Below, piece by piece: positions 1 to 57,450 of a DNA stretch of 57,450 nucleotides (positions are counted from its first letter, which is position 1; every line of letters starts with the position of its first letter). Position numbers and translations under genes: made by a program. The notes under the pieces were generated by a model. The model was not told where the DNA came from. It was given only the letters and a program-made list of their open reading frames with translations, and searched no databases. Source of the DNA: Peribolospora baueri (lineage: Eukaryota > Basidiomycota > Peribolosporomycetes > Peribolosporales > Peribolosporaceae). The DNA is taken from contig JAMDHS010000115.1 in NCBI GenBank assembly GCA_029717555.1, positions 1 to 57,450 on the forward strand, read 5' to 3'.

Positions 1-68
1 TTTTTTTTTACAATCGCTCGCTCTCTCATTTCGAGGTGACTGATCGTTATCCGACGTTCATCGCAAAG

Positions 69-370
69 CCGCTGCCCGAGGCCTTGACGTCAAGCCGTAC
101 TCGTTGGGTCTTGACACAGGCTGCGTGTATGGGCGCGAGCTCACCGCTCTTATAATAGAGGGCGGGAAAGGATCAGTCAAGGATGCCGCCGGCTCGGACG
201 GCATCGCCTGGGTAGACGACGATGCCACGGACTACGGCGCAAAGACGACGGGCCCCTTTTCGGACGCATCGGCGGAGGCCGAGGTGGCGAAGACGCATTT
301 CCGACGCAGGAAGGTCGACGTGGCTGGGATGAGGGCCAATTTGGTCAGCGCTCAGTGTCGAGGAGCGTAG
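69..370 (+). CDS. Ppn2/ApaH-like metallophosphatase, last exon only (5' part lies outside the window)
   Basis: Only the 3' terminal exon is visible. From position 69 the reading frame gives AAARGLDVKPYSLGLDTGCV followed by YGRELTALII. This is the C-terminal signature of fungal calcineurin-like phosphoesterases of the ApaH/Ppn2 type, where a metal-binding GHA...RGLD...GLDTGCVYG block closes the active-site fold; Ppn2 is a vacuolar zinc-dependent endopolyphosphatase. The frame is closed upstream by a stop near 41, and a CAAAG acceptor at 64-68 would supply the second half of the GHA motif, so an intron just upstream is likely. The exon ends at a TAG at 368-370 after an acidic, less conserved tail. 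Third codon positions are almost all C or G, which supports coding on this strand. The family call is firm at superfamily level. The choice of Ppn2 over another ApaH-like phosphatase is inference. Confidence 0.72.
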
Positions 371-1065
371 ACTAGATCTAGATCGTAGACGGACTCTCTC
401 GTGGCAGACGACCACACTCTCTTGTCTCGGCTGAATGCATATATGCAGTACGTTCTTCCTCTCATCCCTCTTATCCGGCCCGTCCGCGTGACGGCCTAGT
501 TAGGAGAAGGCAGGTGAGTTCTGTCAGTTGCCTGCAGTGTCTTTTCTTGTCATTCACACGCCCGTCTCCTTTTGTCATGATGTGAAGACGACGGTACCCC
601 CCTCTCTTTTTTTTTCGCCATTGCTTTCTCAGAGACTCACGTATCGCTTTCTATCAACTAATTACACTTTCCCCGTCTCCCATTCGATCCTCTCTCTGTA
701 TAATATATACTATAGCGCCTCGTCATGGTCCGATGTCGAAGCAATCTCGGCTGCCAGAAGGGTTCGTGGCGCGTGTTTTTATTTGTCTATATCAATACAT
801 CTATCTATATATGCGCAGCAAAGGCGTTCTTCCATGTACGGTGTCAAGGTCTTTGAACGCTAGGGCTCTCCATGACTGACGGGGCTGTAGCGGACGACGT
901 GGGGCAGCTCACACGCTCGAGTCTCGATATCAAGGTCCTACAGCATGGTCCCACATGACACGAACTGGAGAGAAGACGTAGAAAGGATACAGGAGGAAAA
1001 CGCGACTTGGGAGAAGACATGAATGCGTCCTTCACTACGCGGAGCAACTGTGGACGGGCTTGGTC
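371..1065. other. Intergenic, 3' ends of converging genes
   Basis: About 700 bases between the stop of the phosphatase (+) and the stop of the next gene (-). No coherent coding frame is seen. Around 600-720 the DNA is AT- and pyrimidine-rich, consistent with 3' UTR and polyadenylation sequence. Nothing else recognised. Confidence 0.5.
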
Positions 1066-3356
1066 TCAGCGCGCGCGACGTGCCTTCTGCAGTTCTATCT
1101 GGAGGAACGACTTGACAGAATCGACCACCTTCTCCGCGAGCGCCCGCCGCACGGTGAGCTCTCCTCCCTCGTCGTTGAGATCGTCTTCCCGACGACGGGG
1201 CCGAGGCGGGGCGCGAGATGACCTGCGTCGTCGCCTGTGGGACGCACCATCCGGAGGTGATCTCAGCGGCCGCAAGGCGCGGTGGTAATCGGCGCTCGCT
1301 TCGGTGCGGACGGCCTTGCTGGCGGAACCGGTGCGCAGAGCCCCCGCTTGGAGTTGTGGCGTCTGCCTGGGACAATTGCTGGGGAGGGTGGAGACAGAGT
1401 TTTGAACATCGTTTAAGAAACGAACGCATGGCTTTCCCGAGGTAACCGGTCTTGCGGCGGATGCCTCCTGGGAGGGCGACAGCGCATCGATGCCGTCGCC
1501 TTCAGGGCCACCTTCGTCTCTGCGCTGTCCATCTCGACTTGGGCTGGTGGTATGAACAGCCTCCACGAAGACCAGGGGTGGCTTGAAGGACGTTTTGGAG
1601 GTTGTCGGGGACGAGCGCCTCGGTCCAGGGGACGTTCGGCTGCCGCCCAGTCCCAACCTGGGACGACCTCGAAATTGACCGATGCCCACGCCAGGAGAGC
1701 TTCCTTCACCTGGCCGCTTTTTGACGTCTTTGGACAAACGCAGGGGTGGCCTGGTCGGCGACTCGAGAGGTATCTTGGCCGAGCCGGAAGTTCCACTGAA
1801 GGCGATGTCGTCCCCATAGAGCTCCAAGCCGGCACCGCGTGAACTGCCTCGGGAGGCGGAGAAGGCTCGCCCTCTGCCGTCTGGAGAAAGAATTTCCTGC
1901 GGTGTCCAGTCCTGGAGGTGCTTGTGCTTCTTGAATGCGTTCACCCAACGCGCAGGAGTGGGAGAGAGAACGGCGAAGGACGTGTCCTCGAAGTTGTGCA
2001 GAAAAGGCGTGGGGTGATTGAGCGGATGTGCCGTCAAGCGCATCGACGAATTGCGCCTGACTCTGCCAATGCGATGGCGTTGTTTGGCAGCGTTAGGGTC
2101 GTCGCAGTCGTCGTCCTCGCCGAGTTCGTCAGTGCGGACAAGCTTGAGATGGCGTTTCGTAGACGGCCTTGATGCCAGATTAGACTTCGAAGTAGCACAC
2201 GGTTTATGACCACTAGCTGAGGAAACGAGGTAATTCAAAGAAAAGACGTCGTTCAATGTCGCTCGCGCGCATATATGCGCACTCTCGAACGAGTGCAAGC
2301 ATTCTCACTGCAGCGATCCTCATCGCTTCCTTCCACGTCCGAGTCCAAGGCGATCCTGACTCTCTTCACCGATTTGGATGTCGCTCCGGCAGCCCGCGCC
2401 CTCTTGCGCCTCTTGCCATAGGTAACCTTGGCGGGCCTCTGCGTGAAGTGGCGAAGGAAGTCGTCCACCGTCTGGAAGGGGTCGATGGTCGGCGCGCTCA
2501 ACTGCTCGAAGCTCGAACTGGTGGCGAACGGCGAGAGAGAAGAGCCGGCATGGACCAGTGTGCTGTTATCGTGGGCCCTCGCACCTGCCCCGGTGACAGG
2601 CCTATGGGAAGTGGAAGAAAGGGAGATTACGCTAGGAGGCGATATGGACGATAATGTGAGCGGGCCACCGACGGTCTGGGCTTGAACGACCTGCAATGAC
2701 AAGGGAGCGAGACTGCCGAGCTCCTGATTTGACGCCGACGAACGAAAAGGTCGGCCTGAGGAAGAGATCGCGGAAGATGTCTTGTCGGTGTAAGAGGTTG
2801 GGGCCGGAGAGTCTCCTGCCCGTCGGCCGTACAATCGAAGGCGGCGCCTCGAGGAGATGCGATCGCCGTACTGGGGCGGAAAACAAAGTGAGAAGGAAAG
2901 CTCGCAGCAGTTCCAGCAAGTGCTCGAGAGAGTGTGGGTGGGCGCCAGACGAAGGGCTGGTGCATAAGAGGTGCGTCTGTGCGAAGCAGCGTCTGACCCA
3001 CAGTATGCACTGTATCGCCCGTCATTCGTGCCAGCGTCGTGAACGCCGTCGGTGGGTGATGCGATGCTGTCGGAGGGAGCGGGAGAATGGGAGGGAGGAG
3101 TCGGGGCAGGAGAAAAAGAGACGAGGAGACAGCCTGAAGGGCTTGATGAGTGGAGGTTGGGAAGAAGGCCTGCCCATGCGAGCCAGGCCGTATGCGGGGT
3201 GCATCGAGGAGATGACAACTGAAGACGCCTCGACACCAACGGCCACAGCCAACTATAGCGGGCAGACCAGGTCTTCCACGGCGCAAAGGGACACCTGCCT
3301 GCTCTCATTGTATATACTCCAACGTTGTTCTGAAAAGAGAACCACAGTCTCTCCAT
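1066..3356 (-). CDS. Uncharacterised basic/Ser-rich protein, probably nuclear
   Basis: Two exons can be followed. The downstream exon (1066-2216) encodes about 383 residues and joins through a 92-nt intron (2217-2308, GTGAGA donor, CTCAG acceptor) to an upstream exon reaching at least to about 2740. The join restores the phase and reads ...EDRC-TSGHKPCATSKS... . Visible segments are PTIDPFQTVDDFLRHF followed by RPAKVTYGKRRKR, an acidic patch (DSDVEGSDED), a moderately conserved-looking block AHPLNHPTPFLHNFEDTSFA with WVNAFKKHKHLQDW, and a basic C-terminus ending in KARRAR. The TYGKRRKR-type basic motif and acidic Ser patches resemble chromatin proteins such as cohesin regulators, but no family can be named with confidence. 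The 5' end is uncertain: the frame stays open to about 3650, the in-frame ATG used here lies at 3356, and a start nearer 3200 with a further intron is possible. It is divergent from the helicase gene. Confidence 0.5.
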
Positions 3357-3744
3357 GGTGCACTGCGACGAAGAGCCAGCTGACCGGTACCCACCGCCGT
3401 GTTTCCTGTACCTGACTGGACCTTTTCCGGAGCATCGACGGGGGCAGAGTCGGCCGAGCAAAGATGGAATGTATGCAGAGGATGGCAAAGGATCGCAGAT
3501 GTGTCCCTCCTCGCGCCCGAGAGGAATGGGGGGCGACTCGGACTCAAATCGGACGCGATCGATCGGGAGGCGCGTCGCGTAGATTGCCACAGGCGAACGA
3601 CGATTCACTCGGACTCGCACTCGCAGTCGCACTCGCGAAGAGACCGTGACCACCATCTACGGAAGGCAGCGACGCAGCCAACTTTCGTTTGAGACGCCCC
3701 GTGAGACCGTAAGGCGGGTCAGATTAAACGGGACCCCGTTCACC

Positions 3745-6700
3745 ATGCCCCCGTCTTCCGAGCCTGACGCCTCGGACGGCCCCATGGCGGACTACCTCGT
3801 GTCCCTCAATGCCGCCCAGCGCATCGCCGCCACCCACTCGCCCTCCCGCGGCTGCCTCCAGATCCTAGCCGGCCCCGGATCGGGCAAAACGAGGGTGCTC
3901 ACATGTAGGGTTGCTTGGCTTGTCAAGGCCTGTGGCATCCGTCCGGAGGATTTGGTCGTGGTCACCTTCACCAACAAGTGAGTTCCTCGCCGGCGAGAGC
4001 TGGATTGAAAGCGACACAGTCATAGACGATGGAACGGAGGGTGTCAATAAGAGCCACAGCGACTTCGGCCCATGCACAACCGACAGGCATTGTTTCGCAC
4101 CAATATTGACCGGCAATTTAACGAACGTCTGTTCTCGAATCGTCTGCAGAGCTGCGAATGAGATGAAGGATCGCCTCAGAAAGCTTCTGGGCAAGAACCA
4201 CGAGCGCATCATTCTTGGTGAGCAAAGTCGGAAATGGCGGCCGCACACGTGTGTGCTTAATGTTCTCATTCGCCGTCTCTTTTCATGCCCCTCACGTCCA
4301 GGTACATTCCACGCCACCTGCGCTCGCTATCTTCGAAAATACGGTCAGCTCATCGATCTGCCCAACAACTTCAGCATTTGCGATGCCACTGATACGTCCG
4401 TCTACCTACCGCTCTTATCGTGAACTCCCATCAGTTTTGCTTACGTTCTCTTTCTCTTGTACTTCCAGGAAATCGATGATGAAAAATCTGCTCAAGCAAC
4501 ACGCCAATTATCTCAAGGAACGCAATCTCAGCCTCAAAGCGGAAGCTGTCTTGTCAGACATCTCGAAAGCCAAGGCGAAACAAGTTAGTCCCGAGGCCTT
4601 CGTGCGTGAGGTGGAGCAGAAGGAGGCGCACAAAGGCTACGGATGGAAGGACGACGTTGGGAGGGCGATTGCGATGCTGTACGAGAACTATCAGGCGAGT
4701 CACAGTATACGGACGCATGCACGGCTCTCTGCTGCTCGTTTTAGCCTAACAATAGGAATCTTACCCATCTTTCTTTATGTGTGCCACCAGGCTGAGCTCA
4801 AGGACAATAACTCGCTAGATTTTGATGACCTCCTTTTATATGGCGTCAGACTACTCCGTCGGGCACCTCAGCTCGTCAGCAACGTGCAACACGGTAAGCC
4901 TCGTTTGTGGTCGTACAGCCATATCGGACATTAAGAGACGAGACGCTCACCGGTTTGCTTATCGACATCCGGTCTGTAGTCCTCGTCGACGAGTTCCAGG
5001 TGCATTCATCTCGTCTTCGACGCTCTACTTTCTCAGCCATTCGTAACTTAACTGCTCATTTCACGTTCTCAGGATACCAACCTCGTGCAATTCGACCTCA
5101 TGCAGCTTTTTGCGCAAGCAAACAATTACATCACCATTGTGGGTGATCCGGACCAATCAGTGAGTCGGTACCGTCATCTTGCGACCGTGGAGAGCTGGAG
5201 GCATTTGACAGGTCTCCTCAACCTTGTCACTTTAGATATATGGCTGGCGCGCTGCAGAGGTCGAGAACCTGGCAAGAATGAAGAAAGGTGGGCGCCGCTC
5301 GTCTCGTAGGACCTTCGCTGGTGCACCCCCCATCTGATCTCGTAAACACAAATTGCAGCTTACAAGAACACGAAGGAAGTTCACTTGGAGCAAAACTATC
5401 GATCCACCGGCCAGATATTGAAAGCGGCCCTGGCCGTCGTCTCCCAAGGTCAGTGACAAATTCATTTTACTCACCTTCCGTTTTCGTTTTGAGAGAACTA
5501 CCTCTTGACGACGCCTCATGCGCCATTCTTCCTGTCACCAGACGACACCCGCATCGACAAATCGCTATACACGTCCCATCCTTCCGGTTCTCCTGTCTTC
5601 TTCCGCGGCTTCCCCTCCCCGCAGACCGAGGCATCCTTCGTCGCAACGGAGGTCAAGCGGCTGGTAGCGCACACCGGTGGCATGTTGGGATATAACGATT
5701 TCGCCATTCTCTTGAGATTCAATGCCCTGTCTCGGGCGGTGGAAAGCGCGCTGCAGATGGAGGGCATCGGAAGCAGGATGATGGGCGGTCACAAGTTCTT
5801 TGAACGGATGGAGTAAGTCGCCGTCCCCGTGCGCATGGGGTCTGGTCGCTCGGTTGGCCGTTTCTAAACTGTCTCTGAGCACTTCGTCTCCCCTACCGCC
5901 GTCCAGAGTGAAGGATATCCTAGCATATCTTTGCCTCGCTGACAGTGAGCACGACCTTGTCCTTGATTTCGTGTCAATCCGTTTGAGACGCTTACGCGCG
6001 AACTCGACCTTTCCAGACCCAGGTTTCACCCCTGCCTTCCTCCGAGTAGTCAATGTGCCAAAGCGACAAATCGGTGAAAAGTCGGTCAGCGAGCTCATTG
6101 CTAAAGCGCAGGAGATGGACGTACCGCCCATGGTCTTGGCCGAGCGCATTTCGGAGGGCAGGATGGGCTTGCACGGCGCCAAGCCGGCGCTAAGGAATAA
6201 TTTGAAGCAGTTCGTCGATGCGGTGGTGAAGGTTCGCGAGGAGGCGAAGAAGGTGGGCGGAACGGGCCTGTAGTCCTCCGCTTCCGCTCGACGTTCCACT
6301 CAACTTCGTCTGTCGCATTCGTCGCAGGGCCGCCCTGTCTCCGAGCTCATCGAGATGCTCGTCAGCCTCATCAAGTACGAAGAGTACCTGCGCAAGGAGC
6401 CGGATTTTGACTCTCGCTGGGAGAACGTCAAGGAGCTGATATCCTACTCAAGGCTGGTCAGCGCGGGGTCGGAAGGCCAGGTCGAGTTGCCGGACGTCGA
6501 GGAGCCGCTGTCCGCGTTCGCGAGCGGTATACTCGATGGACCGGTGAAGGTCGATCAGAGCGATGGGTTCGTTCGAGCCTCTCCAGGAGTTAATCGCGGT
6601 GCCTTTGGTGACATCAAAAAGGAGGATGATGGCGAGGGTAGGAAGGTCACATCTCAGGGCGGCACCATCGCTGAGGACTTCGTGGAAGGCCCCGAGGACC

Positions 6701-8567
6701 AGAACGGAGACGCAAAAGAAGACAGCGCAAGTTCATCCGCCCAAGCTCTTGCCGGGTGCGTGTTCTATAGCTGCCCCGGCCTTGGCAGCGCGAAGTCTGT
6801 TACGAGAACGGATGGGCCGACGTTTCCATGCATTTCTTCCCATCATCGAAAGGACACCGTTGCGAATCTTTCTACAGGCCTCGATGTTGTCGACGGACGC
6901 CGAAGCGAATGATGAAGCTGGCAAGGGAGACCAGGTGAGATACGGCCCTCTAAGTCTGCGCGCCCCCGGCCACGTTGTCGGGAGGGGAAAGGGGGGCCGA
7001 GGCGGGAGAGAGAAGCTCAGTCTCTGATCTTGTTTCCGTTGCAACTGCTCGCATTTATCTGGACCATCTCGCTCACTCATGCGAACCCTCTGTTGCGTAC
7101 CTCCCTTTCGACAGCAAAAGGTGACCATCTCAACGTGCCACGCCGCAAAAGGGCTCGAGTGGCCAGTGGTCTTCGTCATCGGAGGTACATCCTCTCCCAT
7201 TCTGCCTTCTTGCGTCGGAAGTTCCGCTCAACTTCCGTGTCGCTCTTCGCTTTCGATTGCGCAGTGGAGGACGAGATTTTCCCTTTCTACAAATGCACAG
7301 CGCCGCATGAGATAAGAGAGGAGAGGTACGCAAGACGCACCGCGTCCGGACCCTCGTCAATCCGGCACATTACAAAGCTGACGTGGACTCGACGGGCCCG
7401 TTGCAGACGCTTGCTCTACGTTGCCATGACCAGAGCGGCCACCTTTTTAAACCTTACATACTGCGCAACCCGCCTGGTTGGCGGTGAGTTCTCCTCTCTG
7501 CCTCTCGAGATCTAGTGACATGTCTGATGGCTGGATCACTCCTCAGGTGAGGAACGCAACCGCACGAGCTCTCGTTTCATCAGCGGCCTTAACGGAACCA
7601 GGAACAAGCCACTGGGTGTCATTCGGGAGCGGCCAGAACTGTCTTCGGGGCTGCGCTCTGACGTCGCACAAATTCTCGGGCGTCAGAAACCTAAGGAAGC
7701 GGTCACTGAGCAAGTCATCGCCGAGTTGTGGGTAACCAAGGCGCTTGCAAAGGCAAGGGGGCGGGGTAAGAAACTTACAGTTTCGATATCCTTCATTCTG
7801 GCTTTTCGTTTTCGACGAGCAGTGCAAGGTCGAAGACGGGTGTGGATGTCGCTAGTGGGTTCCAGTACTCGCTTGGTCAGTCTTCAGCATCATGGCGAGG
7901 TGGTCTATCCGGCCCGTACGGCCAGTACGGGCAATCCCGCTCGTACTCTTCCTCCGGTCCGGTCTGCACATCGCATCAGTCGTCCGTCAACCTATTCGCG
8001 GCCTCCGCTTTGCCGAGCATAGCAGGAGAGGGTGCAGGGATTAGCGCGACAGACTTGCCTGGCTTCACGGCTGCACGCCATGCGCATCTCAACGGGACTT
8101 TGACCACTCGCGCTCGCTCTAATCCCGCATCGAGTGGAGGCGCGAGGATCGCTGGCTTCCACTCCGCTCTGAATGATACGAGAAGCCTTCCACCACCGCC
8201 TTCGTCGGTCGTCTCTCGGGCGCCCGTGCTGCCGGTTAAGGCGGCGCCGAGCTTCACTGACGAGTATCGCTTGAGCGCCAGCCTATCTTCAGGTGGAAGT
8301 TCGACGGCGCAGCCCGCCCCAAGGTCCGCGTTCGACTTCGGGCGCCCTTCTGACGACACGTCCGTGGCCGTGCTCAAAAGCTTTCTCCCCGCCGAGCCGA
8401 CGGCAACGGAAAGTGTCTCCGGTACTGCTGCTGCGTCGGACCCGGCCAAGAGCTTCAGTGCAAGAGACATCAGCTCTGGGAGTGCGAGGCGGCGCTTGGG
8501 AATGGGCAGGGCACGACCCAAGGCAGGAGACGCTGAGGGCGGTCGGAAGAAGGCCCGTCCCAGGTAG
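3745..8567 (+). CDS. SRS2: UvrD/Rep-family ATP-dependent 3'-5' DNA helicase, SRS2-like
   Basis: Multi-exon gene of a superfamily 1A helicase. The motifs appear in order: Q-motif region LNAAQRIAA, Walker A GPGSGKT, Ia TFTNK-AANEMKDR across the first intron (3978-4149), Walker B VDEFQDTN, motif III VGDPDQS-IYGWRAAEVENL split by an intron, EQNYRSTGQIL, motif V TISTCHAAKGLEWP, and motif VI LLYVAMTRA near 7410-7435. More than ten exons are needed; the first are 3745-3977, 4150-4217 and 4302-about 4395. The C-terminal exon (about 7830-8567) adds about 240 Ser/Pro-rich residues ending in a basic KKARPR tail, a likely nuclear signal. Srs2 removes Rad51 filaments and unwinds recombination intermediates. 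The Ser-rich basic tail and nuclear signal favour Srs2 over the mitochondrial relative Hmi1. An upstream GTG-initiated extension of the frame was rejected; the ATG at 3745 has a good context (ACC ATG C). Confidence 0.85.
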
Positions 8568-9092
8568 GCGTTCCAACCCATCGCACTTGTTCCTGTGTCT
8601 CCTCCGTTTTCTGGCTGGCGCCATGTCGCTGGCGTCGATCGCGATTCGCTCTCTTTTCGAGCGTGTCCTTTAGCACCACATGTATCACCACCAGATAAGA
8701 GTCGATACCCTGTCTAATGAATGGACTTTACCAGCAGGTCAGACCGCCTTTCGACCTCAACCGCCGTCGGTCGCACACATATGTCCGTCCAATAAATACC
8801 GAGTGACCGGTTGCCACCCGCGGCTGCTTCGGGCGAACGTTGTTCACGTTTGAACCTCATCGTCTCTCGTCTCCGCTCCAAGCCAGAATCCGCCGTTGCG
8901 GGGTCGGCCCTTCGGCGTTTGGCGGCTCTACCGGACCGAAGGTTGCTCGTGTGGCATGTCGCGCTGGCCAGCTGAGAAGAACGGCCAGTTTACTTCCACG
9001 TCAGCGATCTTCTTCCTCAAACACGGCCATCACCTCTCCCTCGCGCCCTTCTACCACCTCTCCCCTCTCCTTCCCGCGTTCTCACGCCGACC
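8568..9092. promoter_or_regulatory. Intergenic, promoter region of the TRAP-alpha gene
   Basis: About 525 bases between two genes on the same strand, holding the 3' UTR of the helicase and the promoter and 5' UTR of the next gene. The last 90 bases are pyrimidine-rich (repeated CCTCTCC and TTCCC). This is typical of fungal leaders in this window. No TATA box or specific operator can be supported. Confidence 0.4.
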
Positions 9093-10389
9093 ATGCACCT
9101 CCGCGCCTTTCTCATCGCCCTCCTCGGCGTCGGAGCGGCTGCTGCGTCGGCCAGCGCGGCGGCGACCGAGGATAAGCCAGCTCTTGAGGTCGAGGGATCG
9201 TTTGGAAACGATAACCCGTTCGGATGTGAGTGAGCGTCGTGGACTCGTCTCTTCCGTGTTCTGTCGCCCATTTGATTTCACGCCTTGCGTCCCCACTCCA
9301 TTTGGTACGCTCACCTGCTCAAACTCCGCGCGACCTCTCGCCGCCTCTTCTCGGCTTTCCTTCGCCCTTCCCAGTGGTCGTCAACGGCGCCTCCAACAAG
9401 ATCCACCTGGCGTTCCAGAACAACTCGCCTCAGAACCTCACCATCGCGTCCGTGCACGCGTCATTCACCGAGCCAGGTCACGGGCAGGAGAGTGCTGATG
9501 AGCTGGCCGCGAGGAGGATCATTCGAAACGTGAGTAATGCGTTGCGCATGGTGTCCATATGTTGTATGTTTGAGGGCGCTTGGAGCGAGATGTCGAAGCA
9601 CGCTGCTATTGGCGTCACGTCCAGCCTCAAACGCTGACCTTGCTTGGCATTCCATCCTCTCGCAGACCACGACGGTCCGATACAATTTCCCTGTTCCCAC
9701 CAAGCTCCCCGAGCCGGTCCGCATCCCCTATGCCTTCCACTCCGAGTTCAAGCCCCAGGAACTCGGACTGAACGTTTGGGTCTCCTACAGGGATCAGGTA
9801 AGTTCGCGCTCTTCCTCTCAGCTGTTCGAATTGATATGGACTGGGAAGGGGCTCACTGTCAAGTTTCCCTCATTCGTACGTTGTACATCGAATGACCGCA
9901 CAGGACAAGAAGCAATACTCTACGCTCGGCTACAGCGGCGTAGTCACCGTCGTCGAGCCTGAAGCTAGCTTCTTCGACCTGCAGCTGTGAGCATAAAATG
10001 AGGCTCCTCACACTTATTCGCCTAGCTTTGATTTGGCACGTCTGACACGTCGGCCTCTTCGTTGCAGAATCTTCCTCTACGCACTCCTCCTGTCTTTCCT
10101 TGGCGCGGGCTCCTACTTCACCTACAACTCCTACTTCCGCCCTTCCAAGCGGGCGGGCAAGCGCTCCGGTGCGACCTCCACCGCTTCCAAGCCCGTCCCG
10201 AGCAGGACGACGAGCGACGCGTCGGGCCTTCCCGCGGGCGTAAAGTACGAAGAGGAGTGGATTCCCGAGCACCACCTCAGGCAGCGCACCGGTCCGAAGT
10301 CTTCTGGCAGAAGGACTAAGAGCCCCGCTTCGAGCGGCCTTAGCTCCGGAGAGGAGGGCTCGGCGGGCAAGCGCAAGGGCCGGAAGTGA
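9093..10389 (+). CDS. Translocon-associated protein subunit alpha (TRAP-alpha / Irc22 family)
   Basis: Five exons (9093-9225, 9375-9529, 9666-9797, 9904-9986, 10068-10389) join in phase to give 274 residues. Order of parts: an N-terminal signal peptide (MHLRAFLIALLGVGAAAASA), a luminal domain with NKIHLAFQNNSPQNLTIASV and YAFHSEFKPQELGLNVWVSY, one membrane span (IFLYALLLSFLGAGSYFTYN), and a cytosolic tail rich in Lys/Arg/Ser ending in KRKGRK. The luminal block with the FHxEFKP-like motif and C-terminal single span match TRAP-alpha (SSR1), whose fungal members are called Irc22. The protein sits in the ER membrane next to the Sec61 channel and helps translocation or N-glycosylation of client proteins. 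The NLT sequence is a possible N-glycosylation site. Introns are 82-149 nt with GTGAGT/GTAAGT donors. I am confident in the family and less so in the exact role in this organism. Confidence 0.88.
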
Positions 10390-12039
10390 GAGAATATGAC
10401 GTGGCAGACATTTCCTTATGGTGGCGGTGAAAGGGTGGGAGCAGGGGAGAAGCAGGCGAGCGTCTCCACTCGCATCCTGCGCTTTCATTCCCTTCATTCC
10501 GCGAGTCCAAGTACAAGGCTGTACATGTACATGTTACCTCCACATAGGCTCCTGGGCAAGCCCTCCTCTAAGGCGGACCCAAAGACCGTTTGTCCTGGAC
10601 CCGGCGACCTCTTGGATCTTCTTGAGGCGTTCGTAAGAAGGGCGCGGGCAAGCAAGCGGTCGAAAGGCGGAGTTTTAGTCATGGACGATGACGGATGGCG
10701 GAAGGCGAGCACATGTCGTCCTCGTACGAGATAGAAAGGAGGGGGTGTGATCGTCATGGAGGCGCAGAAACGGAGTGAAAACGAGGAGAGATCGGGGCGC
10801 TCATCGTGGGATTAGCTGGAATGTCACATTGAGAGAGACGCCGCGTCGGTGAAGGTCTCGTTATGAAGGTCGGGGATGTGCATAACCATCCTCGTGTGCG
10901 ACGCGATTCATAGCCCGACCAATACCGCCGCCATGTGCCGCGACCATGACTTGCCAGGTGGCCCGTGCGCAGGGCGGTCGCGTGGCGAGCGGCGCGGGTC
11001 GTCTGGACGACGGTGGAGACACGCCGGCGCGTTCGCTTCTAGGTCTTCTCTTCAGCCTTTGCCCTCCATCTTGCTCGTCCCGGATCCACTCAGCGGCACT
11101 TCGCATAGCAAGCACACTTCAGGAGCGCCTGCTCGATGACGTCAAATGCGTAAACACTTCCCACAATCGTCGGTCGCTCGTGTGCGTCGAGCAACCGCCG
11201 CTCCTCCCGACCGACGACATGTGGCTGAATGACTGAGTTGCTGATGATCGCCATCCTTTCTTCTCCCTTCCCCGACCAGGGACAATTGACCCAGTTCAAT
11301 CCCCTTCCTCCTATTCTCCGAGCGAGCGTACACGGCCTGCAGAGCCCTTCAGCCTGCCGAGACCGTCCGTCAGCCGTGCCGGCTGATCATCTCGGCAGGA
11401 AACGAGAACCAACCGGAGCTCATGCTGTCACCCAAGTCCTGCTGCTGACGATAAAAGTCCTCCCTCGACAGCCCTTACGTTTCCTCCCCTTCTGTCCCAG
11501 CCAAGCGCTGCCTTGCCTTCGACTTCGACGCCCCCAAGGCCCCACCATCCTTCTTGTCCCTTTTTCCTTCCCCATCCCTCTCAGCTCTGGCAGCACCTTT
11601 CGCTCCTTTTCTCACCCTCGTCAACGTTCGCGTGAGTTTGCGCGTCTGAGCGCTCCGACTCCTGCCAACTCGGATGCTTGTTCCTTGTTTGACTGATCCT
11701 CCCACGGGCCCCTGGTCATCTTTGCCACCGCCGCGTACACTTACGTCGACAGCGTCATAACTAGGCCCCTCTCCCCCTCCTCCCCCTCCTCCTCCTCCTC
11801 CTCCCCCTCCTCCTCCTCCTTCCCTCCCTTGAACGCCGGCCGCTCATCTTTTTTTCGCCCTCTCTTCGTCTCGGCTCTCCCTCTCCTCCGCCCTCCACCT
11901 TCACTTTGCGAAGCAAGCTCCGGTAGCTTAACGCCTTCCTTTCTCTTGACGATCAAACCGAGCCCGGCCCATCCGAGCTTTGTCACCTCCACGCTTGCTT
12001 AGCGTCTCTTAAATAAGTCAAACTCGAATCCGCACGAAG
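10390..12039. other. 1.65-kb intergenic stretch with a CT-rich promoter end
   Basis: No reading frame here resembles a known protein or shows the codon bias of neighbouring exons. The last 500 bases (about 11470-11990) are strongly pyrimidine-rich, including a CTCCCCCTCCTCC tract at 11768-11830. This is probably promoter and 5' UTR of the following secreted-protein gene. An unrecognised non-coding RNA cannot be excluded. Confidence 0.4.
11768..11830. repeat. Polypyrimidine CTC/CCT tract
   Basis: About 60 bases of almost pure C and T with CTC and CCCCTCC units on the + strand, roughly 210-270 bases upstream of the next start codon. CT-rich blocks are common upstream of strongly expressed fungal genes. 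It could also form an H-DNA-like triplex; that is speculation. Confidence 0.7.
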
Positions 12040-14333
12040 ATGCAGCCCGTTTTCCAGGCGACCTTCGTCGCCGTCATCGTCTCCCTTCTCTTCCTCCCTT
12101 CCATCTCGTCCACCCACCTGGCGTCTGCGTCGGACATCGAGGAGCGTACCGCATTCCCGATTCATGCCCATCACTTCATCAAAGAGCACTCCGTCCCACC
12201 CGCCCTCGGCACCCGCTCTCATAACAGGCGTCGCCGCTTTGGCCGCGCTCGCGGCTTGAATGACTTTCAGCCGCGCATGGCTGGGCACGGAGGAAACCGA
12301 GGAGGGAACAACGATAACGGCAATAACAACGACAATGGCAATGGCAATGGCAATGGCAATGGCAATGGCAATGGCAATGGCAATGGCAATGGCAATGGCA
12401 ATGGCAATGGCAATGGCAATGGCGATGGCAATGGCAACAACAACGGCAACAACAACGACCAGGGCAACAACGGCCAAACGAATATAGGTGAGCGGATCTC
12501 AAGGGCATGACGCACAAAGCTTTCAATCAGGCTTCATTCACCCTGTCATCGCCACGTTTCCCTTTCCACCGTGACGGACGCGATGCTTCTCAAGGCACTG
12601 CGTCAAGCTCGTCCGCTTGCTCCGCAGCGACGACGAGTACAACGTCGTCGAGCAACAACAATGGAAAGAAGAACGGCAACAGCGGGCAAAAATCGGGCGG
12701 CCTGCAGTCAAGTCTAAGTGAATGTCGATCGGGCGCGGAAGGGAGTTGAGCGTCGGAGACCCGCACTGACAGTAGTGTTTTGCATGCTCAACTTGCCGAC
12801 AGCGCTGGATCCGTCAATCATCGGGTCGAATCTTGCCCAGGACGGCACGATGCAGGCCAACGCCGAACCGAACCAGACGCCTTCGCTGACGTCCAAAAAC
12901 AAGTGGGTTGGCGCGCCTCCTGTGGACAGAACGGGAGAGCGAGCGTTCGTTGATCATGCGGATCGCTCCGCTCTCGTCTTTGCGGTCTCCCCTACAGCTT
13001 CATAAACTTCTGCGCGGGGCATACTATCACCAACGGTCAGCAAGTCGTCGGCGGGAGCTGTAATCCGGGTGAGGGACGTTCATGTAGAGACGAAGGCTCA
13101 CAGTCGCGACCAGGCACTGTATGTGACTCATGAGCTCTCCTTTCCCCTGTCATACAGTTCCGATGGGCCAGATTATCGGGCAGAGCAAGATGGTGTCGAG
13201 CAAGTTCATCAACCCGAAGAACCTCGACACCATCGCCGCTAACACCAACTTTACCGTGCAGATGAAAATCAACAACATGAACACGGGCGCCTTTGTCAAC
13301 GCGCAGTCCAACTACTGTGAGCTAGCTCGCGCGCTCGCTCGCTCGCTTCGCCGACCGTCTTACGTTGCCGTCCGTCGCCAGAGTTGATCGTCGAATGACT
13401 ACTGACGGTGCTCTGTGACCTTGTCTTTCACTGCGCCCGGTTTTCTCAGTCTCTGCACCTCAGCAAGTCGACTCGAGCGGCATCGTCACAGGCCACTCCC
13501 ACGTCGTCATCGAGGCCATCAATTCCCTGACCTCCACTACGGTGACCAACCCGACAAAGTTTGCCTTTTTCAAAGGCTTCAACGACGCTGCCCAAAATGG
13601 CATTCTCTCCGCCACTGTTCCCGGCGGCCTTCCCGCCGGCACGTATAAGATGTCGTCCATCAACACGGCGGCGAACCATCAACCCGTGCTCGTCGCCGTC
13701 GCCCAGCACGGCAGCCTCGACGATGCCGTCTACTTCACCGTGAAGGGCGGCGGGAAGAATAACGGGGGCGGGAGCGGCGGCGCTACCGGCGGCGGCAATA
13801 ATAATGGCAGAGGCGGATCGACCACCGGCAGTGCCGGTGGCGGCAAGTCGAAGGGCGGCATGAGCGGCACTGGCACCAGCACCGGCACTTCATCATCATC
13901 GTCGTCGTCGTCGAAGGGCCAAGGAAGCGGTAAAGGCAACGGTAACACGGACGGGTCGTCCTCCCCGTCTGCATCGGCCACCAGCTCCGTATCTGGATCT
14001 GGGTCGTCGAACGGCCGGGGAAGCGGTAAAGGCAACGGTAACAGCGACGGGTCGTACTCCCCGTCTGCATCGGCCGCCAGCTCTGCATCTGGGTCTGGGT
14101 CTGGCTCGGGATCGAGATCGGGGTCGAAAGCTGGGGCGAAAGGTGAAGCTTCGGCAGCTTCGCCCTCCGCCAGCGCCGCCAACTCCAACTCCAACTCCAA
14201 CTCCAACTCCAACTCCTATTCCGGCAATGCGGCGAACGGCGGCGAGCCGCAACAAGGCTCTCCGTCCATTGGCTCTGGGACTGGGAGGGGCCGGGTCAGG
14301 GCCAGAGCTGGTTTGGGGGGAGGGTGTGAATGA
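12040..14333 (+). CDS. Secreted Asn-Gly-repeat protein of the basidiomycete family often labelled 'ribosomal protein s17'
   Basis: Six exons (12040-12487, 12595-12717, 12803-12902, 12998-13068, 13158-13316, 13450-14333) join in phase to 594 residues. It starts with a signal peptide (MQPVFQATFVAVIVSLLFLP...), then a basic pro-region (NRRRRFGRARG), then an (NG)n tract encoded by 14 exact GGCAAT copies. The conserved core runs from DPSIIGSNLAQDGTM through NNFINFCAGHTITNGQQVV, GSCNPVPMGQIIGQSKM, SSKFINPKNLDTIAANTNFT, NYFSAPQQVDSSGIVTGHSH, FAFFKGFNDAAQNG, AGTYKMSSINTAANHQPVLV and AQHGSLDDAVYFTV. From memory, this block belongs to a fungal secreted family whose 'ribosomal protein s17' label is a database error: nothing here is ribosomal. 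The tail is Ser/Gly-rich with two copies of a GSGKGNGN...DGS repeat and an (NS)n tract. There is no clear hydrophobic C-terminal anchor, so it is probably secreted or wall-associated. Molecular function is unknown. Confidence 0.82.
12337..12420 (+). repeat. (GGCAAT)14 hexanucleotide microsatellite coding for Asn-Gly
   Basis: Fourteen uninterrupted GGCAAT units, flanked by related units (GACAAT before; GGCGAT, GGCAAT and GGCAAC after). It lies in exon 1 of the secreted protein, in frame as Gly-Asn. Exact copies with no synonymous change point to recent slippage, so copy number is expected to vary between strains. Confidence 0.95.
13916..14105 (+). repeat. Imperfect ~99-bp coding tandem duplication
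   Basis: Two adjacent, clearly related segments. Each encodes GSGKGNGN followed by (T/S)DGS, then SPSASA and a Ser/Gly run. They differ at several positions, so the duplication is older than the GGCAAT expansion upstream. Confidence 0.75.
14181..14216 (+). repeat. (AACTCC)6 hexanucleotide repeat coding for Asn-Ser
   Basis: Six exact AACTCC units in the last exon of the secreted protein, encoding (NS)6. This is a second independent microsatellite within the same gene. Confidence 0.95.
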
Positions 14334-14693
14334 GACGGAGGAGGCAGGGAGCCTGTCGTGCTGTGCTGACCACAGGTTCAGTGAAGCTACATGTAAGATG
14401 ATGATGATCTTAACACAAGTCCGATCAATGCAAATGCACGCCAAACGTGGCAGTTCCGCGTGTTCGCTCGTCACAATGAGGCAACTGTATTACTGTAGCG
14501 AGATAAGAGGTGTGGAGTGATGTCTGCCTATATGCACCATGTTATGGGTGTGGTAATGTTTGGACTTAACGGTGGATGGACGAAGGTCGACGATGTCGTT
14601 CGTTGTTATTCAGATAGCATACAAAGATGAGAACCGCAGGGGAAGAGGAAAAAGGGACAGAAACTGCAGTAACAGTACAGTTGCCTACATAGA

Positions 14694-16370
14694 CTACTCG
14701 ACCAACCCTAGCGTCCTCCTAAGCCGCTCAAGCATCTCGCAAGGCAAAGGCTTGGTGAAGATGTTCGCCAGCTGCTCCGCTGACGTGATGAACGCAATTT
14801 GCAAGACTCCCTCTTGCACTTTCTCGCGCAGGAAGTGGTGGGCAACGTCAATGTGCTTTGTCCGATTGTGGAACCTTTGTCCCACGGTGAGTGCGATCGC
14901 TCCTTGGTTATCGCAACTACTTGACGCTTTGGACTATGTCCTAGCACAAGCCGCTTGAGCCAGATCGCCTCCCTAGCCGCGAGGGCGGCAGAGATGTACT
15001 CCGCCTCCACAGTGGAAGAAGTTTTCGTCCGCACCGTTGCCGATCGAGAAGGAGATTGGGGCGCTACACAGGAACGAGATCTGGGAACTCGCCGACCTGC
15101 CTCCTGGTCGCAAGGCCACCAAGAGCAAATGGGTCTTCAGGATCAAAAGGCATCCTGACGGCAGCGTGGAACGCTTCAAGGCCCGCCTCGTAGCAAAAGG
15201 ATTTTCTCAGGTGCCGGGCATCGATTACGACGAGACGTTTGCTACGAGGCGGGCCTTGAAGCGTTCCACGCTGCCGTCAGGATGCCTTTTGATCCTGAAG
15301 ACCCATTTGCTCTTGGTGGCCTTGCGACCAGGAGGCAGGTCGGCGAGTTCCCAGATCTCGTTCCTGTGTAGCGCCCCAATCTCCTTCTCGATCGCTTCCT
15401 CCCACATCGGCCTGTCTGCACTTCGCATCCCTTCCTCGTACGAGGGATCGTCGGGGCTGACACGCGACACGAGGGCCATGCTGACATCGAAGCCGTCGTT
15501 GTCGTCGTCCGCCAGCCGTGCATAGTGGTAGTCAGGCCGTTCCGTGCTTCGCATGACTCGTCCAGACCTAGTCATCGCTTGTACAGAAGGCGTTGCGGAA
15601 AGCGGGACAGAAGCCACTGCCTCCTCCGTCTCCCCCGACGGCTCAGGCACGTTCTGCGCTACCGTCTCCTCCGCGTCTCGCATTCGACCTTCTTGCCCTG
15701 CTACAGTCTCCTCCGCGTTTTCACCTACCGGAGGGCCAGAAGCGCCCGTGTCACCCTCGCGCGTAGAAGCGGAGACTAGTCCGGGGCGTCCCGCGTGCGC
15801 AGGAGGTAAGAGATCATGACCCACACCAGATTCAGGTGCACCTAGCGCAGCAGGCGGCGCTGGAGTGACGTTGGCATTTCTCTCCTGCGCTCCCACCCTT
15901 CCGAAATCCCCTTGGGGTGTTCCTGTAGCGGACGGAGAAGCGGACGTCAAGAGCTGTACGCCCGGGGCGCTCCAACCAAACCGGTGTCGGCGTTAGCAGG
16001 AGGGAGTGCGACGGAGGTGAGCGTCTGAAGCGGCCTGGCATTATACAACTCCGGGCGTGCACTTTGAAACTCGTCGAACGTCACGTCCCGCGAGAAGAGT
16101 GTCTTGCCGTTGTCAAGACGCAGCAGCTTGTACTTGCTGCCGCCGGAATCGTGACCGAGGAGCATGCATTCGACTGCACGCTCGTCCAGCTTCGACCTCT
16201 TTTCTCCAGGAATCAGCGCCCAAGCAACGCAGCCAAAAATGCGCATGTGCTTGAGGCTGGGCAGCTTGCCGTGCCAGCGCTCGTACGGAGTGTGTCCCTT
16301 GCTAGGCTTGCCGGGCGTCCTGTTGCGGATGAAGACGGCAACTTGAAAAGCGCCCGCCCAGAATTCCTTT
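14694..16370 (-). mobile_element. Ty1/copia LTR-retrotransposon relic, partial and broken
   Basis: Fragments of a copia-type polyprotein on the - strand. Near 16.0-16.4 kb is the region after the integrase core (PSLKHMRIFGCVAW and KTLFSRDVTFDEFQSARPEL). At about 15.2-15.95 kb is a variable linker and the start of reverse transcriptase (NEIWELADLPPGRKATKSKW). At about 14.7-15.03 kb is the RNase H end (SSTVEAEYISAALAAREAIW and HIDVAHHFLREKV). The order integrase, RT, RNase H is that of copia rather than gypsy. No gag region and no LTRs were recognised, so this is a fossil with several breaks. A short RT segment occurs in both orientations as a perfect inverted repeat (separate entry). The readable state of the conserved stretches suggests a moderately young insertion; age is a guess. 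Confidence 0.88.
15041..15394. repeat. Perfect inverted repeat, arms 157 bp, loop 40 bp
   Basis: Positions 15041-15197 and 15238-15394 are exact reverse complements, base for base by eye, separated by 15198-15237. Both arms are copia reverse-transcriptase sequence. On folding it would form a long hairpin. Zero mismatches over 157 bp implies a recent event, ongoing correction, or an assembly fold-back. Confidence 0.93.
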
Positions 16371-16419
16371 CCTTAGCGTTCATGGGTAGAGAACCCATCA
16401 TTAGGGAGGTGTGACCTGG

Positions 16420-17018
16420 TGTTTAGGCTGACGTTGCGTTGTTGAGGAACTCTCCGCCACCCATCGGTTCGGGTTTTGAGCGTGCGGCCGGTTTGCACCT
16501 CCCACATCGCAACGCACCCTCTGAGCTGTTCATCGGCCGGTCTTGTCGTCTGTTGACAGGTTGGCTTAGGTAAAGGGCGTCTCCTTCTACCTTTTTTTGT
16601 CGCTGCTGAGGCTGATACTGAATATGGACCTCAAGTTTCGAAAGTTGAGTGCTCACGTGCCGGCCCAGACGCTTACGTGAGGAATATCTTATCGCAACAC
16701 AGAATACGCTGCCAGAACGCTGCTTATATACTTCTGCAGCGCTCCAGCCCCCGAATGTGGAAGAGACAGGAAAAGGGGAGAGAAGAGAGGGCGCAAGGAT
16801 GCGAGACATAACGGAGTAGGGGTGGAGCGAGCCTCTAGGGTAGAGACCGGACGCAAGGGGGGATGACCGGACCAGTAGACTAGATCCCACAAACGCGCAT
16901 GGTCGCATGGTCGAATTCATTTTTTTTTCTTTTTCTATTTCTTATGATGACGACGTCTACAAGGGGAAGCGCAAAGTGCTCCCTTCCTCCCAGCCGTGTC
17001 CTGCTTTCGCCTACCCCT
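16420..17018. other. Intergenic between the copia relic and the reductase 3' end
   Basis: About 600 bases without a supported gene. A T-rich run (TTTTTTTTCTTTTTC) lies near 16920-16940. This may be the outer part of the retroelement insertion, but I could not find matching terminal repeats. Confidence 0.35.
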
Positions 17019-19567
17019 TCACTGGCATTCGAGATCGATCACGACGACCGTTTTGCCGTTGTTCTTGCCTCTGCGGGACGAGCAGGACGGTTCGCACGAG
17101 GCAGAAGGCAGGAAAAGGGAGAGTGGTAGGGAAGGCAAGGGTGCGAACGTCAGCAATGCACACCCGCTCGGTCCAGAAGTAGAGAAGGGAGAAGCTGTAA
17201 CCGGGCAAGTAAGGTGAAGGAAGACGCACGTCTGAAGTCTGACGAAGGCGTCCTCGGTGCCCTCGATGCCGCGGGTGACGTCTTCAAGGTAGGGCAGCTC
17301 GCCGCGCGCCAGGGCGGGCGGGATCTCATCGTAGAAGCGGCTGGTTGGGAAGGGCGTTGCGATGGGTGCGAGGAATACGAGCACGGGGAAGCGAGGCGTA
17401 AGGAGGAGCAGAACCAAAGCGTGTCAGACGTGATGCGACGTCCGCGAACGAAACCGCGCGCAATGGCCGTCCGTCCATTGACGAGACCGAAAGGAAATCA
17501 CCGCCACACTCACCTTGCGTATTTGGCGATGATGGAGCCCACCAAGCTGCATTCACAGCGGAGCGAACACGGAAATGACCCGCCGAACGGCAGTGTCATA
17601 TCAGTGAGCAGGGGCGCGAGAACGGAAAGCGATCACGCAGGATAGAAGATGGGAGCTCACAATCCTTGCATCCGGAGGTCCTTGCCCCAGATCCAGGCTA
17701 TATTGCGCGGACCCTTCTGCTTTTCCCGCGGAAGATTATAGTTGGAGATGGATCCGCAGGCAACGATCTGCGTGGGGAGGGACGAGAATAGGAATGGGGG
17801 AAGAGCAAGTTCAACCGCGTCAGTGTCGATGAACATTTGCTGGCCATGCGGCTCATGTGTTTATAAGTCCCCTTGTACGCCTTCTGGCAAAGCCGTTGGG
17901 GAGGCTCCACTCACCACACCAAATTTCTTGGCGTTGTCGAGATACGCCTCGAGCGGATCGCCGGCGACCTGATGGATGAATAGGAACGGGACGGGACGGG
18001 CACAGAGAAGACGGGCGGCAGTGAGGATCGGCTGAAAAGATCCACGGGTAACACGCGAGAAAAAGATCGAGGACTGACGTTGTCCCAATAGTAGTCGATC
18101 TGATGCAATAGGACGGAGAGCGACGGAGCAAAGGCCGACGACCAAGTCAGCCCGCGCGCGTCGCCCACGAGCTGGAAACGCAACGATCGTACACGCAATT
18201 CGCTGCCTGTGAACAAGACGAAGCGATCAACGGGGACTTACGCCCTCCTTCCCGCCGAACTCCTCGAGCTCCTTCCACATGTCCGCCGTCTTGTAGTTGA
18301 ACACCCTATCCGCGTGGAGCTTCTCCTTGACGTACTTGAGCTTCTCATCTGAGCCGGCCGTGGCAATGACCTGCATGCCTGCAGATCGAGCGACACGGAG
18401 AAAGAGAAGAGATAGGAGAGGCTGAGCGAGCGGCGATCAAAAGGAGGGAGCGCTGGAAGGACGGACGCGATCGATATGTGCTCGAGGAGTGGCTCCATTT
18501 CTCCCCCGACACTCACCGGCACGCTTGCACAACGAAATAACCATCTGCCCCACCGGACCGGCGGCCGCTGTGACAAAGATCTTGCGGCCCTGCATCGTCA
18601 TCAGAAATGATAAGGGGGAAAACGGATAAGCGGCGCGTCGGCGCAGGGCGCTGTGGGAAGAATGCCCCGACAATTGGTTCGATCCAAACTCACGGGCTCG
18701 AGGTCGCCAATGATGTGCCAGAGACCCATGGCGGCTGTCTGGCCTACATGTCGAGGGAGATCCCGGCGGGTGGAGCGAAAGGCAAGAACGGTAGTCGCGA
18801 GTTAGTGAGAATAAAAAGCTGAGCAGGAGCAGAAGGGCGCGCGTCTTCGCGATTCCATTGGTCCATAAGTGACCAGATCGCTCACCGGGCATACCCCCCG
18901 CTCCCACCCAAAAAGAGAGCGGCAAACCGAGCGTGTCCTTCAAAGGGGCGAGCTGGCCCGTCGTCTGCAAGTGCCTGACGTCGTCAGTAGCGGCATCGAC
19001 AACCTCCTTGGGCAGGATCGAGTACGTCTCGATGCCGGTGCCGCCGTAGAGGAGCGTGCCGGGGGTGTTAAAGGGAGCACGGGAGTGCTCGGAGCGGAGG
19101 ATGGTCATGACGCCAAAGTTGTACAAAGGTTGGTTGATCTTGTAGGCGGGGGTGTAGCCCGGGGTGTCAGGGTGGCGCATTCTGCTTCGCATGTAGGGAT
19201 CCAGACTAGGGGTGTTGACAGAAAGGGGGACGGATCGGCGTGAGGAAAGGAACGGGAAACACACGAAGATTGAAGAAGAGCGGGCTCACGAGATGACATG
19301 GTTCTTGACGAGCACGCCGCCGTTAAGAGGCACGGTGTCGGGATCGAAGGGCTCCTCGACGAGCTTGGTGTGCTTGCCCGGCACGGGGGTCCTGTTGGCG
19401 CAAAGGAGATTGGAGGAAGCAAGGGAAGAAGGCGATGAGCAGGTCGCAGGTGGCCCGTGCCCTGCTTCTGTCGGCGAAGTAGAACCGGTTGTGGTCGGCC
19501 GGTGACCAGCAGCTCACTCTGTGGGCACGTCGATGAAGAGGACGCGCTTGTTCGTCGTTGGGGCCAT
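17019..19567 (-). CDS. Medium-chain NADP-dependent reductase, prostaglandin/leukotriene reductase (PTGR1) type
   Basis: About ten small exons on the - strand, from MAPTTNKRVLFIDVPTE (start at 19567) to KNNGKTVVVIDLECQ (stop at 17019-17021). Recognisable parts in order are LDPYMRSRMRHPDTPGYTPA, a Rossmann fold with AAAGPVGQMVISLCKRAG, then VIATAGSDEKLKYVKEKLHA, DRVFNYKTADMWKELEEFGG, DYYWDN, VAGDPLEAYLDNAKKFGVV, SNYNLPREKQKGPRNIAW and GELPYLEDVTRGIEGTEDAF. The DRVFNYK and VDNVGG-like elements place it in the zinc-free branch of the medium-chain dehydrogenase superfamily (enone/alkenal double-bond reductases using NADPH). No structural or catalytic zinc cysteine cluster is seen. Likely a cytosolic reductase of alpha,beta-unsaturated carbonyls; the natural substrate is unknown. 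It shares a divergent upstream region with MED22. Confidence 0.82.
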
Positions 19568-20333
19568 GTCTGTTTGTCGTTCGTGGGTGCGTTGGAAGGA
19601 GAAGAGAGGGACGAACCAGGTAGGAGATGGAAGACGGAGGGAGAGAGTGATGTCGAAGGCGATGCTAGTGAGGGGTCCAGGTGCAGTTAGAAGAGTGCGC
19701 ACGACGATGGACGGTCACCGATCCATCCATTCCTCCCATTTCACGTACCACAACTCATCCGGGCTTGCCCATTCTCACGCCATCTTTTCTCGCCCGCCCG
19801 CTCGAGTCTGCAGCTGATCTACGACGGCTGTAAAAGTTAGGTGGGGCTCCCACATACTCCCTCCGTATCAGCGCCGAGAACCGAGAGGACGCGCATTGCT
19901 GAGACGCGTTGACACAAATTCAATGGAAGTGGGCGGAATAGGAACGGCGGGAGAGTCAAGCAGCACACGAGCTCAAAGTCAGAGTGCTATCCCATCCCAT
20001 CGCATTCCCCCCTTCTCATCTGTGGATGATGTGTTCCACATCTGCCTCCTCGAGCTCGACCGCTTTTCCGACCGTCGTCTCGAATCTCGTCACGTGATGC
20101 TCCATTTCTCTCCCTCTTCGTCGTCGTCTTCGGCCGATATGCCCGAGAGATCGCCGCAGCACCTGAGCTCGATCACTTCATCCCCCTCATCCTCTCAGCT
20201 GGCGCCCGTCCTTAACTCGTTTCTTGACCTGCCTTCACCTGGCCAGCCAGCCTATCTCCACAGCGCGTAGCCAGACAGACAGACATTCAGACAGCCCTTC
20301 CGTCAGTTATTCAGCTAGTCAGCCCGACCTGGA
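19568..20333. promoter_or_regulatory. Divergent promoter region between the reductase and MED22
   Basis: 765 bases separating two start codons that point away from each other, so promoters for both genes should lie here. It contains pyrimidine-rich blocks and AGACAGACAGACA near 20270-20284. No defined binding site can be supported. Confidence 0.5.
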
Positions 20334-21504
20334 ATGTCTGCATCCACGCCCAACGCCCCGTTGCCCGCCGGAAGCGGGCAAACTAACCCCAGCGCCGCAG
20401 GAAATCCACCACCAGCTGGCCCATCCACAAGCACAGGCGGTGAAGGAGGAGGTCCACGGCGCCGACCGTTCCAGACGGACGTGAACCGTCCTACGGCACT
20501 GCCCACGGCCACCTTCCGCAATATCTTTGTTCCCGGCTTTTCCCCTCCGCCTGGAAGTAAGCTTCGACGCCCAGACGGCGTGGCAGCCGCCCCTGGCGTC
20601 GTCGGAGGCACGGGTGGCGTCGGTGGGACCGCAGGGGCCAGCGGAAGAGAGGCCGTGGAAGGGGAGGAGGAGGAGGAGGAGTGGAGCGAGGAACAGCTGT
20701 TGAAAATGGAAGAGGAGATGAACCAGTACGTGGACAGGGAGGTGGGAGCGCTGGTGGACGGTATGAAAGACTTGATTCGAATTTCCCAGGTGAGTGTAAG
20801 GACTGAGAGGAGGGCGTGGAATGGGCGGGATGCGTGGGACTCGCCATCTGGAAGGAGGGCCTTTCCATGCTTGCTCGATGGAATGGACGTCCGACCATGA
20901 TAGCTCTGCCTTGTTCCTTCTCTCACCAATCGACTAGATCAAGGACAAGGACAAGGTTCGCGTCGCGCAAGAGGCCTTCCAAGCCGAGGTACGCGCGGAG
21001 AACATGGTGCGCCCGCCGTCCTCTTTTGTCTTTCTCTACACTCCTTCTTCGAAGCGACCCTACCGAGCTGACATCCCAATTCCCTCAACACCCCACTTAA
21101 AAAAATCCCCATTCATAAATATAAACCTATAAAATAAAAAACAGGTCCGCGCCGTCCAATCGCTCACCTCCCTATCCCAATCCCTCAAGCTTACCCTCCT
21201 GCTTCATTCCCTCCCTTCCACGCGCTCTCCCAAGCAAGAATCGGCGGTCCTAGCCGAGGAGATGCGGGCCAGGAAGGAGGAGATGCTCAGGGGTTTGGAA
21301 GGTGTTTTGGATAGCATGAGAGACATGGCGGAGGTGCCCGCTCATGTACCCCAGTCCGATCAGCTGGTCGAGAAGGGAGAGGGAGAAGAAGGCGGAGGCG
21401 AAAGGGACGAGCGTCGAGCAAGGGAAGGAGACGCGGTCGGGAGAAAAGGCGGAAGCGAGCGAGAGCATTGTGGAGGAGAAGAAGAAAGAGGCCATAGTCG
21501 TTGA
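20334..21504 (+). CDS. MED22: Mediator of RNA polymerase II transcription subunit 22 (Med22/Srb6)
   Basis: Three exons (20334-20789, 20938-21006, 21145-21504) join in phase to 294 residues. After a disordered Pro/Gly-rich N-terminus (about 100 residues) and an acidic run (EGEEEEEEW), the conserved helical region reads LVDGMKDLIRISQ-IKDKDK, VRVAQEAFQAEVRAENM and VRAVQSLTSLSQSLKLTLLL. This is the Surf5/Med22 pattern (short helices with DLI..A.I.DE and E...R..N.VRA...L..L...LK). Med22 is a head-module subunit pairing with Med11 and contacting Pol II-bound general factors. The C-terminus is highly charged (Glu/Arg/Lys). At 294 residues it is longer than the human protein because of both low-complexity ends. 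The second intron holds an AT-rich segment unusual for this genome. Confidence 0.85.
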
Positions 21505-22679
21505 AGACTAGAAGGAGGAGGGCCCAGTTGAGAAGAGGCTGGGGCACAGCCGCCGTATCTGTGTTCAGGGCAGAACGCTCAACGCTCTCGCCGGATGGAC
21601 ACGACTTGAAGCCTCCTTCGCCCTCCCTATCGACACTCGCCATCCCGGTAAGTGCCGGACCAACGTCAGTACAACATCCGTATTCGCACTACCAGCAGCG
21701 CAAGCGGACGGAGCGAAGAAGAATGACGACCGGCCGACCAACCGTGGTTCAGGGCCTCTCGTTCTCCTTCTCCTGTCACATCACACGTCCTTGTTCTCGC
21801 CCATGCGCAAGTCCAAGTGCTCCACCGCGCAGCGAGGGTTCCCTACGCTCGACGCCGCGAGCTCCACGCGCACGACGGCAGTTTGTACGGACAGGATGGA
21901 GCGCGCGCTTGCCGATACTGTACTTTCCTCTCTTCGGGGCTTTGAGGAGATGTCAGTGGAAGCTCTTTTGACCGTACCGTACCGGTCGGTCGCCCCGTCG
22001 GTCGTCGATCTCTCTCCCTCCCGAAGAGGAAACGGGTGACCCTACCTTGTACCGCCCGGTCCGCGTCGCATGTATTTATCACACTTTGAGAACGCGCCAA
22101 CTCCGTTAAAGACGGATAGCGGCCGCGTAGTGCTCCGACAAGAAGTGAAGAAAAGTACGTAAGGTCGCCCCGTGCGCTATATGCGAGGTAGGGCATGCAT
22201 CCACAGACACGCTTTGGCACCATGGATGCGCACGCAGCGATGACGCTCGGACAAAACCGACGGGCCAACGTCTCACACTACCCATCGTCCGTGCTTCGCA
22301 CTGCTGCTTCAAGATGGGCCGTCGGACAAAAGGGTACATTCATCTGCATGGCTGCGAGTTTTAGTGCAGAGTGCCAGAGTCGGGCGAGACGGGGTGAGAT
22401 GGGACGCGGGAGGGAGATGGAGGGGATACTAGTACAAACATCGAGCTGCCTTGGAAAAAATGCTTTTTGGTTCTTGGAGATGAACGATGCGAACGAACGC
22501 AGATGGGGTAAACGAGATGCTCGAACCTCGGAAGTTCATATGTGCCGGATTAGAAACGGGGACGCGACCGTGGCCCTAGGCGCGCTGAACTGTGCTGAAA
22601 CGACGACCTCGATCTCCGCCTACTTGCCTTGCGCGCGCGCTCTCTTACCCCGATCCTAAACACACCCCACCCGACCCCT
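21505..22679. other. 1.2-kb intergenic stretch, converging 3' ends
   Basis: Lies between the MED22 stop (+) and the stop of the next gene (-). Open frames exist, but none shows a recognisable domain or the strong GC3 bias of the real exons, so it is left unannotated apart from expected 3' UTRs. Confidence 0.4.
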
Positions 22680-24713
22680 TCACTCTCTGCGATCAACATC
22701 AGGCTCAACGCCGGCGTCCCTGACGAACGAAGAGAAATCCAGGAGCGGAACGCCGTCGCCCGCGTCGTCGCCTCCCGAAGATTCATCGAAAAGTCCAGCT
22801 CCGGGGACGGAGTCGAGAAGTCGTTGGAAATCCATGGTCACATCCCACCCTGCCGCATTGCTGTCGCTTGCAGACGACGCCGGAGCGTCAGCCTCCTTTC
22901 GAATTTTCCCCTCGACTTCCCAACTAACTTCCACGACGTTCCTCAAAACGCTTTCCTCGATTTGCAGTCGCACGAGCTCGCCCTTGAGCTTGTCGTATGC
23001 CGAGCTGATTTTTTGGGATTGATTACGCAGACGGTTGTAGGAGCGCGTGAAGGTCGCTGGCAGCGGCGGACGCGTGTGCGATGAATTCGGAGAGCCATCG
23101 GATCCGCGGGACGTCAGGGAAGAAGGACGAGGCGAGGATGATCGCCGCTGGGGCGAGTGAGGAGCAAGAGAGGCAGACGACGAGTGCGTGGGATCCGCAG
23201 ACTTCGCCTCGGTTGGCCATGGAGAGGAGCTCAGCAAAGTAGCGAGCTTGATCGCTTCGCTCACTGCTTGCGACTCGTCCGCGGCGGTGAGTTGGGGGTC
23301 CATAGTGAGAGGGGCGACGGGCCCGCTTGTGGAGACAGGGGCGGGGGCCGGGACGGGAACGGGGACGGCGGCCGACCCGTCCTCAGACGCGTGAGAAGAT
23401 TGGAGTAAAGGTTGATTCGACGGCGCCGACGAAGCAGACGGCGCAAATGGGCCGAGTACGGCGCTGAAGAGCGCGAACGCGTCTTCGCCATTGTCGTTAG
23501 CGTCATCGCCATCCATCATGGTCATGTCCAGTTCCGCTGAAATCGACTGTGCTTGTGGTAAGTCGATGGTGGATGGCTGGGCGACGCTGGATGGATCGGC
23601 TACTGGATGCAACTGGCAGTGGGTGGGCGAGCCGCTCCCGGTCGCACCACCTGGCGCCGCGTCGGCATTGCTATCAGCATCAGCAGCCAGGGAGGATGTC
23701 TCCTTCGCTCGAGCGCTTGGCATGTCCTCGCCACCAGCCGACGCAGGTCCGAAAATTTCGCTCATATCTCGCTCGAGAGCTTCATCCAAAAGGTCATCTC
23801 TGAAAGTGTCTCCAAAGCCGGAGGACGACGCCGGGCTCTCTGATTGAGCGGTGCCCAACCAGCCAGCGACTGAGGTGGCACGGGACGATAAGGAGCCTTC
23901 AATGGAGGCAGATGACTTGGGTGGTGGAGGGGCGAATTTGGGGGGCGGCAGCTCAGCGGGGCGCTCTCGAGCGGGACGGAAGAGGGCGGCACTGCTGGAC
24001 GATGCTGGCTGGTGTGGGTATGTCCCAGGGCCTGGTGGTGGACATGGCAGTCTGGAACGCTTGGATCGACTCGCACTGGCCTCGGAAGATGTCGAGGCTG
24101 CACCTGGTGACCTGTCTACGCGGCGTCTTTTGACACTGTGTGAAGCCGCCTGAGGGGAAGGCAGATCCGAGGGAACTTTGGAACGCGTGTCCGATGGCCG
24201 TGACTGGGTCATCGTCGCAGTCGCATTAAAGAGCAGGGGCGAGGAACTTGCGGGAAGGGGATTTGCCTTGTAATACGACGTGAGAAACGATGCAAGGTGC
24301 GCCGAAGCTGACTGTTTCCCAGCGCGGGGCGTCGTTGTGCCCACTCCAGTCGAAGTCGAAATCGAGACAGACGAGGGCGTAGTCGAAGATATCGACGAGG
24401 TGGCGGAAGGAGAATCAGATGCAGTAGGCTGAGAAGTATGGCTCCCTGGGAGAGCGAGGCCCGCCACCCGGTCGAACTCAACCTCAGCCGCTCGACGGTC
24501 TCCGCGGTCCTCTTGATCACACTCTCCAAACAGCTCCTCGTCTACGTCGCTGCTCAATCCATCGTCCTGCGCATTCGCGCGAGGATCCGCCACTCCGCCG
24601 GCGTCCTCGACGATCCGGGGGGGCTGTGAGCTCGTTGCCGAGCGTGAACGTGGGAGGTACAGCGAGAACGCGGGGGGTGAATTGTCTTCGCGCGCGGATG
24701 CCCGACCAGCCAT
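22680..24713 (-). CDS. Uncharacterised Ser/Pro-rich protein with a C-terminal coiled coil
   Basis: A single open frame of 677 residues starting at ATG 24713, with no intron needed. Most of it is Ser/Thr/Pro/Ala-rich and probably disordered: acidic patches (SSDVDEELFGECDQED near residue 55), a basic KRRRVDRSPG motif that may be a nuclear signal, and a central HASEDGSAAVPVPVPAPAPV stretch. The only ordered-looking part is near residue 560, about 60 residues, reading SYNRLRNQSQKISSAYDKLK then GELVRLQIEESVLRNVVEVS. This predicts a heptad coiled coil. After it come hydrophobic/acidic pieces (TMDFQRLLDSV, VPLLDFSSFV) that could be short binding motifs. I do not recognise the family. The layout (disorder, nuclear signal, coiled coil, acidic hydrophobic tail) would fit a transcription or chromatin regulator, as inference. 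It is divergent from BUB1. Confidence 0.72.
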   Translation of the reverse strand: MAGRASAREDNSPPAFSLYLPRSRSATSSQPPRIVEDAGGVADPRANAQDDGLSSDVDEELFGECDQEDRGDRRAAEVEFDRVAGLALPGSHTSQPTASDSPSATSSISSTTPSSVSISTSTGVGTTTPRAGKQSASAHLASFLTSYYKANPLPASSSPLLFNATATMTQSRPSDTRSKVPSDLPSPQAASHSVKRRRVDRSPGAASTSSEASASRSKRSRLPCPPPGPGTYPHQPASSSSAALFRPARERPAELPPPKFAPPPPKSSASIEGSLSSRATSVAGWLGTAQSESPASSSGFGDTFRDDLLDEALERDMSEIFGPASAGGEDMPSARAKETSSLAADADSNADAAPGGATGSGSPTHCQLHPVADPSSVAQPSTIDLPQAQSISAELDMTMMDGDDANDNGEDAFALFSAVLGPFAPSASSAPSNQPLLQSSHASEDGSAAVPVPVPAPAPVSTSGPVAPLTMDPQLTAADESQAVSEAIKLATLLSSSPWPTEAKSADPTHSSSASLAPHSPQRRSSSPRPSSLTSRGSDGSPNSSHTRPPLPATFTRSYNRLRNQSQKISSAYDKLKGELVRLQIEESVLRNVVEVSWEVEGKIRKEADAPASSASDSNAAGWDVTMDFQRLLDSVPGAGLFDESSGGDDAGDGVPLLDFSSFVRDAGVEPDVDRRE

Positions 24714-25224
24714 TTCGCTGGTGGTCGACGGGACGGACGAGAGCGTTTGGCTTCAGGCGGTGATGAATGGGGCGCGGCGTACTTCGTGACGATGTGGCAG
24801 GTTAAGATTGACTCACCAGGTCGCCCAATCGACCTCGACGAAACAGGGACTGGCTAGTGGGCCGCTAGGATGCGCAGTGCATTGACGCTGCCTGGACGTG
24901 TGGACAACCGAATAGGATGGCGAATCGAAGGCGACTGGAGAGGCAAGGAAATCCGTCGCCGTCAGGTCGTCCACGTCGTCATCGTCGCGGTGTGGTTTGA
25001 AGGAGCAGTGAGAATTGAAGAAAGACGTGGGCATGCTCGTCACGTGATTTGAGAGGGGCGACGCGAAGACCCGCGTCGGGGCAAGTTTATGGCCGGAATG
25101 CATTCCGTCAGTCCTCGTCGACGGCCTTCATCTGCGACGCACCGTCGGCCATCGCCTGTACCACTGATCCCCTTTTCTTTTTCTTATTGGCAGATTGACC
25201 TCCACCCTTCTTGTTTGCCACGGC
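24714..25224. promoter_or_regulatory. Divergent promoter region upstream of BUB1
   Basis: About 510 bases between two divergent starts. A CAG acceptor-like site with a T-rich stretch (CCTTTTCTTTTTCTTATTGGCAG) just before 25194 suggests a 5' UTR intron, or a short extra first exon, for BUB1. Two ATGs at 25088-25100 could belong to such an exon. Confidence 0.5.
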
Positions 25225-28200
25225 ATGGTGCACAACCTGCCCGCCACCGTGGCTACCCCATCACCGGCACCTCGTGGCGCAGCGCCCACCCCCGTCAAGA
25301 CTCCCATGATGGACCAGAACTCCGCCACGCCCGTAGTCTCGTTCGACCAGATCGAGTCGCAGAAAGAAAATATTCAGCCCATAGCTCGAGGCCGCTCTGC
25401 TTCCAAGCTCTCCAACGTTATCTCCCTCCAGTTTAAGGAGCGACAGGCCGCCCTCGCCGAAGGGAGGGCCGAGTTCGAGCGTGAGATCCACAGCGAGGAG
25501 AACGCAGAGAGCGACGACCCGCTAGACGCATACAACCGCTACGTGCAATGGACGGTGGAGAACTACCCTCAAGGTCACAATCACGACAGCAATCTTGTGC
25601 CCCTCCTCGAGCTCGCCACCCACACCTTCAAGGACTCGGAGCAATACCGCAATGACAGCCGTTACCTCAAGCTCTGGGTGCTCTACGCAAGAAATGTGGA
25701 TGTGCCGAGGGACATTTACAGTTTCCTTATGGCAAATGATATAGGGACGAAACTAGCTACTCTGTATGAAGAGTATGCGATCACTCTGGAAGAAGCTGGC
25801 TTGTGAGTGGCTCGCTTCGGAGTCCAGGAGGACCGGCACCGAGACATGGGCTGACTTCCGCTCATGTGCCTTCCATCCACAGTACTGACCAAGCCGATCA
25901 GACCTATCTCCTCGGGATTCACCGCCGAGCCATGCCACTTGAGCGCCTGAAGCGCCGCTACGCCGAATTCCAGCAACGCATTCTCCTCCGTCCTCAGGGT
26001 TCAGAGACCCAGCCGGTAACGACCCCACGGTCCCGACCGACAGCCCCGTCCGGCTTGGGATCAGCAATGGGTTCTGTAGGACGCTCTGTGCTTGGCGTGA
26101 AATCTTCAGGACGAGGCCCTACCGCCTCTTTGGCCGCATCCTCGGGCGCCCAAGCACGGCCGGCGTCGTCCGCTCCGAACGGCGCAAGAATGGGCATCTT
26201 CGTGGACCCAACGGGCGAAGCAGCTGAAGAGGCTTCACGTAGAGGCCAATGGGATGACGTCGGTACGGTCGCTACTCGAAGAAGAGAGAACACGGAAGAC
26301 GGACCTTTGCCGTGGAAGGGCGAGCTGCTGCCCCAGAAGCGGGGAGGAGCGAGGATGCCGAGCACTCCCAAGCTCGAGGTCTTCCGCGACGGTGCGTCAC
26401 ACGTGCTCGATGCCCTTCGGAGCGCGAGAAAAACTTCCAAGCCGTCTTCCTTCGCTCTGGCATCTCGCACCAAACCCTCCAAAGATAAATCTTCCTCGTC
26501 CAAGGGCGGCGCCGCTGAAAAGGTAGTGGTTGACCTCGCCCTCCTTTACCCCTCCCTAGTGGGGCGCGAGAAAGCGGAGATGGAGAAGGTGCTGGTCGAC
26601 TCTCACCGGGGTAGCAGCCGGCGAAAGCGCACGAGGGAGGAGAGCCAGCACGAGGAGTTTAGCATGGAAGAGTGCATCGCGAGCAAAATCGGGCAGCGGC
26701 GGTGGGAGAACGAAGACGACGACATGGAAATGGGCGTGTGGCTTCCTCGTGAGTATTTGTTGGTCGTTCGAGTCGTGCTTTCGTCTCATTCCTGACTTGT
26801 CGATCCAATCTCGTATGCAGGCCGGGAGACGCGACGAAAGATCGAAGAGGCAGCGCCTGTGTTGGAACTGGCTCAAACGACGCTGTCGTCCAAGCGCTCC
26901 ACGTCTGCTCTCGTCACGCCTTCTCCGATTGCCGAGGGCGTCGCGGTGCCCGTACGATCGAAGACGTCACCGTCTGCTCCAATTCTCGACTTGGACGTCT
27001 CAATGATCAACTCACCATCGATTGCGCAAGCGGCCAACAAATCTGCACAGCTGCAACCGCTACACGTCTCGCCCGACTCGTCGACCTCAGCCTCGGCCTC
27101 GGCCTTGGCCCCGGCTCCGACCCCGGCGGCGTCAAACGCCGGTTCTTCTTCAGTCGATCTCAACCTCTTGAAGGATCCCAGGCCTCCAAGCCCGACGGTC
27201 GTGACGAAGGCGATGACCATGGAGGTCATGGGCATGTTCAACGGCGACGAAGACGAGGATGACGAGGATGACGATGACGATAGCGACGAGGAGGACAGTG
27301 ACGAAGACGAAGACGAGGATGAAGAGGAAGAGGAAGGACAAGATTCGATGGGAATGAGCGACGCGCACATGGCACCTCCCTTGCGTATGATGTCTTCCGC
27401 CGGGCTCGTTCCCCACTCGCCCACGCCTGCAGAGCGACGGTTCGACGAGAACGGAGAGCGTGTGAGCGGGAGCATGGGGAGCGTGCTGAGGCCGAAGGCT
27501 GCTCGAACTCCGTTAGCGGCCAAGCCAATCGTCGAGGAGGATGAACGAGAGGAAGAGGCGGAGGACCAAAGCGTCAAAGGCGACGAGCAAGACGAGCCGC
27601 CTAAGGACGGCGCGAATGTGATGGAGGAGCCGGAACCGTTGATCGACTTGGGAGAAGGCGGCGGAGAGGCTTCCTTCGAGACGAGCTACGCCGGTGGCGG
27701 CCGATGGGTGAATGGTCCGCTGGGGCCATACACGGTAATGACGCCCATAACCGAACGGACATACGAGTTCACAAATCACACCAACTGGACGCTCGCCCCC
27801 TCCAACGGAACAGATCGTCGTGTGTCCAGTTTCGGATCGCGCCCATCTTTCCCCTCGTTCGACTCACAATCGTCGGCGGAGCAGCTGCAAAGCGGAAAGA
27901 TGCCGGTCAAGCGTCTGTCCGTCCCTGATGCATCGCAAGAACCGGCTAAGGAAGTGGGCTGGGGCACGGCTGTTTTACAGGACCTTCCGAATCCGTGCTG
28001 CCCGACGGACGAGGAGACGCTTAGGAAGATCCTCACGTCGCTGAATCCTCCGCTCGAGACGCGTCCGGACTTTGTCGATCTTCGAATGACGACAGCGAAC
28101 AAGCTCGACTGTCTTCAGAAGCGCGCCAGGCAGGTCTCCAGGCGGTCCGTGGGCAGCAGCGGCAGGGGAGGATCGGGTGCCGGGGACGACGAGCCGTGGG

Positions 28201-29279
28201 AGGTGGAAATTGGGGGAGACGTGTTCAGCGTCAGGGAGAAGCTCGGAGAAGGAGGATTTGGCGCCGTGTTCCTCGTCGCAGGCGACGCTCCTGACGACGC
28301 CGACGAAGGACGTAGCTGGGCATCAGACCTCGACGACGAAACCGGGGGGAAGGACGAGAGCCGCCTAGTGGCCGTCAAGGTGGAACGTCCGGGGAACCTG
28401 TGGGAGTTCCATGTTCTGAAGTGCGTCCGAGACAAGCTTCCTCCTCACACGCTCAGCTCGGTGGTCCGACCTCGAAAGCTGTACGCGTACGGGGACGAGA
28501 GCTTTTTGATGATGGACTACAAGGACCACGGCACGCTGCTGGACGCGGTGAACCAGAGCTCCAAGGAGGGTTCCTCGACGCCAGGGTTGGACGAGGTGGT
28601 GGTCATGTTCTTCGCCATCGAGCTGCTCAAGATCGTCGAGGCGCTCCATTCGGCCGGCTTCATCCACGGCGACCTCAAGATCGACAACTGTCTCCTCCGA
28701 CTCGAGGAGCCTCAGCGTGGGACGACGTGGTCCAACGCGTACGCCGCAGACGGTTCTGCGGGGTGGTCGAGCAAAGGCGTGACGCTAATCGACTTTGGAC
28801 GAGCGATCAACACAACCATCTTCCCGGCCGATCAGCAGTTCATCGCCGATTGGCCCGTGGACAACAAGGACTGCGTGGAGATGCGCGAGGCGAGGCCGTG
28901 GACGTACCAGACGGATTACTACGGGCTTGCGGGCATTGTATACTGCATGCTGTTCGGAAAGTTTATCGAGACGACGACGACGACGGAGGCGGAATCGAAA
29001 TCGGATGGTCAGCACGAGCCGACGACGAAGCACAAGATTGGTCAACCGCTCAAGCGGTACTGGCAGGTGGACCTCTGGACGCGCCTGTTCGACGCGCTGC
29101 TCAACCCTCGCTGCGAGTGCGCCGACGGCAGCCTTCCGATCACGTCCGAGCTCGCGGCGCTGAGGAAGGAGATGGAGACCTGGCTCGAGGCCAACGCGAA
29201 TCGGGGAGGGAAGAACCTCAAAGGCGCGCTCAAGAAGGTCGAGATCCGAGCGCTAGAGATGCGCGGTCGGGCCAAGTGA
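25225..29279 (+). CDS. BUB1: Spindle-checkpoint kinase of fused Mad3/Bub1 (MADBUB) type
   Basis: Three exons (25225-25802, 25883-26748, 26821-29279) give about 1,300 residues. Order: a KEN box (SQKENIQP, residues 47-49); a Mad3/Bub1 TPR homology region (DDPLDAYNRYVQWTVENYPQ, YLKLWVLYARNVDVPRDIYS, EEYAITLEEAGL-FTDQADQT); GPLPWKGELLPQK and FSMEECIASKIGQRRWE, typical of the Mad3/BubR1 middle region; a GLEBS-like Bub3-binding motif near residue 604 (SPTVVTKAMTMEVMGMFNG); a long acidic run; and a kinase domain from about 950 with GEGGFGAVF, catalytic HGDLKIDN near 1096 and IDFGRA. A protein with both a KEN box and an intact-looking kinase combines Mad3 (Cdc20/APC inhibition) and Bub1 (kinetochore kinase) functions. 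The start is uncertain: 25225 is the first ATG in frame, but splicing from an upstream exon is possible. Confidence 0.9.
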
Positions 29280-29641
29280 ACGAACGGGTGAGGTGAGGTG
29301 CGGGTTCGAAGATGATGGGAGGCGATGTGAGGATTGCTTTGCGACGGATGGATGAAGAAAGAGAGGGATGGACAGGTCGCTGCTATTTTTGCTTGTATGA
29401 AACATACCCCGTTCTTCCAATTTGCACATTAATCTACGGCGGCAGAAAGACACCTGTGACTTTTGAGATAAGACGGCCCCTGTCGGTCGCCTCGGCGGGC
29501 ACCGTGAGGCCGTCACCGTCGACTCATCCGTGCAACAGTGCGTACCATGGATGATAGCTTGCCCAGTCTAAAATCGGACGACTTCCTTCCCGCACATGCT
29601 CGGAGCCTCACTCCCCTTCCCTCCTCCTTCCCTTTTTAGAC
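29280..29641. other. Intergenic, converging 3' ends
   Basis: 360 bases between the BUB1 stop and the stop of the acyl-CoA dehydrogenase gene. No coding signal; expected to hold both 3' UTRs. Confidence 0.5.
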
Positions 29642-32093
29642 CTACTCCTTCCCAGAGCCCAACTCTTCATTGAAGGTCCTCCCGATGAGCATCCTCCTGA
29701 TCTCCTGCGTGCCCGCGCCGATGGAGTACAGCTTGGCGTCGCGGAGGAGGCGCTCGACAGGGAAGTCCTTGGTGTAGCCGTTGCCGCCCAGGCATTGGAT
29801 CGCGTCAAGGGTCACCTCGACAGAGCGGTCCGAGGCGTACAGGATCGCGCCTGCGCAGTCCTGTGGTCGCCAGCGGGGACGGGAAATAAGTGGTTTACAA
29901 AACAAGAACAAGAAGGATGGTCAAACCATGATCGACTTTGGCGCCGGATGAAGCGTCGCAGTAAGCAGGAGATAACCGCTCACCCTTCTGCTGATCTTTC
30001 CCAGATCGCAAGCCCTTCCGACCGCATACACGTAGCTCCTCGACGCGCCGAGCTTCGTGTACATGTCTGTCGTGTCATCAAAGGGCGGTGGGACGGCAGA
30101 ACGCCAAAGGCTCGTCAGCGTCCGAGATCGCATCCGACCAGGAAGGCATGAAAAGGGACACCAAGCGAACCACGACGACCGCAAACGGAATGTAGGGTAC
30201 TCACCGGCGATCTTGCCCTGCATTAGCTGAAACTCTCCGATCGGCCTTCCAAACTGCTTGCGCTCATGCACGTACGTCACCGCGGCGTCGAAAGCCGCTT
30301 GCATGATCCTTCCCGGGTGGGCACGGGGGGGCGTTTGAAAACAGGTAATACGGGTAGAAGAGACAGGGTCGTCAACGATGGAGTGGGACGAAACTGGGAA
30401 CAAACACTTCAAACTCACCCGAGGGGTCCGCCTGAGAGCACGAGCCTCTCCAGGTCGAGTCCGCTCATGAGCACTGCCGCTCCGCGGTCTACCTTTCCCA
30501 GGACGTTCTCATCTGCCGAGAGGAAGGGAGGGAGGAAGCGAAGTGTGGAGATGGGGACGGAGGCGGAGACGAGGAGGTAGAGAAAGGACGAGTTTGGGAT
30601 TGACGATTGGAGAAAGGTGCCACCACCGCAAAATGTACCACCCGAACCAAGCGAGACCCACCCGGCACCTCGACGCCCTCAAAGACGAGCTCGCAAGTAT
30701 CGCTACCCCTCATGCCCATCTTGTCCAGCTTCTGACTGACAGAAAAGCCAGGCCAGTCGCGCTCGACGATGAAGGCGGTGATACCTTTGCTTCCCGCTTG
30801 AGGATTCGTTTTCGCGTACTGGGGTTTGTCAAATCGTGGTATGGGCGTGTAAGTTTAACATCTCGTCAACATGCGGAAATGGAGAGAAGACGAACGGCCG
30901 ACGCACGATGACAAAGGTGGAGGCCACCGGGCCGTTCGTGATCCTTTGGGGCACGGCGAGCAGAAAACGAAAGAAGGAAGTGGGAAATGTTTGGTCAGGG
31001 AAAGCGAAAGGGCAGCCACTCACCCACACTCACCACATCTTGCTCCCCTCCAACTTCCACCCACCTCCCCCACTCAACCTGACCGCTCTTGTGGTCATGC
31101 CCACGACGTCACTCCCAGCACCTGGCTCGCTCATGGCCAGAGCGCCGACCTTTTTGCCGCTGACAAGATCGGGAAGGTATTTGGCCTTTTGGGAAGGCGT
31201 ACCGTGCCGGTTGATTTGGTTCACGCAGAGGTTCGAGTGGGCGCCGTACGAGAGGGCTACGGAAGCTGAGGCGCGAGAGATTTCTTTTGGGAGAAGAGGG
31301 GATGGATACAAAGGTGTTCATACCTGTACGTTGACGAGCGAAGAGAAGGGAAGAATAGATAGGCTCATCTCACCCTCCATCACTATGGTGTGGTCCAGAT
31401 ACCCTTTGTCAATGCCTCCGTACTCGGCCGGTATGGTGACGCCTACAGAGGAGAGCGGAAAACCGGACGAGAGATTAGAGAGGGCGATGACGAAGACGTT
31501 CACCCGCTCATTGGGTACACCGCTCGACCTATGAGCGGGTCGGATGGGACCAGTCTGAAGGCCACGCACCGAGCAACCCCATGTCGCCCAACTTTTCCCA
31601 TAGATCCTAGGCAAGCAAAGGCGGTCGTGAATGCGATCGAGTAGACAAGGAGGGTAGATGGGTTGGGAACGAGAGAAAAAAAGCGCGTTCGATGCTCAGC
31701 TCTGTGGGCACCCGATGAAGATGACGCTCAGTCCACCGTGCTCTTACCATGGGAAATGCGTTCGACCTATCCGCCTCTGCTGCGCGAGGGACAATCTCCT
31801 TCTGTGCAAATGTAGCGACCGCTTCCCGGAGCTGAGGTGGGTGAAGCGGGGCGGCAAAGGAGTGTGAGTGGACATGCGCCAAAACTGGACGATTCCGTCT
31901 CCGACCGCATGCTCACCTCGGCCTGCTCCTCGGTCAAGCCGGCAACATCGACGTTGTAAAACGTGGAAGCGGAACGCGCGTGTAATGAAGGCAGGGGTCT
32001 AAGGACGCGCGGAGGACGGAGGGCGGAAGGGGCGGGAGTGCGGGGTAGAGAGGCGGCGAGAGCGGGGAGGCGGAGGAAGCGCGTGGAGAGCAT
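29642..32093 (-). CDS. IVD: Isovaleryl-CoA dehydrogenase, mitochondrial
   Basis: About ten exons on the - strand. The first (31917-32093) encodes an Arg/Ser/Pro-rich, acid-free N-terminus ([20 protein letters not shown]), a mitochondrial targeting sequence. Then come [111 protein letters not shown], the block ending [57 protein letters not shown] and [20 protein letters not shown]. The acyl-CoA dehydrogenase signatures are clear. The Glu in DLERLVL is the catalytic base position specific to isovaleryl-CoA dehydrogenase, whereas straight-chain enzymes use a later Glu. It oxidises isovaleryl-CoA to 3-methylcrotonyl-CoA with FAD in leucine breakdown. Confidence 0.9.
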
Positions 32094-32999
32094 GGTGGGG
32101 AGTATGGGTGTAGGGTGCTCTTCGTACGAGGAACGGCCAAGGCTGGAATGGAAATGGAGATGGAGATGATGGACGTTGGGAGACGAGAAAGCAAACCGTG
32201 ACGTCTCCTCGTCTTGTCTCCTCCGACCCCCGCATCTACCAGCTGGCCGGGCCGGTGCACGTGGTACGGCTTTGCGGGGCTGCGGTCGGCACCGGCGTCC
32301 AAGTCGTCCGTTGGCAGACTGCGGCATCCGCAAGACAGCGATCGACGCGGCGACCAGGACAACCACCATGACCGCGGCGACGACCGCGACGACGACCGCG
32401 ACCAAGGTGAATAAATGGACGCAGTGTCTCCCCCGGCAGCCTTGCCCTTCCGGCAGATGGAGGATGGGATTCCGAAAGGGATGACGGCAGGCTGCAGGCG
32501 GTCACGCCTCGCAGTCCGCAGCTCGGCCGCCCGAGACAAGCAAGCATGGCGGCCGAGGGAGCCGGATGTCACTCAACACCATCCTTGCCATTCGTCGTGC
32601 AGCAGAATAACGCCGGATGCAAGCCTTTTGAGAGCGTCGGCCAGCGCCCTCTCTCAACGGCCTCCTTCACCACGGACGACGGCAAACTTGCACTCGCCCG
32701 CTCGAGTCTGGAGTGGGGAACGCTGACCGGCATCGACAGAAGTTAGCCGAGACGAGCGACTCGACTCGTCGTTTCGAAACCACCCCGCTCACCTATCCTT
32801 TCTCCGTCCTCTCCCTACTCAGCGTACGCTTATTTTCCCAGTCGTTTTGCATCATCCCCCCTGATTGCCCCTCCGCTTTCCTTGTCTTCTCCTCTCGCCC
32901 TACTATCGTTCGCGTTGACCCGCTCTCACAAACGTTTACCATTTACCGTCTTACGATCTCCTCCAGCTAAGTAACCAGCAAATCAGCGAGGCCGAAAGG
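32094..32999. other. 900-bp intergenic region, probably divergent promoters
   Basis: Lies upstream of the dehydrogenase (-) and of a doubtful small gene (+). Open frames here have no recognisable domain. The last 200 bases are C/T-rich like other leaders in the window. Confidence 0.35.
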
Positions 33000-33660
33000 A
33001 TGACCCACGGCGATCCTCTCTCTCGACCCTCTCGCCGTTCCCGTTTACCTCCCACGAAAGTCGTGAGGCGGAAGCGTCCGGACATCCGAGACCGGCTCGA
33101 GCTCGAGCCCGCTTCTGCGCGAGGACGAAGACGCGAGGTGGTGGAGGGACGAGAGGCGTTGGAAGAACGGCAGGTGGCGCCAGGGGGTGGAAACGGACAA
33201 GCGACGATCGTGGCCGTTTCTGCCGTGCCTACCGTCTACACCGTGAGCATCCGAGGCCAACCGTCGACCAACCAACCAACAACAAAGGAGGGTGCAGGGA
33301 GGGAGGGGAGCGCGAAAAAGTAGAAGAGAAAAAGTCCCGATAACGCACGTCTGGCCGCGTTCGAATGCTGGCTGACGAAGGGCCATCCCGTTCTCTTCCA
33401 TTTCCCCTTCATCCGTCTCCCTTTCTTGCCTCCTTTCGCCGGCCCGGCACAACAAGGGACGACGACGCTGGCCGACGGCAGCGTCTCCGTCGGCAAGCTC
33501 ACCTTTTCCCCCACCACGCCTCCCACGGCCATCCAGCCAGCGTCATGCTGCCAACGATGCCGTCGGAGGCGGGACGACTGTGACGAGCGTCGCCGTTGCT
33601 GTCGCTGTCGCTGTCATTGTCGGGGTGGCGATGGGCGGCGCTGGAGGCGTAGCAATATGA
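33000..33660 (+). CDS. Possible small membrane-anchored protein, gene model doubtful
   Basis: A tentative two-exon model: 33000-33242 (81 codons, from ATG at 33000, ending ...GQATIVAVSAVPTVYT) spliced by a GTGAGC donor to 33457-33660. The last 25 residues (TTVTSVAVAVAVIVGVAMGG then AGGVAI) form a hydrophobic tail followed by a stop, as in GPI-anchored or tail-anchored proteins. Two other small proteins in this window have the same kind of tail (39726-40784 and 42618-43605). However, the spliced model has no signal peptide. The more protein-like middle part (TTTLADGSVSVGKLTFSPTT) lies in a different frame from the tail. Either the model is wrong, or the gene carries a frameshift or base error near 33545-33550. 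It could also be non-coding. Confidence 0.33.
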
Positions 33661-34426
33661 TCGAAGCAAGGCGATGTGGCGAGGCGAGGCGAGGCGAGGT
33701 AAGACGAGGTGTTCTATTTTGTCTGCCTTGGCGGAGGAAAAGGAGGGGCGATGATCTGGGAGGAAGGCAAGATGAAGACGAAGACGTAGACGTAGCTCTC
33801 CTCAGACGTGTGCTGCCCTTGCCTCAGGTCAGACCCGGGCCTATACATGTGTGTAGATCGAATCGAGGATACAATGTGAGTGAGTCGTACGGTGCGAGCT
33901 GAGCGACTGACAGAGGTCAGCCGACGCGCTGCGACGCGACGACGCCATCTGCAAAGACGAGCCGCCTGTATGTCCTAACGACCTCGTTCCACAAAACGAT
34001 GCCCTTGACAGTGGTGCATTGGGTCGGTGAGAGGAGAAGAGCGTGGGTGGTAGCGACATGAAGAGGGAGAGGCACGGGGAAGGCAGTGGGATAGGCTCGG
34101 AGGGGGCGAGAGAGAGGAAGATGCGCGGAACAGCGGCGCAGAGTGCGTGCGTTCGTCGGTGCGGGAAGGGGGTGTCCAAGTCCAAGCGAGCAAACGGGAA
34201 GATACGTAGCAGGAAGGAAAGGAAGGGGACACGCGAAGGGGCGTGGTGGTGGTATGGACGGGGGAGCGGCGCATGAAGGACGGACGATCAGCGGCTCGAC
34301 CTCGAGGGTATCTATCTGTCCACCTCGCCTCATCCTTCCTCCTTAGACAAACTACGACGGAGCGATGCGAAAGCAAAGCAAGCAAAGCAAAAATTCGCCA
34401 CGCCGCTACGATACGAGCGGGCGATT
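33661..34426. other. Intergenic, converging 3' ends
   Basis: About 770 bases with a short GGCGA repeat (33679-33698) near the left side and an AAAGCAAAGCAAGCAAAGCAA purine-rich block near 34372-34392, just beyond the stop of the protease gene. No gene supported. Confidence 0.45.
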
Positions 34427-37400
34427 CTAGATGAGCTTCGACGAGTCAGTCCAGAGTTGGACGGGGTTGTTGTAATTCTCAAACGAGTAGGACAGGTGCA
34501 AGTCCGCCGGGTCCCAGGCGTAGGCTGGCCGCGGGCGGGGCGAGGCGAGAGAGGAGGATGACGTGAGTGGCGAGCCCGCGTATCCGGAGGAAATCGGCTA
34601 ACTCTCCCCATAACTCACCGATAGGCGTATTCTTCTGCTTGTAGCTGTAAGCGTTCCTCCAGTTGACCCTGAGCGTTGGGGATGAGAAGGAAGACAAGAG
34701 GGTTAGGGAAAGGGAGTCTAGATAGGGAAGAAAAGAGCGCCGCTGATCGCTCTCGCTTACCTCATATTCGCATTCACAAACAGAGCAGGAGGGGCGAGAG
34801 TGTTCTGTAGATGGGGGCCACCCGATGGAATAGGAAGAAGGTCAGACCACCTCGAGGCGCATCTAAATTGAGCCGAGCCGAGCCGAGCCAAGCCAAACCG
34901 GAGCCATAAACCGCTCACGTTCTCCACACCGGCGGTGAGGGCCTCTGACCGCATGTCAGCGTACTCGAGCACCTGATTTCCGCCCATGCCCTTGTACTGG
35001 ATGGGCAGGCCAGTCTTGCCTCCGTAGACGACAATCTTGGTACCGAAGCGTTCGTGCATGAGACTGCGAGAAATGCGGACGATGGATGAACCATAGCTGA
35101 TCAGCGAAGCGACGGTACCGCTCTCCATGTCCGTGTCTGCGCTCGCGGTTCAACTCACGTAGTGAAGAGCGCGCAGGTGGAAGCGCAGAGGCCATTTCCG
35201 ACGATGACGATCTTGTCGAGCGGGATGAGTGGCTTGGAAGGGGGTTGTGCGGCGTAGGGCTGACATTCGTCTCCGAAGAGTTGGCTAAAGACGTCGTGGC
35301 GGCCGTTGATAGTTTCGTTCACCATTGGCTCGATGCTGGGGAACGAAGAATGGAGAGGGAGGGGGGGGGCGTCCCACCGAACTCATGAGCTCATGTCAAG
35401 CCAAGGTGAGGGAATGCAACAAGGCGCAAGAGGGAACGCACTATCCGTCGATGGTGGTGTTTGAGAACTGCTTGTACGTCTTGACGGAGATCCAGTCGTC
35501 GGGGGAGTAAAAAGCGTAGTAGATGTCCTTCTTGACGTCTTGCTCGACGATGTCGATCGCCAGCGGGGTGTCGCGGAGTGCTGTACAGGAGGGCCAAGGG
35601 GTGAGGGGGGGAGGGAAGAAGACGAGTGGTGGACGCACGCCCGAGTTCAGATGAGTCAAACCGAACGACGGTGGGAGCTAGCTCACCGGATTGGAAGCCG
35701 GGAAAGTTGAGACCCATGCCGCCTAGGACAGCGACCATGAAATTGCCGAGGCAGACGTAGCCGCCGCCGTTGTTAGAGCTGAGGACGGCGGCGAAAGGCG
35801 ACGGGGGAGGAAGAGGAAGGTGATAAGCCGGCCATCCCAATCAACTGGACGTAACGAGCGACACGCACACGTCCACGACGAGCTTCTTTGCGCCCTTGTT
35901 GGCAAGAGTGGTGACGCCGTTGACGAGATTGATTTGGAACTGATTGTAGTCCGTCGGTTCGAAGGATCCGACCATTATGACGCCTGTGAATGTCGACGAA
36001 GGGCGATATGAGAAGGAAGAAACAAAAAAAAACGAAAAGGAAGGTAAGGAAACGCGTCGAGCGAGACGAGAACCCGGCTCCCTCGTTGCCGCAGACCCCG
36101 CCCAAGACTGACCAGTGACATTATCAGGAAGTATATAAAACTCAAGGATATCGCCGCCGGCAAGGAGCGGCAAGGCGGGGGTCAAGGTAGTCGGTGGGGG
36201 CGCAACCTTAACAACGCCGTGTCCCTCTCGTAAGCTAACTTGCTTCGCGATAGCCCTCTTCCCGTCCACAAGACCGGGTTCGGATTGGTTGCTTCCGGTT
36301 TGCGGCGTGTAAGGTTGGCCGTTGCTCGTGTTGGTGGCGGCGCAGTTGTTGGCCCAGTAAGAGGCCTTGTCGGTGAACTTTTGGCCGACGAGTTGGGCGT
36401 AGAAGGGGACATCGAGGGTGATGAGGTGGGCGGCGGAGGAGTTGGAGTTGGTAACGGAGGTGGAGGTGGAGTTGGCAATGATGGGCGGGGCGAGAGTGAT
36501 GTTGACGCTCGTTTCGGTGGGGAAGACGCGCGCGGCGAACTGGAGAGCGATGGACGGGGCCGAACGAGGGGCAGAGATGATCAAGGTGAGCGAGACGACG
36601 AGCGGGACAAGCAAGGTCCATGCGCATAGACGGACCGATGCGACTCACGTCTCCAAACCGCTGGCCCCATTTGCCTCCGTTGCGGAGGCGGTAAGTGGAG
36701 TACACGCTTCCGCGGCGGATCTCAGGGTCGAGCCAAACGCCAGTCTGTGTGTTGGCGATAAACTCTACGTACTGGTCTATGGGCTGCCCCGCAGCAGCTA
36801 TGACCTGCCAACCTGCGTATTTCCTCGGGTCGATGCCTTGGTCGAGGTAGTGCTGGAGGAAACTGCCGTCGAGAGTGGCGAGGACCTCTGCGACGTCCGG
36901 GGCGACGTAGGAGACGTCGTTGATGGAGACGATGGGGAAGGGGATCAGGTTCTCGAAGACGGACCAGTAGCAGTTGAGCTCGGCAAAGGTGTGGCCGTCG
37001 TTGTAGCCCGAGTTGATGCTGTTGAAGAGGTCAAAGTTGAAGTCAAAGTCGGTGGCGTACTCGGTCTTGCTGATCCGGTCAAGCTCCTTAACGCGGTCGT
37101 AGCTGCGGGAGAAGGGGCGAGTGAGCTTGTCGAGTCGGACGGACGGACGGACGCCGGCTCGGCTCACCTCTGGTGGAACTCGGGAGCGTTGAGAGCATAG
37201 TATTCGAGCGTATAGAGGTTGAGCGCCTTGGACACGCCGTCGACGAGCTAGATGAGGACGAGGGGCGGTGAGCTCAACAACAAGTTCTAGCTCGCCTGGC
37301 CCGGCCCTCGCGCTCACGTTGGCCCTGAGCGTCTCGTTGAAAGCGAAGCTCTTCATGCACGCGAGCGCGTCGGCGGGCTTGGCCCCTGTGAGACGAGGAC

Positions 37401-37703
37401 TGTGGTCAGTCGCTCGCTCGCCCGAAGGACAAAGAGGGAGGCCAAGGCTCAGGATACAGGGCGGAGACGCTCACAGATCTTTCCGCCGATGGCAGCGCAC
37501 GGGTCTGACGAGGAGGCTCTGTCGACGAGGTCAGCGTGAGGGCGAACATGGACACGGCGGTGTCGGTGATCCGGAGTGCCGAACTCCCTGCGCCGGAGGC
37601 CGTGTGTGCCGGGTTGGAGAGAGGCGGAGGCGAAGGGAGCGACGAGGGCGAGGGCGAGGGAGGCGAAAAGAGCGTGGAGGGTGAAGGAGCGTGTGAGCCG
37701 CAT
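34427..37703 (-). CDS. Secreted S41-family (tail-specific/CPAF-like) serine protease
   Basis: Many exons on the - strand. It starts at 37703 with a signal peptide (MRLTRSFTLHALFASLALAL) and ends ...NPVQLWTDSSKLI. Recognised blocks: SSDPCAAIGGKI; ACMKSFAFNETLRANV; a large exon with DFDFNFDLFNSINSGYNDGH, FAELNCYWSVFENLIPFPIV, SYVAPDVAEVLATLDG and SVYSTYRLRNGGKWGQRFGD; GDILEFYILPDNVT; and the C-terminal catalytic half DKIVIVGNGLCASTCALFTT, ERFGTKIVVYGGKTGLPIQY and ALFVNANMRVNWRNAYSYKQ. The GxCASTCAxF motif is the nucleophile serine region of fungal S41 peptidases ('tail specific protease' domain), and GYNDGH is a conserved N-domain element. Several N-x-S/T sites (NST, NVT, NTT, NAT-type) suit a secreted glycoprotein. 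Probably extracellular or wall-associated proteolysis; the substrate is unknown. One intron holds an AGCCG pentanucleotide repeat (34871-34895). Confidence 0.85.
34871..34895. repeat. Short AGCCG/AGCCA pentanucleotide repeat
   Basis: Five consecutive AGCCR units inside an intron of the S41 protease gene. Too short to suggest more than slippage. Confidence 0.8.
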
Positions 37704-39725
37704 GGTTGCGGGCTGGTGTGGGGGAAGGAGGGGGCAGAGGGAACCGGGTAGGAGGAGCGAAGGGGGGAGCGAGAGGACGAGAAGGACGATGCTGAGGATC
37801 GGCTATAAAGGCGAAGAAGGGACGACGACGGGCTTATCAGCGAAGCACCATAACGCCGCCGGCGGTGGTCTTGTCGTACGGCGTGCACTGCAACTGCAAC
37901 TGAAACTGCAGCTTAGGCCGGCTAGGCCAGGCGGACGCAACGGCAACGGGCGATCAGCGGGTGTTCCATCTCCTCCTCCGTCCTCCAAGCTGTTCGTTTG
38001 CACGCTCGGAGGGCCATGGAGGAGCGAGGCGGCGAGAGAAAGAAGCAAGGCCGATGGATGGAGCAAGCGACGGATATGCATGACTGACTGACTACGTCCT
38101 TACGGTCGTTGGTGGCAGAGTAGCGCATAGCATAGTCACATCACATACATGCACGCGTATGTATGCTCGCACGCACCGGACTCGCAACAAGTCCGCGGGT
38201 GGCGGCGACGACGGGCGCAAAGGTACGGGTACGGCAGCGGGGCGAGCGGGCGCCTGTGGAGCACACACAGCACGGCATGAAGGGCCAGCCGGAGAAGTAG
38301 GAGAGAAAAAGAGAAGTAAAGTAGGCACGGCCGGACGATGTACGTACGATGTATGCAAGCTTCCGCTCTCCGCCCGCTGCGCCCTGAAGATCCCCCGGCG
38401 CGGCCGTCGGCTCGGCGGAGACGGACTGGGACAGGCCGACGAGGTAGATCATTAAATAGCAATAGCAATAGCAATAGCAATAGCAATAGCATTATTAGCC
38501 AGATACATACACGCCGGTGATGGCGCACGTGATGCGACCAGACGTCGGATGGAAGGAAACGCGGCCCGGAGGAGATAAGAGGGACCGGACCTTCTACAAG
38601 TGTATCTGCCGTATGCCCGGTGTCGTGCGATCCGACGCCCGAATTCGGTCTCCCTCCCTCCGAGCAAGACCGGCTCGCACGACATTTTCATGTGCGCATG
38701 ACGTCGAGGATGGAGACGAAGCGAGGAGCGAACTGGAGAGACGAGCGAACGAACGTGGCGAGGACGAGCGTGGAAGGGCATCAATCACATCAGGGCCTCA
38801 GCGCTCCCCGAAGCGACCAGCCCCGACCGCGCCCGTTTACATAGAGGAGGACGGTAAGAAGAGAGCAAAGAAGCAACGAAGAAGATCATTTGCACACTCG
38901 TTTGTACACTCGCAGGATGGCATTGTCAGCAGGTCCATAGTGCGTGGCAAGCTCGCGCTTCATAGCGAGCTGACACTGCGTGGTACGCCCCTGGCCGTCC
39001 CCGCCTGGATCGACTGACTCCTCTCCCATGATGCCGAGAAGGATCATAGCAAAAAGGCCACCATTCGTCGTTCAAAACTGTTTCGCGCCTCTTGTCCGGG
39101 TTTAGAGCCAGCCACCTGTGAAGCTGACGAGTAGGACCCTGGCACAATCGCACGGCCAATCGAGTCAGGCACCGTTGTGGCTGCTTTCTTTGCGCAGGCA
39201 GACGTACCTCAAAGGTCGCCTGTGAGTCCCTAATAACTTGCCCAGGTCCGTAAGGAGCGGGCTCTCCAAGTCACCAACGCGCCGTTCGTGGGCTAGCTCG
39301 GCCAAGATCGTCCGTCCGTCCGTCCACCAAGATCGTCGGGCGTCCCGACAAGCGGCAGCAGTTTTGCTCCCGCGCGTCGTCGGCGGGTCGATCTGGGTGG
39401 GAGTCGGCTGTCATCGCCACCTCAGCCTACGAGACGAGGACGAGGTGGAAGGAGAGACTGTATATATTTAAGGAAGGCACAGAGTTGAGTCGCTCCAATC
39501 TGAGGCGGAACGAGTGGCAAGGAGGAGAAAGGAGGTGCTTGGCGAAGGATGGCGAGGACGGGTCCGAACAAAGCCGACGACCGCACCGCCCATCCATCTC
39601 CTCTCCTCGCCGCCGCCTCCCCATCTCTCTTCCACGCCATCCCCTTCTCGGCTCGCCTGTAGCCATCACCGCCGTCCCTACCCTCCTATACCCCTTCCCT
39701 TCTTCCACCCCGCCCACACGCCCAG
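37704..39725. promoter_or_regulatory. 2-kb divergent intergenic region
   Basis: Separates the start codons of the S41 protease (-) and a small secreted protein (+). No exon-like coding could be supported on either strand. It contains an (AATAGC)6 microsatellite and a C/T-rich leader just before 39726. One of the longest candidate regulatory spaces in the window; both flanking genes encode secreted proteins. Confidence 0.45.
38455..38490. repeat. (AATAGC)6 hexanucleotide microsatellite
   Basis: Six exact AATAGC units in the divergent intergenic region upstream of the S41 protease and the small secreted protein. Confidence 0.95.
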
Positions 39726-40784
39726 ATGACCCGTCACGCCGCGTCCCGTGCCCTCTCCCTCTCCCTCCTCCTCCTCCTCCTCACTTGCTCGCCCTTGGGC
39801 GGCGGCAGCTTCGCGGCAGCACAGACGGTCACGACCACAGATGGCAATGGAAATACAATCGTCGAGAATGTCACGCTCGACCCAAATGGATTGCCTACTA
39901 CCAGTACCATGTGCGTGTTGTGCCGTGAGGAGGCGGGGAAGAAGCCGGACCGGTCCTCTGCCAGTCGCTCTCTTCGCCCGAATCCTCACCTAGCTCTCCT
40001 TCCTTCATCTCCGCGTCCGCCCTTGTCCGCATTGCGTACCCTAGCTCGACCGTAACAGCGGCACCCGGCGTGGCGGCTACTACTACTACTACGACGCCAG
40101 CCGTCGTCACGCCCACCACCATCACCACTCCAGACCAGCAAGGCGGCGGGGTGAGTAGGCGTGGCAAGCGCCAGCGGCTGCCTCGTCCGCCCATCTCATC
40201 CTCGTCTCCCTTTCCATCCTCTTCCCATCCATCTCCTTCACCCCTCTTCGACAGGGTCTCGGAGGCAACGGCGTCAACAACCCGGGCCCCGTGACGAATG
40301 CCGGTCCCGGGAACACGGGCGAGATCATCACGATCAAGATGACCGGCCAGACCAGTATCATTACGCCCACGTGAGTATTTCTTCCTTCTTCTTGCGCTCT
40401 CTTTTTCCATTGGCGAGGGTCATGGGCAACGGCACATGCGGGTCCCGCCATAAGAGGGGGACCTCGAAGAGAAATTGGAGTGAAACTCTGGTTCAATCTT
40501 CGCCGGAGAACACCGGCCGTCTTCGCGGGCCGATCATTAACGAGATGACCTCTCGCTCCACTTCTCCCCCCATCTTCGCCAGTTTCTCTCCTACCCTCGT
40601 CCTCTCCAACCCTCCGGCGGGCACGATCTACACCAACGCGCTACCCAGCCTAAGCCAGAGTAGCAGCAACTCTGCCGCCCGTCGACGTGGCGGTGGTGAG
40701 ACGGCGGGCGGCGTCGCTTGGATAGCGTTGGTGGTCGCGATGGTCGCTGGCATCGCTGGTGGAGGGGTCTGCGTTGCGGCTTGA
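39726..40784 (+). CDS. Small secreted protein with GPI-anchor-like tail (202 aa)
   Basis: Four exons (39726-39910, 40045-40150, 40255-40370, 40583-40784) join in phase to 202 residues. Signal peptide: Arg/His start, then SLSLLLLLLTCSPLGGG. The mature part is Thr/Pro/Gly-rich (AAATT-like Thr runs, TTTTTTPAVVTPTTITTPDQ, GLGGNGVNNPGPVTNAGPGN) with EIITIKMTGQTSIITPT and NPPAGTIYTNALPSLSQSSS. The end is GGVAWIALVVAMVAGIAGGG then VCVAA, a hydrophobic tail with small residues before it (SSNSAARRRGGGE), as in GPI attachment signals. NVT is a possible N-glycosylation site. Likely a Thr-rich, O-mannosylated wall or membrane mannoprotein; no catalytic domain is seen. It resembles in plan, not in close sequence, the protein at 42618-43605. 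Confidence 0.78.
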
Positions 40785-41554
40785 ATAGGCGACTGGGGGC
40801 GGTTGCCGGTGGGTCCGACGCCCACCGTTGCTCCATGCGCTGCGACTGTCTCCCAGCGATCCGTCTCGCACAGTCGACCTTTCAACGCTCATCACCGTCT
40901 TTCCTCCTTGAGCCGTCCTCCGGTGGCGCGAACGCACACACGCACGAAAAACGAACGACAGCGTGGACGTATCTTTCACGACTCGCAACGACGCTTGTAG
41001 CATCTTCGATTCCCCTTGTCCCGTCCGTCTGTCTCTTTTCCACTCTCCTCCCTGGCCCATTTTCGTCTTCGGTTCCATTGGATTCCATCATTACACACTT
41101 TTTGAACATTCGGACATTTCCCCTTGGTCAAAGATAAGATTTCCCCCCTTCTTCCCTATTCGCTTTTTACCATTTCCCCTTTGCGAAACCCCTTTCGGGC
41201 CGCTGGTGCCGTTCGCCCGTGTTCTTTTATTTTTTTTACTCCCTTCGTCAAAGTCTTGATACGTCGATACGGTGGATCTGAATTCGAATGGACTGCGCCC
41301 AGGACGATTATTTGTCCTCCGGTCCGGTCCCTGTCCCTCTCTTTCCTGCGTGCCATCCCTTTTTTGCTCTCCGTTGTCACGGCCGGTGGGGTGGAGAAGG
41401 GTCGAAGGCGATGAGGTGGCTGCGAGCGAGTGCGCGGCGCGGACAGGTCATCGAGCTCTTGCGCGATAGTCATATGCTACATGAGCGGTTCAATGTAGAT
41501 CCGAGAAGGAAAGCGCAGCGCTACACTTTTTTGTGCCTACGTGTACGCGTACGT
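40785..41554. other. Intergenic, converging 3' ends
   Basis: 770 bases between two stops. T-rich stretches (TTTTATTTTTTTTACTCCC near 41226-41245) suit 3' UTR/polyadenylation sequence. No gene supported. Confidence 0.45.
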
Positions 41555-42098
41555 CTACGCCGTGCTGAGGAGGCGCGAGAGGTCGTCGGCCGCCGCGTTG
41601 ATGTCCACCGGAGGTGGGGGCGGGTTGGAGCGGGGAGGCTGATCGGACGGAGGGGCGGAAGGAGGAAGGGCCAAAGGGCAAGGAAGAGAAGGGAGGTGAC
41701 GAGGATGCGAACATGTCAGTTATGAGACAGGTACGAGGCGAGATGGACAAAGAGGCAGGGCCCGTCTCGCCGGTCCATGGTCTGTGCGCAGAACTGGCCA
41801 ACACCCAACCCGACCGACACCTGGGACGCACCTTGCTCGCCACCATCTCCCTTACCACCGCCTCCTCCTCCTCGCCGTCCAACCGTTCGCGCATGGTCCT
41901 TGCCGCGCGGTTGTTCCTCTCCCTCTCCTTCTTGCTCTTGCTCGCCGAAGCACCGCTGACCTTGACCTTGGCCTTGGCGTCGGCCGACCGGGCTGATGAT
42001 CGGACAGCCCTGGCCTTGGCGTGGGCGTCTGCGCTCGATCGCGGTCGCCCGTGCTTGTGCATGTGCTGCCTCTTCGCTGTCTGCCCCTGCTTCGGCAT
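41555..42098 (-). CDS. Uncharacterised 116-residue basic protein
   Basis: Two exons in phase: 41832-42098 (89 codons, ATG at 42098) and 41555-41638 (27 codons plus stop), joined through a 193-nt intron with a GTGCGT donor and a GATCAG acceptor. The N-terminal half is Lys/Arg/Ala/His-rich (MPKQGQTAKRQHMHKHGRPR, then AKAKVKVSGASASKSKKERE). It is followed by a charged helix RNNRAARTMRERLDGEEEEA with VVREMVASK. Exon 2 encodes a Pro run and a short amphipathic helix (PPPPPVDINAAADDLSRLLS). The plan (basic low-complexity, charged helix, Pro linker, DDLSRLL-type motif) suggests a small nuclear or ribosome-associated protein, but I do not recognise the family. It shares a 520-bp divergent promoter with the next gene. 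Confidence 0.62.
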
Positions 42099-42617
42099 GG
42101 CGGGGTGGGCGTCTTCCTGGAGGGACGCGGATGGGCGAGATGGATCTTGTCCGGCGGGTCGAAGAAGACAGGAAGGAGTGCGCGGCTTGGCTTCGCCGAA
42201 GCGTCGCCGCAGCGTAGGATCGACCGTTCGTTTTTTTTCCTAATGATCGCAAGTTATAAGTATAAGAATACTTGGCCGAACGTGTACACGAGTAACTACC
42301 CAGCGTCCTTAACAGCGAGTTTCAAATCAGATTAGAAAATCGGCCGCTCTTCAGCCCACCGCCCGATCGCCCCGATGTCCGTCGACAAAGCAACATCGCA
42401 CCTTGCCCTTTACCCACCACCGCCGCCTCTCGGAGCACTCCTTTCCCAAACTTGCGCCCCGTTCATATTCTCTCTTCCCTCGTATCACTCTCCCTCTTAG
42501 CTCTGCCTCCCAGCGAACCCCGACCAGGGTCGAGCACCAGCGCCCCGACCCGACTCCATCTGCCTCAAAAGTCCGAAACAAGAACGCACGCCCATCTCTC
42601 ACCACCACCCTGCCAAC
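42099..42617. promoter_or_regulatory. Divergent promoter region
   Basis: About 520 bases between divergent starts. AT-rich near 42236-42335 (unusual here) and C/T/A-rich in the 100 bases before the secreted-protein start. No specific site recognised. Confidence 0.45.
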
Positions 42618-43605
42618 ATGCGCATCTTGCTTACACCTGCTCTCCTCGCCCTCCTGCTTGCCCTCTCATCCGCCTGCCTCATACAAGGCGTCCATGCTCG
42701 CGACTCCCTGCACGACGCTGCTGAGAACGCCGCGTGAGTGCCGTCTCTCTGCCTTTGTCGTTCGTCTGTCCGTTCGTCTTGGGTCGAGTTCCGTCGAGAG
42801 GAGCTGGCGTTGCGTCGCGTGGCTTTATTAGGACGTCGGCGCCGTATCGTATCTTAATTAGCGCATATTGCTGTTGGTCGGGTCGCGCGAAGACGGTGGA
42901 GAGGGGTCTCTGAGGAGGACGGCGACGGAGCGAGGGAGGAGGCGGAACAGAGCTCTGCGGAGAGGGGAAGCTAGGTGTCCTGGGAAAGGGTGCCGGGGGC
43001 TGGATGGAAAGGGGCTCGTACTCGCCCGTCCATCTGACCAGCGTTCGCTTATGTCTCTTCTTCGTCCATTTCCACTCTCCCCTGCCCCTACTAGCGCCCG
43101 GCACCTCAGCTTGCTCGCCCGCCAAGCAGCTCCCGGAGGCGGCGGCGGTAACGCCAACGCGAACCCGACGACGACGCCGACCACAAGCCCCACTACTTAT
43201 TACGTGAGTGTTGCATTACGTTGCCGTGGTCGACGTACGATAGCGCAAGGTCGTCGAGGTGTCCGTCGGGAGACCCTTGCTGGCTCGCTCTTCGCCAGCA
43301 CCGGACGTCATCACTCGACTCCATTGCGTGCATGTCATTCTCATCCAAGCCTTTTTATGTTCTCACCCCAGGTCGGCGGCGTTCTGACGACCCTTAACCC
43401 GACGACGCCTCCCACGACCATCCCCCCCGAGCCCCCGGCTGGCAGCATTATCCCCGCCTCCGTCATCCAAGCCGTCACCTCCACGGCCAAGAACTCCGCT
43501 CCGAGGGGAGCCGCCGGCGGTGTGAATCTCGGAGAGTACACTTTGCTCGCCGGGACCTTCGTCGCCGCCGTCGCCGGCGTCCTCGGTGGTGCTGCATTGG
43601 TCTGA
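42618..43605 (+). CDS. Small secreted protein with GPI-anchor-like tail (152 aa)
   Basis: Three exons (42618-42733, 43095-43203, 43372-43605) join in phase to 152 residues. It begins with a signal peptide (MRILLTPALLALLLALSSAC, likely cleaved near GVHA). The mature part includes ARHLSLLARQAAPGGGGGNA, a Thr/Pro stretch (NPTTTPTTSPTTYY), then VGGVLTTLNPTTPPTTIPPE, PPAGSIIPASVIQAVTSTAK and NSAPRGAAGGVNLGEYTL, and ends LLAGTFVAAVAGVLGGAALV. The C-terminal hydrophobic run reaching the stop, preceded by small residues, fits a GPI attachment signal. The first intron is long for this genome (361 nt). Expected to be a Thr-rich cell-surface protein; function unknown. Confidence 0.8.
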
Positions 43606-44326
43606 GCTGTGCCGCCGCTGCGCTTCGAGATGATGGATAAGACGTGTCGGATCCAGACATGGTTCGCTCGCGTGGAAGCTCGTTTAGACGGAGACGAGAC
43701 CTAGGCGGAGCGGGGATGGAGATGGAATGGACGACAGTGGGCGGGACGGACAAGACCGGGCCTCTTCCCATCTCTCCTTATCGTCTCCTCTCTCTCGCCG
43801 CCATGCCAGGGTTGTTTGTTTGTCGGATGTATACCTCGCCTGTCGCTCCCTTTCCTTGCTTTCCCCTTCGTCTACCCTCCGACGTCTTCCCTTCGACGTC
43901 GACGTCGACATCGACAACCCGTCCGAGCTAAACGAGATCGAAGTTGGGGCCATCTACTTCTTTCTTCTTTTAAACCTCTCTTCCCTCGCTCGAACATCCT
44001 TCCCTTCATTTCCACCCGGTCCACCCTCCGTCGCTATTCACCCTCCTTATCCACTGCCTGCCTGCCTGCCTGCCTGCCTACCTGTCCCGCTTTCCTTCTT
44101 TCTCTCCACATTCCCATCTCAGCTTTTTCCTTCCCCGCAACACCTTCTCGCCTCTTGCGTCGCACCGAACGCTCATGCTTTTAGCTCGGAAAGCAGATCT
44201 CATCGACCTATCTTCGTGCGCTCTGAGACGCTGTGTGTTCGCCCGCCGATGATTTGATCGGACGAGCCGCACGCAAAGCAGACAGGCCCAGCCAGGCGTT
44301 CGCCTCAGACATCATGTGAACGCGCT
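43606..44326. other. Intergenic, converging 3' ends, with (TGCC)6 repeat
   Basis: 720 bases between two stops, pyrimidine-rich throughout 43750-44170. Contains six TGCC units at 44055-44078. No gene supported. Confidence 0.5.
44055..44078. repeat. (TGCC)6 tetranucleotide microsatellite
   Basis: Six exact TGCC units in the 3' intergenic region; a likely length polymorphism and nothing more. Confidence 0.93.
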
Positions 44327-45402
44327 CTACGTTGCCCCACGAGCGACGCCGCCGGCGATACATCCCCCTTCCTCCCGGTGTGCTTCCAGGCACTCCGAGC
44401 CACACGTCCGTGAGCCACACTTGGTGCACCGCACGGTGCCCCAGTAGCCGCAAACGGAGCAGAAGCGCCGAGGAGCGCAAAACGTGGGTGGTCCGACGGC
44501 GGCGGTCAGATAATTTGGGCCGTTGTCCAAAGAGAGGTTCTACGATCGGCGTTGCGGACAGAGAAGGTTCAGTATCGTAACGGATAAGGAGACGGACTCA
44601 GAGACGAGCGACCGCATATCAGTCCGACTCACTGCCTCTTCCAACCACGTCATAAACCCTTTCCTGTACAAGATCAGATTGCGCACGTTCGCGGACTGCT
44701 TTCGCTTCCCCGTCCCCGCGCCGCCTTTACCTCTCCCCGCCGCCCCCGCCGCGCCGCTCGCTCCCCCGCCTGGAGTGCCCGTGCCCGAGCCGCCTCGACT
44801 TTTCGCCCTAGACGGGCCCGCGTCAGCGCCAGAACTGGATGGCTGACCAGCGGCAAGGATACCGGCGACTGAGGGGTCGAAACGGTCGTTCGAGTCAATA
44901 TCGCCCAGGCCGGATGAGGCGGAGAGCGAGGAGAGCGAAAAGGTCGGCTCGTGGTAATTGGTTCGCTGTGAAGGAGGCCGAGAAATCAACCGAATGACAA
45001 TAAAGGATGTGAAATGAAGGATTGGGAAGAAATGAAGACGAGTGAGGACCTTATGTCCCCTGCCCATCCGCTCCACTCTCGGACGCAATGCGCAAGGAAA
45101 AGGAGAGGCAGAGAGTAATGACGCGCGCTTCTGCGCTCACCTCGAGTTCATCAAGATGTCTCTTCGTCCGCCTCCGCTGCGCCTCCGAGTCAAAGACGTA
45201 AGTGGAAGTCGAGGAACGTGCGGCTGTGTGCAGTGCGCGGAAAGACGAAGGAGATGGGTAGGAGCAGACGGGAGGATGAAGGTGGATACAAGTGCGGTCG
45301 GTGGTGAGCTCGGTCTGCGCGCGCTCAAAGTGGACCGACCTCTACACTGTGGCGACGTTCGCTCGCTCACGCACGTTGTTTCCTATCTGCCTTCCTCGAC
45401 AT
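44327..45402 (-). CDS. VPS71: SWR1-complex HIT zinc-finger subunit Vps71/Swc6 (ZNHIT1)
   Basis: Four exons on the - strand: 45375-45402 (a 28-nt first exon, MSRKADRKQ), 45141-45223, 44633-44965 and 44327-44539, all in phase. Order: YVFDSEAQRRRTKRHLDELE (the conserved N-terminal R-R-x-x-R-x-L-x-x-L-E helix), TNYHEPTF, a Gly/Ala/Ser-rich linker, NVRNLILYRKGFMTWLEEA, NLSLDNGPNYLTAAVGPP, then the HIT zinc finger FCSVCGYWGTVRCTKCGSRT followed by CGSECLEAHREEGGC with the full Cys/His ligand set. This matches ZNHIT1/Swc6 over its whole length, with an extra low-complexity linker. With Swc2/Arp6 the subunit lets the SWR1 remodeller exchange H2A for H2A.Z. The tiny first exon is inferred from splice sites and similarity to the N-terminus of the human protein. 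Confidence 0.88.
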
Positions 45403-46188
45403 GGCGTTTTTCAGCTCGGCCAGGACATGGTGATGGTGGAAAGGAAAGACCTTGCATCATGCTGGCCGTGCTACATTTGACCCACTTGACCTCGAATCGC
45501 CCACGTGATCGGATCGTTGTCGCGGAAAAGGCCACATCAAGGAAGGATTGATGCCATGAACAAGTTCAAATTGCACTTCACTCTAGGGTTCAAGATGCAG
45601 ACGCAGATGTACAAGTCCATAGTTCACAGAGAGAGGGGTGACTGGATATAAGAGCGAGGTGGGGATCTTTGCCCATCCGCGCGGGCCGTATACGAAGTTC
45701 AATCAGCGCTCGAGCAGGGAGACGGACGGTATAGAGGAAGGTATAGACAAAGGTATAGAAGAAGGTGTAGAGGAAAGTATTGAAGGTGTAGAGGAAGGTA
45801 TAGAGGAAGGAGAGCGCCCCAAGCACGTCCGAGGAGAAACAAAACGGTTCAACCCTAGTGCAGAGAGAGAGGGGTGATTGGATATAAGAGCGCGGTGGGG
45901 ATCTTTGCCCATTTGCGCGGGCCGGATTCAAAGTTCAGTCAGCGCTACGAGCAGGGAAGCGGACAGTATAGAGGAAGGTATAGACAAAGGTATAGAAGGT
46001 GTAGACGAAGGGAAGGTATAGATGAAAGAGGAAGGTGTAGAGGAAGGTGTAGAGGAAGGTGTAGAGAAGGTTTAGAGGAAGGAGAGCGCCCAAGCACGTC
46101 CGAGGAGAAACAAAACAAAACAAGATAACAAGAAGTGAGAAGCAAACAAAACAACACAACATACCAAGAAAGAGCGCCACTGCAGAAA
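45403..46188. other. Intergenic region between two - strand genes, holding a tandem duplication
   Basis: Upstream of VPS71 and downstream of the next - strand gene. Most of it (45627-46125) is a diverged direct duplication with AGGTATAGA/AGGTGTAGA-type minisatellite units. No supported gene. Confidence 0.6.
45627..46125. repeat. Two-copy ~240-bp direct repeat with internal GGTRTAGA minisatellite
   Basis: Copy 1 (about 45627-45864) and copy 2 (about 45865-46125) both begin AGAGAGAGGGGTGAYTGGAT, continue with TAAGAGCG...GGGGATCTTTGCCCAT, GCGCGGGCCG and TCAGCGCT, then a run of degenerate AGGAAGGTATAGA/AGGTGTAGA units. They end with AAGCACGTCCGAGGAGAAAC. The internal units vary in number. On the - strand the runs read as CTTTCTCTACACC-like pyrimidine units. 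The origin is unclear: a minisatellite, or a degraded mobile element with internal repeats. Confidence 0.85.
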
Positions 46189-47631
46189 TCAAGCATAGAA
46201 AGAAGACAACGAGGGCACGACGCTCGCCCTCACCGCCGCCCAGCGTTCGTTCTCGGCGATCTGGGCAAGGAGGAACCAAGACGGAGTAGCTCCAGTAGCG
46301 GTGGCGGCTTCCCAGGCGAGGGTGCTCTCGTGTCCGACGGGTGGAAGATTCCAGGCGGGCCAGTGCCAGGGCACCTCCGGTACAGGACACTGACAAGCAG
46401 TGCCCCCGGAGATGCACCCGGACGAGAAATAGTTGAACTCCTCCCTCGTGAAGTCGTCGGCAAACTCGACGCTGGGAGGCATGCCTCCAAACCATCTCGC
46501 CCAGCGACGACGACGTTCGGCATCCGGATGGAGCATGCGGCTCAGGTGTCGATTGATCCTGTCCTCCGCCTCGGCCGCCACCAGATGGGCGAGATATACA
46601 ATCTCCACTTCGCGATGGTGTAGGGCGACCATCTCTTCCTCCTTGCGACGCTGTTCGACGAGCTCCTCTTCCTCTTGGCGGCGGCGTTCGGCGAGAGCAG
46701 CCTGCTCCTCCAGCATCCTCGTGATTCCGCACCGTGCACATGTTTCGGGCCTGTGCTTCATCCCGTAAGCGAAGACCTCGTCTTCGTCGTCGTCGTCCGG
46801 AATTAGCACCCTCTTGTGCGGCGCGTACATGAGGCGGCGCTTGTGCCAAGCAGAGTCGGTGGCCCACTGCAAATCGTTCATGTAGACGCGGTATGCTTCG
46901 AGTTGCGCCGCCTGCTGGGCTTCGAGCTGGGAGGCTTCTAGGACGGCTTGCAAAGCCCTCGCGGTCGCACGGCGCTCTGCGCGCTTCGCGTCTGCGCGGC
47001 GCTTGGAGCCGCGGCCGCGCGCACGCTTCCTCCGCCGGGGAGCCTCATCTGGAGAGGAAGAGGAGTCGGGCGACGAAAAGGATACAGCAGCTAGACTGCC
47101 AAACGACCTGTAAGAAGAGACGCCAATCTTGCCAATCTTGCTCTTGGAGCTGGCCGAGACGTCCCCCCCGCTCTTGCCGTTGGAGCTCGAGTTGCTGTCG
47201 GGGCCCAAACCGCTGCTGTCGAAGAAGCCCCCTTTGTAGACGAAAGGTTTCGCAAGAGCCGAAAGCCGCGACCGGGTGCTGACCGCGCCGCTGCTGACAG
47301 AGCCTCTATCGGAGCTGCTGTAGCCTTTATCATAGTCGGTGAAGCATCTATCGGAGCTGGCCTCGGAAGGGGCCGAAAGGTACGTCCATTCCTCGAGTTC
47401 GCCGCCACTGCACTCCGAGGCCTCGTCAGAAGCAGACCAGCCCTCGACCAAAAATTCGAGGCAAATGGAGGAGCAGTCGGATGAATCGGGCGGAGTAGAA
47501 GGTTCCTCGACGTCAACGTGGAGGAAATCACCATCGTCGAGGACTCCAGGGACGTCGGCGTTCGCACGAAGGGCGCCTCCGCCAGGCAAGGTATCTTTGG
47601 TATCGTCAGCCTTGGAGCTGGAAGCCCGCAT
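46189..47631 (-). CDS. Uncharacterised 480-residue Ser-rich protein with a basic/coiled-coil middle
   Basis: A single open frame from ATG 47631. The N-terminal 190 residues are Ser/Asp/Glu/Gly-rich and probably disordered. Residues about 200-260 are strongly basic then helical (RRRKRARGRGSKRRADAKRA, then ALQAVLEASQLEAQQAAQLE). After this come an acidic DDDDEDE run, a CARCG Cys pair, a Glu/Arg-rich coiled coil (EEQAALAERRRQEEEELVEQ) and a more ordered C-terminal 110 residues with WARWFGGMPPSVEFADDFTR, SGCISGGTACQCPVPEVPWH and PSWFLLAQIAENERWAAVRA. Several Trp and Cys residues in that part suggest a folded domain. I do not recognise the family. The basic stretch could be a nuclear signal. GC3 is high, supporting a real gene. 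Confidence 0.7.
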   Translation of the reverse strand: MRASSSKADDTKDTLPGGGALRANADVPGVLDDGDFLHVDVEEPSTPPDSSDCSSICLEFLVEGWSASDEASECSGGELEEWTYLSAPSEASSDRCFTDYDKGYSSSDRGSVSSGAVSTRSRLSALAKPFVYKGGFFDSSGLGPDSNSSSNGKSGGDVSASSKSKIGKIGVSSYRSFGSLAAVSFSSPDSSSSPDEAPRRRKRARGRGSKRRADAKRAERRATARALQAVLEASQLEAQQAAQLEAYRVYMNDLQWATDSAWHKRRLMYAPHKRVLIPDDDDEDEVFAYGMKHRPETCARCGITRMLEEQAALAERRRQEEEELVEQRRKEEEMVALHHREVEIVYLAHLVAAEAEDRINRHLSRMLHPDAERRRRWARWFGGMPPSVEFADDFTREEFNYFSSGCISGGTACQCPVPEVPWHWPAWNLPPVGHESTLAWEAATATGATPSWFLLAQIAENERWAAVRASVVPSLSSFYA

Positions 47632-49006
47632 GGTGATGGTCGGAAATGAACGAGAAGATGCGAAGAAGAGGAGAGGAGGTAGCGGGAGAAGAGAGGTGAG
47701 TGGCGAGGCGCGAGCCGGAGAAGAGTACGAGAGATTAAGTAGAGATTAGTGTATGGCTTAAGGGAGAACGAGAGTGGGTAGGTTCAGGGCGAGGCGTCAG
47801 CCTTTTATGTCCTCCTTCGCCTGCTGGTCGAGGTGGGCCGTAGAAGGAACGAAGAGGTACTCGGCCGAATATGGGAGAAGTATTCGGTTTCGTATCGCAG
47901 TGCTCGACTATTCAGGGCGCCGAGGAGAGCTGGAGAAGGTGAAACAGCCTGATACTGGGGAAATCGCATCCGATGACGCATTGCCTCATTTGATAACTGA
48001 AACCTGCTGAAGTGCTGGGGAAAGCCGCAGCCGGGTTCACATTAATCGCCGGTGGCTCATGACCGCCTGTAGGGCCAAGATATCCAGCGATCGGTCGTTT
48101 GCGGACGCCGTGTCCGCTCGCTTATTCGCGGCCGACCTTGGTGGCAAACGTCGCATGCTATCTTGACGGACGAACGGCTCGGTCCTCCTCCCAACACGTT
48201 CGAGACTGCGTGTCCCACGCACTCGTCAGTGCTGCTTTCACACTCACCCTCAGACAGGTAGGCACCCGTCTGTCAACGCCGTGCGGAGCCTGAGGCAGAA
48301 CGATATCCAAATCACGCAAAGGGAACTTAAAAGAAAGCGGAGCCGGTCAGTCCACCGCACCGCAACCGCCAGTGAGACAGTAAAGGCAGGATGCAGGATT
48401 AGGCGTTCCATGTCTCGAAACATTGACTTCGGAGTTGAGAAGGTCAGCTGAAGTCGTATCGCCGACGCATCGGTTGGGGTCGTGGTAGTGGTTGTGATGG
48501 CTCGACGAAACCGGATCGTGCCCGCGACGCGTGGACGCGCCGCACCGCAGCAGATGGTCCGTGCGCGATCCGAAAGCGCTTCTGCACGAAGGGCAACCGT
48601 CGCGGACGGAATAAGGAACGAATGTAGATGCATGCATTCTCTTGTTCGTCGTTGATGATCATCCAGAAGCGGGACGTGGCAAGACGAAGGAACGGGAGGG
48701 GAATGATTGTGTACACGTCGGTTCGGACGAGCCGAGAGGGAAGTGAAGCTGTGGCGTGGCAAAATGAAGGTGTCGTGAGGCGAGACTAGAGGAGGCGAGA
48801 TGAAAGGGGTCGTGAGGGATGGAAGACAAGAGGTGACTGAAATGGGAATAAACAGAGCAAAGATACGAGAGAGCGCTTGATGAAGACGTAAGGCGAAAAT
48901 GCCAATGAGGGGGGAAAGGAGGGAAAGAGGGCAAGAAGGGAAGGAGGGTGGCCAGACTCGGCCAGAGAAAACGTCCAGACCCATCGAGGACGACCTCTCC
49001 ACTCGA
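47632..49006. other. 1.4-kb intergenic region
   Basis: Between the start of the 480-residue protein (-) and the stop of cyclin B (-). Apart from the Cys-rich open frame at 48347-48637 listed separately, nothing with coding character is seen. Confidence 0.45.
48347..48637 (-). CDS. Possible small Cys/His-rich protein (96 aa), low support
   Basis: An ATG-initiated open frame with regularly placed cysteines: RDGCPSCRSAFGSRTDHLLR with CGAS, a His-rich stretch (SSHHNHYHDPNRC), and the end NPASCLYCLTGGCGAVD. The CPSC...CG and CLYC...GGC spacing could bind zinc. There is no signal peptide and codon bias is only moderate. It might be an exon of a larger gene, or chance. Confidence 0.25.
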   Translation of the reverse strand: MHASTFVPYSVRDGCPSCRSAFGSRTDHLLRCGASTRRGHDPVSSSHHNHYHDPNRCVGDTTSADLLNSEVNVSRHGTPNPASCLYCLTGGCGAVD

Positions 49007-51150
49007 CTACTCGACAATGATCCCGTTTCGAAAATGCCTCAGCGCCCAGTCGCGGGCAAAGATGGACGCTTTGAGGAACTTCTTGTTGGCGTACTTCTTG
49101 TAGACGAATTGGCTCTCGAAGCCAGGCTGTATGAGGTTTTCTAGTAGGACGTGCGCGCCTGGGAGAAGCTGCTCGGGCATGTGGCAGGAGTAGTAGATAA
49201 AAGCGTCGTCCTAATGTGCACGTAGACAAGGGGAACGCGCGAAGAGACATCGCAAATCGTCTTTGTCAGCACAATCGATCCTGAGGCACCAGCAGCGCGT
49301 GTCAAGTGCAGGTCCGTTTGGCAGAGAGGACCATACGTCCAGCCAGTCGAAAACTCACCCACTCGCCGCCCAACATCCTCTTCGAAAGGTACATGCCCAC
49401 GGCAGCAATGAGGCTAGGCTTGGCCTGCAAGAAACGATGGTCGAGCAGGGTTGCCTCGGTGAGGAACTTGCAAAGCGTGCGCGTCTGGATGTCGTAGTCA
49501 TCGGCCTTGGAGACGCGACGGACCCAGGAGTAAGGAGAGCAGTAGATAGAGATGTTGAAGTCCAGCGTCTGAGTGAGTGTAGAAGCAATGACAAGAGGAC
49601 AGGCGTTAGCGGGGGATGAAGTGGTGATGAGGTAAGCGAGATGCGATGAGCCGACAAGGGGCCCCACGGGAGAGGGAATGCCAAGTGGAGAGGAGACGCA
49701 CCTGCAAAATGATCCTCTCTCCCTTCAAGATCTCATCCTTAGTGTACCCGTTCTCGGTCATGAAAACAAACTCGTCTACGCTGGGCGCCAAGATCTCCTC
49801 GTACTTTGCGGCGATGAACATGGCGGTCACACCAACAAGCTGTAGCTTGACGAGGCTCACGACACGGACGGAGAGGAAGCGATCTACCAGGTTGATGGCG
49901 ATCCACAGCGTCTCGGGGAGCATGTGATAGCGCATGTGCACCTGGAGGAGCCAGTCGACGAGAGTTTGACGCATCGACCTGCGGGAAGAATTGACGACGA
50001 GAACGCCGGCGACCGGGGGAAAGGCAGGATGACGTTCGACACAATCGCTCTTTCTCCCACCGCAGAGTGACAGCAAATGACGGCGTCGGGGCCTGCGCAC
50101 TCACCATTCGATCTCGCTCTGATGCTCCATATAGCTCGGGTTCGGCATCGTCTGCACCTCGCACCTGCTCATATAGTCGAAGATCTCTGCTGCGTACTCA
50201 GCGACCATGCTCGTGTCCTTCAGGTCGTCGGCGTCGAGGCCGACATGGAAGCGCGTCACCTCGCTTTCCCTGTTGCTCTGGGCTTTTCTCCTCCGTTTCG
50301 GAGCATCATCTTCGCCTTCCCGAGATCCTTCTTCTTCGCCATCCTCTTCTTCGTCCTCGTGCTCATCGTCCTCCATAGTGTCCACTCCATCAGGCCCGTC
50401 GGCGGACATCCCAGCGAGCAGGTTGATGCTAGGATGCGCAGCCTCGAACCGTCGACGCACCTCTGCAATCTTGCGTTGGGCCGCTCGCTCGAGCCGAGGG
50501 GATAGCAGGAAGGGATTATCTTGGTCATAGTTGACTGCGTCCTCCTCTTCCTCGTCCTCCTCCTCGTCGGCGTCGTCGAGGTACTCGTCTGAACCGGAGT
50601 AGGAGTCCGTCTCGTCCTCCTCGATAATGTCCACGTCCACGTCTTCCTCTGTGGATTTGAGGGCCCTTGGCTCGTCTAGGCTCGCCTTACTGGAACCGTT
50701 GGCTTTCGCTAGAGCGGGAAGGCTGACGTTGTCGGAGGAGGAAGGGAACGAGGCCTTGGGGCCCAAGGGCTGGCGAAGCTCCGAGCTGGCGACCGTGGAA
50801 CCTTTCAAACGCCTTGGTTCGCCTAACCTGGTCTTGCTGAGGGCGGTGGTCTTGGTTGGAGCGGGGATGTTGGCGTTGGTGGGGTAGGCGTTCTTGGGAG
50901 CCAGAGGTTGGCGAATTTCGGCAACGGTCACCGTCGCGCCTTTCATACGCCGTGGCTCGCCTACTCTCGTCTTGCTGAGGCCAATGCCCTTCACTGGCGC
51001 CGGGACGTTAGTGTTGTTGGAGGAGTAGGCGTTCTTGGAGGCCAAAGGCTGGCGAGGCCCGCCAAGGGCGCCCTTGACTCGCGCGCCTGCGACGACAGTT
51101 GTAGCATTTTCGGCCCCAGCGCCGACGCCGACCCTACCGTTGGCGCCCAT
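49007..51150 (-). CDS. G2/mitotic B-type cyclin
   Basis: Four exons (50105-51150, 49702-49978, 49359-49568, 49007-49210) join in phase to 578 residues. The N-terminal half has three tandem imperfect repeats each starting RQPLxxK (residues 33, 80, 126), then long acidic runs (DVDVDIIEEDETDSYSGSDE and a following DDADEEEDEEEEDAV). The cyclin box follows: DYMSRCEVQTMPNPSYMEHQ, EIEW-SMRQTLVDWLLQVHMRYH, LPETLWIAINLVDRFLSVRV, KLQLVGVTAMFIAAKYEEIL, PSVDEFVFMTENGYTKDEIL, then DFNISIYCSPYSWVRRVSKA, LLDHRFLQAKPSLIAAVGMY and DDAFIYYSCHMPEQLLPG. MRxxLVDWLxxVH and AAKYEEI are hallmarks of Clb/Cdc13 cyclins, which drive Cdk1 into mitosis. The RxxL motifs are candidate APC destruction boxes. An upstream coding exon ending near 51163 is possible (in-frame AKRN precedes the ATG). 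Confidence 0.92.
50638..51054 (-). repeat. Three coding tandem repeats of ~46 residues, each with RxxL
   Basis: Residues 33-79, 80-125 and 126-170 of cyclin B align: RQPLASKNAY, RQPLAPKNAY and RQPLGPKASF at the start; NVPAPVKG, NIPAPTKT and SLPALAKA in the middle; SKTRVGEPRRMKG, SKTRLGEPRRLKG and SKASLDEPRALKS near the end. Copies 1 and 2 are most alike, and copy 3 is more diverged. Confidence 0.9.
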
Positions 51151-53351
51151 GTTGCGCTTCGCTCCTGTCGAAGTATTTGCTGTTGAGCCGCACGCGCGGG
51201 ATGGTGGAGGGTCGGAGAAGATGGTCGGAGGTTATGGTTAACGTATTGAGACGAGGACGGGGGCGGACGAAGGCGAGCTGAAATTGAGGAGGCACAAGGC
51301 AGCGCGTCTGGACGCGAGGAGGTCACGTGCAACCGCTAGGCTGGGTCCCCGCCAGCAGCCGCAGCAGCCGAATGTTGCGTTCCACCTCGGTCAGTCTTAG
51401 CTAGACATGTCCAATCCTCCAGCCAGCCGGCTCCTATGTCCGTATCTTGTCTACATCTTCGCGGGCGGAGACGCGTAGGTACAGCGTTACGGACGTATGA
51501 AGGGCCCATAGTAAAGAGCAGCTCATTTTCGGCTTCTCAGCAAGCCTCCCAGGGACTGTCTTCGAACGTCTTGCGACACCAATCGTTCCCGTCGATGCAA
51601 TCCAAGCAGGATGCGCCCGCAATTCCAAACACAACGGTTCGTTGATCGACAGTCTTTCACAGCATACATGCATTCAAGGTTGGGAGCCAGCCTGGGCGGA
51701 AGGAAATCGCGCCGAGAGGTGTCCGCGCTGAGCGTAGATAACAAGGTCGCAAGGCGCGCGTGGTGCCTAATCTAATCTCACTATTTCATGCTCGCGCGTC
51801 AGAGGGGGCAGGCTCAAACTCACAGGGGAGTCCGAAGCCCAGTGGCGGGAAGAACGGCGGGCATTCCAGGTTGAACGGCTTGCCACGGTCACGATGCGAG
51901 CACATGTAGCTAGGGTGCGTTACGTAGCGAGCGCGTCCAACTGCACTGACGAACATTTGGGTTTGCCAGCCAGCTCAGCGGAGGAGAAGCGGGGAAGCGG
52001 GTTTGCTCCCCTCATACCAGTTCGCATCGCGAGACTGTGGTGTACAGTGACTCTTCGCGTCGTCAAGCGGGTTCCAAATGGACTCGCTTTGCCCGCGTCT
52101 TTCCTTCCGTCCCCTCCAGTCGACCAGCTGAAGCTGTCCTTTCTCACGGTCATATATCCAGGTTTCGCCCTTGCTTGCGCGTGAACTTGTTTCTTAACCC
52201 CCGAAGGTGCCTCGTTCATCTAATTCACTGGACCATGGCCTCAAGGACAGCCAGCAAAATTATGACAGCGGTGGCAGAGCACTGAGACGAAACGGCGAGC
52301 TCCAGTGGGCACTTACAAGTGGTTCAGCCTTAGTCGTGCGGATGGCACCGTTCTCTTAGGGTCGGCATTGACCTTCGCGGACTGTCGTCTCCATGCCCCC
52401 GCCCCCTGCCTCAGACCAGCTGTCTACGCCAAACGAATGCCACAACTATGCCCGAAGGACCTCCATGTCGTCTGTACAGCGCGCGTCTTGGAGAGTTCGA
52501 CGAGTAGGTCCGGATGAGAAAAGAAATCAACGAATGGGTGCCACACATCTATTCCCTTCCCCATGCCTCTGACGCTTCGCCTCCTTTGGGGTTGACGAGC
52601 GAGAGGAAATGCTTGCGCTCGCTTCGCTCTGCTCCTCCCCGGTCTGCGTGCCAGAGAACGAATCGGCCCCGAGCTCACCAAGAAGGTACTGTCCATGAAC
52701 ATCTGGGGGAGGTGCGGGCAAAGGCTCGGCACCTGTTCCCGGCCCCCTTCCTCCCCGGGCACGCACCCGGGAAGAGGACATCTTGAGTGCATCTCGCAGA
52801 CTGACTCGGCCAGACACCCCGTTCCTTGTCCTTCCCACCGTCCGAGTTCCCGAGTGGGAATGGTTGCTTGGTTCCTGCGACTTTTCACTCGCTCTTTACT
52901 CCTGTAACTGCAACCGCTGTCAAGTCGTGCTTCATGTAACACCTAAACTTCCGACAGTCTTCCGATGACCTGGCCACGTTGTTATCATGGTCCTGCAGGT
53001 ATCCAGCACGGTCTTGCTTCTGGGCGATAAAGCTTCGTCTGGTTTGCGCACGTACGACTTCTGCTGCAGCGCCGGTATGGTCTCCGCGCCGAAAAACTCG
53101 AAGAAGGGCTGGTCGAAGTCGCCTTGGTTATCGACGGAGTGCGTGCAGCCTCGAAGCAGGGAAAATAGACGCACGCCTCTTTCCTCCGCCATCCTCGTCG
53201 TCTTGGGCACTCCCCCCATCAGGCAACTTATTGCCGCAGTCGCCACGCGATGATCACGTGGACAAAAAAGACGAGACTCTCTCTCACGCCAACGGCCCTA
53301 TCAAGACTCAAAGCATTCCGTTGTCTTTGATTCGGAGCGGCGACATTCGCC
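51151..53351. promoter_or_regulatory. 2.2-kb divergent intergenic region
   Basis: Between cyclin B (-) and UBA4 (+). Several open frames occur on both strands, but none has a recognised domain or strong codon bias. A - strand stretch at about 52932-53246 containing SVDNQGDFDQPFFEFFGAET and a Cys-containing stretch at 51523-51700 (MYAVKDCRSTNRCVWNCG) look the most protein-like and could be exons of an unrecognised gene. The 200 bases before 53352 should hold the UBA4 promoter. Confidence 0.4.
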
Positions 53352-55670
53352 ATGCCGGACGACGAGCTCCAACGGCTTCGGTCGCGTGTACGAGAGCTTG
53401 AAGCGGAACTTGCTCGCCTCCAATTCACCGACTGCCCCGCGGCTCCTCCCGCTCAAGCTCCGGGGACGTCGGCGTCGACGGTCTCATCAGCGCCCACAAA
53501 CGAACACCTTGTCCGTCCGCTCTCGCTTCCCGAGTATAAGCGCTATGGCAGACAGATGGTTCTCGACCGATTTGGACTTCCCGGTCAACTCAAGCTTAAG
53601 CGTGCCTCGGTGCTCGTCGTAGGCGCTGGAGGTCTGGGATGCCCGGCTGTGCAGTACCTCGCTGCTGCTGGTGTCGGTGAGTGATGCCATTTCGCGCCCA
53701 GCTTTCTTGCTTTTCTTTCCCCTAGAGTGTCAACTGACTACGATTGGAGGTGATGCCCGACTGACGCGGATTCTGGCGTTTCTGTTTCGATATACGTTCT
53801 TCCGAACGCCCCTTGTCGCTGGCTCTCTTAGGGCACATCGGCATCGTAGACCACGACACCGTAGAGACCTCCAACCTCGCTCGACAGATCCTCCACAATG
53901 ACGCACGCACCGGTTGGCTCAAGGCAGCGTCGGCCAAGGCTGCCGCGCAAAGGTGGGTAATCTTTGCCCCCTCTTTCCGCCGTCTCTCGTCTGGGACGCC
54001 TTCATGGGCAGGGTAAAGAAGAAGGAAGCTCATGGCAGAGTCTACTCTTGGTCGCGCCGATCCCCCCAACCCCCAGCATCAACCCGCACATTCGCATCAC
54101 CTCCCACCCCGTTCCCCTTCTCGCCACAAATGCTCTTACTCTCTTCGCGCCGTACGACCTGATCCTCGACTGCACGGACAACCCGGCGACGCGGTACCTC
54201 GTCTCCGACGCCGCCGTGCTGCTCGGGAAGACACTTGTTTCCGGCTCGGCGCTCAGGTGCGATGGACAGGTCGTCGTCTTGAACAAGAAGCTGAATAGGG
54301 GAGCTGGGAGAGCGGCGCGAGAGGCTAGGAGGAAAGCTGGAAGTTTGAAAGCGGGCAAATACACAGTCAGTGCGCCGAGGACAGAGACCGTGGCGGATGG
54401 GGACGGCGAAGACGAGACGATATCGGCTGCAGAGGAGTCGAATGAGGAAGAGCGCGGTCCCTGCTACCGCTGCCTGTTCAAGTCCCCTCCGGACCAGGTG
54501 GTGGACTGCGAGGACGGAGGCGTGTTGGGAACGGTCACTGGCGTGATCGGCACTTTGCAGGCGCTAGAGGCCATCAAGATCATCACTGGACTTGATGACG
54601 GTGAGTTGGCGGGCGAGTGCCAAGGCAAAGGCAGTCTTCGCTCCTCTATGAGTGGACCATGGGGTGATGAGCACTGGGGCCCAACGGGGTGATCGTCTAT
54701 CCTGTGGTCCTGATTTGTTTTCCATCTCGCGCCCTTCCCCCCCGCTCCCTAGGCACTCCGCCAATCCTCCTAGTCTTCTCGGCCCTCTCACCTACCACCC
54801 CATTCCGCTCCTTTCCCCTCCGACCCCGCCGCCACACAGCCTGCCGAGCGTGTGGCGACGCGCGCCTCGTGCCGGACAAGATCTGGGACGTGGCCGACGA
54901 GGACTACGTAACGTTTTGCGGCACCGCGAGAGGAGCCGCGCAAGAGCTGGGTATGGAGCATAGGGTTGGTGTTAGGGAATTGGCGAGCGTTCTAAAAGGG
55001 TCGACGTGGGCTGTCGGCGGCAGCGGAAGTCTGGCGGACGGTCAACGAGACGACGAGCCCGTTCAGGGCGGTGCAGGAAGAAGAAGACCGGCGGTGGTAG
55101 TGGACGTCCGCCCGCCTGTGGAATTCGGCATCGCACACCTTCCGGGCTCCGTCAGTGAGTGGAGCGCTATAGAAGCCAGCATATTGTTCGACTACGCCCC
55201 CCCCCCTCCCTTTTCGTTTGATCGGCTGTCGGTTTCAAAATCGAGCTGACCGCGCGTCCTGACCTCTTTCGAACCCCATTCGTTCAATTTGCGCAGACAT
55301 ACCTCTGGTTGCCTTGCTACGCGAGCCTTTACAGCCCCGTCTCTTCGCCACTCCTTCTATCAGCTCGTCCGCTCCAGAGTCCCATCCTAATGAACTGACG
55401 GGCCCCGCCCACTTCCACAGTCATACACTCACCGCCCCCGCATCACCGGAGATCTACTTCATCTGCAAGCGCGGCAACGACTCACAGCGGGCTGTACGAG
55501 CTGTGCGACAAGCTCTCGTCCGGCGCGGAGAGTCCGCGAGGTCCGATGGCGGGGAAGGAGAAGGGAGCATGGGAAGCGCGAGGGAAGGTGGAGCGGCGGG
55601 GCTGAAGGACGTGATTGGAGGGCTGAGGGCTTGGAGTAGAGAGGTGGACGCCGAGTTCCCCGTGTATTGA
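53352..55670 (+). CDS. UBA4: Uba4/MOCS3: adenylyltransferase and sulfurtransferase of the Urm1/tRNA-thiolation pathway
   Basis: Five exons (53352-53676, 53832-53952, 54077-54600, 54753-55154, 55297-55670) join in phase to 581 residues. An N-terminal coiled coil ([20 protein letters not shown]) is followed by the E1-like ThiF/MoeB domain: [86 protein letters not shown] (zinc-site Cys pair), [20 protein letters not shown] and [11 protein letters not shown] (second Cys pair). The C-terminal rhodanese domain has [20 protein letters not shown] and [20 protein letters not shown] with the persulfide Cys in CKRGNDS. The enzyme activates Urm1 by C-terminal adenylation and thiocarboxylation, for thiolation of wobble-U tRNAs and urmylation; animal MOCS3 also serves molybdopterin synthase. 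The 54753 acceptor was chosen over 54840 because it keeps [20 protein letters not shown], the expected linker. Confidence 0.93.
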
Positions 55671-56370
55671 TTGACGCGGAAGTGGGGGCTCGCTCGGGCT
55701 TGGTCGTGTAGCAAACAGTCTAGACTCATAAGTGCTGGCGAGAGGATGGGGATCGATCCGATCGACTGACTGTCGACAAAAAAGTCCATTCACCCAGCCC
55801 ACCGCGACCGCGGTGTGGACTCAATTTTTTTTCTTGGTCTTCATATGCTCGCTCCCCCGCACTGCACTGTCCATCGGATTTCGTGCGGCGGAGTGTTCGG
55901 TGTGCGTGTCGTGTGCGTGCGCTCTTCGAGCTTTGAATGCAATCCACCACGTCCACATCCACATCGGCCTTCGGTCGAAAACTCTTTTAAAAAAAACTCC
56001 CCGCTCTCGTACATACCATATCGAACCCCGCCTGCCCTTCGTCGTGATGGATCGGTCGTTCGTCTGTCTAGTCTGCTCACTCCTCCCTCCAACGTGAGTA
56101 GCGCCTCTTTCTTTTTTTTCACGACAGAAGCACGACGGACGAGCAGCGTTAACTTCGAGTGCAGGCCGTGTATTGGGATCATTAACCACGCAGCTCCGGT
56201 GGTCTATATACGTTAAGGGGCAAACGTACGTACAACGAACGGGGCGGGGGACTCTGGGCGACGGAAGAAACAAGCCACACTGTGCTATGGTTGGTCTGGT
56301 CTGGTCGCGGCGCAGTCGGACGGCGGCGGACGAAAGAGGACGGAAGCAGGCAAGACGAAGACGAGGGCGA
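55671..56370. other. Intergenic, converging 3' ends
   Basis: 700 bases between the UBA4 stop (+) and the stop of the repeat protein (-). No gene supported; poly-T and poly-A runs near 55827, 55987 and 56111 suit 3' UTRs. Confidence 0.5.
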
Positions 56371-57450
56371 TTAGTAGAGGTCGTCGTAGTCGCTATCGTC
56401 GAACAGGCTGCGGAGGTACTCGATCTCGAGCGCGCGACGCTGGCCCTGCTGCTGCTGCGGCTGCTGCTGCTGCTGGAGCTGGCTCATGCCAGTGGCGGCG
56501 TGGGCGCCGGTGGTGGGACCAACGTTGGTGTTGACGTTGGTGGGGTTCTCGTGCGATCCGAACATGTCCATACCGGGGACCAGACGCTCTTCGAGGTCAC
56601 GGCGGCCGGTAGCGGTGGAGGCGCCGGTTTTGGGACCAACGTTGGTGGTGACGTGCGTGCTGCCGCTGCCGCTGCCACCGCTACCGCCAAAACCACCCAT
56701 ACCCATCATGGCCAGATCCCCCACCTCGGGAACAGCAGCGAGGGGAGCCAGGCGCCTTTCGAGGCCGCGACGACCGGTAGAGGCAGAGGCACCGGTGGTG
56801 GGACCAACGTTGGTGTCGACATAGGTGGGAGCTTGCTGCGAGCCGAAGATGTCCATACCGGGGAGCTGACGCTCGTCGAGGTCGCGGCGGGCGGTAGCGG
56901 CGGAGGCGCCGGTTTTGGGACCAACATTGGTGTTGACGCGCGTGCCGCCGGCTGGAGCACCGGAACCGCCCATTGGCATGAACATGCTTGCCATGCTTGC
57001 CATTCCGAGCATGTCACCGATCCCACGCTCTTCGAGGTCGCGCTGCTGCGGCGGCTGCTGGCCTTGGGGCTGCTGCTGCTGCTGCTGCTGGAGCTGGCTC
57101 ATGCCAGTGGCGGCGTGGGCGCCGGTGGCGGGACCAACGTTGGTGTTGACGTTGGTGGGGTTCTGGTGCGATCCGAACATGTCCATACCGGGGACCAGAC
57201 GCTCTTCGAGGTCGCGCTGATGCGGCGGCTGCTGGCCTTGGGGCGGCGGCTGCTGGCCTTGGGGCGGCGGCGGGGGCTTGCTGAAGGCGCCTACCAAGGG
57301 GAAAGCCATGGAGCCAAGCATGGCAACGTTGGTGATCTTATTGAGCTTGCCACCACCACCGCCTTGCGCGGGAGGGCTGGCGGTGGTACCGCTGCCGGAT
57401 TTACCGAACCCGAACCGGGGGAACTCGAACGCTCGCTCTTCGAGGTCGCG
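56371..57450 (-). CDS. Repeat-built Gln/Gly-rich protein, N-terminus beyond the window; possible processed repeat precursor
   Basis: One open frame from the right edge to a TAA at 56371-56373, about 359 residues, incomplete at the 5' end. It is built of units opening with RDLEER (variants RDLDER, RGLERR) and closing with VNTNVGPxTGAxAATG followed by RR, or by a polyGln linker (MSQLQQQQQ). Six RDLEER-type openers and five NTNVGP closers are visible. Cores between them include LVPGMDMFGSHQNPTN (twice, almost identical), QLPGMDIFGSQQAPTY, GIGDMLGMASMASMFMPMGG and LAPLAAVPEVGDLAMMGMGG. RR pairs precede four openers and would be kexin (Kex2) sites if the protein is secreted. A hydrophobic stretch (VAMLGSMAFPLVGAF) lies near the visible start. 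The last residues are acidic (LRSLFDDSDYDDLY). The repeat-with-dibasic plan recalls fungal Kex2-processed repeat proteins, but the signal peptide, if any, is outside the window. No family recognised. Confidence 0.75.
   Translation of the reverse strand, partial: RDLEERAFEFPRFGFGKSGSGTTASPPAQGGGGGKLNKITNVAMLGSMAFPLVGAFSKPPPPPQGQQPPPQGQQPPHQRDLEERLVPGMDMFGSHQNPTNVNTNVGPATGAHAATGMSQLQQQQQQQPQGQQPPQQRDLEERGIGDMLGMASMASMFMPMGGSGAPAGGTRVNTNVGPKTGASAATARRDLDERQLPGMDIFGSQQAPTYVDTNVGPTTGASASTGRRGLERRLAPLAAVPEVGDLAMMGMGGFGGSGGSGSGSTHVTTNVGPKTGASTATGRRDLEERLVPGMDMFGSHENPTNVNTNVGPTTGAHAATGMSQLQQQQQPQQQQGQRRALEIEYLRSLFDDSDYDDLY
56473..57216 (-). repeat. Near-identical 129-bp segments within the repeat protein
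   Basis: 56473-56601 and 57088-57216 differ at only about 3 of 129 bases, while the three intervening units are much more diverged. This suggests a recent duplication or gene conversion between non-adjacent units. Confidence 0.88.

What the first reader, a model, noticed from the sequence alone, without database searches (positions are those of the whole stretch)
56371..57450. Repeat protein with RDLEER / NTNVGPxTGA units and RR sites: candidate processed peptide precursor
At least five units share a fixed opener and closer while the core between them changes completely in places (MDMFGS-type, Met/Gly-rich, Ala/Pro-rich). Dibasic RR pairs sit at most unit boundaries. A constant frame around variable cores is how multi-peptide precursors are built in fungi (pheromone precursors, Kex2-processed repeat proteins, RiPP precursors). 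The frame is cut by the window edge, so more units and a signal peptide may lie beyond. I know of no described family with this closer.
Basis: partly seen in the sequence, partly recalled or inferred. Interest (0 to 1): 0.72.

Follow-up and report, generated by a model that had tools for sequence, protein, structure and literature searches.

The report
Fungal secreted repeat-peptide precursor, contig-split
The window's edge holds the back half of a fungal gene for a protein that looks secreted and is built of repeated units with protease-cut sequences between them, most likely a precursor that the cell's Kex2 protease chops into several peptides; proteins of this kind are known in fungi, and this one has a sequence that matched nothing else in the collections at hand.

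Summary
On the minus strand, 57450-56371, an open frame of 359 codons carries six RDLEER-type openers, a decayed seventh, and five TNVGPxTGA closers around changing cores. It is cut because the window is a whole contig (C17) that ends there. Contig C89 begins with the same 127 bases and holds the front of the gene: ATG, a signal-peptide-like start, a two-Cys segment, a hydrophobic peptide and two further units. Copy number is unresolved: 335 bases are identical in both contigs.

Best reading: a Kex2-processed repeat protein (KEP). Three repeats of 39, 51 and 55 aa lie between RR sites, as the published mining rule asks. The opener adds LEER, which fits Kex2's wider LxxR preference. The genome gave one Kex2 match. 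Units alternate between hydrophobic and PGMD-type cores. No DUF3328 gene was found (no positive control), so a cyclised RiPP is unsupported; the tail is not CAAX. Opener and closer codons are nearly identical, so recent duplication explains much of the 'constant frame'. Peptide release and function are inferred. New member of a known kind.

The parts
56371..57450 (-). 3' part of the coding sequence (359 codons plus stop), open at the contig edge
   Evidence: continuation on contig C89
57324..57450 (.). 127 bases identical to the first 127 bases of contig C89: assembly break inside the repeat
57116..57450 (.). 335 bases identical to C89:192-526; leaves the copy number of a 399-base (133-codon) two-unit block unresolved
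57217..57450 (-). hydrophobic-type unit AFEFPRF (opener RDLEER, no TNVGP closer; ITNVAMLGSMAFPLVGA; P/Q-rich tail)
57043..57216 (-). PGMD-type unit LVPGMDMFGS (opener RDLEER, closer TNVGPATGA, Q-rich tail)
56887..57042 (-). hydrophobic-type unit GIGDMLGMASMASMFMPM (opener RDLEER, closer TNVGPKTGA); RR at its border with the next unit
56770..56886 (-). PGMD-type unit QLPGMDIFGS (opener RDLDER, closer TNVGPTTGA); RR at its border with the next unit
56602..56769 (-). hydrophobic-type unit LAPLAAVPEVGDLAMMGMGG (opener RGLERR, closer TNVGPKTGA); RR at its border with the next unit
56437..56601 (-). PGMD-type unit LVPGMDMFGS, second window copy (opener RDLEER, closer TNVGPTTGA, Q-rich tail); RR at its border with the tail
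56371..56436 (-). acidic C-terminal tail RALEIEYLRSLFDDSDYDDLY and stop; no CAAX, no hydrophobic GPI-type end

Best explanation
It is the 3' part of a gene for a secreted Kex2-processed repeat protein (KEP), at least 608 codons long by arithmetic on the two contig pieces. SHOWN by sequence: signal-peptide-like N-terminus; two TCVxVxTGAxAQT motifs; a hydrophobic Gly-rich peptide between KRR and YRR; then at least eight units, each opened by R-D-L-E-E-R or a variant and six of them closed by TNVGPxTGA, strictly alternating between a hydrophobic Ala/Met/Gly-rich core and a PGMD[MI]FGS core; a Kex2 gene in the genome. INFERRED: Kex2 in the secretory pathway cuts after RR and after LEER (LxxR), giving peptides of about 34-78 aa of these two kinds plus 5-residue spacers such as DLEER. 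MORE SPECULATIVE: the peptides act at the cell surface as surface-active or self-assembling wall peptides, as the Rep1 repellents of Ustilago do, rather than as a mating pheromone or cyclic RiPP. My rough odds: secreted precursor cut at RR 0.75; cut also at LEER 0.55; surface-active role 0.35.
For: Front of the gene on C89 minus strand from ATG at 874; hydrophobic N-terminus with 8-residue Kyte-Doolittle means up to 2.62. Three fragments of 39, 51 and 55 aa between RR sites, each with TNVGPxTGA: by count they meet the rule of PMC7329392 (at least 3 tandem repeats of at least 8 aa between KR/KK/RK/RR, none over 100 aa; passage). LxxR as a Kex2 preference: PMC8528282 (part 1 of 3 of the text) lists Glu among the five best alternative P2 residues and Leu as preferred P4; PMC6258133 (passages) reports Kex2-dependent cuts after -LITR and -VSER in Ece1. 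PMC9769878 (outline with abstract, and passages) reports products of basidiomycete KEPs expressed in Pichia that end after single Arg. In the window piece 18 of 21 Arg lie in openers or directly before them and 0 of 6 Lys do (assigned by hand; Fisher; units not independent). Kex2: one P-domain match in the genome; its catalytic part matches solved kexin best, E 2e-72.
Against: No peptide, transcript or protein data. Only 4 of 7 window openers make an RR; the other borders depend on LxxR. The decayed opener RALEIE has lost LxxR. LDER has Asp at P3, which PMC8528282 calls unfavourable. Opener and closer codons are nearly identical, so conservation may be recent duplication without selection for cutting. 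L..R is not significant in the C89 piece (1055 of 20000 shuffles), and there one Lys does sit at a border (SKRR). The signal peptide was judged by hydropathy, not SignalP. The hydrophobic 37-residue peptide might be a membrane segment; the TMHMM filter of the KEP survey PMC6339444 was not run.
Confidence: 0.65

Rival explanations
1. A secreted, intact, low-complexity cell-wall or adhesive protein whose repeats simply expanded by tandem duplication; RR and LEER are hitch-hikers and are not cut in a useful way.
For: Units share codons as well as residues; 335-base identity between copies; Q-, P- and G-rich linkers; AlphaFold on the single sequence shows no folded domain (mean pLDDT 40.4), which does not separate the two readings.
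Against: Arg is almost confined to openers and their borders while Lys sits in the cores of the window piece; of three variant openers two keep LxxR (LDER, LERR) and the third (RALEIE) keeps RR in front; the hydrophobic N-terminal peptide is itself bracketed by KRR and YRR.
Confidence: 0.25
2. A precursor of a cyclised RiPP (ustiloxin/dikaritin type).
For: Repeated units between Kex2 sites and a secretion signal are shared with that class.
Against: No DUF3328 match in the genome (but no control genome rang either); none among 18 neighbouring frames scanned at E up to 0.001, of 45 frames of at least 180 aa listed; no conserved Tyr in the units; fragments of 34-78 aa rather than the 8-14 aa given in PMC7329392.
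Confidence: 0.03
3. A mating pheromone precursor.
For: Repeated peptide precursors occur among pheromones; KEPs with alpha-type pheromone features are reported in basidiomycetes (PMC6339444, passages).
Against: The frame ends DDLY without CAAX and the window piece has no Cys, so not the a-type; no repeated XA/XP run follows the cut sites (by eye: one fragment begins LA, the others do not begin with XA or XP). Mating-type genes were not searched.
Confidence: 0.04
4. Not a gene on this strand: the plus-strand open frame of 451 codons (56098-57450) is the real one.
For: The plus-strand frame is open.
Against: The minus frame has ATG, signal-like start, stop and unit structure and continues in frame across two contigs. 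The plus frame was not tested against any library.
Confidence: 0.02

Closest known systems
KEX2-processed repeat proteins (KEPs; PMC6339444, PMC7329392)
   Same: Signal-peptide-like start, tandem units with dibasic sites between at least three of them, Kex2 in the genome, long units (the survey reports longer KEP peptides in basidiomycete yeasts)
   Different: Three of seven window openers lack a dibasic pair and would rely on LEER; two kinds of core alternate; KEP lists themselves could not be searched
Ustilago maydis Rep1 (repellent)
   Same: Kex2-separated imperfect repeats of comparable size (34-55 aa there per PMC4617103; 34-78 aa here), partly hydrophobic peptides
   Different: Sequence not compared; amyloid or repellent activity unknown here; Q- and P-rich linkers here
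Ustilago maydis Hum3, and a Hum3-like gene found here on C27/C99
   Same: Repeats with Arg borders; a GNPLSGL[FL]GG segment shared with the Hum3-like gene of this genome (35 of 5000 shuffles reach the score; chosen after seeing it)
   Different: No hydrophobin domain in the window gene; the window piece as a whole does not align better than shuffles with those repeats (67 of 200 reach the score; C89 piece 1 of 200)
Candida albicans Ece1
   Same: One precursor cut by Kex2 into several peptides, with cuts at non-dibasic [LIV]xxR sites reported (PMC6258133)
   Different: No sequence comparison made; function unknown here

Membership tests
KEX2-processed repeat protein (KEP) | ER signal peptide | tested here: met
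   C89 frame starts with a short basic n-region, hydrophobic core and small residues before PVP; hydropathy only, no SignalP
KEX2-processed repeat protein (KEP) | At least 3 tandem repeats of 8-100 aa between KR/KK/RK/RR | tested here: met
   Fragments of 39, 51 and 55 aa, each with TNVGPxTGA, between RR sites (rule from PMC7329392). Met by count; the authors' repeat-scoring software was not run
KEX2-processed repeat protein (KEP) | Dibasic site at every unit border (stricter than the published rule) | tested here: not met
   4 of 7 window openers make an RR with the residue before
KEX2-processed repeat protein (KEP) | Kex2 present in the organism | tested here: met
   one P-domain match, kexin-like catalytic part
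KEX2-processed repeat protein (KEP) | Release of peptides by Kex2 | not testable with these tools
   needs peptidomics or in vitro cleavage
Ustiloxin/dikaritin RiPP precursor | DUF3328 (UstYa) gene nearby | tested here: inconclusive
   0 matches in the genome but no control genome rang; none in 18 of 45 listed frames
Ustiloxin/dikaritin RiPP precursor | Conserved Tyr in the repeated core | tested here: not met
   in the window piece Tyr occurs in one unit (APTYVD) and in the C-terminal tail only
Basidiomycete a-type pheromone precursor | C-terminal CAAX | tested here: not met
   frame ends DDLY; no Cys in the window piece
Rep1/Hum3 repellent-type protein | Peptides assemble at the surface (amyloid-like, Rep1) | not testable with these tools
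   no assay
Hum3 | Hydrophobin domain after the repeats | tested here: not met
   no Pfam family over its cut-off in either piece

The most novel reading that the evidence does not exclude
A two-part cassette precursor: an invariant LEER opener and TNVGPxTGA closer form a fixed processing and assembly frame into which a hydrophobic core and a PGMD core are set in strict alternation (closer residue K in the hydrophobic units, A or T in the PGMD units), so that one gene releases pairs of unlike peptides meant to assemble together; the number of pairs varies by 133-codon steps between strains, and the N-terminal TCVxVxTGAxAQT pair is a cysteine-bearing form of the closer that caps or cross-links the assembly.
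Probability: 0.15. Interest if true: 0.6.

Novelty: new member of a known kind. Interest (0 to 1): 0.35.

Why it matters
If right, it adds a further sequence family to the fungal KEPs and shows one way in which dibasic-only mining can undercount units: part of the borders here would be cut at LEER rather than at RR. It also shows that an assembly can break such genes at their repeats and so hide them; a second repeat gene in the same genome is broken with the same 127-base overlap.

Tried and rejected
Paralogues: own-genome search with the window piece gave 3 places, all this gene (C17 and C89); with the N-terminal piece 1 self match and 3 weak ones at E 0.12-0.46, whose frames I read and judged chance. 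A DNA pattern for T[CNSY]VxxxTGA gave 10 places, 8 of them in this gene, against 8 for the backwards control. No match in plasmid records (megablast), no relative confirmed in prokaryote genomes or viral contigs, best PDB match E 0.27. By their descriptions these collections are not fungal (PDB apart), so they do not show that the family is absent from fungi. Pfam: three weak families for each piece at E up to 10, all under their cut-offs, the best DUF2076 at E 0.006 for the C89 piece. Six motif strings were found in 0 papers of the held library. The organism was not identified: PAL-family matches are present, and two exon pieces match PAL entries of the PDB (that 1t6j is from a Rhodotorula relative is recalled). 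AlphaFold on the window piece alone gave no usable fold, so no fold search was made. LxxR in the Hum3-like gene: 609 of 20000 shuffles reach the L..R count and 506 the [LIV]..R count, only a hint. No tRNA and no Rfam match in the window.

Full report
What is there. The window is a complete contig (C17, 57,450 bases) of a 22.1 Mb genome in 178 contigs. On its minus strand a frame runs in from the right-hand edge and stops at 56371. It has 359 codons, no Cys, 21 Arg and 6 Lys. Openers RDLEER (four), RDLDER, RGLERR and a decayed RALEIE begin the units and the tail; five closers TNVGPxTGA end five of the six units. The nearest recognised gene on the left has ThiF and rhodanese domains and lies on the plus strand, so the two genes meet tail to tail.

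Why the gene is cut. Contig C89 (278,940 bases) begins with exactly the last 127 bases of the window. The same 127 bases occur again at C89:400, and 335 bases are identical between window 57116-57450 and C89:192-526. I infer an assembly graph that broke at a repeat with a word length of 127. The two C89 copies are 399 bases apart, 133 codons, in frame; how often this block is repeated in the real gene cannot be told from the contigs.

The front of the gene. On C89 the minus strand opens with ATG at 874 and reads MKVAVVSAALLASSAIGAPVPYNTRR, a signal-peptide-like start. Then come two motifs, TCVHVQTGAQAQT and TCVYVKTGAVAQT, that resemble the closer; 297 of 20000 shuffles of this region reach the better score and 3 of 20000 reach both. 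A hydrophobic 37-residue peptide lies between KRR and YRR. C89 then has three openers: two whole units and the start of a third, which is the window's first unit. Counting the shared unit once, the two pieces give at least eight units and, by arithmetic, at least 608 codons. I did not write out the joined protein.

Order of the units. In the window the cores run AFEFPRF, LVPGMDMF, GIGDMLG, QLPGMDIF, LAPLAAV, LVPGMDMF; C89 adds AFEFPRF, LVPGMDMF in front. So a hydrophobic core and a PGMD core alternate without exception over the eight units. Closers in the PGMD units read TNVGP[AT]TGA (4 of 4) and in the two hydrophobic units that have one TNVGPKTGA (2 of 2). Duplication of a two-unit block is enough to explain this order; a functional pairing is possible.

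Is it more than chance. The repeats are beyond doubt. Whether they are under selection as cut sites is less clear. All six L..R of the window piece are in openers, and 14 of 20000 shuffles reach six; in the C89 piece 1055 of 20000 reach three. Eighteen of 21 Arg but none of 6 Lys are in openers or directly before them (assigned by hand; Fisher p 0.0003); in C89 one Lys does lie at a border (SKRR). These numbers treat duplicated units as independent, which they are not: opener and closer codons are almost the same in all units. Two of three variant openers keep LxxR (RDLDER, RGLERR), the third (RALEIE) does not.

How it most likely works. Published KEP mining asks for a signal peptide and at least three repeats of 8 to 100 aa between KR, KK, RK or RR (PMC7329392, passages). 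The window piece alone has three, of 39, 51 and 55 aa. Kex2 also prefers Leu at P4 and accepts Glu at P2, though Asp at P3 is unfavourable (PMC8528282, part 1 of 3); cuts after -LITR and -VSER are reported for Ece1 (PMC6258133, passages). Products of mushroom KEPs expressed in Pichia were seen to end after single Arg (PMC9769878, outline with abstract and passages). LEER thus fits as a second kind of cut site. With both kinds of site the window piece yields main fragments of 78, 58, 47, 34, 51 and 50 aa, a 20-aa tail and short spacers. The genome gave one proprotein-convertase P-domain match, next to a kexin-like catalytic domain, and 14 exon-level matches to S10 carboxypeptidases, one of which could belong to a Kex1; that was not resolved.

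What the peptides do is open. Basidiomycete yeasts are reported to make longer KEP peptides than other Dikarya (PMC6339444, passages); whether this fungus is one was not tested. The nearest model with a known job is Rep1 of Ustilago maydis, whose Kex2 peptides of 35-53 aa form surface-active amyloid-like fibrils (PMC4617103, passages). The hydrophobic cores, and the segment GNPLSGLFGG that recurs as GNPLSGLLGG in a Hum3-like repeat-plus-hydrophobin gene of the same genome (35 of 5000 shuffles, tested after seeing it), point the same way. Against that, the window piece as a whole aligns with those repeats no better than with shuffles (67 of 200 reach the score; for the C89 piece 1 of 200).

What it is not. 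No DUF3328 gene was found, though the search had no positive control; none of 18 neighbouring frames scanned, out of 45 listed of at least 180 aa, matched DUF3328 or tyrosinase at E up to 0.001. There is no CAAX end. No Pfam family exceeds its cut-off in either piece. The pattern T[CNSY]VxxxTGA occurs 8 times in this gene and twice elsewhere in the genome, against 8 for the control, and protein searches of the genome found only this gene, so no paralogue was detected.

Limits. The public sequence collections within reach are of prokaryotes, viruses, phages and plasmids, so the silence outside this genome says little. The held paper library has none of six motif strings; it covers open-licence papers only, and the supplementary KEP lists could not be read.

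Noticed in passing
G000 C27:47657-48510 (L048 from 1658) and C99:1-1022 (L031): A second repeat gene broken by the assembly with an exact 127-base overlap: a hydrophobic stretch near the front (start codon not resolved, probably an upstream exon), repeats with LRRQ and GRQL borders, then a hydrophobin domain (PF01185). Layout like Ustilago Hum3.
   Followed up: partly
window 53961-55246: ThiF and rhodanese domains on the plus strand: a UBA4/MOCS3-like gene (name recalled), convergent with the repeat gene.
   Followed up: partly
L019 2382-3710 (C89): Part of a long-type catalase gene beyond the start of the repeat gene.
   Followed up: partly
window 56098-57450 plus strand: A 451-codon open frame antisense to the repeat gene, probably a by-product of repeats and codon use.
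   Followed up: no
window 12333-12437 and 13907-14101: A (CAATGG) array of 17.5 copies and, inside a 304-codon plus-strand frame, a two-copy 96-base repeat.
   Followed up: no
G000 C99, C112, C156, C126: Seven exon-level hydrophobin matches over the Pfam cut-off, so the fungus has hydrophobins besides the Hum3-like one.
   Followed up: partly
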